From Deltaproteobacteria bacterium (GTDB lineage: Bacteria; Myxococcota_C; UBA6777): a stretch of DNA of 64,000 nt. This document shows, piece by piece, positions 1 to 64,000 of this stretch. Positions within the stretch are counted from its first letter, which is position 1, and each line of letters opens with the position of its first letter. Position numbers and translations under genes: made by a program. The stretch covers positions 1 through 64,000 of the forward strand of contig PCBK01000114.1 of assembly GCA_002731275.1 (NCBI GenBank), in the 5' to 3' direction. Under the pieces are notes generated by a model, which searched no databases, was not told the origin of the DNA, and saw only the letters and a program-made list of their open reading frames with translations.

Positions 1-15
1 ATTCGCTCCTAACGT

Positions 16-83
16 AGTCCTCCGAAAAGGACTCAGGCTGGTCAACATAGAGACTCTTTCAAGCCTCTCCCTTTAGGGGGAGG
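16..83. other. two stem-loops downstream of the G1PDH homologue
   Basis: Two inverted repeats lie just past the end of the minus-strand gene: AGTCCT (16-21) with AGGACT (28-33) around a 6-base loop, and a 7-of-8 bp stem at about 64-83 (CCTCTCCC against GGGGGAGG around TTTA). Read on the minus strand neither is followed by a U-tract, so they are not classical intrinsic terminators. They may still stabilise the mRNA end or be chance. Confidence 0.25.
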
Positions 84-118
84 TCGTTGACGATGAATCC
101 TTTGGAGAGTGGGTTGCC

Positions 119-1459
119 TTACAGGATGTCGGCGGCGAGGTCGAGGATGGTGAGGCGATCCCGGATATCACGACAAATCCCAAGGATACGATCTGAGTCT
201 TCCTGGCTCACGTCGATATCTTGGGGAACAACAGGTGCCTTCGCGAGTTGGAGTGCCTGGTTGACGCGCTCTGCGTGTTGAGCGGCCTTTTGAAGCTGCT
301 CGCGCACCTGTGACCAATGCTCGCGCAAACCTGCGCGCGTTTTGAGACGGTGGGCGCGGTTGTATTTCTTCGAGGACTCTTTGATCGCTGCGTTCATCGA
401 CGTCTCACCAAGCTCTGGATGTCGTGACGCGAACCACGCGCGGAATGCGTCTTCATCTGCCGGATCAGGCTCGACGGGTGTTTGTGAGAGCGCCTGTTGG
501 ACATGCTCATCGTCACATGCCGCGACGTTGACAAAGAGTGGGTGGACAAGACCACACGCGATACCCACCTGTGTCCCGTGGAGAGCTTGTGGGGGAAGGC
601 CTGCGTCGTGTCGCTCCATGTCGAGCCTGTGGGACCAAAGGTGTTCACCACCTGAAGCAGGAGCGCTGGAGCCCGCGAGTAACATGGAGAAGCCGGAGAT
701 CCAAAGCGTCTCCATCAGATCTGCGACCGCCTGCGCATCATTTTGCCCAATTTTTTCTGCATCTTCGAGCGTTCGGTCAAACACCTCTTCGACCATCTGA
801 ATGGGCAATTGCCAGGCTTTCATACCCTTGATCAGGTTGGCGACTGAGGCATCTGCACCGGCGAATGGCTTGGAGCAAAGGTCTCCTAAGCCTGCGAGAT
901 TCATCAACGCAGGGGCCTGTGCGATTACTTCTGGATCTGCATACACACCGATAGGCGGCGCACATGGGACCGTTGATTTGAGTCCTTTCACGTAGAGTGC
1001 GGCGATACCGCTTGTGTATCCATTCATCGAAGAGGCTGTGGCGTAGGACAGGTAGGGAAGTGAGCGACAAAAGGACGCGTATTTGGCGATGTCGTTGATG
1101 GTTCCTGCGCCGACAGAGACGACGAGTTTGGCGTCTTCTTTGTCGATCAGTCCGGCGAGCAAGTCCGTCTGCTTGTCGTCTGCTGAGGGGGCACTCCCAT
1201 CGGCTTTATTGGCCACATGGTGACGGACTACACGTCTTCCTTGATCGGCAATACAGCGCTCCACTCGCTCACTCAAAGAGAGCGTGTTGTCGTCGCATAC
1301 GACGTATACAGTGTCGTCGCTGGTGGTCAACTCTTTTGCATGTTGTCCGAGGGTGGACTCGACACCAGAGGCGAGCACCGCCCATCTCGTTGGAACTGTT
1401 GCTGTCGAACCGTCAGGTCGTTGGTGGCTGCTGTCTAACCATCGTTCGATATCGCGCAT
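119..1459 (-). CDS. sn-glycerol-1-phosphate dehydrogenase (AraM/EgsA family) homologue
   Basis: 446-residue protein of the iron-containing alcohol dehydrogenase superfamily, closest by eye to AraM/EgsA glycerol-1-phosphate dehydrogenases, which reduce dihydroxyacetone phosphate to sn-glycerol-1-phosphate with NAD(P)H. The dinucleotide-binding motif GAGTINDIAKY is at residues 117-127, followed by the TASSMNGYTS block near 141-150. Metal-ligand candidates are Asp in GLGDLCSK (about 193), His in GGEHLWSH and His in LHGTQVGI. About 50 residues longer than typical bacterial AraM because of a helical C-terminal end. The ATG at 1459 has AAGGA about 8 bases upstream. Cytoplasmic. Family assignment is strong; the exact substrate is inferred, since related 3-dehydroquinate-synthase-like enzymes share the fold. 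Confidence 0.85.
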   Translation of the reverse strand: MRDIERWLDSSHQRPDGSTATVPTRWAVLASGVESTLGQHAKELTTSDDTVYVVCDDNTLSLSERVERCIADQGRRVVRHHVANKADGSAPSADDKQTDLLAGLIDKEDAKLVVSVGAGTINDIAKYASFCRSLPYLSYATASSMNGYTSGIAALYVKGLKSTVPCAPPIGVYADPEVIAQAPALMNLAGLGDLCSKPFAGADASVANLIKGMKAWQLPIQMVEEVFDRTLEDAEKIGQNDAQAVADLMETLWISGFSMLLAGSSAPASGGEHLWSHRLDMERHDAGLPPQALHGTQVGIACGLVHPLFVNVAACDDEHVQQALSQTPVEPDPADEDAFRAWFASRHPELGETSMNAAIKESSKKYNRAHRLKTRAGLREHWSQVREQLQKAAQHAERVNQALQLAKAPVVPQDIDVSQEDSDRILGICRDIRDRLTILDLAADIL

Positions 1460-1609
1460 GTATGGCTTCCTTTATGTATGGCAAGGTCAAGAGAAGATAT
1501 ACGTACAGGCTCCATCACGAGTGGGAGCCTGATGGACGGCCTGTTTGTAACAGTTTTGGGGAGAATTGACAAGGTCGTGGAGGGCGGAGGGAAGGTGGTT
1601 GAAGATAGA

Positions 1610-3844
1610 TTAGGGAGTGACCTCTGTGGAGAGGTCCTCTTGGCGTTGGTTGAGTCTAAGCATGATACCGACGACTACGGAGACACACATCCCCAAGAAG
1701 CCACCCAAGACAAAGGTTTGGTAGTGGAAGAGTGTAAGCTGTGTCGCGAGGACAAGTGTACCTATCGACAGCACGATAGAGCCCAGCAGCACAAGGGAGT
1801 GATGGCGTCGGTGTAGTGCGCTCATGCTGAACGCGAACCCCAGGAAGAGACCACTAAACAACAAGAGCCCAATACCAAGCGTCCGAAGCCAAGGGGAGCG
1901 ATGTTGGAGATCGAGTGTGGTCGTTGTGTGAGGGGCGAGATAATAGCGTTTGAAGCTGTATCTTCGGCCCCATCTTGGGAGTTGTATTTTGACTGGCAAA
2001 GTCCCTACGGTCTGTGTTTGGTTGGCGTAGTTGCGGAATATTTGCTGACTTGGGTTGTGTGTCCGTTGAGTACGTTGTGTGAATGAGCGACGATTGGAGA
2101 GTCTGGAGGAGAGGGAGAGTGGGGAGGTGATCTTCCAGTTGGAGTAGCCTCTGACTCTTTCGTTCCCGAGGATGTCGGTTTTCCAGGTCACTTTTCCCTC
2201 TGGCAAATACAACGCCCACTGCAGCTCGCTGATCCAGATGTCGATACTCGGTAGCGCAAATGTATGTTGGGTGACGCCACCAAAACCTTTGCTTTGGACG
2301 CTGTAGACAAGCTCAACTTGAAAGGTGTTGCCTGCTTGCTTTCCCGAACGCTTCAAGGGGATCAGGACTTTGTCTCCATCTTTGGCTGGTTTTACGGGCT
2401 TCTTCGCGACAAAAGCGCTCTTGAGCTTGGCGTTTGTTGGGAGCTTGATCGCGATGAATTGCTTAAATGTGTTCCTCACGAGGTAAGACGCTTGTACCCA
2501 GAGCTTTCCGGTCTTGTTGCTGACTGTCGTGTATTGGGCTTTGTCGATCGTCGAGGCGGGGGTGTTGATGTTGGTGTATCGGTTGATCAACAGCGACCAC
2601 GAGACTGGACGTTTTCCAAAGCGATATGCTCGAAGTATTGGACGTGTGGTTCCCTGGCTGATCTGGCTTGGAAGCTCGCGGACATCGATCGTTGCTGCGT
2701 GATGTGGGATGACATTGATCTCGTCGTTTCCGATAACTTCGATTCCAAGATAGCCGGACTCTCTTTGTACGCCTAGAGGTTCGGGGAGCAGTATGGTGCT
2801 TTTGTGTTTGCGTTGTTGTAGCTCTGCGAGCACGGAAATTTCATAGCGTTCGGTCACTGGCTCGACGAGGAGGACGTCGAGGACCGTTTTGTTCTTTTGC
2901 TTTAGAAGTTGGTAGTCTCGCAGTCCCAACCCATGCACTTGTCGGATTCTTAGTCCTTTTGGAATGACGAACTGAAAGCGTTGTTTGGGTGCGTGGACGA
3001 TAGTGTATCGCACGGTGAAGAAGAGGTCTTGTCCACCACGTCCGACTGAAAGCAGTGAGTATGTCCGTGCGTACAGACGTGAACGCTTGGAGGTCTTCTT
3101 TTGGGATGTTTGTGTTTGCTCGGCTTTCCACCAACGCAAGGTAAGCGAGGTCTTTTGTGGATGAAGGATTGTCTTGAGTGATGTCTTTCCTTTGCTGCGG
3201 GTGATCTTGGTGGCGTACCCGCCTTTGAGCGTTGGGCGGAAGTGATTGCTCGGAAACACCACGACGAAGTGAGCGGTACTGCCCGGTGCAAAGTGCAACT
3301 TCGTTTGTGGATCTGGGCCAGATTTTTGTGGGATAAAGAAGGTCATCTTCAGCGTGTGCCTTCCTGCCTCTTTGAGCGCCAACTTGACGTACGATGAGTT
3401 CGCCCCTTTGGTAAACAAGAGCGCCGGACGTCCGTTTAATGTCGCTTTTCTTAATGGGTACTTTTGCCACAGTACGTCGATACTTTGCCATCCTTTTGAC
3501 TGCTTCTCGACGTACATGGTGGCTTCGACGTGGAATCCCTTTTTCCTATAGTGGGCCTTGTAATGACCTTCACCGAGTCGCAACAGGCTGTCTTGCTTGC
3601 TCGTTTGACGTTGCAGTAGGTGTTTGTACGTCGTCAGTGGGATCCAGGCGCCTTCCTGGAACATCATCGTTTTTGAGGTTGTTTGAGTGGATTGTCTGGG
3701 TGTTGTAGGAGGCTTGCCTCCTGCGTAGGATATCGTCGGTAAACACACCAACATGAGCCAGGTTGTGAGAATTCGTATCATCTTGTCAGTCCACGTGCTT
3801 AGGGTCGAAGAGGGCGCGTTTGTGTCGTGTTGTGTACGTGTCAT
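1610..3844 (-). CDS. secreted beta-rich protein with C-terminal membrane helices, paralogue of upstream gene
   Basis: No function recognised. About 744 residues. A signal peptide is visible near residues 22-43 (hydrophobic run ending TISYAGG), then about 600 mostly beta-type residues rich in Lys/Arg/Thr/Tyr, then two membrane helices near residues 665-690 and 695-730 and a short tail. The block from about 430 to 530 (TNAKLKSAFVAKKPVKPAK followed by KVLIPLKRS and FQVELVYSV) is clearly related to the upstream 831-residue protein, which has SAKLLGAFVAGQPIQPAKKG and FPVEILYTI. The ATG at 3844 overlaps the stop of that gene (TGATG) and has GGGAG 7 bases upstream, so the two are translationally coupled. 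A GTG at 3847 is an alternative start. Confidence 0.8.
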   Translation of the reverse strand: MTRTQHDTNAPSSTLSTWTDKMIRILTTWLMLVCLPTISYAGGKPPTTPRQSTQTTSKTMMFQEGAWIPLTTYKHLLQRQTSKQDSLLRLGEGHYKAHYRKKGFHVEATMYVEKQSKGWQSIDVLWQKYPLRKATLNGRPALLFTKGANSSYVKLALKEAGRHTLKMTFFIPQKSGPDPQTKLHFAPGSTAHFVVVFPSNHFRPTLKGGYATKITRSKGKTSLKTILHPQKTSLTLRWWKAEQTQTSQKKTSKRSRLYARTYSLLSVGRGGQDLFFTVRYTIVHAPKQRFQFVIPKGLRIRQVHGLGLRDYQLLKQKNKTVLDVLLVEPVTERYEISVLAELQQRKHKSTILLPEPLGVQRESGYLGIEVIGNDEINVIPHHAATIDVRELPSQISQGTTRPILRAYRFGKRPVSWSLLINRYTNINTPASTIDKAQYTTVSNKTGKLWVQASYLVRNTFKQFIAIKLPTNAKLKSAFVAKKPVKPAKDGDKVLIPLKRSGKQAGNTFQVELVYSVQSKGFGGVTQHTFALPSIDIWISELQWALYLPEGKVTWKTDILGNERVRGYSNWKITSPLSLSSRLSNRRSFTQRTQRTHNPSQQIFRNYANQTQTVGTLPVKIQLPRWGRRYSFKRYYLAPHTTTTLDLQHRSPWLRTLGIGLLLFSGLFLGFAFSMSALHRRHHSLVLLGSIVLSIGTLVLATQLTLFHYQTFVLGGFLGMCVSVVVGIMLRLNQRQEDLSTEVTP

Positions 3845-6339
3845 CACTTTTCTCCCTCTTCTTCGAGCTGTTCGTCGTCTTCTTCGGCCTCTTCATCATC
3901 TGGAGCCAGATCGGCCTCAAGCGTTGCGGGAGAATTGTTTTCCTCGACAGAGGTCTCTTTGCTGAGCGCTTGAAATTGTTTGGTGAAAAACAGCGGGTAG
4001 ATAGGAACTCCCATAAAAAAGAGGGATATCTGCATTCCCACACCATCAAAGAGCAACAACATAAAGGTCAGGAAGGCGGACCACCATCTCATCCAGCCGA
4101 GATAGACAGGGAAGTTGTCGATCACCTCTTGACGTGGGAAGAATACTCCATACAGACAGAGCGCCCAAGCCCCAAAGAGTAGGCCACGGAAGCCTGCGAG
4201 ATAGGTCAGTGGGAGAAAGTAACCCACGACGAAGAGCCCAATCCACCCAAGGATAGAGAGGACGATAAAGTGCCACTGGATGCCGCCTTTGTGGAACAGC
4301 GCGACGAATGCGAGGAAGAGAAGCAGGATGGTGAGCGCGAGGACGAACCAGAACCACGTGACACTCCATTCGTGTTGTAAGTAGCTGATCCCAACAGTTG
4401 GAGAGGTGCCTTTGAGAAGGTGTCCGCGAAAACGCAAGCTTCGACCGATAAGTGGAAGACTTGCCCGGAGTTGTCGACTAAACTGGTTGAATCGAGAGCG
4501 ATAGGCTTTTCTACGCGCTTTGCTCACGGTGGATATACTGTCGTTGCTAAATCGCTCTTTGAGTCCGCGTCCATCGTACACGTTGTATTTTTTACGAGAC
4601 CAGCCGCCGGCGGAGACGTAAGGGGTTCCTGCGCGCCAGTCTTCCATCAGACGTTTCTCCAGGCGTCTGAGAAAGCGCGTACTCCAAGGGGTTTTGACTG
4701 TTCCTTCAAACCAGATAGGGCGGTGGGAGCGTGGGAAGTAGTAGTACCAGTCGAAATACAGGACTTCGAGCGGTGTAGAGGGCAGTTTGCTGACAAAAGT
4801 TCCCCACGCACCAAGGCGTTTACGTGGGATGGTGTAGAGAATTTCGACGGGGAACATTTGCTTGCTGCGTTTTCCTTGTGAGCGAGCGAGTGGGAAGAGG
4901 TAGATGACCTGTTTTTTGGAGAGTCCCTTTTTGGCGGGTTGTATCGGTTGTCCCGCGACGAATGCGCCGAGCAGTTTTGCACTTTGGGGCATGTATACAG
5001 GCATAAACTGCCTTCTGTTGTTGGTCACCCAGTAAGTCGCTTTGGTCATCTCTCGACCTTCACGTGTGCGGATCGTCTCAAATCGCGCGCGGTTGATCAC
5101 TGTACTGAGGACTTTAAGCCACGGATGTTTTGTGACCTTTACTTTGATCTCTCCCTGTTGATCTGTGCATTCATATCCGAGCAGAATGGGGCGATTGCTC
5201 TGGCTACGGATCGACTGCGAAAGACTTCTTACATCGACTTGTTGGGCTTTGGACGCGCTCGCGTGTGTGACCTCTGTGTCTGCTTGTGCAAGAACTCCGA
5301 CGAAAGCAGCGTATTGTTCGGCTCCTGGTGCCTGTGGGAATGGGAGCGAGATGCTCTTCTTAGTCGGGAGTTTGGAGCGCTCAAATTTGACCTCGATATC
5401 TTGCTTCTTTCGAATTGCCCGAGAAAATTGGACGGTGATATGGCGTCGTGTTTTCGTCCGTTTGGTTTCAAACCATTCGGCGACACCGTGACCTCCAATG
5501 TGAAGGAGTTCGACATTGACAGGCATACGGAATTGGAAGGAGCGGATTGAACCAGTGAGCAATTGGATGGAGACTTTGCTTTTTCCAAACAGCAAGCCTT
5601 CTCGCAGGTTGAGCAGCGTTTGGGTGCGGACACGCATACGTGTTTGTTCTTTGCGCTCGATCAATTGGCCTTTCCAGCGAAGTACGATAGGGCGCTCGCT
5701 TGGAAGGTACATGTTGACGTTTGTCGTGTTTTTTTGTGTGGTTGTTTTGATAGACGATGAAGGTGAAGTTTGGAACTCCCAGCCTTTGCCGGGCAAGCTC
5801 AACTCGATATTGGCGCTAGGAACTTTCGGCAGCAGCAGCGGCGCGACGTGCTCTCCTTGTAGCTGTGAGTGCTTGACCTGGTATCGGTATCGAATCTCGT
5901 ACCGGCCTTTGGAGAGCGGGACCCAGAATCCTCGTGAATCTTTGAGAGGGGCGACCTTTTGGCCGTTGATGATCACTTTCGAGATCAGCGCTTCTTTGCG
6001 ACTCAATACAAAGCGAGACCATTTTTGACTGTTGCCCCGGACGATGAGTGTCCCGTCGAGTGTCAGAAGTTTTTTTGAGATGTTTCCTACGTATTTAGCG
6101 GAAAGAACGTGTGTTTGAGGAGCCGTTGGGAGCGTCTTTTTTTTGAGCCACTGTTTGATCGTGTCGATGTTGACGAAGACACGTCCCTGGTCAAGATGTG
6201 CGTTGGGTGTGGTTGGTTTGGAAGTGGGCTGGGCCCACGCCGTCGAGATGTGCAACAAGATCACCAACCATCCTGATAAGATGGGTGTCCAGAATCTTTG
6301 CGAGGGTGGGGAGTGTTTTTTCATGTGAGAAGACCTCAT
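3844..6339 (-). CDS. secreted/membrane protein of unknown function, first of a coupled paralogous pair
   Basis: 831 residues. N-terminal signal peptide (hydrophobic core near residues 20-36, cleavage likely after STAWA), a long beta-rich extracytoplasmic region (about 40-650), then about five membrane helices (about 660-800) and a strongly acidic Glu/Asp tail of some 30 residues that should face the cytoplasm if the helix count is odd. Homologous to the downstream partner over the middle and late extracytoplasmic region. ATG 6339 follows AAAGGAAG closely; an ATG at 6324 with AGGT at better spacing is an alternative. The pair probably works together at the cell envelope; the function is unknown to me. 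Confidence 0.8.
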   Translation of the reverse strand: MRSSHMKKHSPPSQRFWTPILSGWLVILLHISTAWAQPTSKPTTPNAHLDQGRVFVNIDTIKQWLKKKTLPTAPQTHVLSAKYVGNISKKLLTLDGTLIVRGNSQKWSRFVLSRKEALISKVIINGQKVAPLKDSRGFWVPLSKGRYEIRYRYQVKHSQLQGEHVAPLLLPKVPSANIELSLPGKGWEFQTSPSSSIKTTTQKNTTNVNMYLPSERPIVLRWKGQLIERKEQTRMRVRTQTLLNLREGLLFGKSKVSIQLLTGSIRSFQFRMPVNVELLHIGGHGVAEWFETKRTKTRRHITVQFSRAIRKKQDIEVKFERSKLPTKKSISLPFPQAPGAEQYAAFVGVLAQADTEVTHASASKAQQVDVRSLSQSIRSQSNRPILLGYECTDQQGEIKVKVTKHPWLKVLSTVINRARFETIRTREGREMTKATYWVTNNRRQFMPVYMPQSAKLLGAFVAGQPIQPAKKGLSKKQVIYLFPLARSQGKRSKQMFPVEILYTIPRKRLGAWGTFVSKLPSTPLEVLYFDWYYYFPRSHRPIWFEGTVKTPWSTRFLRRLEKRLMEDWRAGTPYVSAGGWSRKKYNVYDGRGLKERFSNDSISTVSKARRKAYRSRFNQFSRQLRASLPLIGRSLRFRGHLLKGTSPTVGISYLQHEWSVTWFWFVLALTILLLFLAFVALFHKGGIQWHFIVLSILGWIGLFVVGYFLPLTYLAGFRGLLFGAWALCLYGVFFPRQEVIDNFPVYLGWMRWWSAFLTFMLLLFDGVGMQISLFFMGVPIYPLFFTKQFQALSKETSVEENNSPATLEADLAPDDEEAEEDDEQLEEEGEK

Positions 6340-6986
6340 TTTCTTCCTTTGTCCGTTTGTGTCGAGAGAATGTATCGTTGTTGACGATGAAAAAGAGTGC
6401 GTCTTGTGTGTATGACAATGTATGTAACGTCTGTTTGGTTACAATGATCTGTTTTGGTATGTTTCAAGGCAGTGTGCATGTGCAGCAGGTGTTTTGTGTG
6501 AATGAAGTGTGAATTTGGCGAGAAAAAAATGTAAGGGCCGCTTACATCACAATACGCTATGGAATGGGGGATATATCCCCTTTTGACTGCCGTGAGAGTG
6601 AGGTCGCTCTGAAAGATCTGCTTGAAAATGGGGGTCTTTCTTGTTAAGTGGAGAAACCTCTCAGGATTTATGCGGGACTTTCTTGACCTCATATACGCAT
6701 CCTGGCATGATGGCTTGGCACTAGGGAGATGTCATAATCTCAAGGCAAAAAACGCCTGGAGGTTTGTTTGTGTCCTCCAACAGGACTTCCATTCTACCTC
6801 TCTCCTCGACCAGAACTTTTGTCTTCTTCTGGTCACGAGTGTGCTTCACAATAGAATCGATGATTGAAAGTGGATGACACCACTGTGGTTATGCGTCGAC
6901 CAGCAGTATGTGTCTACTCTTGCGGTAAATGGAACTGAATAGGTATGCTGGATTCAAATAGCGGCTCAAATTTGAGAGGTGCCCAG
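6340..6986. other. 647-base divergent intergenic region
   Basis: Lies between the minus-strand paralogue pair and the plus-strand transglycosylase, so it should hold both promoters. The short open frames here (a 118-codon frame on minus, an 81-codon frame on plus) have no recognisable domain, no good ribosome binding site and unusual composition; I do not call them genes. The one clear structure is the hairpin plus T-tract at 6523-6547, listed separately. Confidence 0.5.
6523..6547 (-). terminator. hairpin with T-tract, terminator or leader attenuator
   Basis: On the minus strand a perfect 7-bp stem ATGTAAG / CTTACAT with a CGGCC loop (6529-6547) is followed directly by a run of T (complement of A at 6523-6529). 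This has the form of a Rho-independent terminator reading leftward. It sits about 190 bases upstream of the minus-strand gene starting at 6339 and not after any recognised gene, so it may act as an attenuator in that gene's leader, end a small RNA, or be a protein-binding dyad. Confidence 0.45.
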
Positions 6987-8792
6987 ATGAGGGATGCTTC
7001 ACAACAGAAAACACACACATCACATTTGATCTCAGCGCTCTGCATCTTTGTGGGGGCTTGGGGGTTGTTAAGCGGTTGCTCGCTTCAATCAACAAGCGTG
7101 ACAAAGGCGAGCCCTGCCCACGTCAACGGCCAAATTTTGGGGGAATCCAATATCATCCCCAAGTTTGCGAAACAACGTGATGGACGTTGGGCCCATGGGT
7201 TGCAACTTCGCCACGGTGTACGCTTGGCGGTGGCTGATGAAGCTGAGACTACAACAGCATCCTTGACGACCACAGACAAACAAGAGGATGACCGACCGCT
7301 CCCCAAGATCAAGCGCCGTAAGAAACGCCGCAAAGTGCGTCGAAAACGTCGCAAGCTACGTCGTAAAAGACGTAAACGCCGCCGAAAAGGCAAGCGACGT
7401 GCACGACGCAAGAAGAAGAAGAAAAAGAAGATCGTGCTCGTCTCCGCAAAGCGTGTCGATCAGATTCTTGCTCGTCTCCAACCTGTCGTCTTCAAACACC
7501 GCAAACTCAATTCCGAAAAATCGTTACATAAAGTACCCAGTAAAAGACCGCTCATCCCATTGCCAAAAGACCGACGATTTCGTTGGGTTGTCAAAAAGTA
7601 TCGGGGTTTGTTTTGGGGCTTTACCTGGTCGATTATGAAGAACCGAGGGCAGTTCGAAGCCCAAATGCGCCGTCATCTTAAAACGCTTGATGTTCCCGAG
7701 GAGCTGTTTCTCTTGCCGGGGATCGAGTCCAACTACAAAGTGCGACTGATCTCCTCTGTTGGTGCTGTCGGGATTTGGCAGTTTATGTATAAGACTGGCC
7801 GACGTTTTAAGCTGAATGTGAGCGCGTGGCACGATGAGCGTCGTCACATCCGCAAGGCGACACTTGGTGGCGGACGTTATCTGCGAGATCTTTATCGTCA
7901 CTTCGGTCGGTGGGAATTCGCAATCGCGGCATACAACTGTGGAAAACATTGCGTTGAACGTGCGCTCAAGCGATGTCCAAACATGACCTTTTGGAAGATG
8001 CGTGTGAGCCGTTGTGGGTTGCCTGCTGAGACCAGAGAGTACGTCGCGCGGTTCTTTGCGATGCTTCACTCACTCAAGAATCCACCTCGTCCAGAGCGTC
8101 CTATCAAGCCGAAACCTGCTGTTGTGCTCGCGTCTGTGAAGACTCCTGGCCCAATGAGCTTGATCGAGATCTCCAAAGGGACTGGTATCCCGCTCCGTAA
8201 GCTTCATTTTTACAACCCCGAGTTGTCTTCTTGGGCAACACCACCCAAAATGAAGTACGAATTGCTCGTCTCTCCGAAAGATGTTCCCAAAGTAAAGTCT
8301 TTCTTGTCCAAAAAGCGCCCCGGCGCCTACTGGATCAAAGAAGTTCCTGTACAGCCAGGTGAAGATATCCAAAAAATCGCACGTCGTCATGGACTGACTG
8401 AGAAAGAAGTTAGAGTCTACAATCGTATCTGGCGTGGACCTGTTCCAAGTCGTCGTCGATACCTGTTGCTTCCTATGCCATGGGGCAAGCAAAAGTGGCG
8501 TCGCTCTCGCAAAGTCAATCGATATCTCGCGAAGTTGACGGACAAGATTCGTCGCTTTCGTTGGCGGTATCCGGTTGGATACAAGATCCATCGCCGTGGC
8601 TTTTGCCACAGAGCACGTCGCGGTCAGTCTTTGTTTGGCATCGCGAGACGCTACGGGATGTCGAGATATCGAATCAAACTGTACAATCCTGGTGTGACAA
8701 AGGTTCGCTCAGGTGACCTGATTCGCCTGCGTTACAACGCCAAGTGTGGAAAACGCAAGCGTCCACGTCTCGCTTCCGCCTTTAGCTCGTGA
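6987..8792 (+). CDS. mltD: MltD-like membrane-bound lytic murein transglycosylase, LysM lipoprotein
   Basis: Cleaves peptidoglycan glycan strands (family inference). The chosen ATG at 6987 has GAGAGG 7 bases upstream and starts a lipoprotein signal peptide with lipobox LLSGC (Cys about 31); a 14-codon longer frame from 6945 lacks a clear site. After a variable region comes an extreme Lys/Arg tract at about residues 107-148 (around 40 residues, nearly all K or R). The SLT/goose-lysozyme-like domain has the catalytic Glu in LLPGIESNYK (Glu about 247), then SSVGAVGIWQF and AIAAYNCG. Two or more LysM modules follow (VQPGEDIQKIARRHG and ARRGQSLFGIARRYG). Single gene by spacing. The basic tract between lipid anchor and enzyme is not usual for MltD. 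Confidence 0.88.
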   Translation: MRDASQQKTHTSHLISALCIFVGAWGLLSGCSLQSTSVTKASPAHVNGQILGESNIIPKFAKQRDGRWAHGLQLRHGVRLAVADEAETTTASLTTTDKQEDDRPLPKIKRRKKRRKVRRKRRKLRRKRRKRRRKGKRRARRKKKKKKKIVLVSAKRVDQILARLQPVVFKHRKLNSEKSLHKVPSKRPLIPLPKDRRFRWVVKKYRGLFWGFTWSIMKNRGQFEAQMRRHLKTLDVPEELFLLPGIESNYKVRLISSVGAVGIWQFMYKTGRRFKLNVSAWHDERRHIRKATLGGGRYLRDLYRHFGRWEFAIAAYNCGKHCVERALKRCPNMTFWKMRVSRCGLPAETREYVARFFAMLHSLKNPPRPERPIKPKPAVVLASVKTPGPMSLIEISKGTGIPLRKLHFYNPELSSWATPPKMKYELLVSPKDVPKVKSFLSKKRPGAYWIKEVPVQPGEDIQKIARRHGLTEKEVRVYNRIWRGPVPSRRRYLLLPMPWGKQKWRRSRKVNRYLAKLTDKIRRFRWRYPVGYKIHRRGFCHRARRGQSLFGIARRYGMSRYRIKLYNPGVTKVRSGDLIRLRYNAKCGKRKRPRLASAFSS

Positions 8793-8875
8793 GTCTTTTC
8801 CTTCTATCCTCTTCACTTGGTTCGTCCCCCCACTGAAGACCAATTTCTCCTTTCCATTTGGACCGATTTTCCTCC

Positions 8876-8905
8876 TTGACAATACGCGCCCTTTTCCGCT
8901 ACATA
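8876..8905 (+). promoter_or_regulatory. candidate sigma70-type promoter for the B12 radical SAM gene
   Basis: TTGACA at 8876-8881 and TACATA at 8900-8905, separated by 18 bases, about 70 bases before the GTG/ATG of the next gene. The -35 is a perfect consensus match; the -10 is partial. No mapping data; called from sequence only. Confidence 0.45.
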
Positions 8906-8977
8906 TGGTCTGTTCTGCCCGCAATCTAGAAGATTTTTCTGGCGCGCTGCGCGCTTTTTGTCCCAACTTGGAGTGTT

Positions 8978-10291
8978 GTGACTATGCATATTTGTTTTAT
9001 CTATCCTTCTTACGTCCGCCACGCAGAGGCCAATCCAGAGATCAGAGAGGTCGTCTCCGCAGGGAGTTATCTCGGTTCGCCCACCATGAGCATCGCGCTG
9101 TTGGCGGGTTGTACACCTTCTCGACATGAGGTCTCATTTATCGACGACCGCATCGAGGAGATTCCATTTGATGCTGACTTTGATGTTGTCGCGATGCCTG
9201 TCTTCACTCCCGCTGCGAAGAGGGCGATGGAGATTGGTGATCGATTCCGTGAGCGTGGTGTGAAGGTCATTGTGGGAGGGATTTTCTCCACATTGATGCC
9301 CCAAGAGATGCTGCCCCACGTCGACGCCGTTTGCATCGGTGAAGGAGAGGCTGCTTGGGTGAAAATCCTCGAAGATATCGAGAACAATGAGCTCAAGCCT
9401 ATCTATCAGAGTAAAGACTATGTCAACCTCGCGGAGCTTCCAATGCCTCGCTGGGATCTTTACTTCCAAAAAGAAGGTCCAAATGGCTATCGTTCGATGG
9501 GACCGACTGGTGAAGTCACTGTCGATTATGCACTTCAAATCTCTCGTGGTTGTGCGCTGCGTTGTATGACCTGTGCGATTCCCGAATACATGGGGCGTAA
9601 AATGCGCTTTATGGACCCTGATTGGGTCGCGCGTAACTTCGAAGCCCTGAAGTTTGGTGGAGTCAAGCGCCACATCTCACTGACTGAAGATACTACGAGT
9701 TTCCCCACCGGGAAAGTCAGCAGCCATATGATCGAGACACTTGAAAAAGTGACCGAGATTGGCCCTCGTGTCGCCTACACAGGTGCCAGCCCTGTCCAGG
9801 CTGCGAAGGCTGTCCCTGAGTTCTATCAGTTGCTCAAAAAGCTCGACGCTGTATCTATTTACCTCGTCTTTGGTTTTGACAAGTGGTCGATGAACATCTT
9901 CAGCACTGATCCTGATCCAAAGATGTATCAGCAAACACTCGACGCAGTGAAACGTATCCACGATTCAGGTCTTGGTGTCTACGCTTCTATCCTCGCGGGC
10001 CACGACAACGAAGACGAGTCTGTCTTTGATCGCATCCTTGAGTTTACCGAAAAAGCCAAGATCGATACTGCTGAGTTTGTTATCTTGACACCCTATCCAG
10101 GAACACCCCTGTGGCGCAAGCTCAACCAAGAGGACCGACTGATCACCCGTGATTGGTCCCTCTACAACGATGCCAACCCCACATTCCAACCGGCGAATTA
10201 CAGCGCTGACCGTCTGCGAGAAGGCTACATCTACTTGTGGCACGAATTTTACCGCCGCAACGAGCGTTCACGTCACGCTATCCAGGTCTGA
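8978..10291 (+). CDS. B12-binding domain radical SAM protein
   Basis: 437 residues. N-terminal cobalamin-binding Rossmann domain (about 1-150; the glycine-rich VIVGGIFSTLM and CIGEGE motifs are typical), then a radical SAM TIM-barrel with the cluster motif CALRCMTC (CX3CX2C, near residues 193-200) that binds [4Fe-4S] and SAM. No DxHxxG cobalamin motif is visible, as in many class B enzymes. Such proteins methylate or rearrange unactivated carbons in lipids, tetrapyrroles and natural products; the substrate cannot be read here. The start is either GTG 8978 (GGAG 4 bases upstream) or ATG 8984 (GGAG 10 bases upstream). Neighbours handle lipids and glycosyl transfer, so a lipid substrate is a reasonable guess. 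Confidence 0.85.
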   Translation: MTMHICFIYPSYVRHAEANPEIREVVSAGSYLGSPTMSIALLAGCTPSRHEVSFIDDRIEEIPFDADFDVVAMPVFTPAAKRAMEIGDRFRERGVKVIVGGIFSTLMPQEMLPHVDAVCIGEGEAAWVKILEDIENNELKPIYQSKDYVNLAELPMPRWDLYFQKEGPNGYRSMGPTGEVTVDYALQISRGCALRCMTCAIPEYMGRKMRFMDPDWVARNFEALKFGGVKRHISLTEDTTSFPTGKVSSHMIETLEKVTEIGPRVAYTGASPVQAAKAVPEFYQLLKKLDAVSIYLVFGFDKWSMNIFSTDPDPKMYQQTLDAVKRIHDSGLGVYASILAGHDNEDESVFDRILEFTEKAKIDTAEFVILTPYPGTPLWRKLNQEDRLITRDWSLYNDANPTFQPANYSADRLREGYIYLWHEFYRRNERSRHAIQV

Positions 10292-10394
10292 CCCCTTTTT
10301 CCCCTACACTCTCCGTACCAACCCTATCTTGTATGATCTCGTACGCTCATTGAGGACATCGCAGCGCGATATCCACAATGTTGTATGTAGACGT

Positions 10395-11216
10395 TTACTG
10401 TGCGTTCACTGGATGATCTGGAGGCAGTCCATCGGGCTTGGTGTAGATGGTCTCAATAGGCGCATCAAGCCTTAGAATGGCGATTAAACTTACCCCCCTT
10501 ACAAATGGGGTTTTGGATTGTTTTCTTAACGCGCGAATCAAGACACGAGCTTCACTGGCAAAGAGCCTCTTCAGTGTACTGTTGACGACTGCTGAAGGTT
10601 GGTCAAAGTCACTCTGGCTGCTGTCTCTTCCGCGTGTCCACTTACCGAGTGTACGCACTGTTTTGACGGCAGGGTACAGTAGACTATTATAATACGATAC
10701 GAGGAGCGGCGTGACTGGCATATCGCGCCAAATGCGTTCAAATCGCTCGAATGTGTAACGTCTGTAGTGTTCGAACTGCTCATCATGTACACTCCACAAG
10801 GCTGGCTCTGCGGGAACTGTCAGGAGCGCATATCCGCCTGTGGGGAGGAGGGAGAGTCCCTGGGAGAGCAAGGCAAAGTCGTCTTCGACGTGTTCAAGGA
10901 CGTCCATCATCGTGATCAATTTGGGGGTCGTGTTCAGCTGCTCTTTTAGGTTTTCGATATGTGCATTGATGAATGTGACCGAGGGAAAACGTTGTTTCGC
11001 TTTTTGAATCGCGATAGAGGACACATCCACACCAACACAGCGGTATGTCTCTGCGAGGTATGCGATGTTGGCACCTGTCCCGCAACCAATATCGAGGATC
11101 TCTTCTCCTGGTGGGAGCAGGTCTTCGATGAGACGTCTCATGATCGTCCTGCGTGCGACGAACCACCAGTGCTTTTCTTCGATGGCCTCGTGTAGATCAA
11201 ATTGTTCTTTTTGCAT
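10395..11216 (-). CDS. class I SAM-dependent methyltransferase
   Basis: 273 residues. Seven-strand Rossmann methyltransferase with motif I EEILDIGCGTGAN at about residues 38-50, motif II acidic residue in VGVDVSS, motif IV MMDVLEHVEDD at about 100-110 and the post-motif LLPTGGYALLTVPAE. The short segment around PVTPLLVSYYNSLLYPAVK is hydrophobic and may touch a membrane or lipid substrate. ATG 11216 faces away from the GT2 gene at 11471, so the two may share a divergent promoter region. Substrate unknown; proteins of this layout are common in polyketide, O-antigen and prenyl-lipid loci. Confidence 0.85.
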   Translation of the reverse strand: MQKEQFDLHEAIEEKHWWFVARRTIMRRLIEDLLPPGEEILDIGCGTGANIAYLAETYRCVGVDVSSIAIQKAKQRFPSVTFINAHIENLKEQLNTTPKLITMMDVLEHVEDDFALLSQGLSLLPTGGYALLTVPAEPALWSVHDEQFEHYRRYTFERFERIWRDMPVTPLLVSYYNSLLYPAVKTVRTLGKWTRGRDSSQSDFDQPSAVVNSTLKRLFASEARVLIRALRKQSKTPFVRGVSLIAILRLDAPIETIYTKPDGLPPDHPVNAQ

Positions 11217-11470
11217 CTTGACTCATTCATTTGGGGAGAGGAAGACGGGCGGTTGTGTTCTCAGTCATTGTAGCACTTTTTGTTGGTTTTGGAACAATCT
11301 TCGTGGCTGGTTTGCAATCCTTTGATACTTCTCGTATAAGTGCTGTGAGGTGAGAATTGTTCACCCATGCCATTGGATGCTTTTTGATTCCGACGGCTTC
11401 GTTCTTTCCATCCAACGGTCCAGGTCGTTTTTCTTGGGCTGGTCTTACCAAGTGTAGAAGGGAACATTCT

Positions 11471-12451
11471 GTGAAAACACTGGACGTCGTGATCCCCATT
11501 TACAATGAAGAAGAGAATTTACCAGAGCTTACGCGGAGATTGACCGATGTTTGCAACGGACTTGCTGATACTTCTTGGCGTGTATTGTACGTCAACGATG
11601 GTAGCCGCGATGCATCCGTCGCGATCATACGGCAGCAAAATGCCGAAGACTCCCGCATTCAGCTTGTCGAACTCTCGCGCAACTTTGGTCATCAAGCTGC
11701 CATCTCGGCAGGGCTTGCGCTCTGTGATGCGGACGCTGTTGTCTTGATGGACGGTGATTTGCAAGATCCACCAGAGGTGATTCCCCAACTGTTGGAAGCC
11801 TGGGAAGATGGAGGTGAGGTCATTTTGGCGGCACGTCGCTCCAGGCAGGAGCGCGGGATTCGTAGACTTGGATTTGATCTTTTTCACGCGGTCTTTGGAT
11901 GGATCAGTGACTTTCCCATCCCTGCGCAAGCGGGCGTGTTTGGATTGTTGGACAGACAGGCGCTCAACGAGTTCAACCAGCTCTCAGAGAAAAATCGATT
12001 TATCCCAGGGATGAGAGCCTGGATAGGGTTTGATCAACGTCGAGTTCTCTACGATCGCCAAGAGCGCGCAGGTGGAGAACCCAAGCAGACATTGAGTCGG
12101 CTCATTCGCTACGCAATGGACGGGATGTTTAGCTTCTCGTACAAGCCGCTTCGTCTGTTGACTTACACGGGAACGACGATCAGTTTGCTCGGCTTTGGCT
12201 TGGCCAGCTTTTACTTTTTCCGTCGTTTGCTTGGTTTTGAGATCGCGTTTACCGGATTTACAACTCTCGTGACGTTGTTGTTGTTTTTGGGAGGTGTGCA
12301 GCTGATTGGTATTGGTGTTCTTGGTGAGTATCTCGGACGTATCTACGACGAAGTGAAACAACGTCCACTGTATATCATCCGACGCTTTGATGGGCAGACA
12401 CACCAAGACCTCGTTTCTAAGAAAGAAGAGGGGAGCCGGATGGAATCGTAG
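11471..12451 (+). CDS. GT2 family polyprenyl-phosphate glycosyltransferase (DPM1/GtrB-like)
   Basis: Transfers a sugar from a nucleotide donor to a polyprenyl phosphate at the inner membrane (family inference). I start it at GTG 11471, which has AAGGGA 7 bases upstream and begins directly with the GT-A fold (KTLDVVIPIYNEEENLP); the longer frame from 11357 adds 38 residues without homologous character. The DxD-type motif is in LMDGDLQDPPE. Two C-terminal membrane helices (after MFSFSYKPLRL, about residues 230-295) are typical of GtrB/ArnC-type enzymes that hand the lipid-linked sugar to a GT-C transferase. No GT-C gene lies next to it. About 327 residues, the normal family size. Confidence 0.88.
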   Translation: MKTLDVVIPIYNEEENLPELTRRLTDVCNGLADTSWRVLYVNDGSRDASVAIIRQQNAEDSRIQLVELSRNFGHQAAISAGLALCDADAVVLMDGDLQDPPEVIPQLLEAWEDGGEVILAARRSRQERGIRRLGFDLFHAVFGWISDFPIPAQAGVFGLLDRQALNEFNQLSEKNRFIPGMRAWIGFDQRRVLYDRQERAGGEPKQTLSRLIRYAMDGMFSFSYKPLRLLTYTGTTISLLGFGLASFYFFRRLLGFEIAFTGFTTLVTLLLFLGGVQLIGIGVLGEYLGRIYDEVKQRPLYIIRRFDGQTHQDLVSKKEEGSRMES

Positions 12452-12487
12452 AGGGAGAGGGTTGTGGAGTGATTGGGGAAGGGTGTC

Positions 12488-13786
12488 TTATTTGTGTGTT
12501 TCTTCGAGGGTTGAGCTCTCTGGAAGTGGGGGATTGATGACGGGACTGTCTGGGTGAATGACCTCGGTGACTTTGCCATGGTAGTCGACTTTGTAGTGGA
12601 TTTTTGCCCATGAAAACGAGTTCATCGGGATGCTCAACTGCAAGCAGAAGTTTGCGAACAGGTCACCTATGACTGTGATTTTACCCCATGTGAAGAAGCC
12701 CGCATCATCTTTGGGTCGAATGATCAACAAGCTCATGTTGATCACGGTCAAACACAACAAGTAGCTCAATCCAACAATCCCGTATAGCTGAAGTTCCCGG
12801 CTTGGTGCGAGGATAAAGAACGGTGCGATGGTTGTTACCGCAAAGTTCCCAAAGTTACCCCACACCGCGAGATACCAGATGGGGCGTCTATAGAATTTGA
12901 TGTAGAAGACTTGGCGAACGAACCAACGTGTGACCGCGGACATGTCTTTGCACTGTGTGCGGACTGTGTGGTCGAGGTCAGGGATGGGGATGAGTTTGAT
13001 TCTTTTGCCATTGAAGAGATTGCGCAGGTTGTACTGCTGCATCAACTTGTACATGGAGATGTCATCAACAGAAGTGACTTTCCAGTAGTCCGCGACTTTG
13101 AGCTCTTCGAAGGTGCTTCGCCAGATGGCTGTTGCGCCGCCCCATGTTGCGCCTGCGGACATGATCACTTTGGCCTGAAAGGCGGTCAGGCTGGCTTGCA
13201 ATACGTGTGAGAGTCCGGTGTCACTAAGGACGCAGTAGGGGAGTCCTGTTGACACGACGTTTTCGCCAAGATTGAGTGGTTTGATCAGGTGTGTCAGCCA
13301 CGTGGGGCCTGCGTGTGCGTCCGCGTCGGCAAACACAAAGATGTCTGAGCCTTCGTCAGCTTCGATGGCACCGAGCAGGTTTTGGTTCTTTTGACCACAC
13401 GTGGTCGCGAGCCCTGCGATGACGTGGTGGACGTGATCGTACTCATTGGCGAGCCTTTGCACGAGGGCGTGGGCTGGATCTTGTTCTGATTCGGTGCTGA
13501 GGGTCAGACGGTAGGTCCCCTCATAATCTTGCTCTGCGTATCGTCTCAGGACACCTTCAAGTCGATCGGAGAGTCCCTTGAGGGGGACCATTACATGAGC
13601 GCTTGGGAGTGCTGTCGTTTTTTCAAGCTTGGGCTTGATCACGAACGGATACCAGATTTTTGCGTAAAACAAGCTCCCTACAAAGAAGTACAGTTGAGTG
13701 GCGAGTAGGATAGCTGTGAGGAGTAAAAAGATTTGAAAGTACACTTTGGTTGCCTCTTGAACCAGTTGATAGAAGTCAATACACAA
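12488..13786 (-). CDS. GT2 glycosyltransferase, ceramide glucosyltransferase/HpnI-like
   Basis: 432 residues. One N-terminal membrane helix (about 18-45), a GT-A domain with KGLSDRLE, the DxD-like VFADADAHAG (about residue 150) and SVDDISMYKLM as third Asp motif, then TRW resembling the (Q/R)xxRW motif of processive and ceramide glucosyltransferases, then four or so C-terminal helices (about 295-400). The closest families I know are ceramide glucosyltransferase (GT21) and HpnI, which adds N-acetylglucosamine to bacteriohopanetetrol. The longest frame begins with TTG 13786; the true start is unsure. It lies 51 bases after the MMPL exporter gene and probably shares its mRNA. Donor and acceptor are unknown. 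Confidence 0.82.
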   Translation of the reverse strand: MCIDFYQLVQEATKVYFQIFLLLTAILLATQLYFFVGSLFYAKIWYPFVIKPKLEKTTALPSAHVMVPLKGLSDRLEGVLRRYAEQDYEGTYRLTLSTESEQDPAHALVQRLANEYDHVHHVIAGLATTCGQKNQNLLGAIEADEGSDIFVFADADAHAGPTWLTHLIKPLNLGENVVSTGLPYCVLSDTGLSHVLQASLTAFQAKVIMSAGATWGGATAIWRSTFEELKVADYWKVTSVDDISMYKLMQQYNLRNLFNGKRIKLIPIPDLDHTVRTQCKDMSAVTRWFVRQVFYIKFYRRPIWYLAVWGNFGNFAVTTIAPFFILAPSRELQLYGIVGLSYLLCLTVINMSLLIIRPKDDAGFFTWGKITVIGDLFANFCLQLSIPMNSFSWAKIHYKVDYHGKVTEVIHPDSPVINPPLPESSTLEETHK

Positions 13787-13837
13787 GCTCTCGGAGAGCT
13801 CGTGATATTTGTTGATATGCAGGAAGGTCGTGGTGTC

Positions 13838-16333
13838 TTATGACGATGATTGGATGGATTTTACGTCTTCAGACAATTTTTGATATCTTCTGTACGCGAG
13901 CATGGATAAGAGAGTAGAGAGAACGATGAACGCGGAGAGAGTTGTACACAAGATACCAATGGCCGCAAGGCTTCCGATACTTTGGATACCTGCGTGTTGT
14001 GCCGTCATCAACGAACCAAATCCGAGCAGAGAGGTCCCTGCTGCGAGTAGTACCGCGGAGTAAAGGGGGCGTAGGCTCACCCATACGGGGCCTCTACCTT
14101 TTTCTGTCCACCGACGATACATATACACACCGTGGTCGATACCAATCCCTAGTGTAACCGGTAACATAATGATGTTGAATGGGTTCAAGGTGAAGCCAAA
14201 CAACCACATGAAAAAGAGCATGCCCGAGAGTCCAACGACCAGCGGGGCGAGCACCAAAAAGATCCCACCGATGTCCGACCTGAGTGAGATCAAGAGCACC
14301 AGCAACACCGCAATAAACGCGAATAAAACAGCACGTGGGCCATCTCGCGTGAGGAGCATGAACATCTGCGCGAGGATATAGTTGGTGTCTGCAAGCAACA
14401 TCTTGCCACCCATCAACTTTTTGTCGATATCCATCAAGTCACTCGCGTACATGATTGCTCTGTTCCCTTTCATCGGGTCGATGCCTGGAACAACATAGAG
14501 CAGGGGCAAGCCGTTTCCAAGGAACCCTCGCAGGTTGGTCGGCATGTCCTTCATCGTGTAGGGCTTGGCTTGAGAGAGCTTTTTGAGCGTCTCAATGAGC
14601 GGCTTTTTCTCTTCAGGAACAGAGCGGAAAGCCCTGCTTGAGAGTGTCCGATGGATACGCTTGAGTAGTCGATGTTGTGTCTCTGGTGCAGAGGGCAAAA
14701 AGGAGTGGATAGAGTACACTGAGCGTATCGTTTTCCAGTTGCCTGCCTGCCGACCAACTTCAATACCTTTCTGGACCCTGAGCAGGTCTTTATGGCTTTT
14801 TAGCATGATGATGCCTGGCTCGGCTTCACCACCAAAGACGTTCTTTTTGAGCCTTGTGTAGGTTTTGACGGCGTTGGTTTGGCTGATCAACTTCCAGATG
14901 TTGTACTCAAACTTGAGCGCGCCTGTCCATACAACCCCAACTCCACCTGCGAGCATCAACGCACCAAAAAGAAGCCCCGCTGCCCAAGGGAGCGTTTGAG
15001 GTTTCATTTCAAGGCGTAGGACATCCACTTTAGAAGTGTGGCGTTTGGGTTGTGTGTTTTCCACCTCTGGCCCCAGAGAACTTTTACGTTCGAGGATTGC
15101 CGAGAGGGCAGGGAAAACAGACAGCATCGTCACGAGGATGATCAGCAAGCCAATGCCAGCGACCATCCCAAATTGACTGAGCCCTTTAAAGTCTGTCAAC
15201 TGGATGATGAAGAACGCTGCAGCAGACGTCAGTACAGCCACGACACCTGATGCGCCTGTCGAGCTGATCGAGATCTCAAGCGCCGCTGGCAGTGTGTTTG
15301 CGCCTTTGCGTTCTTGGAAGTAGTGCGAGAAGAGATGGATACCGAAGTCGATCCCAAGCCCAAACAAGATGGCGACGATAAACGCCGTCATGATGTTGAT
15401 CTCGCCACCTGTGACGATGCGAATGGCTCCAGCTGTCCACAGAACACCGAACAACAGTGGGAGTCCAATCAGCGCGAGAGAGCGTTTACGTCGCGTGTAC
15501 AAGAGCAACAAGATCAGGACACTTCCCAAGGAAAAGAGAGAGGCCTGAATGAGCTGACGGTTTTGATATTTGTCATCCTCATATCGCACCGAGTATCGAC
15601 CTGTATAGTTGATTTTGACACCCGCCCCATACCGTTTGGGGTGCGCTGTGAGGGTTTCTTTTACGGTCTTTTGGAGCGCACCAAGCATTCGCTTGATAAA
15701 GGGGAGGTCGCTCTCCTGTCCTTTGACCTGCAAAAAGATCACCGCGAGCTTTCCGTCTTTGGTTCCGATCAATCCAGAGCCCTTCATATCGGAGGGGTGG
15801 AGGTTGTACTTTTTGATCAGATCATCGAATTTGACGGGTTTGGGCTTCTCGTCATCTGGACCGCTCAGATCGACAACCAGCGGGTTTCGCTTTCGCGACT
15901 CGTATTTGATATAGCGCTTGAGCGCTTTGAGTCGCTTGTTGAGGTCTTTGAGGTCTTTTGGCTTGACGAGGTACAGTGCTCGATCCCGAATATACGGGTC
16001 GATTTTGTAGTACTGTACAAATCGCACATACGTCTTGAGTTTGGAGAATTTCTCTCCAAGTGTTTCTGTCAGGCGCTTGACCCCTTTGGGGTCTTTGCCT
16101 TCCACAACAACCATGCTAAATCCAAGCCCACCGACCTTTTTGGTGATGGCTTCGAGGCCTCGGATAGAGCGATAGTGATCGGGAAGCAGGGCTGCAAAAT
16201 CCCCTCGGATCTTGATCCCTGTGGCAAGAAACACGGAGATGATAGAGATGAGGATGGCAATCCCCAAGATCAGCCAGGGGCGGCGGACCGAAAAGGATAC
16301 CCATTTGTGGGCGAGGCTGTTCCAGAAGGTCAT
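13838..16333 (-). CDS. MMPL/RND-superfamily exporter (HpnN-like)
   Basis: About 831 residues from ATG 16333 (a TTG at 16363 opens a slightly longer frame). Two repeats of RND architecture: helix 1 (about 20-40), a periplasmic loop of some 220 residues, five helices containing LFGLGIDFGIHLFSHY, then helix 7, a second large loop, and five helices containing TLGIGIDHGVYMYRRW. The Gly-Ile-Asp motifs in both halves are the proton-relay type positions of MMPL proteins. Members move lipids or lipid conjugates out of the inner membrane: MmpL in mycobacteria, HpnN for hopanoids. Placed between a radical SAM gene and an HpnI-like transferase, so export of a modified lipid is the likely role (inference). 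Confidence 0.87.
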   Translation of the reverse strand: MTFWNSLAHKWVSFSVRRPWLILGIAILISIISVFLATGIKIRGDFAALLPDHYRSIRGLEAITKKVGGLGFSMVVVEGKDPKGVKRLTETLGEKFSKLKTYVRFVQYYKIDPYIRDRALYLVKPKDLKDLNKRLKALKRYIKYESRKRNPLVVDLSGPDDEKPKPVKFDDLIKKYNLHPSDMKGSGLIGTKDGKLAVIFLQVKGQESDLPFIKRMLGALQKTVKETLTAHPKRYGAGVKINYTGRYSVRYEDDKYQNRQLIQASLFSLGSVLILLLLYTRRKRSLALIGLPLLFGVLWTAGAIRIVTGGEINIMTAFIVAILFGLGIDFGIHLFSHYFQERKGANTLPAALEISISSTGASGVVAVLTSAAAFFIIQLTDFKGLSQFGMVAGIGLLIILVTMLSVFPALSAILERKSSLGPEVENTQPKRHTSKVDVLRLEMKPQTLPWAAGLLFGALMLAGGVGVVWTGALKFEYNIWKLISQTNAVKTYTRLKKNVFGGEAEPGIIMLKSHKDLLRVQKGIEVGRQAGNWKTIRSVYSIHSFLPSAPETQHRLLKRIHRTLSSRAFRSVPEEKKPLIETLKKLSQAKPYTMKDMPTNLRGFLGNGLPLLYVVPGIDPMKGNRAIMYASDLMDIDKKLMGGKMLLADTNYILAQMFMLLTRDGPRAVLFAFIAVLLVLLISLRSDIGGIFLVLAPLVVGLSGMLFFMWLFGFTLNPFNIIMLPVTLGIGIDHGVYMYRRWTEKGRGPVWVSLRPLYSAVLLAAGTSLLGFGSLMTAQHAGIQSIGSLAAIGILCTTLSAFIVLSTLLSMLAYRRYQKLSEDVKSIQSSS

Positions 16334-16373
16334 ATCGTGACTCTTGGCTCCTCTCGTGGTCAAAAGGAGCTTC

Positions 16374-17600
16374 TTAGAATCCCATCAATCCGCAGCAACG
16401 ACGGCAGACAGGCATGATTCCTTCTTTGGTGATGGACTTGCGGAACTTCTTGGATTTTTCGTTGTTCCAGATGTCGAGGATAGACTCCTCTCTGATGTTT
16501 CCGACGATGTAGTCGTGGTAGTCACGACAGTAGCTGACGTCACCGTTGCTGTCGATTTCAACAGTCATGTAGATACTGACACATTGGTCGTATCCAAAGG
16601 TCGCGGAGTGATCGAGGTAGTATTTTTCGATCTCTTCGGCGCCCGAAACGCGGGGCATCATGACAGGAGGACACTTTCCTGATTTTTCCCACTTGGACCA
16701 CAACTCGTCGTATTTGTCGAGGAGTTTGCTGTAGTCAAAGTCTTTCCAGGTCCCGATCCATCCGTAGTGTGTCTTGGGTTTGAAACCAAAACGACGCTCG
16801 AAGTCGTGGGTGTGCTCGGCTGCGGACTGTGCGTCGATCCACCATGTGAGGTACAACATCTGTGCGTCAGCGTATTGGCTGGTGAAGTCGTACAAGTCGG
16901 CGAGGTAGTCGATGTTGTAGCTCGTGATGCAGCTGATGGGGACGAGGTAGGGGAAGGTCTGTCCGCGCGCTTTCTTACCGTCGGAGATGGCCTTGAGACC
17001 TGCTTCAACAGCCTTGAAGTTGTCGTGTTTTTTCGACACACCAGGGCGTTGGGCGTTGTGGATCTCGGGGTTGGGGCCGTCGACACTGACGTGCAAGATC
17101 TTCAAGGTGTCGAGCAACTCTTCTGCGCGCTTGGCAACGTGTGTTCCGTTGGTGACCAAGGAGATGGGCATGCCGCGCTCTTTGATGTAGTAGAGCAGCT
17201 CGATGATGCCTGGGTAGAGCATGGGCTCTCCACCCCAAATGTACCAGATGGGACGTGAGCCTGTCGCCATGACGTCGTCAACGAGTTTCTTGTAGCGCTC
17301 GACGGGAACTTCTCGTTGCTTCAACTCTTTGAGTGGTGTGCCGACGAGGTATCCGTTGTCTCCCCACTGTCCACATGAGTGGCAGCGGAGGTTGCACATA
17401 TCTGTGATGCGCAAACTGACGAGCTCGATTTTATCGCCTGTACCATCGATCTCTTTGTTGCGATGGCGCAGGTTCCAGGACTCCTTCGCTGCTTGGAAGC
17501 GCATGAACGAATATGCTGTTTTCCAATCCTCGCGGAAGGATTTGTAAATGTTCTTGATGAAAAAACTGGGGTTCACTGTGAGTCGACTTCGTGTAGCCAT
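16374..17600 (-). CDS. radical SAM protein with C-terminal SPASM domain
   Basis: 408 residues. The radical SAM motif is CNLRCHSC (CX3CX2C, about residues 69-76), with YIWGGEPMLYPG for SAM binding. The C-terminal SPASM region has CVSIYMTVEIDSNGDVSYC and ends in CRRCCGLMGF, giving cysteines for auxiliary iron-sulfur clusters. SPASM enzymes mature peptides, activate sulfatases or modify small molecules. ATG 17600 follows AAAGGT with good spacing. First gene of a minus-strand set with the MMPL exporter and HpnI-like transferase (gap of 40 bases to the MMPL ATG). No small precursor peptide is evident next to it, which argues for a lipid or sugar substrate rather than a RiPP, but this is inference. 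Confidence 0.87.
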   Translation of the reverse strand: MATRSRLTVNPSFFIKNIYKSFREDWKTAYSFMRFQAAKESWNLRHRNKEIDGTGDKIELVSLRITDMCNLRCHSCGQWGDNGYLVGTPLKELKQREVPVERYKKLVDDVMATGSRPIWYIWGGEPMLYPGIIELLYYIKERGMPISLVTNGTHVAKRAEELLDTLKILHVSVDGPNPEIHNAQRPGVSKKHDNFKAVEAGLKAISDGKKARGQTFPYLVPISCITSYNIDYLADLYDFTSQYADAQMLYLTWWIDAQSAAEHTHDFERRFGFKPKTHYGWIGTWKDFDYSKLLDKYDELWSKWEKSGKCPPVMMPRVSGAEEIEKYYLDHSATFGYDQCVSIYMTVEIDSNGDVSYCRDYHDYIVGNIREESILDIWNNEKSKKFRKSITKEGIMPVCRRCCGLMGF

Positions 17601-18274
17601 GCTGGTTTACCTTTGCTTCGTCGGCAATGAATGCATTCTGATCGCCTATCGCCCCGTCAAATAGAGGGAAGACGTTGTGGACTGCGTCGTTTCTGGTTGT
17701 CTATTCTTGTCTCCAAACACCATCTGAGATTCCCTAAATTTGGAGGGTGTGTTTAGAGAATTGCTAATAAAATCAGCAAGATAGCCTTTGTGGCGGTTGA
17801 GAGCATATCAGGTGTCCCTTGCCATGTCAAGCGAGCGACTGCTTTTCAAGCGCTGTATCTTCTTACTATCCCGCCGCGTGCATGTCAAACTTGTTGGCAT
17901 ATTGTGTGACATACTTTTGTAAGTGACCTTTTTTCCTTGTGTTTCTTAATGTGACTCTCCGGTCTGCTTTTTCTAACTTTTGAAGGCTTTTTTTCTCGTG
18001 CTTTTTCTTTCGCACAGTATGTGTTGCCGGACAACCTGCTCCTGCAAGCCTTGTGCTCGTTTGCAAGGAGACATTTCGATTGCGTGGGGACGATGCATTC
18101 ACGCTGTGATTGATGTTCTAGGGACACAGGGGGACTGCTCAGGTGTGAATATTTTGCACAGTGTGTCGGGGTGTGACGCTCTTGGTTTTCTATCTGAACA
18201 ACTTGCTGTCTGGCTCGTCGTTTGATCTAGTGACCATTCGTTCGGATGAGTTGAATCACTGTAGGAGAAGCGAG
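17601..18274. other. 674-base divergent intergenic region
   Basis: Between the minus-strand radical SAM gene and the plus-strand MFS gene. I see no gene. It is AT-richer than its surroundings with pyrimidine-rich stretches near 17930-18010 and a weak inverted repeat TTGCT / AGCAA near 17760-17790. Promoters for both flanking genes must lie here but none stands out. Confidence 0.4.
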
Positions 18275-19498
18275 ATGGACAGGATCGAGCGCAATCTTCG
18301 GTTATATTGGTGGTATTGTGTTTTTATCTTCACACCGTGTTACCTCCCTGTTGTCGTGTTGTTTTGGAAGCAATCAGGGCTCGATATGTTTGAGGTTTAC
18401 GCGCTGCAAGGGCTCTTCGCGTTGTCGATGGTGTTGTTGGAAGTCCCGACAGGTATGGTCGCTGATCGGATTGGAAAACGTGCGAGTTTGCGGATTGGTG
18501 CGGGGTTTTTATTTCTGGGACTTCTGCTCTATTCGTTGAGTTCTACATTCTGGCTGTTTTTCGCTTCTGAGCTGCTCATGGCTTGTGGAGCTGCGCTTTT
18601 TTCGGGTGCAGATTCGGCATTTTTGTACGACTCGCTGGACGCTCTTGGACGCAGTGAAGAGTTCTCTCACTTCGAAGGGCGCACACGCTCAATCCAGATG
18701 GTCTCACTGGGACTTTCTACATTGATCGGGGGTTTTCTCGGTCAGCACGCAATGAGATGGACATTTGTGCTCTCTGCGATTGGGCCAGCTATATGTGTCG
18801 CCTTGTCATTCTTTTTTGTGGAGGCGCAACCCAAGGAGAGACCTGTATCGCTTCAGGCTTCGAGACTTGCGTATCGGCAGTTGATCAAAGATGCTTTGTA
18901 TTTCGTCACGCGACATCGATTGGTGCTCTGGTTGCTCGCGACTTGGGCGGTCACGGCTGGAAGTCTCAACACATTGTTGTGGATGTACCAACCTTATATG
19001 AAGTTTACGGGTCTACCCGTCTGGGCCTTTGGGATTGCCTTTGCGAGTTTTAACGTCGTCGCTGCTGTGACGAGCCATTATGCGGGTGCATTGCGAACGC
19101 GGTGGGGTGACAATGGCATCTTGTTGTTGATGGGATTGGGCGTGCTCTTGGCGCCATTTTTGATGTCCATCATGAACCATCCCCTTGGGTTTATGTTGAT
19201 CTTCTCAAACCAATTCGCGAGAGGACTGTTTCGCCCTGTTTTGGGACCTCGTCTGATGGAGTACACTTTTGCAGATAAGCGCGCGACGGTCCTCTCGTTG
19301 GCTTCTTTGTCCAGGTGGTTTTTCTTCGCGCTCTTTGCACCGCTTATCGGGTTGATCGCGAAGTATTCAACAGTACAAACAACGTTACTTTTGCAAGGCG
19401 TGGTGTTGTCGTGTGTATTTGGTGTGATGGTTTTCTTGTACAGACAGATTCCTGCCAAGTACTTCGAGGTGAAGGCGTCTGTTACGGAACATCAGTAA
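18275..19498 (+). CDS. MFS transporter
   Basis: 407 residues from ATG 18275, which has AGGAGAAG just upstream (18263-18270); the longer open frame from 18161 adds implausible sequence. Twelve hydrophobic segments in two halves. The MFS signature between helices 2 and 3 is GMVADRIGKRASLRIG. Low similarity to a known substrate class can be judged by eye; related proteins are annotated as drug or sugar efflux permeases. Single plus-strand gene between two minus-strand blocks, convergent with the HAD gene 34 bases later. Confidence 0.85.
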   Translation: MDRIERNLRLYWWYCVFIFTPCYLPVVVLFWKQSGLDMFEVYALQGLFALSMVLLEVPTGMVADRIGKRASLRIGAGFLFLGLLLYSLSSTFWLFFASELLMACGAALFSGADSAFLYDSLDALGRSEEFSHFEGRTRSIQMVSLGLSTLIGGFLGQHAMRWTFVLSAIGPAICVALSFFFVEAQPKERPVSLQASRLAYRQLIKDALYFVTRHRLVLWLLATWAVTAGSLNTLLWMYQPYMKFTGLPVWAFGIAFASFNVVAAVTSHYAGALRTRWGDNGILLLMGLGVLLAPFLMSIMNHPLGFMLIFSNQFARGLFRPVLGPRLMEYTFADKRATVLSLASLSRWFFFALFAPLIGLIAKYSTVQTTLLLQGVVLSCVFGVMVFLYRQIPAKYFEVKASVTEHQ

Positions 19499-19531
19499 GG
19501 GATATCTTTGGAGGGGGCTTTGTAGCAGTGG

Positions 19532-20161
19532 TCAGGTGACAGGCAGCAAACCGATGTCTTTGAGCAGCCCAATACATTCGTCAGCGGTTGTGCATAGGTA
19601 TGCTTGCATACCCATCGCTTTTGCGCCTTCAATGTTTTCCTGTTTATCGTCGAAAAACACTGTTTGTTCTGGTCTGTAACCTGTCTGCTCAAGTGCTCGT
19701 TGGTACAAGAGCGCTTCAGGTTTGAGCGCCTTGAGTCCGTATGAAGTGAGCTGTCCAGTCAAGTGGTCGAGGTAGGGGAGCATCTGTTGACAACGTTGAT
19801 GGTGGAGTGGGTCTGTGTTGCTCAGCAGCCACATGGGGATGTGGGGCGCGAGCTGTTCGAGCACTGTTCCCATCTTTGGTCTGGGGATAAAGAAGCTCCC
19901 CCAGGCATCGACGAAGCGGTTGTATGGGATGTCTTCGGCGGACTTGTCGAGCGCGTCGAGGACTTCTTGGTGGAACTCTTCGGGGGTTGTCATCCCACGG
20001 TTGACCCGGTCAAAGATCCCTGTTGGAAACAGGAGCGTTTTGATCTCTTGTTGTGAAAGTCCGAAGAGTGGGCAAAGTTCGCCGTAGAGTGAGTCAAAGT
20101 CGAGGGTGACGAGGACATTTCCGAGGTCCCAAAAGATCATCTCGGGTGTGTGTGAAGGCAT
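19532..20161 (-). CDS. HAD-superfamily hydrolase (subfamily IA, YihX-like)
   Basis: 209 residues. HAD motif I is IFWDLGNVLVTLD (the nucleophile is the Asp of WDLGNV; the usual second Asp is Asn, as in YihX-type phosphatases that carry DLGNV), motif II WLLSNTDPLHHQ, motif III Lys in LKALKPEAL and motif IV VFFDDKQENIEGA. Small cap domain after motif I. Cytoplasmic phosphatase acting on small phosphorylated metabolites such as sugar phosphates (family knowledge); substrate unknown. Likely co-transcribed with the MAPEG gene upstream (55-base gap). Confidence 0.85.
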   Translation of the reverse strand: MPSHTPEMIFWDLGNVLVTLDFDSLYGELCPLFGLSQQEIKTLLFPTGIFDRVNRGMTTPEEFHQEVLDALDKSAEDIPYNRFVDAWGSFFIPRPKMGTVLEQLAPHIPMWLLSNTDPLHHQRCQQMLPYLDHLTGQLTSYGLKALKPEALLYQRALEQTGYRPEQTVFFDDKQENIEGAKAMGMQAYLCTTADECIGLLKDIGLLPVT

Positions 20162-20216
20162 GGGGTTGTGATCCTGTTAGGCTGGTCTCAGGTCGGTGAG
20201 CGTGGTTCTTGTGGTC

Positions 20217-20606
20217 TTACATGAGTTGAAGGGCCATTGTGACGATACCCGCGATTGAAACGCCCCAGATGAGTGTGCGGACGTATGGGATACCGATCAC
20301 ATAAATGGGCAGGTAAAGGGCACGTCCACCAAAGTACATCCAGGCACCAATGGCTGTCATGCTGTTGGACTTTTGGAGCACAACGACGAGGATGAGTGTC
20401 GCAAGGGCCCAGGGTAGAGTCTCTTTAAAGTTTGCGTTCGCGCGCTGTGCTCGTTCGTATTGGAGACTTTGTATCTCTGCGAGGTTGTCACGGTTGCCTG
20501 CAAGATCACCGAGTCCTTTTTTGAGTGAGTAGAAAATGGATGGCAGGAACATGTGCACAAATGCGAGCCCAAAGGTCATGAGAAAGATGAGAATTTCAGT
20601 TTTCAT
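20217..20606 (-). CDS. MAPEG family membrane protein
   Basis: 129 residues with four predicted helices. The pattern NRDNLAEIQSLQYERAQRAN followed by NFKETLPWA is typical of MAPEG proteins (membrane-associated proteins in eicosanoid and glutathione metabolism), which in bacteria often lack known substrates and may conjugate glutathione or bind lipids. Its length is normal for the family. ATG 20606 has AGGAC upstream. It sits between a TPR gene and a HAD gene on the same strand. Confidence 0.85.
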   Translation of the reverse strand: MKTEILIFLMTFGLAFVHMFLPSIFYSLKKGLGDLAGNRDNLAEIQSLQYERAQRANANFKETLPWALATLILVVVLQKSNSMTAIGAWMYFGGRALYLPIYVIGIPYVRTLIWGVSIAGIVTMALQLM

Positions 20607-20635
20607 AGTGGGGTCCTGTCGGAGTGGAAGTTTGT

Positions 20636-21421
20636 TTATTCGTTGAGTAATTCTACGGCGTCGAGTGTTTGGCTGTTGTCCTTCTCTTCAGGGGGTGTGA
20701 TGTCAGGAGAAGGATTGCCTGTCGCCATGGCGCGAAGATAGTGTTCTGCGCGTTTGTCCTGTGGGGCGAGGGTTTTGGCCTGATTCCAAACGGCCTCTGC
20801 TTTACCTTGATCGCCTTGTTTGTAGTGGAGAACACCTAGGTTAAGAAGCGCCGGCAAGTAAGATGGGTGTTGTTCCTGGATGGTCGTGTATTCGGCGACG
20901 GCGAGGTCAAATTGATTGTTGTCGCGCAAGGTATTGGCGAGTTTGAGGCGGATATCAGGGTAGGTTGGGCGGAGTCCAAGTGCGCGTTTGTACTCCTCTG
21001 AAGCTTCGCTGTAGTAGAGTGATTCTGCGTAGATGTCGCCGATCTGTGCGTGTAAATTGGCGATCTTATTTTTGAGGAAGTCGTCAAGTCCCGCAGGTTG
21101 CTTCTCTCTGATGGTGCGTACTTTTTGGAAGATCTCATTGGCTTCGTCGTACTCACCGATGTCAGAGAGTGTGATCGCGAGGTGAAGATTGGCTTCGATG
21201 TAGTGAGGATTGATCGCAATCGCCGCCCGGAAGGAGGTGAGGGCGTTTTGGTACTCTCCCTTTTCCAGGCGCAACAGCCCTTGGAGATGGTGGGCGTCGG
21301 CAAAATGTGTCTCTTCCTGGAGCATCTGGTCAAGGTAACCTTGGGCTTGTTCATGTTCCTGATTTTCAAAGCTCTCTTTGGCCAGAGTCAGGAGCATTCT
21401 CGGGGTCATTTTTTCACTCAT
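20636..21421 (-). CDS. tetratricopeptide repeat protein
   Basis: About 261 residues from the ATG at 21421, which has AAGAGAGG 6 bases upstream; the frame can be extended nine codons. At least five TPR units are visible (for example the unit starting ADAHHLQGLLRLEKGEYQNA and the unit with ALLNLGVLHYKQGDQGKAEA). No signal peptide, so cytoplasmic. It is a scaffold for protein-protein contacts; partner unknown. Directly downstream of a BamD-like gene, gap about 55 bases. Confidence 0.85.
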   Translation of the reverse strand: MSEKMTPRMLLTLAKESFENQEHEQAQGYLDQMLQEETHFADAHHLQGLLRLEKGEYQNALTSFRAAIAINPHYIEANLHLAITLSDIGEYDEANEIFQKVRTIREKQPAGLDDFLKNKIANLHAQIGDIYAESLYYSEASEEYKRALGLRPTYPDIRLKLANTLRDNNQFDLAVAEYTTIQEQHPSYLPALLNLGVLHYKQGDQGKAEAVWNQAKTLAPQDKRAEHYLRAMATGNPSPDITPPEEKDNSQTLDAVELLNE

Positions 21422-21476
21422 AGACGACCTCTCTTCCTTGATTCCCATTGGACAACATGATGCCTCCAGGGAAGGT

Positions 21477-22382
21477 TTATTGTTTTTGTATGTCCTTTTT
21501 CGTCGGGACTGTCGTTGTTGACGGGAGCTTAGGGGCTGGGGCCGCCTTCGCGGTCTTGGTCCACCCTTTCAGTTTTCGGCGGGCGCGTACAACATATCGG
21601 CTCTTTGGGTGTTTTTTGAGCAGTGTGTTAAACGCGATCTGGGCGTGCTTTTTGTCTTGTAAGCGTAGGTAAGCGTCGACGATTTTGAATCTCGCTTCGT
21701 CTGCGAGGCTGTTGTCCGGGTATTTTTTGAGCACGTGCTCCATCCGCCAAACCACCGAGCGATATTTTCCGCGTTTTGCATAAAAACGTGCGACGTAGAT
21801 CTCGTGCTTTACGAGCTCACGAGTGCAGTTGTCGAGGAGCTTTTTGGCCTCTGCAAACTTTTTGTGTTTGGGGTACCGTACCATAAACGTTTTAAACGCT
21901 GCGATCGCTTGTTTGGTCGTTGAGGCATCTTTCTCGTGGGGGGAGGGCACGAGGAACCAATTCCATGGGCGGAGTTTGTAATAGCTGAAGGCTATTTGAT
22001 AGATGCAGTAGGGGGTCTTGCGGTGGGAGGGGTGCAGTTTTGAGAACAGCTTGTATGCGTCGACAGCCTGGAGATATTGACCTCCTTTAAAGTAGCTGTT
22101 GGCGATACTCACCTCTGCGAGGGTCGCGAAACCACTAAAGGGGTATTTTGTCTTCAATCTCTGGAAGATTTTTCGCGCGACAGAGAAGTTGCCTGCTTTG
22201 ATCTGTCCTTCACCCTGGGCAAACAATTTTTTGGCGCTCTTTGCGTAATTGACCTGGCCTGTCCGCGCACGCAGCGAAGCGCACACACCATCTGCGCCCA
22301 TCATCCAGGGAGCCATCAACACCATCAACCCGGCGAGCATCATGAGCTTCTTTGTTGGAGACACTTTGTATGAACCATTCAT
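21477..22382 (-). CDS. BamD-like outer-membrane assembly TPR protein
   Basis: 301 residues. N-terminal signal sequence, then TPR-type repeats matching BamD/YfiO: FAQGEGQIKAGNFSVARKIF, the HPSHRKTPYCIYQIAFSYYK block and LVKHEIYVARFYAKRGKYR, which in BamD lies in the C-terminal repeats. BamD is the essential lipoprotein that couples BamA to BamC/E during beta-barrel insertion. Odd point: the only Cys near the cleavage region is in GADGVCAS, which has Val at -1 and is a poor lipobox, so membrane anchoring may differ. The tail is Lys-rich. It could also be a YbgF/Tol-associated TPR protein; BamD is the better match by the repeat pattern. Confidence 0.75.
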   Translation of the reverse strand: MNGSYKVSPTKKLMMLAGLMVLMAPWMMGADGVCASLRARTGQVNYAKSAKKLFAQGEGQIKAGNFSVARKIFQRLKTKYPFSGFATLAEVSIANSYFKGGQYLQAVDAYKLFSKLHPSHRKTPYCIYQIAFSYYKLRPWNWFLVPSPHEKDASTTKQAIAAFKTFMVRYPKHKKFAEAKKLLDNCTRELVKHEIYVARFYAKRGKYRSVVWRMEHVLKKYPDNSLADEARFKIVDAYLRLQDKKHAQIAFNTLLKKHPKSRYVVRARRKLKGWTKTAKAAPAPKLPSTTTVPTKKDIQKQ

Positions 22383-22567
22383 TATCGGAAATACCTTTGT
22401 TTGTCGATCTTTATGTCAAGCGTACCCTGTGCAGCAGGGTCTCAGCTTGCTATTTGCCAATGTCTATCCAAGTTGTCAATCCTTCAAAAAGGGTACCAAA
22501 ATTAAAAACACTTGGCACTATCTTTTTCTCGCTACGGTTGCGTCTTCGTTATATTCGATGTCCACAC

Positions 22568-24358
22568 TTATTCGTTGTCATCTGCTGCGGGAGGTGGAAG
22601 TGTGTGAAAAAAATGCGTCAGTCGCTCTTGGAAGGCTTGTGGAGAGGGCACGTACGGCCAAGGAGCGAAGCGCGCCGTGTCGCAGTCTTCAAGCAACGAG
22701 GGGAGCGCTTGTGTCCATTCTTGCGGGTGGCTGGGTTGGGACAGCTGTGTGATCAACTCTTGGCGACTGCATCCCATCATGTAACGTTTGAGTAAGCCCT
22801 GCAAACTGAGCAACAGTCCTCTCTCGATCAATCCGTACTGCTCGCGATCTTGTAGAGGAAATGGACCTTGCATCAGGCGACTGAGATCTCGATATGCCTC
22901 TCTGTACATCTTGGCGAACAGCGCCAACTCTTCTTGTGTGTGGAGGGGGCGAGCTTGTGGTGTTTGTTTCTTCACGACAAACACGTACCAAAGACCTCCA
23001 ATAAGCGGAAACAACAGGACGCCTACCAACCACGTTAACCATCCCATGCCACTCGCTCCATGTCGCTTTTTTGCGGTCTTGGGCAAGATCAACGTAGCCG
23101 CTCGGTTGTGTTTCTTTGCGATGAAGATGTTGCTCGGTGTGACTTCGATCGTGTGGGGTGTGGTGTGCTTTGTGATGTACTGCTTGTTCCAGGGATCAAA
23201 GTAGCGAAAGGCGACCCCTGGAAGTTTCCATGTACCTGGTTTTTTGGGCAAAAAGAGTGATGTCGTGGTGTGTGTTCCTTGGAGCCTGTTGTCCTTCCAC
23301 TTGATCATGTGTGTTGTCCTGTTGGACAGCTGCTCGATTTGCGAAGGAGGCGTTGGCGTCGTGACTTGGAGCTGCTTGATCTGTCCGGTGCCTGTCACGG
23401 TCGTGGTGAGCACGATCGGGGAGCCTTGTTTGACCTTTGTTTGGTTGAGCTGGCTATGGATTGAGAAGCGGCCCACGTGTTGTTCGCGAAACCCCTTGGG
23501 CTTACCTGTTGTGGGCAATGGGAGCGCGCGGACCTGGACGACGGGGCTTCGTAAATATTCGTTTTTGTCGACAACGTCGTTGAGTTTGCGTTTGATACGA
23601 AGGACAAGTGGGTCGACTGTCAGTGTTCCCGACTTGAGAGGGAACAATGCGACGCGTGTCATCAATGTGTACTTGTAGGTTTTTCCATTGATCTGGCGTC
23701 GCTTCCAATTTTGAAGCGCGCGAGCTTTAAAGAGTTGCTCCTTCCAAAAACCATCATACCGCGGGAGTTGGGCGTAGTCCATGTCACAAGGGACTCGCTG
23801 GAAGAGGTAGGTCGAGACGATGGTCTGCTGTCCTTGGTAGACTTCCTTGGGGTGGATGTCCACGGAGAGAAAAATGTCCCCACGTGCGGAGAGCTGCTTG
23901 GGAGGAGAGAGAGAGGATGTTCGGTGGATGGTGACACCCTTTTGCACGGTGATCTGGAGGGGGGTTGACTTCAACCATTTCCGTCCAATCCGCACGCGAG
24001 CTTGTGTGAACGTGAATGTGCCGTAGCGGCGTGGTTGGAATGTGTATGTGTACGTCCAAAAGTGTCGGATCTTCGGCGTCGCACCAGCACGATAGATGGC
24101 CTCTTTGCGGTACGATTTTTGGCGCTTCTTGAGGCGAAATCGACGATTCTTTGGGTAACGCAAGTTCCGGATTCGTTTGTGGAACGAGGCGATATGGATG
24201 GAGATGATCAGCTTCTCGTCTTTGTGAAGGCGCTGCTTGTTGGCTTTGACTTCAAAGACGTCATCTGCGGCGAAGGCGGGGAGGTGGGCGAGTAGGAGGA
24301 CGCCAAAGAGCGCAATGGGTCCGATCCTTGTGAGGTTTGCTTGTCGAAGTCGGTCCAT
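22568..24358 (-). CDS. BatD-like protein (aerotolerance-type), membrane anchored
   Basis: About 597 residues from ATG 24358 (GGAAG close upstream, and the signal peptide MDRLRQANLTRIGPIALFG... ending in AFA-ADD begins there). The extracytoplasmic part is made of BatD-type beta domains: KANKQRLHKDEKLIISIHI, then VDIHPKEVYQGQQTIVSTYL, then SIHSQLNQTKVKQGSPIVL. A membrane helix (near GWLTWLVGVLLFPLIGGLWY) precedes a cytoplasmic helical tail. BatD proteins accompany VWA proteins BatA/BatB in envelope stress or aerotolerance operons. Here no VWA gene is adjacent; the VWA pair is about 21 kb away with another, shorter BatD-like protein. Confidence 0.78.
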   Translation of the reverse strand: MDRLRQANLTRIGPIALFGVLLLAHLPAFAADDVFEVKANKQRLHKDEKLIISIHIASFHKRIRNLRYPKNRRFRLKKRQKSYRKEAIYRAGATPKIRHFWTYTYTFQPRRYGTFTFTQARVRIGRKWLKSTPLQITVQKGVTIHRTSSLSPPKQLSARGDIFLSVDIHPKEVYQGQQTIVSTYLFQRVPCDMDYAQLPRYDGFWKEQLFKARALQNWKRRQINGKTYKYTLMTRVALFPLKSGTLTVDPLVLRIKRKLNDVVDKNEYLRSPVVQVRALPLPTTGKPKGFREQHVGRFSIHSQLNQTKVKQGSPIVLTTTVTGTGQIKQLQVTTPTPPSQIEQLSNRTTHMIKWKDNRLQGTHTTTSLFLPKKPGTWKLPGVAFRYFDPWNKQYITKHTTPHTIEVTPSNIFIAKKHNRAATLILPKTAKKRHGASGMGWLTWLVGVLLFPLIGGLWYVFVVKKQTPQARPLHTQEELALFAKMYREAYRDLSRLMQGPFPLQDREQYGLIERGLLLSLQGLLKRYMMGCSRQELITQLSQPSHPQEWTQALPSLLEDCDTARFAPWPYVPSPQAFQERLTHFFHTLPPPAADDNE

Positions 24359-24501
24359 CAACTTCCAATTCTCCAGGGTAAGCAGAGGTGTACAGGGTGA
24401 CCTGATAGAACCACCTGCTGGAGGTGTTGTCAATGAGGAGTGATGGAGTGTGGCTCTTTTGGGTGGGGGAGTGGGCGGGGGTTGCGATTCTTACGCTGTC
24501 C

Positions 24502-25869
24502 TTAGGAGCAGTGCTCGTCTTCCCATTTTTTCATGCGCTCTTCGCGGACCTGTGGAGCGGGGTGCGTGCTGTTGAGGCGGTCCCACATTGCGTGGTTGGC
24601 GACGGGAGCGATGTGTCTGATTTGGTGGAAGAATGCCTTCCCATTTTTGCATCCGTTGGTCTCAAGCAGGTGTGTATCCGCGTTGTATTCGTTACGTTGG
24701 GTAAAGCTGATCATGAGGAATGTCAGGGGATACATGAACATCAAGTTGAGCATGGACTGTCCAAAGAAGGAGAAGATCTGTGCGCTGGTGGCTTTGTCGA
24801 AGTTGAAGTAGTCAGGCGAGAAGAATCCACCTTTGGAGAATCCGTAGAAGACGAGGACTGTGGTCATGGATGAGATAAATGCGCCGAGGCAGACGGACTT
24901 GAGGACGTGGTATCCTCGAATGTGTCCAACCTCGTGGGACACGACGGCTTCGAGTGCGTCGTCGTCGAGCTTGAGGATAAAGTCGGGGTTGCTTGGGTCT
25001 TTGTAACCGCGCACAAGCTCTTCGGTGAGGGCGATTTGTCTGTAGCCAAAGAGTCCTGTCGCGAATGCGTTGGGGCCCATTTTGCTGTTGCGAAGCACAC
25101 CAACTTCGCTGTCTTTGATACCTTGTGAGGCGAGGTATGTCTTGAGATTTTCTTTGAATGTGTCGCTGAGTCCTTCGTATTCGAGGTAGGGGACAACTTT
25201 GCCTTTCATGTGGCGGATAAATACGAAGAGTTGGATGATTTGACTGATCCAAATAAACGCGACGCTGCCCATCCAGCCTGAAGGACCTTGTGTCGCCAGG
25301 AAGTATACGGGACCTGCCCAAGAGATCATGCCCCACGCCTGCCAGATCATCAACCCTGACTGCCAAGTCTTACCTGGAGTGTGGTACTGGACTGGGAGCG
25401 CAGGTGTCCACAGCGAGAAGATCTTGCTGAGCGTCATGTTGATGATCCAGCCGATGACCATCAAGATCACGTAGATCACGCTGTAGGAGACGTATTGGTG
25501 TGCGACCATGACGATCAGGGGCATCCCACCGTATATGTAACCAAATTGAAAACCGAAAGAGACAGATTGTCCCAAGAAACGTTTCCACCAACGACCCTTT
25601 TTGGTTTTGAGCTTCTTCGCAAAGATCTCGTCATTGATGCTTTCGAGGTCTTCTGGGCGTTTGGCGTTTCGTACATGGAGATACTGCATCAAATCCACCA
25701 CTCTGTAGATGATGAATCCAATGGCCGCAAATGCAGCCGTGATGATCAGCCATGTGTAAGTGACTTTGGTCTCGGGGGTGTCCAAAAACCCTGGCTCATC
25801 CCCAAACTCATCTGCAAATGAGAATAACCATCCGTATTTGACGTAGATCGTTAAAAACCATTCTTGCAT
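24502..25869 (-). CDS. M48-family membrane metalloprotease (HtpX/Ste24-type)
   Basis: 455 residues with several membrane helices (about 38-58, 105-150, 175-220, 325-350, 370-390). The zinc motif HEVGH is at residues 312-316 in AVVSHEVGHIRGY, and the third ligand is the Glu of RNEYNAD near residue 395. The segment GPNAFATGLFGYRQIALTEEL upstream of HEVGH is a standard M48 feature. It degrades misfolded membrane proteins or processes CAAX-type substrates in known relatives. The long N-terminal membrane region before the protease is more like Ste24 than short HtpX. ATG 25869 has GGAG upstream. Confidence 0.87.
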   Translation of the reverse strand: MQEWFLTIYVKYGWLFSFADEFGDEPGFLDTPETKVTYTWLIITAAFAAIGFIIYRVVDLMQYLHVRNAKRPEDLESINDEIFAKKLKTKKGRWWKRFLGQSVSFGFQFGYIYGGMPLIVMVAHQYVSYSVIYVILMVIGWIINMTLSKIFSLWTPALPVQYHTPGKTWQSGLMIWQAWGMISWAGPVYFLATQGPSGWMGSVAFIWISQIIQLFVFIRHMKGKVVPYLEYEGLSDTFKENLKTYLASQGIKDSEVGVLRNSKMGPNAFATGLFGYRQIALTEELVRGYKDPSNPDFILKLDDDALEAVVSHEVGHIRGYHVLKSVCLGAFISSMTTVLVFYGFSKGGFFSPDYFNFDKATSAQIFSFFGQSMLNLMFMYPLTFLMISFTQRNEYNADTHLLETNGCKNGKAFFHQIRHIAPVANHAMWDRLNSTHPAPQVREERMKKWEDEHCS

Positions 25870-26345
25870 TCTTTCGGCTCCGAAAAGTCTATTGGTAATG
25901 GTGAACTGACCCGTCCGTATAGGAGCGAGCTGCTGAAATCATCCATAAATCGGCGTCTCAGCTTCCTGCTTTTACGACAAGACAGCGGTCTGTGTGTTCG
26001 CGGGTGTCTTGCCCTTCGCAATTGTGTCTCGAAATCATCTTTGTATCATATGTCGAAAACGCGGCAAAATCCAGGTCACATGAATATCTTCTTTTCTCCC
26101 ACAATGGCTGGTTGTTTGCGTGCATAAGCGAGTGTTTGTGGACAGTGGGGTAGATTTGTAAATAGAATAAGTGTATCGTTTCTGCGTCTATTTCGACAAA
26201 GGAATGGGGAGGCGGGATTGGCCTCCTTGAGACCGGATGGGTTGGTCATCATCGAAGATGGATGATCTTGAACATTCGATTCATTGATTGATGCGGGCTG
26301 GAGAACGTAGACCCGATCTAGCCTGAATAACAGGAGAAAAACCGC
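25870..26345. other. 476-base divergent intergenic region
   Basis: Lies between the M48 protease (minus) and the YceI gene (plus). No gene is supported. A 6-bp stem GGAGGC (26208-26213) / GCCTCC (26221-26226) lies about 120 bases before the YceI start, without a T-tract. The ribosome binding site AGGAG for YceI closes the region. Confidence 0.4.
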
Positions 26346-26957
26346 ATGGTAAGAAAACTCTCGATGTTTGTTGCGATTGCTGCATTTGTTGTGACTGGAT
26401 GGCAGGCTCCCGCGTCCGCAAAAAAAGTGCTCGGTGGCAAAGGAAAAGCCCTCGTCCTCGCGTATATCTACCACCCCGCAAAGAAAATCCTCGCGGGCTC
26501 TCGTAAACTCAGTGGTGAAGTCAAGTTCGGCGCAAAAACCGGCAGCACCACCGCACTCTCAGGTTCTGTTAATATCCCTGTCAAATCACTTCGCAGCGGA
26601 AACGCTCGTCGCGACAACTACATGCGTAACTCTCTGGGCATCAAAGCCAACCCCACTATCAGCTTCGCGCCCAAGTCGATCACAGAGAAAGCACAAACTG
26701 TGAAGAAATACTCTTGGAAAGCCAGCAAGCGCAAGCCCGTCAAGTGTACACATGAGATCAAAGGGACCTTCACGATCAACGGAAAAACCCAAGACGTGAC
26801 TGTCGCTGCGAAAGTGGTCAACAAAGGCGGCAAGACTCGCTACATCATCCCCAATCTCGTACTCAAAGTAACGGACTTCGGTATCGTTCGTCCCTCCCTT
26901 GGACCAGCGAAGATCAAAAACGAAGTGCACCTTCGTATGCTCATCACCCTCGAATAA
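26346..26957 (+). CDS. YceI family periplasmic protein
   Basis: 203 residues. Signal peptide with cleavage after APASA, then a YceI lipocalin-like beta-barrel: IYHPAKKILAGSRKLSGEVKF, the SGSVNIPVKSLRSGNARRDNYM block, GIKANPTISF and GTFTINGKTQDVTVAA. YceI proteins bind isoprenoid-type lipids such as polyprenyl quinones in the periplasm and are often stress induced. Unusually Lys-rich for the family, like other exported proteins in this window. AGGAG precedes ATG 26346 at good spacing. Confidence 0.87.
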   Translation: MVRKLSMFVAIAAFVVTGWQAPASAKKVLGGKGKALVLAYIYHPAKKILAGSRKLSGEVKFGAKTGSTTALSGSVNIPVKSLRSGNARRDNYMRNSLGIKANPTISFAPKSITEKAQTVKKYSWKASKRKPVKCTHEIKGTFTINGKTQDVTVAAKVVNKGGKTRYIIPNLVLKVTDFGIVRPSLGPAKIKNEVHLRMLITLE

Positions 26958-27091
26958 TTTCCTCCCCCCTTCATCTCCCCACAATTCCTCTCTTCTTACT
27001 CTCTTCGTCACACCCAACAGCTCCACGACTGGATCACGACACGTAGATGGGATACGATGTCCCCATCTTTGTGACTTGGAGGTGATCGATT

Positions 27092-27874
27092 GTGAGACTT
27101 GTGTACCCCGTGATCATGGTTGCGTTGTTATGTTTATCATGCCAACAACCCCCTACAGCTGAGAGCTGTAAGCGCTTTCTTCCCAAACGCCAAAAGAATC
27201 CTGCTGCACGTGTTGTCGTGAACAAACAACGACCTTCGAGCAAGACAACGCAGAAAAGAAAAGTCGTGTTGTCCGATCGTTGGATCAAAAAGAAGTGGAT
27301 TCCATTTGGTCCCAAGCGGATCCAGTGGAGTCTGGAATACCTTCATATCCACGTAGACGAGAAGGCGACGAGTATCCTGATTGACCCCAAGGTGATCGTC
27401 GTCCACTGGACCGCGAGTCCTGACCTCGCGTCCTCCTGGAAACTCTTCGCGCCAGCGCGTATCCCAAGCGCACGTCGGTATGTTCGAAAATTTGGTCGCG
27501 TGAATGTCTCCGCACATTTTCTCGTCGACACAGATGGGACGGTCTACCGAATGGTCCCCGAGCGCTATCTCGCCCGTCATGTGATCGGACTCAATCAGGT
27601 CAGTCTTGGGATCGAAAATGTCGGTGGCGTCAAAGGAAAACCTTTGCACGACGCACAACTCGAAGCCAACGCAAAGCTGATCCGCTATCTCGCGAGTAAG
27701 TACAACATTCAATACCTGATCGGACACTACGAATACAGAAAGCTCGAACGCACACCGCTGTTTCGTGAAAAGATCAAATCGTACCGCACTGGGAAGATCG
27801 ATCCAGGGCGCGGCTTTATGAAGCGCCTACGCCAAAAACTCAAAGATCTACACTTACAAGGACCGCCCAAATAA
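27092..27874 (+). CDS. N-acetylmuramoyl-L-alanine amidase (Amidase_2/AmpD-like), probable lipoprotein
   Basis: 260 residues starting at GTG 27092, preceded by a strong GGAGGTGA (27078-27085). The N-terminus is a short hydrophobic stretch ending LSCQQ, a plausible but non-ideal lipobox. The amidase domain (about 95-250) shows the AmpD-type active site: His in VIVVHWTAS, Glu in SLGIENVGG, His in YLIGHYEYR, and Lys/Asp in TGKIDPG. It cleaves the amide between MurNAc and L-Ala in peptidoglycan or muropeptides. A Lys-rich linker separates anchor and enzyme, the same design as the MltD-like protein at 7 kb. Confidence 0.88.
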   Translation: MRLVYPVIMVALLCLSCQQPPTAESCKRFLPKRQKNPAARVVVNKQRPSSKTTQKRKVVLSDRWIKKKWIPFGPKRIQWSLEYLHIHVDEKATSILIDPKVIVVHWTASPDLASSWKLFAPARIPSARRYVRKFGRVNVSAHFLVDTDGTVYRMVPERYLARHVIGLNQVSLGIENVGGVKGKPLHDAQLEANAKLIRYLASKYNIQYLIGHYEYRKLERTPLFREKIKSYRTGKIDPGRGFMKRLRQKLKDLHLQGPPK

Positions 27875-27901
27875 GTCCTTTCTTCCCACTTTAAGAGAAC
27901 G

Positions 27902-27910
27902 TGGTATGCT
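27902..27910 (+). promoter_or_regulatory. candidate extended -10 element upstream of the Usp-DUF389 gene
   Basis: TGGTATGCT fits the extended -10 pattern TGnTATnnT and lies 65 bases before the ATG at 27975 in a 100-base intergenic gap. No good -35 is seen, which is usual for extended -10 promoters. Called from sequence only. Confidence 0.3.
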
Positions 27911-27974
27911 CGTTTTTTACAAACACAACCACAAATGATCATGCCAGCGATTGGCAACAGGAGAGTGAATTGCG

Positions 27975-29924
27975 ATGAGTGTATTGGTTGTTATTACGCG
28001 TCCAGAGGAAGCGCAGTCATTTATCAATTGGGGGCAGTTCTTCGCAGAAGCCAGAGGGGAAGACCTCGCTGTCCTGTGCCCTCTACCTGCCAAAGAAGAT
28101 CTCAAAACAACCTCTCTCAAGCTGAGCGAACAGAGCGAAGTGCCTGTCTTGGAGACCATCAGGCGGATCGTCGTCGATCTCGATAAACAGCCTGACATCC
28201 GTGTCTTACGGGGAAAAAAGCATCTCACCTCGATTTTGGAGGAGGTCAAGCAACTCTCTGGTTCCTTGCTCGTGATCGGCCAAAACGAGCTTCACGAGGA
28301 CTTGAAAGATGATGTCTCGCTCCAAGGTGATTTGCTGAAGCGAGCACCCTGTGAGGTCTTGTTGCTGCGTCCTTTCCAAGATGATATGCACAAATGCAAG
28401 CATATCCTTGTCCCGACAGACGGAGAAGATGAGCACACTAAGAACGCACTCCGTTTGTGTGAAAAGCTCGCAGATCACGATCACTGCAAAGTTGATCTCC
28501 TGTACGTTTTCATTCCTCCGACAGAGACAGACGAAGAGATGGAGTTTGACGAGGAGCATCCAGAGGTGATCAAGGCAAAAGAGGCGCTCCAGCGTGTGAT
28601 GAGCAGCACCAGGTTGGCGGAACACGAAGCCTTCTCGACGACGTATATCGGGGCCAAGAGTATCGCTGAGGGGATCTTGCACGCATGCAAATCGGAAGAA
28701 TATGATCTGATCTTGCTCGGCGCGTCCAAGCTCAATTACATCCGTAGGACGCTGTTTGGTTCACTGACTGAGCGGCTCTGGAAGGACGAAAAAGCAACAT
28801 CTATTGCGGTGATCCAGGCCGCTGCACCTGTCGTCGTTCGTGCCAAGGTGCAGATGCACAGTTTTCTCGACCGATTTGTCCCCCAGATGGAGCGTGCTGA
28901 ACGTGTGGAGCTCTTTGAGCGCCTTGATCGAGGGGCGCGAGCGGAGTTTAACTTCATCACGTTGATCTGTTTGTCGACCGCAATCGCGGCGCTTGGGTTG
29001 ATACAAAACTCCGGCGCCGTTGTCATCGGTGCCATGCTCGTCGCGCCGCTCATGACGCCGATGTTGGCGGCTGGGTTAGGGATTGTACAGGGGAACATCG
29101 TTCTCTTTCGCACCTCACTGCACTCCGTCGCCGTCGGGTTTTTGTGCAGCCTGATTGTTGGGTATGTCTTTGGAAAGGTCGCCTTTCCATTGTACTCTTT
29201 GACACCCGAGCTTGCGGCAAGGGGAGGTCCAAACGTGCTCGATTTGATCGTCGCGTTGCTCTCAGGTGTGGCGGCTGCGTATGCGATGGGACGCCCTGGT
29301 TTGCTCGAAGCCTTGCCGGGGGTCGCGATCGCTGCAGCTCTTGTCCCTCCAATCGCGACGGTTGGTATCTCCATCTCCATCGGAGAGTACGGGAACGCTT
29401 TAGGCGCTGCGATGTTATTTGGTACCAACCTCATCGCGATCATCCTGGCCTCCGCGATTGCGCTGTACGCGCTGGGTATCAGGCCGCGTCTTGACGAAGA
29501 AAAGTCGAGACCGTGGGCGCGTCATATCCTCTTGATCTTATCCGTCTCAGTGATGGCGATCGCGATTCCACTTTGGGGACCACTCGCACACTCCGAGATG
29601 ATGGAGAATGGTCGAGTGCAAAAAGAGTTGAGTGTGTATCTCTCCTCACAGTCCGTCCTTGTGCGAAGAGTCTTTCAAAATCGCAAAAATGGTGCGCAAG
29701 ATGTGTACGTCGAGTTGATCCACCAAAAACCCATCCCACCTCGTATTTACGCTGGAATGAGAAAAACCATTCGCAGCATCGTTGGGGCTTCTGCTGACCT
29801 GAAGGTGATCTCTCTTAAGATGTGGGAACCGCCTGTGATACGCAGCGCAACACCTCCGACTGTACCTGTCAACAAACGACCGACGACTCGTCGTGTCCAG
29901 CCGACTTCTCGTCCCACTCCGTAA
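27975..29924 (+). CDS. fusion of two universal-stress (Usp) domains with a DUF389 membrane domain
   Basis: 649 residues. Residues about 1-130 form a first Usp-like domain (LVVITRPEEAQSFINWGQFF; PCEVLLLRPF at its end), about 137-290 a second one (HILVPTDGEDEHTKNALRLC; LGASKLNYIRRTLFGSLTERLW, which is the ATP-loop region G-x9-G[ST] of Usp proteins). From about 320 a DUF389 membrane domain follows with the hallmark GAVVIGAMLVAPLMTPMLAAG and five or six helices to about 530. A hydrophilic Pro/Thr/Arg-rich tail ends the protein. A nucleotide-sensing module controlling a membrane protein is the natural reading; the function of DUF389 is not established to my knowledge. Confidence 0.85.
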   Translation: MSVLVVITRPEEAQSFINWGQFFAEARGEDLAVLCPLPAKEDLKTTSLKLSEQSEVPVLETIRRIVVDLDKQPDIRVLRGKKHLTSILEEVKQLSGSLLVIGQNELHEDLKDDVSLQGDLLKRAPCEVLLLRPFQDDMHKCKHILVPTDGEDEHTKNALRLCEKLADHDHCKVDLLYVFIPPTETDEEMEFDEEHPEVIKAKEALQRVMSSTRLAEHEAFSTTYIGAKSIAEGILHACKSEEYDLILLGASKLNYIRRTLFGSLTERLWKDEKATSIAVIQAAAPVVVRAKVQMHSFLDRFVPQMERAERVELFERLDRGARAEFNFITLICLSTAIAALGLIQNSGAVVIGAMLVAPLMTPMLAAGLGIVQGNIVLFRTSLHSVAVGFLCSLIVGYVFGKVAFPLYSLTPELAARGGPNVLDLIVALLSGVAAAYAMGRPGLLEALPGVAIAAALVPPIATVGISISIGEYGNALGAAMLFGTNLIAIILASAIALYALGIRPRLDEEKSRPWARHILLILSVSVMAIAIPLWGPLAHSEMMENGRVQKELSVYLSSQSVLVRRVFQNRKNGAQDVYVELIHQKPIPPRIYAGMRKTIRSIVGASADLKVISLKMWEPPVIRSATPPTVPVNKRPTTRRVQPTSRPTP

Positions 29925-29941
29925 GTCCTAAAGGTTTAACT

Positions 29942-31408
29942 ATGATGAGAAATATTCAAGTGATCTGTCATCGTCGATATCTACATATCTCCACTACGTG
30001 GGTGGTGATGTGGAGCCTCTGTGTCTTCCTCGTATCAGGTGCTTCCGAACTTTTTGCCGCGAACACGACTGCTCCGAAACGCACTGCACATACTTGGCCA
30101 ACCAAATGCGTGCCGAAACAGCCTACTGTCACTGGCGGTAAGAAGGATGGAGCTGAGTGGATGTGTACACCTGACGGGAAGTGGATGATGGCTCGATTCT
30201 GGAAGAATGGGAGCCCACATGGACCGACTGCGATGTGGCATTCAAATGGTAAAAAAGCGGCTGAAGGCTCCTATTGGAAGGGGAAAGAGCATGGGTTATG
30301 GCAGATGTGGTATCCCAATGGTCAGCCTTCACAGTTCAACTTTTACCTCTTTGGAAAGACCTACGGCCCGAAAAAACAGTGGTTTCCCAATGGGCAGTTG
30401 CAGTTTGAGGTTTATACCAAAAAGAACGTCTTTCATGGATTGCAGCGGATTTGGTACATGGACGGTACGCTCAAGTTTTCGGGGCGTTGGATCGCTGGAA
30501 AAGAGTGTGGCTCCTTTTACACTTACAACACTGAAGGGAAGCTCGCTGACAAACAAAGTTACAAGGCATGTCCAAAGACTTTAATTCCCTTTACATCGCG
30601 GAAACAGTCTTCTGCTGTGGCGCAGCGCGCTGTGTTTGTTCGGGAGCGTGCGAAGAAAGTCGGTTCGACCAAGCAGCTCGATGACAGCATGTACACCTCG
30701 CTTCAATCGTACAAAGCGCTCTTATTGGGTGGGTTCCCTGGGACGGTTGAGTTTCCTGCGTTGGTCGGTGGATTGGCCTCGTTGTTTGTCAAAAAAGGGG
30801 ACAAGGTGTTGTTGGGGTTGGACTGGCCTGTTTCGATGCAGCCTCTACTCGACGCGTTTATGCGTGACGGGAAACCCTCACACCTGCAAAAGCACTTGAT
30901 GTTTTTGAAGAAGCACCGTGACGGGCGCTCTTCCTCTGCGATGGTCTCACTCCTCCAACGACTGCGCTCGCTCAAAGGTGTGACCGTCTTTTGCACACGT
31001 CCTCTCAAGCCCACACAAGACCCAAGTGAGGGGATCGCCCGTTTGATCTTGAGCACGTATGCAAAGCACAAAGGCGCCCGCTTGCTCCTCATCGGGGACC
31101 TGTTGCAAAGCCGTGTGGATCGAGGGATGTGGGCGGCTGTGAAGCGATTGCCTGTTGGTTATCGATTGTCTGGTGGCAAGGCTTTTGCGGCTGGTGACCT
31201 GCTCGCGATTCGGGTGCGCAATCGAGACGGCAAGGCCTGGATGTGTCAGTCCACTGCAGGGTGTCGTGTCTACAATGTGCGCTTCTTTTATCCTGTCTAC
31301 CACATCGCAGCCCCGTTTGTACCGTACTTTTTAAAAGAGCGAACTTTGCTCGATGGATATCATGCGTCTCTCTACCTTGGGACGCTCACACCATCAAAGC
31401 CCCAATAA
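29942..31408 (+). CDS. MORN/YwqK-type repeat protein fused to a degenerate ChaN/Tiki-like domain
   Basis: 488 residues from ATG 29942 (TAAAGGT upstream); a longer frame overlaps the preceding gene. After a signal peptide ending LFAANTT come four or five toxin-antitoxin YwqK/MORN_2-like repeats of about 23 residues (GSPHGPTAMWHSNGKKAAEG, HGLWQMWYPNGQP and so on, about residues 70-165). The C-terminal half (about 210-480) reads like the TraB/ChaN/Tiki or EreA-like fold: LLLGGFPGTVEFPALVGGLA and VLLGLDWPVSMQPLLDA match the usual G-E-x-H-G-T and E-W/R-P blocks, but the Glu and His of the first motif are Gly and Pro. So it is probably a catalytically dead binding domain (inference). The stop at 31408 is 82 bases before the next gene. 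Confidence 0.72.
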   Translation: MMRNIQVICHRRYLHISTTWVVMWSLCVFLVSGASELFAANTTAPKRTAHTWPTKCVPKQPTVTGGKKDGAEWMCTPDGKWMMARFWKNGSPHGPTAMWHSNGKKAAEGSYWKGKEHGLWQMWYPNGQPSQFNFYLFGKTYGPKKQWFPNGQLQFEVYTKKNVFHGLQRIWYMDGTLKFSGRWIAGKECGSFYTYNTEGKLADKQSYKACPKTLIPFTSRKQSSAVAQRAVFVRERAKKVGSTKQLDDSMYTSLQSYKALLLGGFPGTVEFPALVGGLASLFVKKGDKVLLGLDWPVSMQPLLDAFMRDGKPSHLQKHLMFLKKHRDGRSSSAMVSLLQRLRSLKGVTVFCTRPLKPTQDPSEGIARLILSTYAKHKGARLLLIGDLLQSRVDRGMWAAVKRLPVGYRLSGGKAFAAGDLLAIRVRNRDGKAWMCQSTAGCRVYNVRFFYPVYHIAAPFVPYFLKERTLLDGYHASLYLGTLTPSKPQ

Positions 31409-31490
31409 TTCGAACGGACTCTTCGATGTTCTTTTTTCTCAGAGTGGCCACACTCTTTTCTGCCTACATGTCGTACAAGGAGAATGCACG

Positions 31491-32009
31491 ATGGAGAGCT
31501 GGATTTTAACCTCAACAGGGCGGAAGTTTTGTCCGTTCTCTCCTGATATGGATGCTGTCGCGATCGAGGATATCGCCCACTCTCTGAGTATGCAGTGTCG
31601 GTACAATGGTCACTGTCGTGTGTTCTACTCTGTCGCCGAACACTCCGTGCGTGTTTCCCGTATCTTGCCTGATGAATACGCGCTGTGGGGACTCTTGCAC
31701 GACGCCGCTGAGGCATATCTCTCCGATATGCCGCGCCCTGTGAAGTACCAGCTGACCGCATTCCTGGAGTATGAAGACGCGCTACTCAAGCAGCTCGCCG
31801 CGCACTTTGGGTTGTCTTGGCCCATGCCAGATGCGGTCAAAGAAGCGGATGATATCCTGCTCGTGACAGAGCTGCGAGATATCATGCCTCCAAGCCCACG
31901 GCTCAAGGAGTTCGGTGTTGAGCCTTTAGAAGAGCGCATCGTCGAGACGTTGCTCCCACAAGAAGCGAAGGCATTGTTTCTTGAGCGATTTGGTGAGCTT
32001 GCCGGCTAA
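31491..32009 (+). CDS. HD-domain phosphohydrolase (YfbR-like nucleotidase type)
   Basis: 172 residues from ATG 31491 with AAGGAGA upstream; longer open frames start within the preceding gene. HD superfamily pattern: His in YSVAEHSVRVSRI, His-Asp in GLLHDAAEAYLSDMP and a later Asp in EADDILLVTE. The AEAYLSDMPRPVK segment is typical of YfbR-type 5'-deoxynucleotidases and related HD hydrolases, which act on nucleoside monophosphates using a divalent metal. Cytoplasmic. Convergent with the DUF2063-like gene, whose frame ends four bases inside this gene's stop region. Confidence 0.87.
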   Translation: MESWILTSTGRKFCPFSPDMDAVAIEDIAHSLSMQCRYNGHCRVFYSVAEHSVRVSRILPDEYALWGLLHDAAEAYLSDMPRPVKYQLTAFLEYEDALLKQLAAHFGLSWPMPDAVKEADDILLVTELRDIMPPSPRLKEFGVEPLEERIVETLLPQEAKALFLERFGELAG

Positions 32010-32626
32010 AAGAGTCGATGGGTCAGTTTGTGTGATGATGTCGGACGAAGCCAGACGGCGAGGGTCATCCTGGTGGTCTCTGGAGGGGGCTGTTCTTTGA
32101 AGAGGGCGCGCGCAATATCACGGACAGGATAGCGAAACCACCGAACAAGCAATCGACATGATGGCTGGTTTGCCTCAATACAAGCGGCTTCGTAGGCGAG
32201 CAGGTCACCAAGCCATGCGGGAAATCTCGCGGCCAGCGCCGTGTCCTGCTTGAGTGACTGCTGGAGATACGAGGCAAAGGCCAGCGCGTCTTCCTGGTGT
32301 TTCCTGATCCCTTTGAAGTTGGTCTCTTCGGCAAATTGATGAAACAGCTTCTGGAATGTAGAGCCCATGACACCGTACGAGTATGCCAGCAGTTTTTGCA
32401 CTTGTCCTTGTCGCTTGTGGATCAATGAGTGGGAAAAGAAGTGAGTCTGTGCAGGAGGGAGTGTCGAGAGAAGTTGGATCTCTTGTGCAGAGAGACCAAA
32501 TTCTTTCCCGACCAGCTCGGGATCTTCAAAAAATCGTTGCCTGAGCGCTGTCTGTGTGTAGAGGCGGGCCAGAAGTGTTTGTACTTTTGACAAATCTGCT
32601 TGTGGTTGTGGTGTTGTGGCGTTCAT
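32006..32626 (-). CDS. DUF2063/HvfC- or SCO6045-like partner of the MNIO enzyme
   Basis: About 206 residues from ATG 32626, which overlaps the DUF692 stop as ATGA; the longer frame adds 12 codons. The N-terminal helical region starts VQTLLARLYTQTALRQRFFE and the C-terminal half has LLAYEAACIEA followed by VRWFRYPVRDI, the layout of the small proteins that accompany DUF692 enzymes (HvfC/DUF2063, TglI, MbnC and the actinobacterial SCO6045-like group). In characterised pairs the partner binds the leader or substrate peptide and delivers it to the multinuclear iron enzyme. Translational coupling supports a 1:1 complex here. Which partner subfamily it belongs to cannot be decided by eye. Confidence 0.78.
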   Translation of the reverse strand: MNATTPQPQADLSKVQTLLARLYTQTALRQRFFEDPELVGKEFGLSAQEIQLLSTLPPAQTHFFSHSLIHKRQGQVQKLLAYSYGVMGSTFQKLFHQFAEETNFKGIRKHQEDALAFASYLQQSLKQDTALAARFPAWLGDLLAYEAACIEANQPSCRLLVRWFRYPVRDIARALFKEQPPPETTRMTLAVWLRPTSSHKLTHRLF

Positions 32627-33510
32627 ATGAAGGCTTCTCTTGTCTCTGGAGTCGGCCGCCATCTGCCGTATGTGTCACCGATGGCGCGTGCTCTGGCGAG
32701 CTCTTCAGTCAACTCTGAAAAAGCGGGGATGTCTTCGTCGCGTTCGAGGATGGCGCCTTTGATTGGGAAGCGGCGTAAGACCTCATCCATCAAGTCCCAG
32801 ACCTCTGGAGGTGTCGGCTGTGAGTGTGTGTCGAGGAGGACACCGTGTTGCCAGATCCCGCCCACAAAATGCAGCTGGACCACTCTGTCTTTTGGCAACG
32901 CCTCTAGAAAGTCGATGGGGTTATATTCGTGGTTTGTCGCGTTTGTGTGGAGGTTTGTGACATCAAGGAGCAAGCCACAATCGGAGGCCTGGAGGAGTTG
33001 TCGTAGAAAATGAGCTTCATCGAGTTCACCACCTGGGATGGGCATGGCGTAAGTGATGTTTTCCAGGATGAGTGGGCGCTTGATGGTCTTTTGCACCTTC
33101 TCGATGTTGCGGCACAGGATATCGAGCGCTTGTTGGCTGAATGGCAGCGGAGAGAGGTGCCCAATGTCCACGCCGCCAGCGCGTGTAAAGCAGATGTGTT
33201 CGCTCCACCAGGGAGGATTCACTTCTTCGATCAAGGCTGCGAGGGTGTCGATGTACTGTTGATCGACGCCTTCGGCGCTGCCAAGTGAGAGATTGAGAGC
33301 ATGTGGGATCAGTGTAAAGTGTTCCTTGAGCAGCGCCAGCTCATGGCGTTTTTCGGCTGTCGCCTTCAAGTAGTGTTCGGCAGTGATCTCCAAAAAGTCG
33401 ACCTTCTCTTGGTGCAAAAAGAGATCACTGCGGAAGGGGGCACGATACCCCAATCCGACACCGAGCACCGGGAGTGAAGAGAAGCGTGAAGGGGGTTGAT
33501 GCTTATCCAC
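32623..33510 (-). CDS. DUF692 multinuclear non-heme iron oxidase (MNIO)
   Basis: About 296 residues from GTG 33510 (GTG 33513 is an alternative); the frame runs on to 33687, but that extension is the antiphase reading of the Gly/Cys tail of the preceding gene and is not coding. The family start VLGVGLGYRAPFRSDL follows within 20 residues. Metal-ligand blocks of the TIM-barrel: FLEITAEHYL, HALNLSLGS, WWSEHICF, PLILENITYA, LLLDVTNLHTNATNH, QLHFVGG, LLDTHSQPTP and ILERDEDIPAF. MNIOs oxidise Cys residues of ribosomal peptides to oxazolone/thioamide, thiooxazole and related groups (MbnB, TglH, BufB). The start lies inside the TIGR04222 gene's last codons, with GGAGGA of the tail region serving as ribosome binding site. 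Confidence 0.88.
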   Translation of the reverse strand: MDKHQPPSRFSSLPVLGVGLGYRAPFRSDLFLHQEKVDFLEITAEHYLKATAEKRHELALLKEHFTLIPHALNLSLGSAEGVDQQYIDTLAALIEEVNPPWWSEHICFTRAGGVDIGHLSPLPFSQQALDILCRNIEKVQKTIKRPLILENITYAMPIPGGELDEAHFLRQLLQASDCGLLLDVTNLHTNATNHEYNPIDFLEALPKDRVVQLHFVGGIWQHGVLLDTHSQPTPPEVWDLMDEVLRRFPIKGAILERDEDIPAFSELTEELARARAIGDTYGRWRPTPETREAFI

Positions 33511-34438
33511 CACAGCCACCACATCCTCCGCAGCCACCGCCGCAACCCCCACCGCAACTGCTTCCACAGCTGCTACTGCTGCAGCTGCTACAACTTCCGC
33601 AAGCGCCGCCACATCCAAGCCCCGTCCCGAGGTAGAACATACCTGGATAGAAGTCAAACGCCGTCCCTGCAAGGATTCCCACACCAAAGACGCTCAAGGC
33701 GAGCATCATTTCGGGAGCGCCGTCGTCATATTCCCCAAGCGCGACTCTGTCTCGTATCCTGGAGAAGGCCTCTTCCAGATCGTCGATGTAGTCTTTTCCT
33801 CTCTTTGTCATCCTACCTATGTTGACGATGGCCCCGACGAGCCAACTAAAAACGAAGCACAACATGACCAGGAACCATATCTTGTAGATCCCACGACTCA
33901 TCGCCACGAAGATCTTGTAGACAGCAAGGGTGATCAAAAAGCCCATCCCGAAAAGTCTCATCCAGTTCGCTTGCTTCTGTGCCTCCTCACTGTAAATCAG
34001 CTTTTCTTTTAACGAGAAGGTTTGAAACTCTTTGCAGAGAGGCTCCAATTTTTCTGGAAGGCCATTGTCTCCATAAATATCCGATGTTGTTCTGGGTGTT
34101 CTCATAAAGTCAAAGACTTCGTACTCCAACTCATCGAGATGTCGGGAGGGGGGATGATGTGGATCTTGGATGAACAGATCATCATCGAAGTCGAGATAGC
34201 CGCGTTGTGCGAGATCGAAGATCAAGACACGTACAATTTCATTTTCACCACCTCGGATGTACGCGATCTCCAGAGGGTCTGGATCACGGGGGACTCTCAT
34301 CCGAGGCATGGAGCGACTTGTGTCCAACCAACGCGCGAGAATCCAGACCGTGATGGCGACGCCTACACCTAGCATGACGTAAAATGTCAAAAATTGTGGC
34401 CCTGGTAGATTGGCAACGGGGTTGTCAAAGAAAGACAT
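33503..34438 (-). CDS. TIGR04222-type membrane protein with ten-Cys C-terminal tail (candidate MNIO substrate)
   Basis: 311 residues. Helix 1 at about 16-37, a cytoplasmic-looking region with EIAYIRGGENEIVRVLIFDL (the winged-helix-like signature of this family), helices at about 162-180 and 186-207, and another hydrophobic stretch at about 245-270. The last 36 residues consist only of Gly, Ser, Cys and one Ala, with Cys at 276, 280, 283, 286, 291, 295, 299, 303, 306 and 309 in CGG/CGGG spacing. ATG 34438 has GGAGGTG upstream. The stop overlaps the DUF692 start. The tail resembles a precursor core peptide carried on a membrane anchor; DUF692 and partner genes follow at once, so its Cys are the likely substrate. 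No separate leader peptide is visible. Confidence 0.85.
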   Translation of the reverse strand: MSFFDNPVANLPGPQFLTFYVMLGVGVAITVWILARWLDTSRSMPRMRVPRDPDPLEIAYIRGGENEIVRVLIFDLAQRGYLDFDDDLFIQDPHHPPSRHLDELEYEVFDFMRTPRTTSDIYGDNGLPEKLEPLCKEFQTFSLKEKLIYSEEAQKQANWMRLFGMGFLITLAVYKIFVAMSRGIYKIWFLVMLCFVFSWLVGAIVNIGRMTKRGKDYIDDLEEAFSRIRDRVALGEYDDGAPEMMLALSVFGVGILAGTAFDFYPGMFYLGTGLGCGGACGSCSSCSSSSCGSSCGGGCGGGCGGCGGCGG

Positions 34439-34468
34439 GGGAACACCTCCACATTCAAATGGACAGTT

Positions 34469-35221
34469 TTACTCTTCGATTTGGTCGGCGATATCTGCAG
34501 CTTGGTCTACGATCTTCATGAATGACTCATAGATCGTTCGCAGTTCGTCCAATTTGGCTTCGTGTTGGCCGAGTTTGATGGAGAGTAAGGTGCGAAGGAC
34601 TTTGTTTTCGAGCCCAAGGACGTCTTTGGTCGCAGAGATGATCGCGTCCTTGGTGACGTAGTGTTTTCCATCTTTGAGATAGAGGAGCGCGTCCATGGAG
34701 ATCAAGAAAGGGGGGAGGATTTGAACGAGCGTTTGTTCGATACGTTCAGCTCGATTGATACGTTGGATATAGAAACTGCGAAGGCGGAGATTGAGATTTT
34801 TCAGCTCCTGCTCACAGCGCAGTCGGAGGTGTTCCTGCTCGATCGGCAACGCTTCGAGGACATCGGTTCCCCAAAGGAGTGTGTGATGCTCTTTGATATC
34901 CAAGAATTTGATCGGAAATACATCTGTGGAACGTTTGAGATCTTTGTCGCTGAGGATGATCGGCGCGATACGCACGTCACGTCGACCATGTTGGACACAA
35001 GGTGCGATGTTGTCGAGGGTTTCCAGATTGATGTCTTTCAGCGCGAGCAGGATATTCACGTCGGAGGTGTCTTCGTTGTATTCACCTTTGGTGATCCCAC
35101 CGTAGAGGATGATAGCGTCGAGCTGATCTCCTGCTGCTTCGACCACCTCTTCACAAAACGCAGCGAGCGCATCTTTCGCATCTTCCGGGAGCGCAACATC
35201 CTCTTTCCACTTGTGTTTCAT
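34469..35221 (-). CDS. nucleotidyltransferase-domain protein (MNT-like)
   Basis: 250 residues. Pol-beta-type nucleotidyltransferase fold with AIILYGGITKGEYNEDTSDVNILLAL at about residues 38-63: the GG...S-D-V-N pattern gives the first acidic residue, but the second Asp of the usual DxD position is Asn (SDVN), so metal binding may be altered. A helical C-terminal half (about 125-250) could act as a HEPN-like or substrate-binding part. Starts with AGGAG at 7 bases. It is 30 bases upstream of the TIGR04222 gene and on the same strand, so it may be co-transcribed with the MNIO set. It could be an AMPylator or antibiotic-nucleotidyltransferase-like protein; activity unknown. Confidence 0.75.
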   Translation of the reverse strand: MKHKWKEDVALPEDAKDALAAFCEEVVEAAGDQLDAIILYGGITKGEYNEDTSDVNILLALKDINLETLDNIAPCVQHGRRDVRIAPIILSDKDLKRSTDVFPIKFLDIKEHHTLLWGTDVLEALPIEQEHLRLRCEQELKNLNLRLRSFYIQRINRAERIEQTLVQILPPFLISMDALLYLKDGKHYVTKDAIISATKDVLGLENKVLRTLLSIKLGQHEAKLDELRTIYESFMKIVDQAADIADQIEE

Positions 35222-35746
35222 TACAGTCTCCTGATCTTCACGGTTTTAGGCCGTTGGATGGTGAATTGTGCTTGTGCACAACTGATTTTGTTATACGAGT
35301 GTGTGCAGCATACATGATCTGTTTGGAGGATGAAACGTGTGGTGGGGGAGATTTTATTCCGGAGTGGAGAATGGAGCGTAAGAGAAGAAAAAGAGGCTGC
35401 AGGGACGCGTAAGACCCTGCAGTGGGTGGTTGATTGTATGCAAGATGCACACAGCAACCAGATGAACAGACAAATAACATGTGTGCTCATTGGACAACCC
35501 GTCTCTTGGACAGATTAGTTCCGCGTCCCTCCAGTGTGTGTATGACCTCTTCTCATAAGCTCCTCCTTTCGACCCCTTTGAGTGAACAGAACAAGGTGAG
35601 CGCGATGACGTCATTCAGACTCTTTTGTGGCGGGTCTGATGCGCGCCTGTTGGTTGAAAAGTCTCTTTTTGAATCGTCATGTTTCGCGTCACCCAATGAA
35701 AGAAACGTGGGGCGTGATCCATCTACGACAGGGAGGCTTCACAAGT
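35222..35746. other. 525-base intergenic region between two minus-strand genes
   Basis: No gene supported; a 130-codon plus-strand frame overlaps the kinase gene and has no recognisable features. The region holds a hairpin with T-rich tail on the minus strand (35380-35422, separate entry) that may end the kinase/ABC transcript. The promoter of the nucleotidyltransferase-MNIO operon should lie between this hairpin and 35230. Confidence 0.45.
35380..35422 (-). terminator. intrinsic terminator after the kinase/ABC operon
   Basis: On the minus strand a perfect 8-bp stem CTGCAGGG / CCCTGCAG with a 10-base loop (35397-35422) is followed by CC and a T-rich stretch (TCTTTTTCTTCTCTT). It lies 325 bases after the stop of the minus-strand kinase and before the next minus-strand gene, where a terminator is expected. 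The T-tract is interrupted by C, so strength is uncertain. Confidence 0.5.
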
Positions 35747-37963
35747 TCATTTTCTTTGAGAAAATGTCTCGTCTGAGGTGGATTCTTTGGAGAGAAAGTA
35801 CACAGAGACGAACCAACCGAGTGTGATCGAGATGGTCATCACCATATACGAAGACTTGGGAAACAGCGCGATCACAAGCAGACTCGCGAGAAAGATCAAG
35901 GTGTGCACAAACATCCAACCTCGTAGCGCGATCGCCGCAGTCGCCGCGAACACTGCGAGCAGCAGCAGGTCGAAGACGTGGACTTCGATCATCGGAGATT
36001 GGTACACGCCCCGAAAGACGCGGTGTAGGAGGATGGTCGTACAGGCCACCGTAAACAGGTATGTGAACTGTTTGTTGATGCGGTTGGCGAGCAGGGCTTC
36101 GCGTTTAAACAACACACCGATGCCAAAGATCCCTGTCAGGGCTGCGGCGAAGATCATCCCTCGTCTATGTCCGGAAAAGTCGTTTGTTGGGGGGCCCAAG
36201 ACAGTGCGTATGATCAAAAATGCCACCCCCAACAATCCCATCGACAAAAAGAGCATATTTCTTTGTGGCGTACTGACGGAAAGATCCTGATCTTGTTTGA
36301 TTTTGATCAGCTCTCGTTGTGCGCTCTCTTCGTCATCTAGCTTTGTGCGCAGCTGTGTGAGCCGTACAGCAAGTTCGTCGGAGGTCGAGGGTAATTCTTT
36401 GAGCAGAGCGCTCGCTGCCTCGAAGTTTTTCAACTGTATCTCGACGTCAAACATCAATCGCAGACAATGCTCAAGGCCTTGCTGTGCCGTTGGGTTCTCT
36501 TCCCACGCATGGAGGGCTTGCAAGTAACTAAAGCGACACTCTGTGAACACCTTGTGCAATTCGCCGTTGTATTGGGGTTGTTTGCAAAATTGCTCGTAGA
36601 GTTGTTGCATGTGTTGAAAGCGCTCTTCTGCGATATCACACAGACGGAAGGAGGCCATGTGTTCGGTGTAATCCAGGAGCGCCTGTCGAAGATCTTTGAC
36701 ATGTTGGAAGCGGTCATCTGGTCGAAAGGCCATCGCTTTTTGTGCGATAAGAGCAAGCTCAAGCGGTACATCAGCGTCGTAGGAGAACATGCGTGGGGTG
36801 GCAACGGAGAGGAGGATCTCTTCGAGGGAGCTTCCTTTGTGTGGGGCGCTCCCTGTGAGTAAGTGATGGAGCGTCGCACCGAGCAGGTAGACGTCGGTGC
36901 GTTCATCGAGGACGCGGGTCGTGATCATCTCAGGAGCCATATAGATGGGGGTTCCAAAGATCCCGTCTTCTTTGTAGACCTGCCGAAGATTCTCGATCAG
37001 CGCAGGGGAGGCTTTACCCTCAAGCGGTCTGGCGATCCCCCAATCGACGAGATAGACCTGCCCAAAGTCACCGATCATCACGTTGTCCATCTTGATATCT
37101 CTGTGGACGATCCCTTTGCTGTGGGCAAATTCAATGGTCTTGCAGATCTCCATCAATATCTCGACGTGTCTGTAAATACGAGGAGACATCTTGAAGTCAG
37201 TCTTCTCCCAAAAGGGGTGTTCGTCGTGTTTGTAGAGAGTGGTCCACGATTCACCCTCGACAAACTTCATCACGAGGATGGGCTGCTCGTCCTGGTTTTG
37301 GCTCAACAAGTGAAGGGGAATGATATTCGGGTGTTCGAGGTGTCCTGTGATGATGCCTTCGTGAAGGAGCATCCCCAGCGGGTTCTTCATCGCGCTGTTG
37401 GGGTTGGCTTGCTTGAGCGCGACCTCACGGACCAGTGTATTTTGGATGGCAGAGTATACATACCCCACGCCACCTTTCCCGATCAGGCGCTGGATGCGCA
37501 TCTCTCCACCAGGTAAAAAGACGGAGTGTCCACTAAATGCGTCACTTTTACCTGTTGGGAGCAAGTTCATCGGTGCAATTGGTTTCTCGGCGATGGGCGT
37601 GTCTTCTACTGGCGCTTCATCTTCGGGGAACTGCCTATCAAACTCTGCTTCGTCGAGATCAAAGAAGGAATGAGGAGCGTCATCAAGAGCTTCTATGTGG
37701 GTATCTTCATCGAGGTGATCGATGGCTGTTGGCCAGCTGTCTGAGGATGCGTGTGGGCTGTGTGTGGATTGGATGGCGTCTGATGTTTGTGTGGTGTCTG
37801 CGTGTGCTTGTTCTGGGAGGGGCTCCAGAGGAGGCAATGACGGGATACGCAGGGTCTCAGATGCTTTCAACTCCACCTCGGATGCTTGCTCTATCGAACG
37901 GATGTGTTCTCGAAACGCTTGCACACTTTCGTTTTTTGTTTTGTGTGGGTTTTTCTTGGCCAT
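35747..37963 (-). CDS. membrane-anchored Ser/Thr protein kinase
   Basis: 738 residues. An acidic, proline-rich N-terminal region (1-150) precedes a Hanks-type kinase domain (about 155-430): P-loop GKGGVGYV 162-169, ATP-Lys 184 in VALKQA, catalytic HRDIKMDN 287-294, metal motif DWG 307-309 in place of DFG, and GTPIYMAPE. A helical, TPR-like region follows (about 440-570), then about five membrane helices (about 580-725). The DWG variant is common in bacterial kinases and does not imply inactivity. Having the membrane part at the C-terminus, with kinase before it, differs from PknB. Its ATG follows AAGGATG and is 35 bases from the upstream KAS-like gene, so it may be the last gene of the ABC/KAS operon. 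Confidence 0.88.
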   Translation of the reverse strand: MAKKNPHKTKNESVQAFREHIRSIEQASEVELKASETLRIPSLPPLEPLPEQAHADTTQTSDAIQSTHSPHASSDSWPTAIDHLDEDTHIEALDDAPHSFFDLDEAEFDRQFPEDEAPVEDTPIAEKPIAPMNLLPTGKSDAFSGHSVFLPGGEMRIQRLIGKGGVGYVYSAIQNTLVREVALKQANPNSAMKNPLGMLLHEGIITGHLEHPNIIPLHLLSQNQDEQPILVMKFVEGESWTTLYKHDEHPFWEKTDFKMSPRIYRHVEILMEICKTIEFAHSKGIVHRDIKMDNVMIGDFGQVYLVDWGIARPLEGKASPALIENLRQVYKEDGIFGTPIYMAPEMITTRVLDERTDVYLLGATLHHLLTGSAPHKGSSLEEILLSVATPRMFSYDADVPLELALIAQKAMAFRPDDRFQHVKDLRQALLDYTEHMASFRLCDIAEERFQHMQQLYEQFCKQPQYNGELHKVFTECRFSYLQALHAWEENPTAQQGLEHCLRLMFDVEIQLKNFEAASALLKELPSTSDELAVRLTQLRTKLDDEESAQRELIKIKQDQDLSVSTPQRNMLFLSMGLLGVAFLIIRTVLGPPTNDFSGHRRGMIFAAALTGIFGIGVLFKREALLANRINKQFTYLFTVACTTILLHRVFRGVYQSPMIEVHVFDLLLLAVFAATAAIALRGWMFVHTLIFLASLLVIALFPKSSYMVMTISITLGWFVSVYFLSKESTSDETFSQRK

Positions 37964-37998
37964 GAGCCATCATCCTTCTCTTAAGCAACCTCGTTGCC

Positions 37999-38934
37999 TT
38001 ACGTTTTGGAAGCTCGCTGTCGAATGATACAAGCGACATTGCGTCCAAGGGCGTTTTGGCAAAGGTGCACGGTAAGCCCGGTGTGTTTGTTTTGTTGAAG
38101 CGCGTAAAGTATGCCATAGGAAGAGGCTGTTGGAAACCACCCTGTCTCGGGAAGGTATTCGATCCACTGACCTTGTGGGAGAGCTTGTTGGGCTGTGTCA
38201 GTGATTCTGAGCCCTTGTAAGTAAGTGAGGGGCTCATCCTCGTGCCGTAGTGAGGCGAGTGTGTTTGTCAACGCCTTCCAGGGCTGGTCTACAGGGAGCC
38301 ATTCAATTTGCAGGAGCGTGGCGTGTGCAGCAGGTGAGTCAGGTCCAAGGAGGAGCCAGCCACTCCCTTCACCTGGGAGTGAGTTGTTTGGGTAATGATG
38401 TTGTCTGTTCCACTCTTGGGTGTCGATGACAAACTCGTCACAGCCACCGACCAGAGCGTGCTTGACATCTCCTGTTTGGAGCGAGAGCATCGCGGACAAA
38501 CATGCGGCTTCAAAGGAATGATCTTCTTGCGCGAGTGTGACGTGTGTGCCTACGGAGCCAAGGTGTTTTGCGATGGTGAAAGGGGCCGCGTTGCTGACGC
38601 TGTTGGAGAAGCGAATGGGGGACGGGGTGAGATTCAGCGCTGGGGTCATCTGCATGTTGCAGTACAAGAGCTCGCTGATCGGGCCAAGCGCCGTGCCCAA
38701 GAAGATACCCATGTCCTGTACATTCGGTTGGATCGTGGATTGTTGGATACACGCGACCGCACCACATAACGCCATTCTGGTGTTTCGCCCAATGCGTCGG
38801 ATTCTCGTCTGGATGTGGGTGGCTTCAAGCTGTTTGAGGTCGGCGCATTGGTATCCACGTCGAGGTGACTGCTCTACGAGTTTTGTTGGTAATGCGTATC
38901 CGGAGTATATGCCGATGGGGTTGATGTTGCTCAC
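37999..38934 (-). CDS. ketosynthase homologue without nucleophile (chain-length-factor-like)
   Basis: 311 residues, shorter than a full ketosynthase (about 400). Thiolase-fold blocks are visible: RRIGRNTRMAL, DMGIFLGTALG, RFSNSVSNAAPFTIAKHLG and SLPGEGSGWLLLG. At the nucleophile position the sequence is AQEDHSFEAA, with no Cys, and the C-terminal His motifs are also missing. This is the pattern of the Ketoacyl-synt_2/chain-length-factor subunits of type II and aryl-polyene-like systems. It starts at GTG 38934 with AAGGAAGGG upstream. It probably forms a heterodimer with the active ketosynthase encoded 54 bases upstream (inference from adjacency and known KS-CLF pairs). Confidence 0.78.
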   Translation of the reverse strand: MSNINPIGIYSGYALPTKLVEQSPRRGYQCADLKQLEATHIQTRIRRIGRNTRMALCGAVACIQQSTIQPNVQDMGIFLGTALGPISELLYCNMQMTPALNLTPSPIRFSNSVSNAAPFTIAKHLGSVGTHVTLAQEDHSFEAACLSAMLSLQTGDVKHALVGGCDEFVIDTQEWNRQHHYPNNSLPGEGSGWLLLGPDSPAAHATLLQIEWLPVDQPWKALTNTLASLRHEDEPLTYLQGLRITDTAQQALPQGQWIEYLPETGWFPTASSYGILYALQQNKHTGLTVHLCQNALGRNVACIIRQRASKT

Positions 38935-38988
38935 GCAGCCCTTCCTTTGGCTATCGGTTTCGGGATTCTGATCGTGTCATCTTGGACA

Positions 38989-40149
38989 TCACTTGGTTTG
39001 GACGATAAATGTCGTGCAGCTACCACCAAAACCAAACGTATTCATCATCCATGTCCCCTTACTGGCTGGTTGATGTGCAAGCAGGGGGGACATTCCCAGT
39101 GTTGGATCTGGTGTCGTGCACCCGGAGGTCTTGGGGATGAATCCTTTACGAAGACAAGCTAAGAACGCGCAACATTCGAGCAATCCAGAGGCACCCATTG
39201 TGTGTCCAAAGTCTCGCTTGAGGGACGTGAATAGGGGAGGCGTTGAAAACGCACGTGACATCGCTTTGCATTCGGTCTGATCGTTGATGTCGCTGCCTGT
39301 CCCATGTGCTTTGATCGCGTCGATCTCGTCTGGCTGAATATCCGCGTCGCGACAGGCGCGGAGCATCGTCTCAAGGGCGCCCTGACCGTCTGGATCTGAA
39401 GCCGTGATATGGTAAGGATGACCGAGGCTTGCGCCGCCAATCATGGTCGCTTGTGAGGTGTCTGTGTGCGTCGTGGAGAGGAACATCGCAGCCGCGCCTT
39501 CGCCGATATGTATACCTTGTCTGTCTACATCAAAAGGGCGGCTGCCTTGTGGATCGAGCAATCGCAAGGCACTGAAGCCATGCACGTGGGTAGAGGTCAA
39601 CATGTCGATCCCGAGCACAATCGCGTGCTTGAGCAGGCCTGTTTGGAGGGCTTTTCGGGCGTGCAGGAGCGCCATCGATGAAGATGTACAGGCCGTGCTA
39701 TACGTCATCACAGGGCCTTCTATACCAAGGTCGAGGGCGATCTCTTCGGCCAATCTTCCAGAGCCGGGCGCGATGATCTTGGGGAAGGACGCTGGGTCTT
39801 TGCCTTTGTGTTTGCGAAACTCCTCTTCGAAGGTCGTCCTCATCCCCGTGATCGTACCGACAAACAATCCGGCGCGCTTGAGCTGTGGGGCGTCTTTTTT
39901 GATCCCAGCGTCTTGGAGGGCTTGCGCAATCACCTGCTGGGCGATTTTTTGAAGGCGTCCTTCTGTGTCAGGGATGAGCGAAGCGGGGAGCTCCGAAACG
40001 AGCGGCGGAGGGTCCATCTCCGTCTCGAACCGAGTGAGTGGCGCAAGCTGACATCGATCGTGCCAGATGGCTTCTGCGATCTCCTCGTGGTTTTGGCCTG
40101 TCGAAGCAATTGCCCCTATGCCCTGGATGTAGATGTGTGGTGTGTGCAT
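38989..40149 (-). CDS. beta-ketoacyl synthase (FabF-like)
   Basis: 386 residues. Complete catalytic set: Cys 154 in TYSTACTSSSMA, His 282 in AHGTGSDIND, Lys 311 and His 316 in LKRDFGHTMGASG. Condenses malonyl-ACP with an acyl thioester, giving a beta-ketoacyl chain. No ACP, ketoreductase or dehydratase gene is in the neighbourhood, so it must borrow these from fatty-acid synthesis or another locus. Genes around it (ABC-2 exporter upstream, nucleophile-less ketosynthase downstream) suggest a specialised polyketide or polyene lipid rather than housekeeping fatty acids. Confidence 0.88.
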   Translation of the reverse strand: MHTPHIYIQGIGAIASTGQNHEEIAEAIWHDRCQLAPLTRFETEMDPPPLVSELPASLIPDTEGRLQKIAQQVIAQALQDAGIKKDAPQLKRAGLFVGTITGMRTTFEEEFRKHKGKDPASFPKIIAPGSGRLAEEIALDLGIEGPVMTYSTACTSSSMALLHARKALQTGLLKHAIVLGIDMLTSTHVHGFSALRLLDPQGSRPFDVDRQGIHIGEGAAAMFLSTTHTDTSQATMIGGASLGHPYHITASDPDGQGALETMLRACRDADIQPDEIDAIKAHGTGSDINDQTECKAMSRAFSTPPLFTSLKRDFGHTMGASGLLECCAFLACLRKGFIPKTSGCTTPDPTLGMSPLLAHQPASKGTWMMNTFGFGGSCTTFIVQTK

Positions 40150-40173
40150 TGTGATGGCCTGTAGTTGAGAGGC

Positions 40174-41544
40174 TCAACTCTTTTTGTATCGATACAATCC
40201 AAGTGAGATAAGCACTGTCGAGGCAAAGAATCCCAACAACAGGAGCATATGAGGCCACACTGTTGCGAGGGAGCCGCCTCTCACAAAGAGCGCCAGGAAG
40301 GCATCAAGCCCCCATCCCAGAGGGGATATCTGACTGAGTGTTTGTAACACTGGAGGCATGATGAATGTAGGGACCATCAAGCCACCAATGGCTGCTGAGA
40401 TGACGATACTGATCGCGCCAATCATCGCAGCCTGATCGTGTGTCTTGGCTGCCACTCCAAGGAGAATACCAAATCCGACGGCTGCAAGCGCCGCGCAAAT
40501 GGCCACGAGTAAGATCGCCAGTGGTTGATTCCCCATCTCCAGAACAGGTGTCCCAAGCATCGGTAGAATGGTCTTGCCCATGAGCAGCATCAGCGCCAGT
40601 TGGCTGAGACAGACGAGCATGTACACGATGATCTTTCCAGCGAAGAGGAGGGTCGATGAGACTGCCATCGTCCTCAGTCGTGTGAATGTGCCTTCGACTC
40701 GCTCTTTGATGATGTTGTTAGAGAGGGGGATGACGATAAAGAACATGGCGAACAAGGTCCACGCTGGGACGTTTTGTTGCACAGAGGTCGGGACTTTCGT
40801 CTTGTTGTCCTGTCTCGCCGTGTGTTCTTTGAGGCCAAACATCGAGATCTTGCCCCAAGGGAACCCTAATTTCGGTGTTTGTGGTGTGCTCCCCATCGCG
40901 ACGTTGGGGCCCATGATCTGTTTCATACACGCTCGCAGCTCGCCAGGCAGGGCTTTTGTGTATCCATCGAGGATGGCTGTCAGTACCTTCTGTATCTCGA
41001 TCTTCTCGGAGAAGTTGCGAACGGCGCTGCGGACGGAGTGCCGAAAAGAGACGCGGATCGTCGGATCAAAAAATATCCCGATGTGTAGCGCTTTGTCTTT
41101 CGGAAAGGGGATGGTTTTGGCGTCTGGATTGCGTCTCTTTCTGTTCTGAGAGAGGACGGCGAGGGCGATTTGGGTCGCGCGCTTCGTCGCTCTCTGTGAT
41201 GTCTTTGGGGGGATGTACAGTCCGACCTGCACGTCACCACGGGCGACATGTTGTTTGAGCGTCTGGAACGTAAGTGGTCGTTTGCCGAGCGAAGTGCGGA
41301 GCGTAAACTGCGGTGAGGAGCGCATCCCTTTCTCGATGGTGCGTCCGATTTCGCCTGTGTCTTCGTTGAGCAAGAGGATCTCGACACGAGCATCTTTGAG
41401 CGCGCGGAAGGCTCCTTCTTGGACGAGAGAGACGATCAGCACGAGGACCATGGGCATCAAATACACCATGCCCATGCTCGTCCAATCGCGCCGCAAGATG
41501 ATGAACTCTTTATGAATAGAGGCGAGGAGACGATACATACTCAT
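40174..41544 (-). CDS. ABC-2 type transporter permease
   Basis: 456 residues. First helix at about 20-42 (the DWTSMGMVYLMPMVLVLIV block), a large extracytoplasmic domain (about 45-250), then five helices at about 255-450 including SNNIIKERVEGTFTRLRTM, the conserved elbow of ABC-2 permeases. This is the YhhJ/NatB-like architecture. It overlaps the ATPase gene by ATGA (41541-41544) and is followed 25 bases later by the ketosynthase, so the transporter probably exports the product of the KAS pair. One gene only, so the permease should work as a homodimer. Confidence 0.87.
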   Translation of the reverse strand: MSMYRLLASIHKEFIILRRDWTSMGMVYLMPMVLVLIVSLVQEGAFRALKDARVEILLLNEDTGEIGRTIEKGMRSSPQFTLRTSLGKRPLTFQTLKQHVARGDVQVGLYIPPKTSQRATKRATQIALAVLSQNRKRRNPDAKTIPFPKDKALHIGIFFDPTIRVSFRHSVRSAVRNFSEKIEIQKVLTAILDGYTKALPGELRACMKQIMGPNVAMGSTPQTPKLGFPWGKISMFGLKEHTARQDNKTKVPTSVQQNVPAWTLFAMFFIVIPLSNNIIKERVEGTFTRLRTMAVSSTLLFAGKIIVYMLVCLSQLALMLLMGKTILPMLGTPVLEMGNQPLAILLVAICAALAAVGFGILLGVAAKTHDQAAMIGAISIVISAAIGGLMVPTFIMPPVLQTLSQISPLGWGLDAFLALFVRGGSLATVWPHMLLLLGFFASTVLISLGLYRYKKS

Positions 41545-42353
41545 CGATCCCTGAGCTGTTTGCCTGTGAGGGCTAAGAAGAGTTGTTCGAGGTTATCACA
41601 TTCGGGTTTTTGTGCGAGCAATTCCCACGGCTCGCCTTCGGTCAGGACACTACCGTTGTCCACGATCGCGACGCGACTACAGAGCTGCTCGACTTCTTCC
41701 ATGTAATGGGTGGTGTAGAGGACTGTCATGCCTTCTTCATTCAGCACGCGCAAATTCTCGAAGATCATATTCCTCGACTGCACGTCAATCCCCACCGTGG
41801 GCTCATCGAGCAGGAGGAGTTTGGGACGGTGTAGGATACCGACCGCGATGTTTGCCCGTCGTTTCATACCCCCGCTGCAGTGTTTGATCTGGCGTGTTCG
41901 GTGCTCGGAGAGTGAGACGACTTCGAGACATTCGTCGATGCGTTTGTGGAGGTGGGCACCGCGAAGACCTTGCATCTTCCCAAAAAAGCGCACATTCTCG
42001 ACAATCGTTAAGTTCTCGTAGAGCGCGATCTCCTGGGGGACAAATCCTATCAACTGAAAGCAGGCTGTGGGGTGTTGTTTGAGCGAGATGTCGTTGTACC
42101 AAATCTCACCGCTTGTTGGAGAAAGCAGACCACACATCATCGATATCGTAGTTGTTTTTCCTGCACCGTTTGGTCCAAGAAATCCAAAAAACTCTCCCTC
42201 TCGAATACGCAACGAGAGACCATCGACGGCTGGAGTGTCACTGCCGGGGTATTGTTTGACCAGATCCTGTAGGGTCACCAGTGTGGAGTGGTTCATCAAT
42301 TTGCGTGTTGTGCTCGTAGTTTGTCGTTGATTGGGAGGTGTCTTTTTCACCAT
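41541..42353 (-). CDS. ABC transporter ATP-binding protein
   Basis: 270 residues. Walker A GPNGAGKTTT (about residues 59-68), Q-loop GFVPQE, signature HCSGGMKRR, Walker B LLLLDEPTVGID and the switch His in TTHYMEE. It resembles DrrA/NatA-type ATPases that pair with ABC-2 permeases for drugs and lipids. Stop and start of the permease overlap (ATGA). No strong ribosome binding site precedes either candidate start (ATG 42353 or ATG 42296), so translation initiation is uncertain. First gene of the presumed ABC-KAS-KAS-like-kinase operon. Confidence 0.9.
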   Translation of the reverse strand: MVKKTPPNQRQTTSTTRKLMNHSTLVTLQDLVKQYPGSDTPAVDGLSLRIREGEFFGFLGPNGAGKTTTISMMCGLLSPTSGEIWYNDISLKQHPTACFQLIGFVPQEIALYENLTIVENVRFFGKMQGLRGAHLHKRIDECLEVVSLSEHRTRQIKHCSGGMKRRANIAVGILHRPKLLLLDEPTVGIDVQSRNMIFENLRVLNEEGMTVLYTTHYMEEVEQLCSRVAIVDNGSVLTEGEPWELLAQKPECDNLEQLFLALTGKQLRDR

Positions 42354-42503
42354 GCAAACGAATATAGGGTGCGCAATCTAACAGGGATCAGTGTGGAGTG
42401 TCAAAGGATCCCCACGGATTCATTGAGGGGGGTGGAGCATTTGGCTCGATAAATACGTCTCAGTGAGAGATAATATGCGGTGGGGTGTGAGGGAGAGGGG
42501 CTG

Positions 42504-43664
42504 TTACCCTTTACGTCTACCTGGAAGGATTCCTTCTAGCTTGGCGATGATCCCGAGCATTATCTCGTCCGCGCCACCACCGATAGACATCAATCTGGCA
42601 TCGCGGAAGTAACGCGCCATGGGGTACTCCTCCATGTATCCCATCCCGCCGTGGAATTGCATACAGATGTCGGCCACTTCGCGAGACAGACGACCGGCTT
42701 TCAATTTGGCCATGGAGACTTCGCGTGTGCAATCGTATCCCTGGATCACTTGATCGGCGCAGTAGTAGTTGAGGTGTTTGAGGCACTCCATCTCCGTCAA
42801 AAGTTCGGAGATCTTAAAGTGAATCCATTGGTTGTCGATCAGCGGTTGACCAAATGTCTTGCGCTCTCGGCAATAGTCGATGGTCATCTTGACGATCTTC
42901 TGCATCCCGCCGAGGGAGAGGACAGAGCCGATCAGTCGTTCTTTTTGGAATTGTTGCATTTGGAGGATGAAGCCCATGCCTTCTTCGCCGATGCGGTTGG
43001 AGATGGGGACGCGGACGTTCTCGAAGGACAACTCAGCAGTGTCACTCGAAAGGTTCCCCATTTTGTCGAGCTTGCGGCTGACTTCAAAACCGGGAGTGTC
43101 TGTCGGGACGATGATCAGAGACATACCTTTGAAGGATTTTCCTGGTGTTGTGCGCGCGAGCAAGCACACCCAATCGGCTTGGCATCCGTTGGTGATGTAG
43201 AGTTTGCTGCCGTTGATCACGTACTCATCACCGTCGACTTCGGCTTTGGTGCCGATGGAGGCGACGTCTGAACCTGCGTTTGGTTCTGTGACGCCAATGG
43301 CGGCGACCATATCACCTCGCACAGCAGGTGCGAGATACTTCTCTTTGAGCTCGGGGGAGCCAAATTGTGCGAGCGCAGGGGTCGCCATATCCGTTTGGAC
43401 AGCGATGGCCATGGGGATCCCCGCGCAATTCACACGACCGAGTTCTTCGGCGAGGACGACGTTGTAGGAGTAGTCGAGGCCCATTCCTCCGTACGCTTCT
43501 TCGTATGAAGGTCCCAAAAATCCGAGGTCGCCCATCTTTTTAAACAATTCGTGTGCTGGAAAGATCCCTTCTTCTTCCCATTTGTCGACATAGGGGTTGA
43601 TCTCTTTGTCGATAAATTTGCGGATACTTTGGCGGAATTGGTTGTGTTCTTGGGTAAATTGCAT
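42504..43664 (-). CDS. acyl-CoA dehydrogenase
   Basis: 386 residues, normal length. FAD-dependent dehydrogenase of acyl-CoA thioesters: GVTEPNAGSDVASIGTKAE, YVINGSKLYITNGCQAD, and GGMGYMEEYPMARYFRDAR near the end. At the position where short/medium-chain enzymes have the catalytic Glu (EGT) it reads SIGGGADEIM, so the base is probably the alternative Glu in FQKERLIGSV, as in long-chain and isovaleryl-CoA dehydrogenases (inference). ATG 43664 has GAGGTAG upstream. It starts 5 bases after the TPR gene's stop, so it may be the last gene of the Bat-type unit. Confidence 0.9.
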   Translation of the reverse strand: MQFTQEHNQFRQSIRKFIDKEINPYVDKWEEEGIFPAHELFKKMGDLGFLGPSYEEAYGGMGLDYSYNVVLAEELGRVNCAGIPMAIAVQTDMATPALAQFGSPELKEKYLAPAVRGDMVAAIGVTEPNAGSDVASIGTKAEVDGDEYVINGSKLYITNGCQADWVCLLARTTPGKSFKGMSLIIVPTDTPGFEVSRKLDKMGNLSSDTAELSFENVRVPISNRIGEEGMGFILQMQQFQKERLIGSVLSLGGMQKIVKMTIDYCRERKTFGQPLIDNQWIHFKISELLTEMECLKHLNYYCADQVIQGYDCTREVSMAKLKAGRLSREVADICMQFHGGMGYMEEYPMARYFRDARLMSIGGGADEIMLGIIAKLEGILPGRRKG

Positions 43665-43669
43665 GAAAG

Positions 43670-44341
43670 CTACCTCGTTTGTGGTTTGGGCTTATGCAGC
43701 CGACTGTATGGGATAAACCGATCGAATGTTTTGAGTCGAATGCGACGTAGTTCAGGGAGTTTGAGTGTGCGGTCTTTGGGAGGACCGAGTTGTTGATGTT
43801 TCTTCTTGGCGCGTTTGCGTGGCGGAGACTTTTTCAACCTTGGGGGTGGGGGTCTCTTTTGTTGCTTTTTTTGGGGTGGGGGTGGAGGAGGTGGTGATTG
43901 CATCTTGCGGAGTGTCAACTCCAAATTAAAGCGGGCGGTCTCACACTGTGGATCGAGCCGCAGGGCTTTGGCATACATTTGCAGTGCGATGCCCCATTTC
44001 TTTCTCTTGTAGTAGGTGTTGCCGAGATTGGTCAGCGCTTTTGGGCGAAGCGACGCGGGCAACCCCTTGAGGCTCTCTTTGTAAGCCGCTGCGGCTTTTT
44101 TGTACGCGCCTTGGGCAAAGTAAGCGTGTCCAAGGTACCATGCGATTTGAGGGGTGTGTCCCCACGATTTTTGTGCCGTGAGGTAGTGCTGAAGAGCCTG
44201 CGCGAACTGACCACTGCGTAAATGCTTGTGTCCGAGTTGAAGGTGATTGGCAGCGTAAGACGAGGAGGGAAGGAGCAAGAGGCCGAGGAGTAAAAAGAGG
44301 AACGTTTTAGTGGTCCTCTCGCGAAGTAAGCGCATGAGCAT
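43670..44341 (-). CDS. secreted TPR protein with proline-rich tail (Bat cluster)
   Basis: About 224 residues from ATG 44341, which opens a signal peptide (TFLFLLLGLLLLPSSSYAAN); the frame runs back to 45037, but that part overlaps the neighbouring gene and is low-complexity antiphase sequence. TPR units: LGHKHLRSGQFAQALQHYLT, IAWYLGHAYFAQGAYKKAAA and ALTNLGNTYYKRKKWGIALQ. The C-terminal 80 residues are Pro/Lys/Arg-rich, with seven consecutive prolines. TPR proteins (BatC/BatE) are regular members of bat clusters, and it follows the two VWA genes here. No clear ribosome binding site precedes the start. Confidence 0.72.
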   Translation of the reverse strand: MLMRLLRERTTKTFLFLLLGLLLLPSSSYAANHLQLGHKHLRSGQFAQALQHYLTAQKSWGHTPQIAWYLGHAYFAQGAYKKAAAAYKESLKGLPASLRPKALTNLGNTYYKRKKWGIALQMYAKALRLDPQCETARFNLELTLRKMQSPPPPPPPQKKQQKRPPPPRLKKSPPRKRAKKKHQQLGPPKDRTLKLPELRRIRLKTFDRFIPYSRLHKPKPQTR

Positions 44342-44426
44342 AATGTTGCATTTTTTGGGTAGGGTCGGGCCATGTGTCCGACCTTGATGTTGTATGTCTT
44401 TTTCGCGAGAGGACCATCCGGCAGCC

Positions 44427-45053
44427 TTACTCTTGGATCTGGATGTCGAGTGGGATGTGCAGCGCGACCGCGAGCATGTTCGCGAAGGCGAGGCCGTCGT
44501 AGTATGTGCCCTCTGGGTCTTCGCGTTCTTCGCCTGTTTCGGCGACGAGTAGGTCGTCATCTTCGGGGAGGCCGATGAGTGAAATCTCGGCGTTGTAGCC
44601 GTCGTAGTTTCCAAAGCTGTGTGGATTTGGAAGGGCGCGTGTGTTGCGGGTGTGTGTGAGTTTGATCGTCTGTACTTCGTCGAGTGGGTACTCGATCTCA
44701 TCTTCTCCACGGCGCCAGAAAAGTCGTTGTTTGTGCAATTGGAAGTCCCAGATGGTTGGGAGATAAGCACCTGTTTTCCAGCGGCCGAGCAAGTAAATTC
44801 CACCGAGCACGAGGGCCCAAGAGAGTCCCTGGAAGGGTTCACTCGCGAAGGCACCAAAGGTGAGCCCAAAGAAGGTACAGAGAGTGATGACAAAGAGGGG
44901 TTCATGTTGTCCATTGCGTCGTTGGTAGACGAGTCTGTAGCCTGGGATATACTCGACCACTTCCCCTGCGAATGCTTGTTGCGCTGGATTCCACTCTGGG
45001 ATCTTGAGTGTAGGTTCTTGTGTGTCTTCTTCTTCATATATGTCTTCGTTCAT
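44427..45053 (-). CDS. membrane protein with PH-like domain, unknown function
   Basis: 208 residues; no family recognised with certainty. Acidic N-terminus, two adjacent hydrophobic helices at about 52-90 (LFVITLCTFFGLTFGAF and LVLGGIYLLGRW), then a beta-rich domain with FQLHKQRLFWRRGEDEIEYP followed by LDEVQTIKL, which looks like a bacterial PH-like (bPH) sheet. The C-terminal end is acidic, with ALHIPLDIQIQE. It sits between the VWA gene 45093 and the TPR gene, so it belongs to the same unit by position. Role unknown. Confidence 0.7.
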   Translation of the reverse strand: MNEDIYEEEDTQEPTLKIPEWNPAQQAFAGEVVEYIPGYRLVYQRRNGQHEPLFVITLCTFFGLTFGAFASEPFQGLSWALVLGGIYLLGRWKTGAYLPTIWDFQLHKQRLFWRRGEDEIEYPLDEVQTIKLTHTRNTRALPNPHSFGNYDGYNAEISLIGLPEDDDLLVAETGEEREDPEGTYYDGLAFANMLAVALHIPLDIQIQE

Positions 45054-45092
45054 GATGCGTCTCGCTCTGTGTGAAAGAGGTACAACGCAAAA

Positions 45093-46001
45093 TTAATGCG
45101 GCCAAAGCCTGTTGCCAAGTAGAAAACCGATTCCAAGCATCAAAAAGATGGGAAAGCGCTCGGTTTTTTGTGAACTCTTTTGTTTTTTGACCTCTTCGCG
45201 CTGCATAAATTGGAGGCTGGAGAGCACGCGCTGGAGGCCAAAGCCAACGGCGTCTACATGGATATAGTCGCCTCCTGCTGCGGTCGCGAGTTGTCGTAAT
45301 TGCTGTTGGTTTGCGCCTGTTGCGCCAAGTCCCACGACAAATAGATGTGTGCCACTCTTTTTGAGGGCGCGCGCTGATGGGAACAGTGACGGAGAGGCGC
45401 TTGTCCCGTCTGACAAGATCAACATCGCGCGCCCAGCTCTGTTTGAGGTGCGTTTTTCGATGATCTGTTTGGCGCGACGAAGCATGTCTGAGAGCGCTTG
45501 ACCTGGCAGGGGAGGTCTTGTCGGCTTGTGATGCCAGGCGAGCTCCCTGATCGCGGTGTAATCTTGTGTAAATGGGCACTGTAGACCCATCTCGCCGTCG
45601 AATGTCATGAGCGCGACACGGTCGCCTTTGAGTTGCTGCAAAAAGGATTGAATCTCTTGGACAGCTCGCTGCCATCTGGACGGTGCGGTGTCCTTTTTCT
45701 TCATGGATGGGGACAGATCAAGCGCCACGATCAAAGACATGCGTGTGGTGCCTGTTGTCGCTTGCGCTGTGCCCCACTGTGGGCGAGAAGACGCGAAGAT
45801 CAGGGCCGCGACGGCACACCAGAGTGTGGCGTGTTGGATGAGTTTGGTTTGGAGAGAGCGTGTGTTGAGTTGTTTGTCCCGTGCTTTGGGGATTGCAATC
45901 TGGTGTGCTCTTCGGCTTCGCAACAGATCGAGCGCCATCAACCATGCGAGGGCCGGAAGGAGTAGCATCAATGAGAGCAGATTGGGTGCACCAAATGTCA
46001 T
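45093..46001 (-). CDS. VWA-domain membrane protein (BatB-like)
   Basis: About 302 residues from ATG 46001 (AGGGAC upstream; a TTG at 46004 precedes it). Two N-terminal helices, then a von Willebrand A domain with the MIDAS motif DLSPSMK (DxSxS) in MSLIVALDLSPSMKKKD, the Thr-type site near RVALMTFDGE and LSDGTSASPS, then a C-terminal membrane helix (MLGIGFLLGNRLW). BatA/BatB proteins span the inner membrane and present the VWA domain outside; they are thought to form a complex with BatD. Follows the second VWA gene by 33 bases. Confidence 0.85.
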   Translation of the reverse strand: MTFGAPNLLSLMLLLPALAWLMALDLLRSRRAHQIAIPKARDKQLNTRSLQTKLIQHATLWCAVAALIFASSRPQWGTAQATTGTTRMSLIVALDLSPSMKKKDTAPSRWQRAVQEIQSFLQQLKGDRVALMTFDGEMGLQCPFTQDYTAIRELAWHHKPTRPPLPGQALSDMLRRAKQIIEKRTSNRAGRAMLILSDGTSASPSLFPSARALKKSGTHLFVVGLGATGANQQQLRQLATAAGGDYIHVDAVGFGLQRVLSSLQFMQREEVKKQKSSQKTERFPIFLMLGIGFLLGNRLWPH

Positions 46002-46037
46002 CAAATGTCCCTGAATCGTATCTTTTTTTCGTTGAGC

Positions 46038-47006
46038 TTACGCGATCGTACGCAGTCGTGTCAATCGCAGTAAGAACATCAAGGCGAGAAGGCACAGCGC
46101 TGGAAGCAAAAACCATTGAAAGCGTTCGACTTTGATATGCCGATACTGTGCCGTTTTTCGTCTTGAGGGTGCGATCGTATTGAGAATGCTGTGTAGAGCT
46201 TGTTGGAAGCTCTTTTTGTTTTGCGCTTTGTGTGCGCTTCCGCCACTGAGCCGCGCGACCTTTTGGAGGATCTGCCATGGGGTGACGAGGGTACTTTTTT
46301 GTGCTCGACGATTGCGCCCTGGTTTTCCCATCAAGATAGGGAATATCCTGATATGTCTCGCGCGGGCGAGCTGCGCCGCGAGCAATGGGTGGACCTGTCC
46401 TGCGTTGTTCTCTCCGTCTGTGAGGAGTAAGAGCGCTTTTTTTCGGTCCTTTTGGATGCCTTCCATCCGCGCGATACCGGTGGTCATAGCATCGCCAAGT
46501 GCCGTATCATCCCTGATGACGCCTGTTGTGACCTTGGACAACATCTCCTTGAGCATCACGAGGTCACTGGTCAGTGGACACAATGTAAAGGCTTCTTTTG
46601 CGAACAGCACGAGCCCCATGCGATCATTTCGCTGTCTTCTGTACTGGATGATGTCATGGAGCAGGGCTTTGGCGACTTTGAGTCGAGATGGGTAGAGGTC
46701 TTTGTGTAACATACTGCTGGAGGTGTCGAGCACGAGCATGATGTCGATGCCTTTATCCCACTTAGGCCAAGACGCAAGTCGCTGTTGTGGACGGGCCAAC
46801 GCAAACACGAGCAGCACAAAGATCAAGCTCTGTGCGGGGACACTCAGCCGGAGCAAGTAAGTCCACAGGTTTTGGTGTGCTTCTGGGAGGACCTGTGTGC
46901 TAGAGAGGGTGATGTTGTGTGCGTTGTGAGCTGGACGCGCACGCCACCACCACCAAATGGGGAGCCCCAAAAGTAGAATGAAGGACCAGGGATGTGCCCA
47001 TACCAT
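46038..47006 (-). CDS. VWA-domain membrane protein (BatA-like)
   Basis: 322 residues from ATG 47006, which overlaps the preceding stop by one base (TGATG); the longer frame up to 47180 is a read-through inside that gene. Helix 1 is SFILLLGLPIWWWWRA, helix 2 SLIFVLLVFALARPQ, then the VWA domain with MIDAS VLDTSSSML (DxSxS), VLFAKEAF and LTDGENNAG. A last helix (PALCLLALMFLLRLT) ends the protein. The RPQ box before the VWA domain is a BatA/BatB hallmark. Two VWA paralogues in series with BatD-like and TPR genes give the bat cluster layout. Confidence 0.86.
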   Translation of the reverse strand: MVWAHPWSFILLLGLPIWWWWRARPAHNAHNITLSSTQVLPEAHQNLWTYLLRLSVPAQSLIFVLLVFALARPQQRLASWPKWDKGIDIMLVLDTSSSMLHKDLYPSRLKVAKALLHDIIQYRRQRNDRMGLVLFAKEAFTLCPLTSDLVMLKEMLSKVTTGVIRDDTALGDAMTTGIARMEGIQKDRKKALLLLTDGENNAGQVHPLLAAQLARARHIRIFPILMGKPGRNRRAQKSTLVTPWQILQKVARLSGGSAHKAQNKKSFQQALHSILNTIAPSRRKTAQYRHIKVERFQWFLLPALCLLALMFLLRLTRLRTIA

Positions 47007-48034
47007 CACAGCTGCTCCTGTGTCTGTTGTCGTGAGAGTTGTTGCTGGTGCCAGCCGTGGATGTGTTCGATCAATTCGAGCGCTCTCTTCATGTAGGGAA
47101 CCGGAGAGGGGTGAGGCCATTGACCGCAAAAACGGATGAGTTCGCTCTCTCGGAGCCATTGTGCGAATGGTTGCCCCCATGCAGGGGCATCTTCTTGTTC
47201 AAATCTGTGTGTGATCTCATGTGCGGTCTGTGCCGTGACGTTAAAGGTCGAAACACTATCTGCGTATTGTTTGAGGGTGTGTGATAACGCTCTGAAGAGC
47301 GCCTGACTCTCCTCGAAGGTTTGAGGGGGGCTCGCTTGAAGCGATTGAAGCGCCTGTTTGGCCGCTGTGTACGGATCGATCTGAGGTGTTTGTTCTGTGG
47401 GCTGCGTTCCCTTGATGCGGCGTAACAACACGATCGTGATGGCGATGAATCCTATGAGCAAGCCAATGCCTATGGACATCCACGGCATCGGTGGAGTGGG
47501 GTCGCTTGAGAGCGTGGTGTAGTTGTGGGCGACGTCGCCTGTTTGTCCTTGGTGCTTTCTCAGCTCTGCTGGTTTGAGGACCGCCTGGAATGACGCATTG
47601 GCTCCATAGCGCGAGCGCAGTTTGAACGAAGTGGCTGGTAATGTGATGGATTGTGGTCCTTGGGGCGTGTTGAATCTGAGGGGAATGGTGGGGAGCGTAA
47701 ATGTCCCGAATCTCGATGGCATGTAGACCGCCAGAGGGATACGAATGACGAGACCATTGGAGACACGTCGTGTGTGCTGTTTTCCTGCGGTGCGTGCAGG
47801 GCCAAAGCGCGTCCTGACAAGCGGTTGAAGGGTGCTGTTGGCTGGGAGCGCGATGTGTGCGCGTATCGTGAAGACCTCACCGACGTATACTTGCTTGGGC
47901 CAAACGGAGAGTTTGTTGAGCGTGGCACGTTGGGCTGTTGCGCTGGTCGGCCTTGTAAGCAGTGAGGCCAGCAGGATACATATGGCAACGGAGAGGTTGC
48001 GATAGAGACGGAGCTTGTGGTACCAGCAGTGCAT
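47006..48034 (-). CDS. BatD-like / DUF4381-type membrane protein
   Basis: About 343 residues from ATG 48034 (GGATG near; a frame of 27 further codons exists to 48115 but carries no ribosome binding site). A signal peptide (LSVAICILLASLLTRPTSATAQ), one beta domain (KLSVWPKQVYVGEVFTIRAH onward, BatD-type), a single membrane helix (MSIGIGLLIGFIAITIVLLR) and a helical cytoplasmic tail ending with ESELIRFCGQWPHPSPVPYM. This is the short type that carries a DUF4381-like tail. Coupled to the VWA gene by a TGATG overlap. Probably the first gene of the bat unit. Confidence 0.78.
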   Translation of the reverse strand: MHCWYHKLRLYRNLSVAICILLASLLTRPTSATAQRATLNKLSVWPKQVYVGEVFTIRAHIALPANSTLQPLVRTRFGPARTAGKQHTRRVSNGLVIRIPLAVYMPSRFGTFTLPTIPLRFNTPQGPQSITLPATSFKLRSRYGANASFQAVLKPAELRKHQGQTGDVAHNYTTLSSDPTPPMPWMSIGIGLLIGFIAITIVLLRRIKGTQPTEQTPQIDPYTAAKQALQSLQASPPQTFEESQALFRALSHTLKQYADSVSTFNVTAQTAHEITHRFEQEDAPAWGQPFAQWLRESELIRFCGQWPHPSPVPYMKRALELIEHIHGWHQQQLSRQQTQEQL

Positions 48035-48254
48035 ATCATCCACATGTGTTTTGTGTTGTACAGTCTGGTTGTCGCAGGGACCACACGAGACTGTGACGAC
48101 TTTTGAAGGAGACATTTGGGGCGTATTGTTTGGAATTCGTTCGCTGTAGTCAACAGGCTATGTGTTTTCCTGGTGTTTGCTCTTGCTTTGTAGGGCCTTT
48201 TAGAATATCTTGGTGAGGACTTTTTTTTTCCTATTTTTCGAGTTGTGAGGAGAC

Positions 48255-49610
48255 ATGGATCCATTAGCCCCGAAGGTCTATGCTGAATTTTATGGGCTCA
48301 CTGACGTTGGCCGTGTTCGCAAAGGAAACGAAGACAATTATCTGATCGCTGATCTGCAAAATCAGCGCCGCGCGATGGAAAAGAAGACCGAAACCTGGCG
48401 TCTGGGTGGACGTGGGATGGTCTTCGCCGTTTGTGATGGTATGGGGGGAGCTGCGGCTGGTGAAGTCGCCAGCCAGATGGCTGTCGATACTGTCTTTGAT
48501 CAACTTTGTAGCCTCGAACCTGGACTCGAACCACAGGTTTTTGGTGAGATTGTAGACCGGGCCATCCAACAATCCAACCATCTCATCCACACCATGGCCC
48601 AAAAGGATCCGAGTAAAAAAGGGATGGGGACCACCATCTCTGCTGCGGCTGTCTACGGGAACGTGCTCTTTCTCGCGCAGGTCGGTGATTCTCGGGCCTA
48701 TCTGCTACGAGGTGGGACGTTTACGCGGGTCACAAAAGATCAATCGCTGCTCGAAAAACTCCTCGAAGAAGGGACCATCAGTCCCGAACACGCCGAGAAC
48801 TTCGTCGGAAAGAACGTGATCCTTCAAGCGCTCGGTCCTGTGGCGCAGGTGCTTGTCGACCTCAAGTTTTTGGAGCTTGAACACGACGATATCGTCTTGT
48901 TGTGCTCCGATGGTTTGCATGGACAGCTCAACGACGCCGAGCTGCAGTCGATTCTTGAGCAGAGTGAAACGCTCGAAGAGGCTGCAGGTACTCTGATCCG
49001 CCGGGCCAATGAGACTGGTGGACCTGACAACATCACGGCTGTGTTGGTGCGTTTGACGGGGGATGATCTTCCCAAATCCGATACACCCAAACCTGCGACG
49101 CCCAAGTCGCTTCGCTATGTACGTGCTCCTGTCGATGTGATCCAGCAAAAGCTGGAGCGTGAATTGGGTCTCTCCCACTGGCTGAGTAAGTACGTCTTCA
49201 CCGGGCCATTGCTCGTGGCGTATGCTGTCATGATCTTCCTTGGGTTGTTGTACGGGATTGTGTCCAATAGAGATTCACTGGCCAAGCTCTTTACACATTC
49301 TCATACGATCTCCAAACCAAAAGTTGGCCGTGGACGTCTTGTCGTTGTTTCCGATGTGATGAGCGCTGAATTGTACATCGATGGCCAGATCGCAGGACAG
49401 CTTCAAGAGGGGGGCTTGAGCTTGAGTATGCCCTCCGGCACATACAAGGTGAAGTTAGGGACAGGAGGGTGGACGTCCAAAGAACAAGAGGTCCAATTGT
49501 CTCCCAAACATCCGAAGTTGATCGAGATCAGAAGAGACAAGAACAAAAAACTCCGCAAAGGGGCCGATGAAAAAGAATGGCTACCCGGTCACGACTCGCT
49601 CAATAAATAG
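48255..49610 (+). CDS. PP2C-family Ser/Thr phosphatase with TM helix and PEGA domain
   Basis: 451 residues. PP2C domain (about 12-265) with metal-binding motifs GNEDNYL, CDGMGGAAAGE (59-69), QVGDSRAYLLR, LCSDGLHGQ and GGPDNITAVLV. One membrane helix at about 308-330 (GPLLVAYAVMIFLGLLYGI) and a C-terminal PEGA-like beta domain (about 360-430: LVVVSDVMSAELYIDGQ). The enzyme is in the cytoplasm and the PEGA domain outside, so it could reverse the kinases' phosphorylation in response to an envelope signal. ATG 48255 follows GAGGAG. It faces away from the bat cluster. A kinase (35.7 kb) is in the same window but not adjacent. Confidence 0.9.
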   Translation: MDPLAPKVYAEFYGLTDVGRVRKGNEDNYLIADLQNQRRAMEKKTETWRLGGRGMVFAVCDGMGGAAAGEVASQMAVDTVFDQLCSLEPGLEPQVFGEIVDRAIQQSNHLIHTMAQKDPSKKGMGTTISAAAVYGNVLFLAQVGDSRAYLLRGGTFTRVTKDQSLLEKLLEEGTISPEHAENFVGKNVILQALGPVAQVLVDLKFLELEHDDIVLLCSDGLHGQLNDAELQSILEQSETLEEAAGTLIRRANETGGPDNITAVLVRLTGDDLPKSDTPKPATPKSLRYVRAPVDVIQQKLERELGLSHWLSKYVFTGPLLVAYAVMIFLGLLYGIVSNRDSLAKLFTHSHTISKPKVGRGRLVVVSDVMSAELYIDGQIAGQLQEGGLSLSMPSGTYKVKLGTGGWTSKEQEVQLSPKHPKLIEIRRDKNKKLRKGADEKEWLPGHDSLNK

Positions 49611-50210
49611 CCTCCTCAAAAGAAAATCAGAATCACCTCTAGATCAAATCTTTGCTCTTGCGAACAATCCCCTTTCGCCATCAACACCAATGTTTGCATT
49701 TTTGGGATATCTCGTTTCCAAAAAACACGAACATTTGCTCTGGCGAGATAACTCACTTCCAAAAAAAGCCAACGTTTGTGTTTTTGAGATAACTCACTTC
49801 CAACAAAACATGAACGTTTGACTTGGCGAGATAACTCACTTCCAAAAAACACAAACGTTTGACCCTATTGAGAGTGGATTATCAAAGAATGTCAAACATT
49901 TGATCCAAAACGAATCCAAAGATCTCCTTGAGAGCAAAAGTTCGCTCAAAAACGATCTCTCACTTCCCAAAAATGCAAACATTTGATCTTTACTGAAAAC
50001 GCATTATCGATACGGATCAAATGTTCGATCTTCGAGCTATCTTGAATTGATTTTGGGTCAAACGTTTGGCTTTTGTTTTGCGTTTGTTCTCTCTTGAGGT
50101 TGTTTGACATCGTTTTGGGTCAAACGTTTGACCTGGGAGATGGTGTTATTTGTAGAGGATGCGCTGTTTGGAGAGGACAGGAAGGGGGAGGAGTTGGGGA
50201 GGTTTTTGGT
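49611..50210. repeat. intergenic array of about ten TCAAACGTTTGA-type palindromes
   Basis: 600 bases without a gene between convergent genes. Copies and near copies of the palindrome TCAAACGTTTGA occur near 49688, 49728, 49769, 49811, 49852, 49892, 49975, 50017, 50058 and 50120; first and last six bases vary mostly at one or two positions. The first five copies are spaced about 40-42 bases, as part of a degenerate tandem repeat that also contains GAGATAACTCACTTCC (near 49745, 49786, 49829). TTTTGGGTCAAACGTTTG occurs twice (about 50051 and 50113). The lengths and spacing do not fit CRISPR (no uniform repeat and unique spacers). Likely protein-binding or structural repeat; function unknown. Confidence 0.75.
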
Positions 50211-53200
50211 TTAGAAGCAGATGGCTTTGTATTCAACTTGGACGGTGGAGCCAGCCTTGGGTGGCTTGTTGAAGTTGATGCCATTGTCGACAGTGTCGTA
50301 GGTCCACGTTGTGGAGCTTGTGTTGACAACGACGCCGTCGACTTTGACAACGATGCTTTTGGGGTCTGCAGCACGTGTCAGGAAGAATTTCTTCTTCAAT
50401 CCAAAGGTCACAGAGGCGATGTTACTGAGTGTTTGTGCCCAGTTTGCGTTACAGATGGATTCAACAACACCTTGTGTCGAGTTGATCACAGCGAGGTATC
50501 GTCCGCTGGATTGTGCACCTGCGTTTCCGCCAGTGTTTCCACCACATTTGGGTTGTTTGGTCGCAGGGTCGTAGCCGATAATCCCGTTGACACGGAGTCG
50601 GTCGGGGTTACGCACGCCTTTGATATTTTTGAAGAAGTTTTGGTAGAACTGGACTGGCTGCCCTGAACTATCAGCCTCATCAGAGATGAAGATGATGGAG
50701 AGGGAGGCGTCTTTACGCAAGAAGCCTTTGTTGGCACCTGTCGTGATGAGCGGTGCTGACAACGCGAGACGCGCTCCTTCGAGACCTTGCTCATTACCAC
50801 TCCCTTGTGTCCCGACGGTCGCGTTCTGGCTGAAGATGGTTGTCAGGTTAGGGGTGTTGTTGGTCATGATCTTGGGACTGCCTCTAAATCCACCGGGTGT
50901 TGTTTGTGGACCACCGAATGGGTTACCACTCCCGCCACTTACGTCTGTCGTGGTGATCGCGATCTGGAAGTCGACGTTGAGGGTCAGCGCCCACTTGATG
51001 AACGACGTAAAGTTGTTCCCGAGGTTGCGCTGCTCATCGCCCATTGAACCGGAGTCATCGATGACAAAGAGGATGTCAATTTGAGGCTTTGTGGCCTGCT
51101 TGAAGGTGTCCGTTTGGCTCGCATCTGTCGTCCCTTTTCCTGTCAGAGGAACAGCTGTCGGTGACTGGTAGGTGACGGAGTGATGGAAGTCGAGTGTGTC
51201 AGTGTCTGTGGACGCTGCGCTGGCTTTGTAAGCGAGTTGAACTTCTGCGCTCTGGGCTGGTGCGATGGTGATTGGGAGATTGCCGAGCTGTGTGATACGG
51301 AATCCCTTGTTGCTACTTGTTCCGCTTGTTGAGCGGAATGTGACCTTGTTGAGGACCAAGTTGGTCGAGCAAGTGTTGAAGATTTGAAGCTTCTCATTTC
51401 TCGAAGAGCAGTTGATCTGGACCAATCCAAAGTTCATGACGTTGGGGACGATTTCAACGCAAGATTTGCTGGCGATACCGGAGAGTGGGACGTTGATGGT
51501 GGGGGACGCCATGTTGACTTCCATGCCGAGTGAGCCTTCAAAGGCGGGTGTACCACCAAATGGGTTTTTGGGCTTCTCGACGATCGGAAGGAAGGAGACC
51601 TCCACAGTCATTGAATTACCAGCTTTGACAGTGAGTGGGGGGCTACAGACACCTTTTGGGCAACCTTGGAGGTTGGGGAGGTGGAAGACATCGGGGCCGT
51701 TGTATGGGAGTGGGAATCCACCTTTGACAGTTGAAGTCGACATCTTGCTGATCAAACAGTCCTGTGTACCGACGTTAGACAGCTTGACTTGTTGCGTTTT
51801 GGGGCTACCAAGGACGGTCGTTCCGAAGTTGACGCGGTTGGGAGCTGCGACAAGATCACATCCACTGTCACCGATTCCGTCACCGAGGAGGGTGATCTCG
51901 ACGGTGGGGGTGTCTGGGTCGTTGCTCTTGAGCTGGACTTTACCTGTGTCAGGGACTTTGTCTTTGGGGGTGTATTTGATCGCGAGCTGCGCCACACCGT
52001 TTGGTTGCACTGTGATCTGGGCTGGCGCTTTGTCAAAGCTAAACTCTGGGGATGTACCAGGGACCATGATCGGAGCGTTGACAATGAGGGGTTTGTCACC
52101 TGTGTTTTTGATGTTGACGCTGAGTGTTTTGCTGTTAGGGACCTTGCCAAAGTTGAGCTTTGTTGGGGTCACTGAGATGTCTGGTGCGGAGACTTTTCCG
52201 ACAACCTGGACGGGCACAACAGGTCGAGCAGGATCATTACTTTTGACCTCGATGGTCCCTTTGTCTTCGGAGCCGATGCTGGGTCTGTATTGGACGGCGA
52301 CCTCTTTGCTGCTGCCGGGCTCGATGGTGACGTTGGAGATAGTTGGCATCAAGAACGCACCGGATGAACCGGCTTTGAACGCGATCTCGCTGATGTCAAG
52401 GTTGGCCGAACCAACGTTGGAGATTTTGAACTTCTTGCCGACTGTTTTTCCTGACTCGACAAATCCAAAGCTGAGCTGTTGGGGCTCTACCAGAATAGAA
52501 GGTGTCGCGAGGGCACCTTGAAGCTCTACGACATAGGGGTCTTTGCGTTTGGTTGGGTCTGGGTCTTCAGGCGCACAATTGCCTTCACATGTAAAGAGTA
52601 TTTGGCCAAGGTCGGGCTTGGTCGTCGTCGGAGTATACGTGATCTTGAACGTGAAGGATTCACCGGGCTTAAGTTCTTTTGGCGCGGTGGGCAGGCCATC
52701 TGGGTATGTGAAACCCTGGCTATTTTTTTCACCTTCTTCAATCTTTTCGATCTTGAGGATACCCGTTCCATCGTTCTTTGCAACGACTTCAATCGTTTTC
52801 GTCTTGCCTTGCTCGACGACCTTGAAGTCGACGGGGTTGGGGGTGACGACGAGTCTTTGGCTGTTGCTTTGTGCGAGGAGTTGGATGTCGAGTTTTCCAT
52901 CACTTGGAATAGTCGAATCACTTGTGACACGGATGGTACCGATGGGGGAGATGTTATCTCCAGGGGCTGTATATTTCACCTTGAGTCTGATCTCTTGGCC
53001 TTCTTCGAGCTCGTAGGGGAACTCTGTGGGCAGGCCATCGACGACGGAAAAGTAATCTTTTCCTCGTACAAGCTCGATGCTGTCGATGCGGGTCGTGCCG
53101 ACTTTGGCGATGATGCGGACCAGTTTTTCTTGTTCTTGGCCTTGTTGTGCGTCGAAGGTGACACTCTTGGGGCTGGCTTCAAGCTCGCGTGTCGAACCGA

Positions 53201-53294
53201 GATCGCGAGGTTCATCACAGTCGCATCCTACGAGCGTCCCCGTCAGACCGACAAGACTGAGCAGTAAGACAAAATAAAACTTACGAGAAAACAT
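50211..53294 (-). CDS. giant lipoprotein with choice-of-anchor D (ASH) repeats and VWA domain
   Basis: 1027 residues. Lipoprotein signal peptide with lipobox LVGC. Several ASPM-SPD-2-Hydin-type beta domains (about 30-620): for example FGKVPNSKTLSVNIKNTG and FGTTVLGSPKTQQVKLSNVG. A VWA-like domain starts near IDILFVIDDSGSMGDEQ (about residue 740; MIDAS DxSxS), with LSIIFISDEAD as a later strand, and the protein ends in a small beta domain (PKSIVVKVDGVVVNTSS ... VEYKAICF). Found on the cell surface or in the periplasm in this type of organism (inference). AGGAG precedes ATG 53294. Very similar to the next gene, especially over the VWA part and C-terminus. Confidence 0.85.
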   Translation of the reverse strand: MFSRKFYFVLLLSLVGLTGTLVGCDCDEPRDLGSTRELEASPKSVTFDAQQGQEQEKLVRIIAKVGTTRIDSIELVRGKDYFSVVDGLPTEFPYELEEGQEIRLKVKYTAPGDNISPIGTIRVTSDSTIPSDGKLDIQLLAQSNSQRLVVTPNPVDFKVVEQGKTKTIEVVAKNDGTGILKIEKIEEGEKNSQGFTYPDGLPTAPKELKPGESFTFKITYTPTTTKPDLGQILFTCEGNCAPEDPDPTKRKDPYVVELQGALATPSILVEPQQLSFGFVESGKTVGKKFKISNVGSANLDISEIAFKAGSSGAFLMPTISNVTIEPGSSKEVAVQYRPSIGSEDKGTIEVKSNDPARPVVPVQVVGKVSAPDISVTPTKLNFGKVPNSKTLSVNIKNTGDKPLIVNAPIMVPGTSPEFSFDKAPAQITVQPNGVAQLAIKYTPKDKVPDTGKVQLKSNDPDTPTVEITLLGDGIGDSGCDLVAAPNRVNFGTTVLGSPKTQQVKLSNVGTQDCLISKMSTSTVKGGFPLPYNGPDVFHLPNLQGCPKGVCSPPLTVKAGNSMTVEVSFLPIVEKPKNPFGGTPAFEGSLGMEVNMASPTINVPLSGIASKSCVEIVPNVMNFGLVQINCSSRNEKLQIFNTCSTNLVLNKVTFRSTSGTSSNKGFRITQLGNLPITIAPAQSAEVQLAYKASAASTDTDTLDFHHSVTYQSPTAVPLTGKGTTDASQTDTFKQATKPQIDILFVIDDSGSMGDEQRNLGNNFTSFIKWALTLNVDFQIAITTTDVSGGSGNPFGGPQTTPGGFRGSPKIMTNNTPNLTTIFSQNATVGTQGSGNEQGLEGARLALSAPLITTGANKGFLRKDASLSIIFISDEADSSGQPVQFYQNFFKNIKGVRNPDRLRVNGIIGYDPATKQPKCGGNTGGNAGAQSSGRYLAVINSTQGVVESICNANWAQTLSNIASVTFGLKKKFFLTRAADPKSIVVKVDGVVVNTSSTTWTYDTVDNGINFNKPPKAGSTVQVEYKAICF

Positions 53295-53463
53295 GCAGGA
53301 CTCCTTCTATTAAAACGTATAGTTGGTCTAGTGTACTGTATTCCATCGAATGAGTCGAGTTTCATTTTTGAACGAGGGGCAATGAAACGCAGGGAGGTTG
53401 GCGGTGGTGCCGGAGATGCAGGGGAGAGCTCTTGAACCAATGGATGTCGAAATCTTTCTTTGT

Positions 53464-56400
53464 TTAGAAGCAGATAGCCTTATATTCGACTTGGATGGTA
53501 GAGCCTGCTTTGGGTGCTTTGTCAAAGTCGATGCTGTTGTTGATGGGGTCGTAAGTCCACGTCGTTGCACTCGTATTGACGACGACGCCGTCGACTTTGA
53601 CGACGATGCTTTTGGGGTCTGCGGCACGTGTCAGGAAGAATTGTCTCTTAAGACCAAAGATGACGGTCCCGATATTGCTGAGTGTTTGTGACCAGTTGGC
53701 GTTACAGATTGATGCGACCACACCACCTGTGGATTGGATCATCGAGAGGTAGCGACCTGTTGAGACGCCCTGGCCACCGCTTCCCTGGCATTGATTTTTC
53801 TTTGTGGCAGGATCATAGCCGATGATCCCGTGGAAGCGGAAGAGATCTTTGTTTCTCACGCCTTTGATGCCGAGGAAGAAGTTGAGGTAGTACTGGACTG
53901 GCTGCGATGAGCCATCGGCCTCATCGGAGATGACGATGACCGAGAGGGAGGCGTCTTTGCGCAAGAAGCCTTTGTTGGTCCCTGTGGTGATCGTCGGTGG
54001 TGACAATGCGAGTCTTGCAGCTTCAAGTCCTCGTTCATCAGAGCTACCGCCTGTCCCAACCGTTGCGTTCTGACGGAAGATGGTCTCCAGGTTGGGGGTG
54101 TTGTTGGTCATGATCTTGGGACTGCCGTACAACTCTCCAGGGCCGCCTGTTCCGCCAAGTGGGTTGTTTTTCTTGACGTCTGTCGTCGTGACCCCAATCT
54201 GGAAGTCGACGTTGAGGGTCAACGCCCACTTAATGAATGACGTGAAGTTGTTCCCGAGACTTTGCTGTTCATTTCCCATCGATCCGGAGTTATCGACGAC
54301 AAAGAGGATGTCAATTTTGGGGCGCTTGGACTGCTTGAAGGTGTCTGTTTGATCGGCTGTTGTCGTCTCGTTCGCTGCGAGCGGGATCGCCAACGGAGAT
54401 TGGATGGTGACGGTGTGTGTCAGGTTGATCGCGTCCTGAGCCTGATTGACAGGCGCCTTCGCTGTGTACTTTAGGCTGATTTGTGCGCTCTGCAAGGGTT
54501 TGATCGTGAAGGGGAGATTGTCCATCTTGACGATCGAGAAACCTTCGCTGCTCTGCGTCGAGTTGGTCGAGGTAAACTCGAACTTACTGACTGTGATGTC
54601 CTTGTCACAGGTGTTGTATATGTCGAGTTTTTCGTTTCTCGAAGAGCAGTTTGTTTGGACCAAGCCAAAGTCGATGGTCGTGGGGACCGCTTCGATGCAC
54701 GATTTGGCAGGGAGTCCCCTGAGGGGAACCGACTTTTTGGAGGGAGTCGCGTTGATCGCGAGGTCGAGACCACCTGTGAAGTCGTTTGAGCCTCCGATGG
54801 GGAGTTTGTTTTCCTTTTCGAGCAGCGGCGTGAAGCTCACGTCGATGGTGATGGAGTTACCTGCTTTGACTTCGAGCGGTGGATTACAAGTCCCTGTTGG
54901 ACAGCCGGCTGGCAAACTCGGCAAGACAAAGGGGTTGGGACCTTGGTATGCGACGGGGAAAATACCCCTGTCCACAAATGTCGTGATCGTGCTGATTTTG
55001 CAATCGACGTTTCCTTGGTTGGTAAATTTGACGGACACAGTCTTGGTTTTTCCGAGGACAATGGTGCCGAAGTTGACCTGTGTGGGGGCAGGGACGAGAT
55101 CACAGGCGTTGAGACCGGTGCCTTGTCCTTTGAGGATCACTTCAACTGTTGGGGTGTCTGGATCGTTGCTTTTGATTTGGATTTTGCCGACATCATCCAC
55201 TTTGTCCTTCGGTGTGTACACGACCGCGAGTTTTTCGACGCCATTGGGTGGGATGGTCAACTGTGTCGGTGCCTTCTCAAAGCTGAACTCAGGGGACGTC
55301 CCCGCGACCATTACCGCGGGGTCGACAACGAGGGGTTTGTCGCCTGTATTGGTGATGTTGACGTTGAGCACCTTCTTGGCACCAACACGTCCGAAGTTGA
55401 GAGTTGTTGGAGAGACTTGGATGTTGGGAGCCGAGACTTTCCCGATGAGCTGGACGGGCACAACAGGACGAGCGCCGTCATTGCTCTTGACCTCGATGGT
55501 CCCTTTGTCTTCGGAGCCGGTGCTGGGTCTGTATTGGACGGCGACCTCTTTGCTGCTGCCGGGCTCAATGATGATGTTGGAGATGGTCGGCATCAGGAAC
55601 GCACCAGACGAACCGGCTTTTAAGGCAATCTCACTGATTTCGAGAAGCGCGCTGCCGTTGTTGGTCATCTTGAACTTTTTGCTGACTGTATTGCCTGCCT
55701 CTACGACGCCGAAGTCCAATGTCAGAGGCTCGACTTTCAAGGAGGGCGCGGCGAGCGTCCCGTTGAGCTTGAGCAGGAACGGGTCTTTTCGATTGGTCGC
55801 TTCTGGGTCGACGGGTGAGCAATTGCCTTTGCAGCTAAAGTCGAGTGTGCCTAAGTCGGGTTTTCGTGGTGTGGGTTTGTAGGTGACCTTAAAGGTGAAG
55901 GTCTCGCCGGGCGCGACCTCTTTGGGAACTTTTGGCAACCCTTCAAAGGAAAACGCGGGGCTGTTACTTGCGCCGGGGACGATGTTTTCCATCTTGAGAA
56001 TGGCGCTACCGATGTTTTCACCTGTGACGGTGATGGTCTTGCTCTCGCCATCTTTGACCGCTCCGAAGCTGACGGGGTTGGGGGTCAGCCTCAGCCGTTG
56101 ATCGTTACTTTGTGCGAGGAGCTGGATGTCGAGCTTGCCCTCTGCTGGGATGCTCGAGTCACTCAGTGCACGAATTGTCCCAATAGGGCTTGCGTTTCCG
56201 CCAGGTGCTTTGTACTTGACCTTGAGTCTGATCTCCTGACCTTCTTCGAGGTCAAAGGGGAACTCTGTGGGGAGACCATCGACGATGGAAAAGTAATCTT
56301 TTCCTCTGATCAGCTCGATACTTTCGATACGAGTCGTACCGACTTTGGCGATGATGCGGACGAGTTTTTCTTGCTCTTCACCTTCTTGTGCGTCGAAGGT

Positions 56401-56535
56401 GAGGCTGTCAGGGCTTGCTTCCAAGTGTCTGGTACCACCGAGACCGCTTTCAGCGGGGCATTCACAGGCAGAGAGCGCCCACACTGCCAGGATGGCGAAC
56501 ATGAAATACATACGTATACGTCTGGGGGAGAGCAT
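53464..56535 (-). CDS. giant ASH/VWA lipoprotein, tandem paralogue
   Basis: About 1023 residues from ATG 56535, which has AAAGGAGAAA upstream; the frame opens further to 56598. Lipobox ALSAC. Same domain order as its neighbour: ASH repeats (FGAVKDGESKTITVTGEN, FGRVGAKKVLNVNITNTG), VWA domain IDILFVVDNSGSMGNEQ, then SIVVKVDGVVVNTSATTWTY and ending VEYKAICF. The strong identity in protein and DNA to the 50.2-53.3 kb gene indicates a fairly recent tandem duplication. Gap between the two genes is about 170 bases. Possible adhesin, receptor or matrix protein; role not known. Confidence 0.85.
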   Translation of the reverse strand: MLSPRRIRMYFMFAILAVWALSACECPAESGLGGTRHLEASPDSLTFDAQEGEEQEKLVRIIAKVGTTRIESIELIRGKDYFSIVDGLPTEFPFDLEEGQEIRLKVKYKAPGGNASPIGTIRALSDSSIPAEGKLDIQLLAQSNDQRLRLTPNPVSFGAVKDGESKTITVTGENIGSAILKMENIVPGASNSPAFSFEGLPKVPKEVAPGETFTFKVTYKPTPRKPDLGTLDFSCKGNCSPVDPEATNRKDPFLLKLNGTLAAPSLKVEPLTLDFGVVEAGNTVSKKFKMTNNGSALLEISEIALKAGSSGAFLMPTISNIIIEPGSSKEVAVQYRPSTGSEDKGTIEVKSNDGARPVVPVQLIGKVSAPNIQVSPTTLNFGRVGAKKVLNVNITNTGDKPLVVDPAVMVAGTSPEFSFEKAPTQLTIPPNGVEKLAVVYTPKDKVDDVGKIQIKSNDPDTPTVEVILKGQGTGLNACDLVPAPTQVNFGTIVLGKTKTVSVKFTNQGNVDCKISTITTFVDRGIFPVAYQGPNPFVLPSLPAGCPTGTCNPPLEVKAGNSITIDVSFTPLLEKENKLPIGGSNDFTGGLDLAINATPSKKSVPLRGLPAKSCIEAVPTTIDFGLVQTNCSSRNEKLDIYNTCDKDITVSKFEFTSTNSTQSSEGFSIVKMDNLPFTIKPLQSAQISLKYTAKAPVNQAQDAINLTHTVTIQSPLAIPLAANETTTADQTDTFKQSKRPKIDILFVVDNSGSMGNEQQSLGNNFTSFIKWALTLNVDFQIGVTTTDVKKNNPLGGTGGPGELYGSPKIMTNNTPNLETIFRQNATVGTGGSSDERGLEAARLALSPPTITTGTNKGFLRKDASLSVIVISDEADGSSQPVQYYLNFFLGIKGVRNKDLFRFHGIIGYDPATKKNQCQGSGGQGVSTGRYLSMIQSTGGVVASICNANWSQTLSNIGTVIFGLKRQFFLTRAADPKSIVVKVDGVVVNTSATTWTYDPINNSIDFDKAPKAGSTIQVEYKAICF

Positions 56536-56776
56536 CCGTTTCTCCTTTACAAAATGCGATGAGATCATTCTATGAATTGTATGAGTATCGACGATCAACA
56601 GGATTTGTTCCGGTCTTTTACGTCCGAGTGGGAACTTTGTCCGATCAAAGGACGAACGTCGTCGTACTTTTTGTGCATGAAATGATCAACGGTATAGCAT
56701 ATTTCGCTGAATGATGCGAGAGGTGATTTCTTGAAATATTGGAAGGATAGAGGGGGAGCAAGAGGAAGGTCTCGGC

Positions 56777-58426
56777 TTACTGGACGTTGAGGGTTTGTGT
56801 CTCTGTGTCTGTTTGGCCTGCGTCGTCAGTTACAGTCAACGTGAATGTATATTTACCAGTGGCTTTGATGACGATGGAGCCTTTCTCTTTGTCGGCGTCT
56901 GTGATCGAGGCGGCCTGGTCTTGTGTTTTGGTCAGCTTCCACTCGTATTTGACAATTTTTTGTTCTTTGTCATAGGACTTGGAGCCATCCAACTCGATGA
57001 TGATACGTCCGCCACCGAGGAAGAGGGAGAGCCCGACGTCTTCGCCTTTGTTACAAGCGTTACCCGAGCCACCATCCTGACAGCGGAAGGTGATCGAAGC
57101 ACGTGGGGGCAAGTTGACCTCTGTACCAGCGGAGATAGTCACGACACCCTGGTTGTTGGGGTCGAAGTCTGGGTCGTTTGTTTTGACGAGCACAACACCT
57201 TCCTCACCACCTTGTTGTGTGGGGGAGTATGTGACGTCTACTTCGAGCTCTTCGCCTTTGTTAAGGACGATGGGTTTGGCCTGTGTGGGTGGATCGATTT
57301 TGGTGCCACCTTTGCGCATCTCACCGAGCTTCAGGTTTTTGGGAGCGGGTTGACCCTGTGAAGCGTTGATGTTGATGTCGAAGACTTGGAGTGTACAGAG
57401 TGACAAATCACTGGGGGAGATTTTGAAGGTTTGTGTGGCAGATTCGCCAGCTTTGACGTTTTGGAATTGTACGAGGCTGGGTTCTGCTTTTGCGCCAGCA
57501 GGGCTGCTACCAGAGAGGCGAACGTAGAGTGTGGGAGCGGAGGCGCTGTATCCTGTGTCTGTGTTGGCTTTTCTGGAGAAGGCGTTGCTCTTGACTTTGA
57601 GTCGCGCGGTCTGATCGCCACACGTGGTGGGTCTGTAAACGACGATAAACTCTTTGTTGTCGTTGGGGATCAGGGAGTAGTTTTCGGATTTGTCGCCATC
57701 GATGACTTTTTTGCCAGGTTTTCCGTTGTCGGATTCGTGGATGGAGTAGTCACCGGCTTCGCCATCCCAACCAAAGCTCACGCCGAGGTTTGCGTTTCCG
57801 ACGTTGGTGATGATGAAGGAGTCGACTTTGTCTTTGTTGGTTTCGACCTTTCCGAAGGTCATGCGGAACTCTTTGTCTCCGGAGGAGGGGAGGGCGATGT
57901 CGATGTATGGCTCGCCTGTTTGCGCGTTGAGGCGGACTTTGATGTCACCGAGAGGTTCGCTGCTGCTGGGTTTGTAGGCGTTGGTTTTGATGATCAAGTC
58001 AGCGGTCAGGACGTCAGCGCTATCCGTTGCGGTGAACTCGATGGTGAACTCGATTTTTTCGCCTGAGAGGATCTCTTGGGGAAGTGAGGGTTTGTCAACA
58101 CACTCGCCTTGTGTCTCGGTGCCCTGACATTTTTCGTAAATCTTGAAGCTCTCGTGTCCGATGAGCTGGACAGATTCGATGTTCAATTTGTTGTCAGGGT
58201 CGGATTTTCCTGTGTGTTCGATGACGAATTTTTTGTAGATTTTTTGGCCAGGGAAGGTCTCTTCCGTGACAACCCACGACTCGGGGGTGATGGTCACCTC
58301 TGGGTTGGGGACAACTTTTTTGACTTCCTCGGTACAAGCGCTACCAAATCCGAGGCTAAATGCGAACAGCAGACCCAAAGAAACAATCCATCGGAGTCTA
58401 CGAGTGATGACTTGAAACAATGACAT
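56777..58426 (-). CDS. lipoprotein with ASH-type domains and C-terminal PKD domain
   Basis: About 549 residues from ATG 58426 (AGAGGTAAC upstream); the frame opens to 58552. Lipobox GFGSAC. Beta domains of the choice-of-anchor type (DKEFRMTFGKVETNKDKVDS; FIITNVGNANLGVSFGWDGE) over about 60-430, then a PKD-like domain (PRASITFRCQ; IIELDGSKSYDKEQKIVKYE; ATGKYTFTLTVTDDAGQTDT). Like the two preceding genes it is built of Ig-like modules on a lipid anchor, but it has no VWA domain. Probably cell-surface; partners unknown. Confidence 0.82.
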   Translation of the reverse strand: MSLFQVITRRLRWIVSLGLLFAFSLGFGSACTEEVKKVVPNPEVTITPESWVVTEETFPGQKIYKKFVIEHTGKSDPDNKLNIESVQLIGHESFKIYEKCQGTETQGECVDKPSLPQEILSGEKIEFTIEFTATDSADVLTADLIIKTNAYKPSSSEPLGDIKVRLNAQTGEPYIDIALPSSGDKEFRMTFGKVETNKDKVDSFIITNVGNANLGVSFGWDGEAGDYSIHESDNGKPGKKVIDGDKSENYSLIPNDNKEFIVVYRPTTCGDQTARLKVKSNAFSRKANTDTGYSASAPTLYVRLSGSSPAGAKAEPSLVQFQNVKAGESATQTFKISPSDLSLCTLQVFDININASQGQPAPKNLKLGEMRKGGTKIDPPTQAKPIVLNKGEELEVDVTYSPTQQGGEEGVVLVKTNDPDFDPNNQGVVTISAGTEVNLPPRASITFRCQDGGSGNACNKGEDVGLSLFLGGGRIIIELDGSKSYDKEQKIVKYEWKLTKTQDQAASITDADKEKGSIVIKATGKYTFTLTVTDDAGQTDTETQTLNVQ

Positions 58427-58865
58427 GTTTGTTACCTCTACATTCCTTACATTGCCTGTACGTCGTGTACTCCTTGCAGTGAGGTGCTGCCACACAACGC
58501 GGTTGCTTTCTATGTATACATCCAGCAGATAGAATAGGCAAAAAGTACTCAAAGTTCAATGGTTGAGTTTTTTTTGATGATATCTGTGTTGGGGAAGTCT
58601 CGTATCGCTTTGGGTTTTTTACCAAAAGTGCAGGTGATTCTCAAGTCTTTCTTTTGTGTTGCTGTTATCTTTTCTTGCAAACCTCTTGATCTTCTCAGCC
58701 TACACACTATAATCCCCCCACTTTCGAAAGGGTTTGTTCTACGCATCCGGGGTAACCTGGAGCAACCCTTTGTATCTGATAAACTTCTTACCGAACGACC
58801 CCCTACACATGCTTTGTCATGTCGAGCAATTGGGTGATGTTCGTCAATCATGGATGGGTGATACC
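58427..58865. other. 439-base divergent intergenic region
   Basis: Between the lipoprotein gene (minus) and the SurA/PpiD-like gene (plus). It carries both start regions; short open frames here are not convincing. No clear hairpin or promoter pair was found by eye, apart from TTTT/AAAA runs near 58565. Confidence 0.4.
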
Positions 58866-60671
58866 ATGCTGGAGCAAATGCGGGATAACGCCCGCAACTG
58901 GTTAATTTATGTGTTATTTGGTGCCATCATTGTGGTCTTCTCGATCAACTTTGGTCCTGGGTTCGATCAGTTTGCACAATCTGGTTGTCAGGCGCGCGGT
59001 GGACAGGCAGCAGTTGTCAATGGCGAAGAGATCAGTCGCCAAGTCTTCCAAATGCAGTGGCGCAACTTTGTTCAATCGCGAAAAATCCCTGCCAACATCA
59101 TTAAGTCCCTCAACCTCAAGGGACGTATCATGGACCAAATGATCGATACCGTGTTGCTCTCCCAAATGGCGAGAAACTACGGCATCTTGATCTCCGATGA
59201 TGAAGTCCACAATCGCATCCTCGATGATCCAAGCTTCAAGTCGAAGGGTGGTATCTTTGACCCCATCATTTTCCGACGCATGGTCAACAACTACCTTGGG
59301 TTGTCCACCGAAGAGTACGAGAACTTCTTGCGACAAAACCTGCAAGCGCAGCGCATGAGAGAGATCCTGACCGGTGGGATGGTTGTCTCCGATAGAGAAG
59401 TCAAACAATCCTACATCTTGAGCAACACGAAAGTTCGCCTCCAGTACGTTGCGTTCGATCCCTCTGCGCTCAAACTCCCCGTCAAGGTCGAAGCGAAAGA
59501 CGTCGATGCGTTTGTGAAAAAGAAACTCGTCGACATCAAAGACTACTACAACAAAAACCTCAATAAATACAAGCAACCCGAGCAAATCCGTGCCAAGCAC
59601 ATCTTGTTGAAGTTGTCCTCCAAAGCATCTGCCAAAGAGATCGCCGAGAAGACAAAGAAACTCCGTGGATTCCGCAAGCAAGCGCTGAAGAAACCCATCA
59701 TGTTTACGATTCTGGCTTTCAAACACTCTGAAGGCCCCTCCAAAACACGTGGTGGTGATCTCAACTTCTTCAAACGTGGTGCGATGCACCCCAAATTTGA
59801 GAAGGCTGCCTTCGCTCTCAAGAAGCCAAACGATATCAGTGACGTTGTCCAGACTCCTTTCGGCCTGCACATCATTCAGTTGACAGCTCGCAAGAAGGCG
59901 ATCAACCGCACCGTCAAACAAAAAGACGTGCAAAAAGAGATCGCGACCATCTTGCTGAAGAAGCAAAAAGCAATCGCTCTCGTCAAAGGCGTCGCGCAAG
60001 AGCTTCAAACTGCGCTGACCAAAGGTGCAGACTTCAAAACCCTCATGAAGCCATTCCAAAAGCCCAAGAAAGTGGCCAAGAAGCCCGCAGCACGCAAAGC
60101 AGCACCTGCGACACGCAAAGCAGCACCTGCGACACGCAAGGCAGCACCTACAGCACGCAAGGCTCCTGCAGCACGCAAGGCTCCTGCAGCACGCAAGGCT
60201 CCTGCAGCACGCAAGGCTCCAGTCGCACGTAAAGCTCCTGCTTCACGTAAGGCAGCTCCTGCTGCAAAAGCGCTGACCAAGGCTGACATCAAGAAGATGC
60301 TTCGTGGGAAAATCAAGTTGAAGACAACACCTGCTTTTACACAAGAGTCCGATGTCGTCTCAGGAATTGGTGCGAGTGGTGTCTTGGTTCGTAAGTCTTT
60401 CACGCTGACCAAGAAGAACCCTGCGCCTGCAAAGCCCTTTGAGGTCAAAGGTAAACTTTATGTTGTGAAGTTGAAAAAGCGTATCGAGCCCAACATGAAG
60501 AAGAAGTTCGAAAAAGAACAAGAAGACCTGAAACAACGTCTGCTCAACCGCAAGAAGGAAGAGTTTGTACGTGGGTATCTTGAGAACCTTCGCAAGAAGT
60601 TGAAGAAAGAGAAGAAGATCACCTTGAACAAAGCGCTTCTCTCCTACAAAACCCAAACTCCCCGTCGATAG
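58866..60671 (+). CDS. SurA/PpiD-like peptidyl-prolyl isomerase chaperone, membrane anchored
   Basis: About 602 residues from ATG 58866 (ATG 58854 is an alternative). An N-terminal membrane helix (WLIYVLFGAIIVVFSINFGPG) anchors a SurA_N-type chaperone region: VVNGEEISRQVFQMQWRNF, DQMIDTVLLSQMARNYGIL, then PPIC/parvulin (EQIRAKHILLKLSS; GPSKTRGGDLNFFKRGAMHP; TPFGLHIIQLTARK). Residues about 405-470 are a Lys/Ala/Pro repeat of RKAP and RKAAPA units. The last quarter is a helical region rich in Lys. Normal PpiD lacks the basic repeat. It folds outer-membrane proteins in the periplasm (family inference). Confidence 0.85.
   Translation: MLEQMRDNARNWLIYVLFGAIIVVFSINFGPGFDQFAQSGCQARGGQAAVVNGEEISRQVFQMQWRNFVQSRKIPANIIKSLNLKGRIMDQMIDTVLLSQMARNYGILISDDEVHNRILDDPSFKSKGGIFDPIIFRRMVNNYLGLSTEEYENFLRQNLQAQRMREILTGGMVVSDREVKQSYILSNTKVRLQYVAFDPSALKLPVKVEAKDVDAFVKKKLVDIKDYYNKNLNKYKQPEQIRAKHILLKLSSKASAKEIAEKTKKLRGFRKQALKKPIMFTILAFKHSEGPSKTRGGDLNFFKRGAMHPKFEKAAFALKKPNDISDVVQTPFGLHIIQLTARKKAINRTVKQKDVQKEIATILLKKQKAIALVKGVAQELQTALTKGADFKTLMKPFQKPKKVAKKPAARKAAPATRKAAPATRKAAPTARKAPAARKAPAARKAPAARKAPVARKAPASRKAAPAAKALTKADIKKMLRGKIKLKTTPAFTQESDVVSGIGASGVLVRKSFTLTKKNPAPAKPFEVKGKLYVVKLKKRIEPNMKKKFEKEQEDLKQRLLNRKKEEFVRGYLENLRKKLKKEKKITLNKALLSYKTQTPRR
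60087..60270 (+). repeat. in-frame RKAPAA/RKAAPA coding repeat
   Basis: About ten consecutive near-copies of an 18-21 base unit, for example GCAAGGCTCCTGCAGCAC repeated three to four times between 60155 and 60215. It encodes a basic, Ala/Pro-rich stretch like histone-H1-type tails, inside the PpiD-like gene. Such runs vary easily in copy number by slippage. Confidence 0.75.
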
Positions 60672-60689
60672 CCTCCCCCTGTTCCTTTC

Positions 60690-60720
60690 TTGACAACAAG
60701 CCCTCCCATCATGCTATCCT
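60690..60720 (+). promoter_or_regulatory. candidate promoter for the Cys-rich secreted protein
   Basis: TTGACA (60690-60695) and the extended -10 TGCTATCCT (60712-60720), 19 bases apart. It lies 90 bases before the ATG at 60811 and just after the PpiD-like stop. The -35 is a perfect match; spacing is long but acceptable for an extended -10. Confidence 0.45.
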
Positions 60721-60810
60721 TCATCGATACTTTGGACGTATGCCGATATGGTGTATGTTGTATTGCCACGTAAGTCACAACCTTGCCACTGTTTGAAGAA
60801 GGAATCATCC

Positions 60811-61209
60811 ATGACAAAGCTGTTTCGCCTGTGTGTTCTGAGCGCCATCGCTGTAGGCCTCTTGGTCGGAGGTCAGCAAACGGCATGGGCTAAAAAGCGA
60901 GCGCCTCGATGTCACAAGAAAACCTGTTTCAAATGGAATGCTCGGAAAAAGCGCTGCACGTTTTCCTGTAAGCTCGGGCATATGTGTTATGAGGGAAAGT
61001 GTTACAAGATCAAGAAATGCCAAAGCGCGCGTTGTTTGGTGTTTATCCCAAAGCGAGGTTGTGTAAGCCGTTGTCCCGGGCAGATTTGCGATCGTGGTTT
61101 GTGTCGTCGACGCAAGAAAAATCGTTGCTACGATGCCAAACGCAGACGTTTTGTCAAACGATGTCCCCGCCGCCAAAAGTGCGTTCGGGGTCGTTGTCGG
61201 AAGAAGTAA
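60811..61209 (+). CDS. small basic secreted protein with 16 cysteines, unknown function
   Basis: About 132 residues from ATG 60811, which has GAAGGAAT upstream; a longer open frame begins at 60748. Signal peptide ends near TAWA. The mature part (about 105 residues) has 16 cysteines in eight pairs: CHKKTC, CTFSC, CYEGKC, CQSARC, CVSRC, CDRGLC, then CYDAKRRRFVKRC and CVRGRC. About a third of the mature residues are Lys or Arg. No family recognised. It resembles secreted disulfide-rich repeats such as trypsin-inhibitor-like or antimicrobial modules, but no clear match. It follows the PpiD-like gene and precedes the zinc-ribbon/TPR gene on the same strand. Confidence 0.78.
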   Translation: MTKLFRLCVLSAIAVGLLVGGQQTAWAKKRAPRCHKKTCFKWNARKKRCTFSCKLGHMCYEGKCYKIKKCQSARCLVFIPKRGCVSRCPGQICDRGLCRRRKKNRCYDAKRRRFVKRCPRRQKCVRGRCRKK

Positions 61210-61477
61210 ATGCTCCATGCGCTGGCATGAAACGAAATTTTGTGTTGGTGCGTGTAAAGACCGTCGTTTGTATTTTTGGTGAGTTGTGGTATCTTTTTGC
61301 CTCGTGATTGCCCAAGTGTCTTGATTGTGATGGTGTGTTGGGCAAAATATCTGTTCTCGAGTTCGTAGATATGGTATAGATGGAGCTTCTCTCGAGTCGG
61401 TTTGCCGCAGTAGTCGCAAGAACTGATAGACTTCCATCTTTCAATCCCCTTAACCGTGTAGGGTCACTGATAAAGCA

Positions 61478-64000
61478 ATGAAGATACGATGTGACGAATG
61501 TCAAAGCGTTTTCCTGATTGACGATAGTTTGATCTCCGATAAAGGCGTGAAAGCACAATGTCCCAAGTGTGGATTTCAGAAAATTGTGTGGAAACAGAGC
61601 TCATTGGTCGATGAGCAACCCTATGGCGCGGGGTGGGGGAATGCCAGTCCAGACCCATACGGTAGTGGGTATGGTTCTTCTGATGGCTTACAAGGACTTG
61701 GTCTGGGGGCGACAGGGTCGTCTTTTGACAGCGAACCTTCATCCTTGGATTTTGGTGGGATGGGGGGAGCCAACGATATCACGTGCTTTAAGTGTGGCAA
61801 ACCTATGGCGGAGAGTCCAGATACAGTGCTCCCTATTTGTCAGGATTGTATCGACAAGAGCGCTGAAACGCCAACTATCTATTCAACATCATCTTCTGAT
61901 CTGCACGCACCTTCTTTTGATCCCATCGGTGCACCTCCACTCCAAGACGCAGGCCCCCTGATTCCTGGACTCAACGAGCAAGCATTGCCTCCTGATCTGA
62001 TGGCGGCGACCTCGACTGTTTACGATGGCCCCTCAAGTGTCGATGTCGTCTCCGAAATCGACGCTTCGACGGCGCTATCATTTGTAGACAGTGGCCCAAC
62101 CTCTGTGACCGAGATGCCCACGAGTGTTGCTGTGCATAAATTGGATCCAAACTGGATTAAGCTGCGCAGTGACGGAAAAGAGATTGGTCCTGTCTCCTTA
62201 CAGGAAGTTCGCTCTTTGTACGCACACGGAAAAATCAACCTTGACGACGAGTATTCCGGCAAGGAAGGGGGATGGGTTGCTATCCGCGATGTTCCCGACT
62301 TGTTCTCCGTGTTGAATCGCACGCCCAAGCTGAACGAAGCTCGCCCTGCGACGAGAGCACCAAGCAGCGCTCGCAAAGGCGGTGGTGGCGGTGGTGGAAG
62401 AGGTATCCTCGGAGCCGTTGTTGGGTTGGTCTTACTCGGCGCCATTGGTGGTGTCGCGTATTACTTCATGCCTCGCGGTGGTGGAGGTCCCTCCAAGGTC
62501 CGCAATGTCGGAGGCAGTGGACTCCCTGCTGAGAAGAAACTCTTGACCAGCAAACTCAAAGCCTGGAAACAAGAGTTTGGCAAAGGCAAGCGCGATGTGA
62601 AAAAAAGCGCGCTACTCACCAGACAGGCCTTTGCGTTGTTCTATCGAGACGAACCCAAGTCCTACAGAGCTGCTGTTGAGTTGTTCAAAAAAGCCTTGGT
62701 GCGCGATAGCAAAAATGATCGTGCGCTCGCTGGTCTCGCCCTGAGCTTCCTCTGGTCAAGCTCGAATGGTCGTCCCTCACTTCGTATTATCCGTGAGTAC
62801 GATGTGATTCTTCGTCAGGAGAATCGCAGCCGTAAATCGCCTGTTCTTCGCGCTGCATATGCCGTGTACCTCGCACGTCAGGGCGAAAGCAAGAAGGCGC
62901 TCAAAAAAGCTCGTCGTGCTGCAAAGCGCGCAAGAGGGGATGCTTTGACGCTGCTTGTCGCCGGCCAAATGATGCTTGAGCAAAGAAAGAGCCGCAAAGT
63001 CGCGATTCGCTATCTTGAGCGTGCGATGAAGAAAACACCCACGTTGTTTCGCGCACGTTACCATCTTGCGGCAGCGTTGAGCCAAAGCTCTCGTTATTAC
63101 AAAGCAACGCAAGCGCTCTTGCCACTCATCGAAAAATCTCATCCCCGGGCACTCTTTCTCAACGCCAAAAACAAGGCAGATCTTGGCCTGTACAAAGAAG
63201 CTGTGAAGAGCCTCGACCGACTCGTCAGAAAACAGCCAAACTCCATCGAAGCTCGTCTCATGCTCGGTATGATTGCCTACCAATTTTTAGGACGTCGTTC
63301 TCTCGCAATGAAACATCTTGTGCGCGCTTCGAGAATGGAGCCAAGACCACTGTTGAAAAAGAAAATTATCCTTCACCTTGGATATCTCGCGTTACTCTCT
63401 CGTCGCTCCAGAAAAGTGAAGCAATACCTCAAGATCATCAACGAAATGGATAAGTACTACTATCCAGCGATGTTGTTGAAAGCCCAACTGTACATCTTGA
63501 AAAGGAAATATGCTCCCGCTGAAAAAATGCTGCGCAAGTTGATGGGGCAAATTTCAGATGTTTCTATTCGCATCTTGCTCGCCTATGTTCTCGAGATGCA
63601 AAAGAAACAAGACGCGTCCTACAAGATGATTTTGCAGATCGCGACAGACAACAGCCGTAATGTTTGGGCGCAGCTGATGCTCGCGGCTGTCTACTTCCGA
63701 AAGGACAACGAAACACAAGCCTCATTGGCCATTCGTAACGTCCTCGACATCGAACCAGGTCTGTTGAAGAGTAAACAAAAACCAACCCACTTCTACGTGG
63801 CAGGAACACCTCATCGTTGGGCGATTCGTGTCTTCCAAAAAGCGAAGGCTGAAGACCGCTCTGTCACAGCTGCTGCGACAGGTATTGCCTACTATCACAA
63901 TGGTGAACTCAGCAACGCCAAGTCCTGGTTGCGTCGCGCTGTTGCATACGACCGCAAAGGGCTCGCAGGGAATCTGTACATGGGTTACCTTGAAATGCTC
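61478..64000 (+). CDS. zinc-ribbon, GYF and TPR membrane protein, truncated by window end
   Basis: Open from ATG 61478 through the last base (841 codons, no stop). N-terminal MJ0042-type zinc ribbon MKIRCDECQSVF...CPKCG with Cys 5, 8, 28 and 31, a second Cys pair CFKCG / CQDC near 105-130, a Ser/Pro-rich linker, a GYF_2-like domain (WIKLRSDGKEIGPVSLQEVR at about 227), a Gly-rich loop, one membrane helix (GILGAVVGLVLLGAIGGVAYY, about 308-328), then at least ten TPR units to the window end. This layout is well known in Myxococcota, in large envelope-associated proteins. The TPR part would be outside the cytoplasm by helix count. An extended -10-like TGGTATAGA lies about 100 bases before the start. 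Function unknown. Confidence 0.83.
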   Translation, partial: MKIRCDECQSVFLIDDSLISDKGVKAQCPKCGFQKIVWKQSSLVDEQPYGAGWGNASPDPYGSGYGSSDGLQGLGLGATGSSFDSEPSSLDFGGMGGANDITCFKCGKPMAESPDTVLPICQDCIDKSAETPTIYSTSSSDLHAPSFDPIGAPPLQDAGPLIPGLNEQALPPDLMAATSTVYDGPSSVDVVSEIDASTALSFVDSGPTSVTEMPTSVAVHKLDPNWIKLRSDGKEIGPVSLQEVRSLYAHGKINLDDEYSGKEGGWVAIRDVPDLFSVLNRTPKLNEARPATRAPSSARKGGGGGGGRGILGAVVGLVLLGAIGGVAYYFMPRGGGGPSKVRNVGGSGLPAEKKLLTSKLKAWKQEFGKGKRDVKKSALLTRQAFALFYRDEPKSYRAAVELFKKALVRDSKNDRALAGLALSFLWSSSNGRPSLRIIREYDVILRQENRSRKSPVLRAAYAVYLARQGESKKALKKARRAAKRARGDALTLLVAGQMMLEQRKSRKVAIRYLERAMKKTPTLFRARYHLAAALSQSSRYYKATQALLPLIEKSHPRALFLNAKNKADLGLYKEAVKSLDRLVRKQPNSIEARLMLGMIAYQFLGRRSLAMKHLVRASRMEPRPLLKKKIILHLGYLALLSRRSRKVKQYLKIINEMDKYYYPAMLLKAQLYILKRKYAPAEKMLRKLMGQISDVSIRILLAYVLEMQKKQDASYKMILQIATDNSRNVWAQLMLAAVYFRKDNETQASLAIRNVLDIEPGLLKSKQKPTHFYVAGTPHRWAIRVFQKAKAEDRSVTAAATGIAYYHNGELSNAKSWLRRAVAYDRKGLAGNLYMGYLEML

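Follow-up and report, generated by a model that had tools for sequence, protein, structure and literature searches.

A TIGR04222-linked clade of MNIO enzymes and its candidate substrate, a membrane-carried cysteine tail

The 64-kb stretch of DNA analysed here (the window) carries a three-gene locus that we interpret, with confidence a little above even, as a membrane-anchored RiPP-like system, in which an MNIO enzyme would oxidise a cysteine-rich tail that stays attached to the membrane. Most of the confidence in this interpretation is carried by the step in which the MNIO modifies the tail, a step that we infer from sequence comparisons. What is new here is a single MNIO clade that spans approximately eight phyla by record names and keeps the same gene order with TIGR04222 in 65 of 80 loci. 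Peptides are the substrates for which MNIO enzymes are mainly known; should this clade prove to act on the tail of an integral membrane protein, the range of the MNIOs would be extended to proteins and, given how widespread the trio is, any function would apply broadly.

The sequence-only reading had taken the system to be undescribed, a claim that does not hold. Antoine et al. 2025 (PMC12452194), in the sections available to us, reported the TIGR04222-MNIO association from sequence surveys, proposed that the C-terminal Cys-rich segments of a subset of TIGR04222 proteins are MNIO-modified, and defined PME-type 2 partners, which they predicted for 10% or more of the TIGR04222 clusters; most TIGR04222 proteins described there are from Actinomycetota. 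A categorically new system is thereby ruled out: as far as those sections go, this kind of system has already been proposed in silico, and the window locus adds a member with some unreported variants. No report of MNIO-dependent modification of TIGR04222 family proteins was found in the literature consulted on the family, to the extent that it was accessible.

All three genes lie on the minus strand. The TIGR04222 membrane protein (311 aa) is read from 34438 to 33503, the MNIO (DUF692, MbnB_TglH_ChrH) enzyme (295 aa, GTG start) from 33510 to 32623, and the MNIO partner (206 aa) from 32626 to 32006. GGAGG precedes the ATG of the TIGR04222 gene, whose frame shares eight bases, GTGGATAA, with that of the MNIO, provided that the GTG start is correct; the MNIO and partner frames share the four bases ATGA. 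A nucleotidyltransferase-like gene (35221 to 34469, 250 aa) is located 30 bp upstream of the trio on the same strand. These ORF coordinates bear out the three consecutive genes with 8- and 4-base overlaps described in the sequence-only reading, and its count of ten cysteines in the last 36 residues of the TIGR04222-type protein is exact. An Rfam scan of the 64-kb window gave no match, and scans for promoters and terminators around the trio returned counts close to those of shuffled sequence. A YfbR-like gene (31353-32009, plus strand; below the cut-off) converges on the trio, its end sharing four bases with the end of the partner gene. Elsewhere in the window, two long adjacent minus-strand genes (50211-53294 and 53464-56598) are clearly alike in sequence and appear to be tandem duplicates.

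The membrane protein matched the NCBIfam profile TIGR04222 with 86.5 bits (cut-off 43) over the whole profile (1-229). Using an AF2 model together with hydropathy, we delineated TM1, an alpha/beta domain (residues ~55-144), TM2, TM3, an ambiguous last hydrophobic segment (~242-262) and a disordered tail; the model had a pLDDT of 88, with most of the tail below 50. A fold search with this model returned nothing at E<=0.001, and we therefore assign no fold name to the TM1-TM2 domain. The tail, the presumed modification substrate, comprises the last 36 residues (33506..33613, minus strand), CGGACGSCSSCSSSSCGSSCGGGCGGGCGGCGGCGG, in which ten Cys are accompanied by Gly and Ser with one Ala. At the window background of 1.1% Cys, ten in 36 residues would arise by chance with a probability of ~6e-12. 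Across the tails of 76 relatives, Cys was followed by Gly or Ser at 446 of 456 positions (98%). An apparent TIGR04222-MNIO fusion in one relative (L102) proved to be a frame artefact, the tail ending normally in another frame.

The window MNIO scored 291.7 bits against Pfam PF05114 (MbnB_TglH_ChrH; cut-off 25), which assigns it to the MNIOs. With the iron ligands of TglH (PMC10880893) as the reference for site mapping, the window enzyme was seen to have the full set of Fe ligands (H70, H105, E150, D183, H214 and E256) and site 3 residues (N186, D227 and H229), and the equivalents of all nine TglH ligands were conserved in 94-100% of aligned relatives. Scores against the NCBIfam equivalogs for BufB/HvfB (239.6 and 208.6 bits) fell below the respective cut-offs of 310 and 360. 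A phylogeny, which the sequence-only reading had called for, placed the window DUF692 protein in a TIGR04222-linked clade (94/89) made up of all sampled TIGR04222-linked enzymes, that of locus L097 and those of four tail-less loci. Lying outside this clade were the bufferin-like enzymes found in the window's own family, HvfB-like 3bww, MbnB, TglH and other cyanobacterial-phylum MNIOs; the long branches of MbnB and TglH leave their exact places unsure, and the bootstrap is not fully settled. A search of viral contigs found no relatives of the window MNIO.

The AF2 model of the partner (pLDDT 95) comprises an N-terminal Os1348/NHLP-like helical domain, DUF2063-like helices and, at the C-terminus, a short beta part that probably represents a truncated RRE. 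Its best PDB matches were TglI 8hci/8hi7 (Z 12.3 over 183 residues; Foldseek, VIA-align); NGO1945 3dee was matched with Z 9.1, and the N-terminal part matched Os1348 6lk7 (Z 9.3, residues 9-72) and, by fold comparison, the SonA leader domains. The window partner matched NF038399 (Os1348 family, NHLP clan) below its cut-off, and 37 of the 42 members of the partner alignment matched the same profile at E 0.01 or better. Pfam DUF2063, the PME-type 1 signature, gave no match in the window partner and matched 1 of 42 relatives (E 0.036). The PME-type 2 class is defined by structural likeness to NGO1945 (3dee) and TglI without the DUF2063 signature, and by this published structural criterion, applied here with Foldseek and VIA-align where PMC12452194, in its accessible part, used HHpred and AlphaFold models, the predicted fold of the window partner makes it PME-type 2. 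The earlier DUF2063 label is therefore apt at the level of fold and does not extend to a Pfam match.

Our genome-contig scan covered the 80 nearest MNIO loci and was seeded with the window's clade, the counts thus describing that clade and not MNIOs overall; TIGR04222 was detected with profiles that drew on the window's family plus two distant TIGR04222 proteins. Among the neighbours of these DUF692 genes, where the sequence-only reading had proposed to look, a TIGR04222 gene lay upstream on the same strand in the 65 loci mentioned above; the complete trio was found in 64 loci and a partner in 76. The 12 partner-bearing loci without a trio comprised two at contig ends, with the TIGR04222 gene elsewhere in their genomes, two split loci, one truncated, one coding for a small peptide, and six in which none was found. 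One of the split loci is from Nostoc (L052), which keeps both the MNIO-partner pair and a TIGR04222 gene, in non-adjacent positions. In the six loci with none found, which are Verrucomicrobia-type, MNIO and partner were present, no TIGR04222 gene was found in the genome, and no Cys-Gly tail ORF was seen among the pattern matches read. Across 15 genomes, the CGGCGG tail pattern gave mostly out-of-place matches, not every one of which was read, and a reversed-pattern control was approximately as frequent in several. The phyla named in the records are Cyanobacteriota, Verrucomicrobiota, Planctomycetota, Acidobacteriota, Armatimonadota, Pseudomonadota, Actinomycetota and Myxococcota, several of the genomes being MAGs with doubtful labels.

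Within the window's family, three genomes carried TIGR04222, the clade MNIO and the partner, and two sister genomes were without TIGR04222 and without the partner; in one of the three (G003), a nucleotidyltransferase-TIGR04222 pair and an MNIO-partner pair were both kept on separate contigs. Among the families that neighbour clustering listed, no accessory gene recurred from lineage to lineage; synteny was lineage-bound, Methylocystis with its heme A synthase and pqq genes being one example. The window's own genome contains a second MNIO cluster (L017, contig C123, ~7380-9567) with a small Cys-containing precursor-like ORF, an MNIO and a DUF2063-like partner, which is bufferin-like by eye and by tree and includes a putative precursor. 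A DUF2207-type protein in L021 (6879-8561, minus strand) ends in a CHSA repeat with nine Cys in its last 40 residues, and no MNIO was found in that genome.

The nucleotidyltransferase-like protein carries the motif GG/GS...SDVN, in which Asn replaces the Asp of canonical enzymes (DVN vs DxD), and may possibly be inactive; its relatives gave weak PF01909 matches. Homologous genes adjoin TIGR04222 in five loci, including L169, whose genome shows no MNIO, and the tail peptide in L097. On this neighbourhood evidence, the gene is a candidate fourth member of the system in some lineages. No mention of this gene, or of the minimal-anchor peptide of the clade, was found in the accessible part of PMC12452194. 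As separate observations, two cyanobacterial genomes have a short nucleotidyltransferase-type gene next to an MNIO from a different clade (L176, 5846-6196; L177, 4408-4758), and a conserved 400-422-aa gene with a weak RelA_SpoT match (E 2.6e-4) adjoins MNIO or nucleotidyltransferase-TIGR04222 genes in two sister genomes (L035, 7585-8853; L016, 2446-3648).

Among 291 genomes of the cyanobacterial phylum, 13 contained TIGR04222 and 16 an MNIO; all five clade MNIOs adjoined a TIGR04222-type Cys-tail gene, versus none of the 13 other MNIO loci inspected (Fisher p 1e-4, a figure that ignores the relatedness of the genomes). Such tight co-occurrence within the clade argues against an alternative that we consider unlikely, wherein the tail is an unmodified metal-binding or disulfide-forming segment and the MNIO and partner, merely co-transcribed with it, act elsewhere on the TIGR04222 protein or on another substrate. 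The same holds for the higher tail Cys counts beside an MNIO in the cyanobacterial sample, a rough comparison among related genomes (p 0.015, n=14), and for two loci in which little but the tail is retained. In L072, the protein, 168 aa long when read from the homologous start, has lost the TM1-TM2 domain and retains three predicted helices and the tail; in L097, an MNIO, a partner and a nucleotidyltransferase-like protein are encoded alongside a peptide of 65 aa that has a single helix and eight Cys. Retention of the Cys tail where the remainder shrinks or is replaced points to the tail as the probable substrate, and both products are small enough for practical testing of tail modification. 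The unmodified-tail alternative is favoured, conversely, by Cys tails on TIGR04222 proteins in MNIO-less genomes (six, seven and six Cys in the last 40 residues in G326, G631 and G545), by a DUF2207-type relative in G290 whose His/Cys repeat tail (CHSA) looks plainly metal-binding, by a nucleotidyltransferase-TIGR04222 pair in G449, in which we found no MNIO, and by the six MNIO-partner loci lacking a found tail protein. Since Cys tails also occur in MNIO-less genomes, many of whose TIGR04222 proteins are longer, a Cys tail is not proof of modification; either the tail would be useful without the enzyme or those tails differ.

As for the side of the membrane on which the tail lies, the last hydrophobic segment of full-length TIGR04222 proteins is marginal by a crude hydropathy measure (median KD19 1.65, 54% >=1.6) and broken in the AF2 model. 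In the short variants, the last helix is separated from the tail by a stretch with several Arg/Lys (L072) or the sole helix is followed by a Lys (L097), so the positive-inside rule would favour a cytoplasmic tail. By contrast, the sections of Antoine et al. 2025 (PMC12452194) available to us predict the C-terminal Cys-rich segments to be periplasmic. The short variants and the published prediction thus disagree on tail sidedness.

Under the membrane-anchored RiPP-like reading, a cytosolic MNIO-partner complex would bind the nascent or inserted TIGR04222 protein and oxidise several tail cysteines; were the tail periplasmic, as published, the cytosolic enzyme would have to act before export. By analogy with HvfB and BufB, we guess that the product would most likely be a 5-thiooxazole or a related Cys-derived heterocycle, and analogy likewise suggests that the modified tail would stay on the inner membrane without release and might bind soft metal ions such as copper. 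The trio linkage, the contrasting adjacency in the cyanobacterial sample, the tail retention, the joint presence of the separated gene pairs in G003 and L052 and the joint absence of TIGR04222 and partner from the two sister genomes, the complete iron ligands and the TglI-like partner fold all support this reading, and the Cys tails without an MNIO and the six Verrucomicrobia-type loci without a found tail weaken it. The proposal of the sequence-only reading that the MNIO acts on a membrane-carried Cys tail is accordingly strengthened by the clade phylogeny and by the tails kept in L072 and L097, and weakened by those in MNIO-less genomes. More tentatively, the oxidised tail may be permanently anchored and modified in the cytoplasm, on anchors that are interchangeable (the 311-aa protein, the truncated form and the 65-aa one-helix peptide), a leader-like NHLP domain being provided in trans by the partner. 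A classical RiPP route, in which the modified tail would instead be cut off to give a free peptide and the membrane protein would act as a carrier-leader, strikes us as distinctly improbable: most characterised MNIO substrates are precursor peptides (PMC12452194, accessible part) and the low-confidence, probably disordered C-terminal tail could be reached by a protease, but no protease family was prominent among the recurrent neighbours listed (read by eye, part annotated), and L097 keeps its anchor even in minimal form.

Among known systems, the TIGR04222 clusters of Antoine et al., as described in the sections available to us, resemble the window in having the same three protein types, a Cys-rich C-terminal segment as presumed substrate, precursors without a Sec signal peptide and partners without the DUF2063 signature. 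Those clusters are mostly from Actinomycetota with a partner in at least 10%, whereas most members of the present clade are non-actinobacterial and almost all of its loci include a partner. The bufferins and oxazolins (BufABC, HvfABC), for which thiooxazole chemistry is known, likewise combine an MNIO and a partner acting on Cys, and Cys precedes Gly in their EGKCG motif as in the tails here. Unlike the window system, however, their precursors carry Sec signal peptides and their partners are PME-type 1 (PMC12452194, accessible part), and the window MNIO falls below both BufB/HvfB cut-offs and in a separate clade. With TglHI (3-thiaglutamate), the window shares a partner model that matches TglI over its whole length and an MNIO that has the TglH iron ligands; TglH is a distant MNIO acting on the C-terminal Cys of a peptide scaffold, whereas the window presents many tail Cys on a membrane protein. 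Finally, the N-terminal part of the window partner has the fold of the Os1348/SonA leader-type domains, with matches to NHLP-clan profiles, but here the leader-type domain resides in the partner protein rather than in the presumed substrate.
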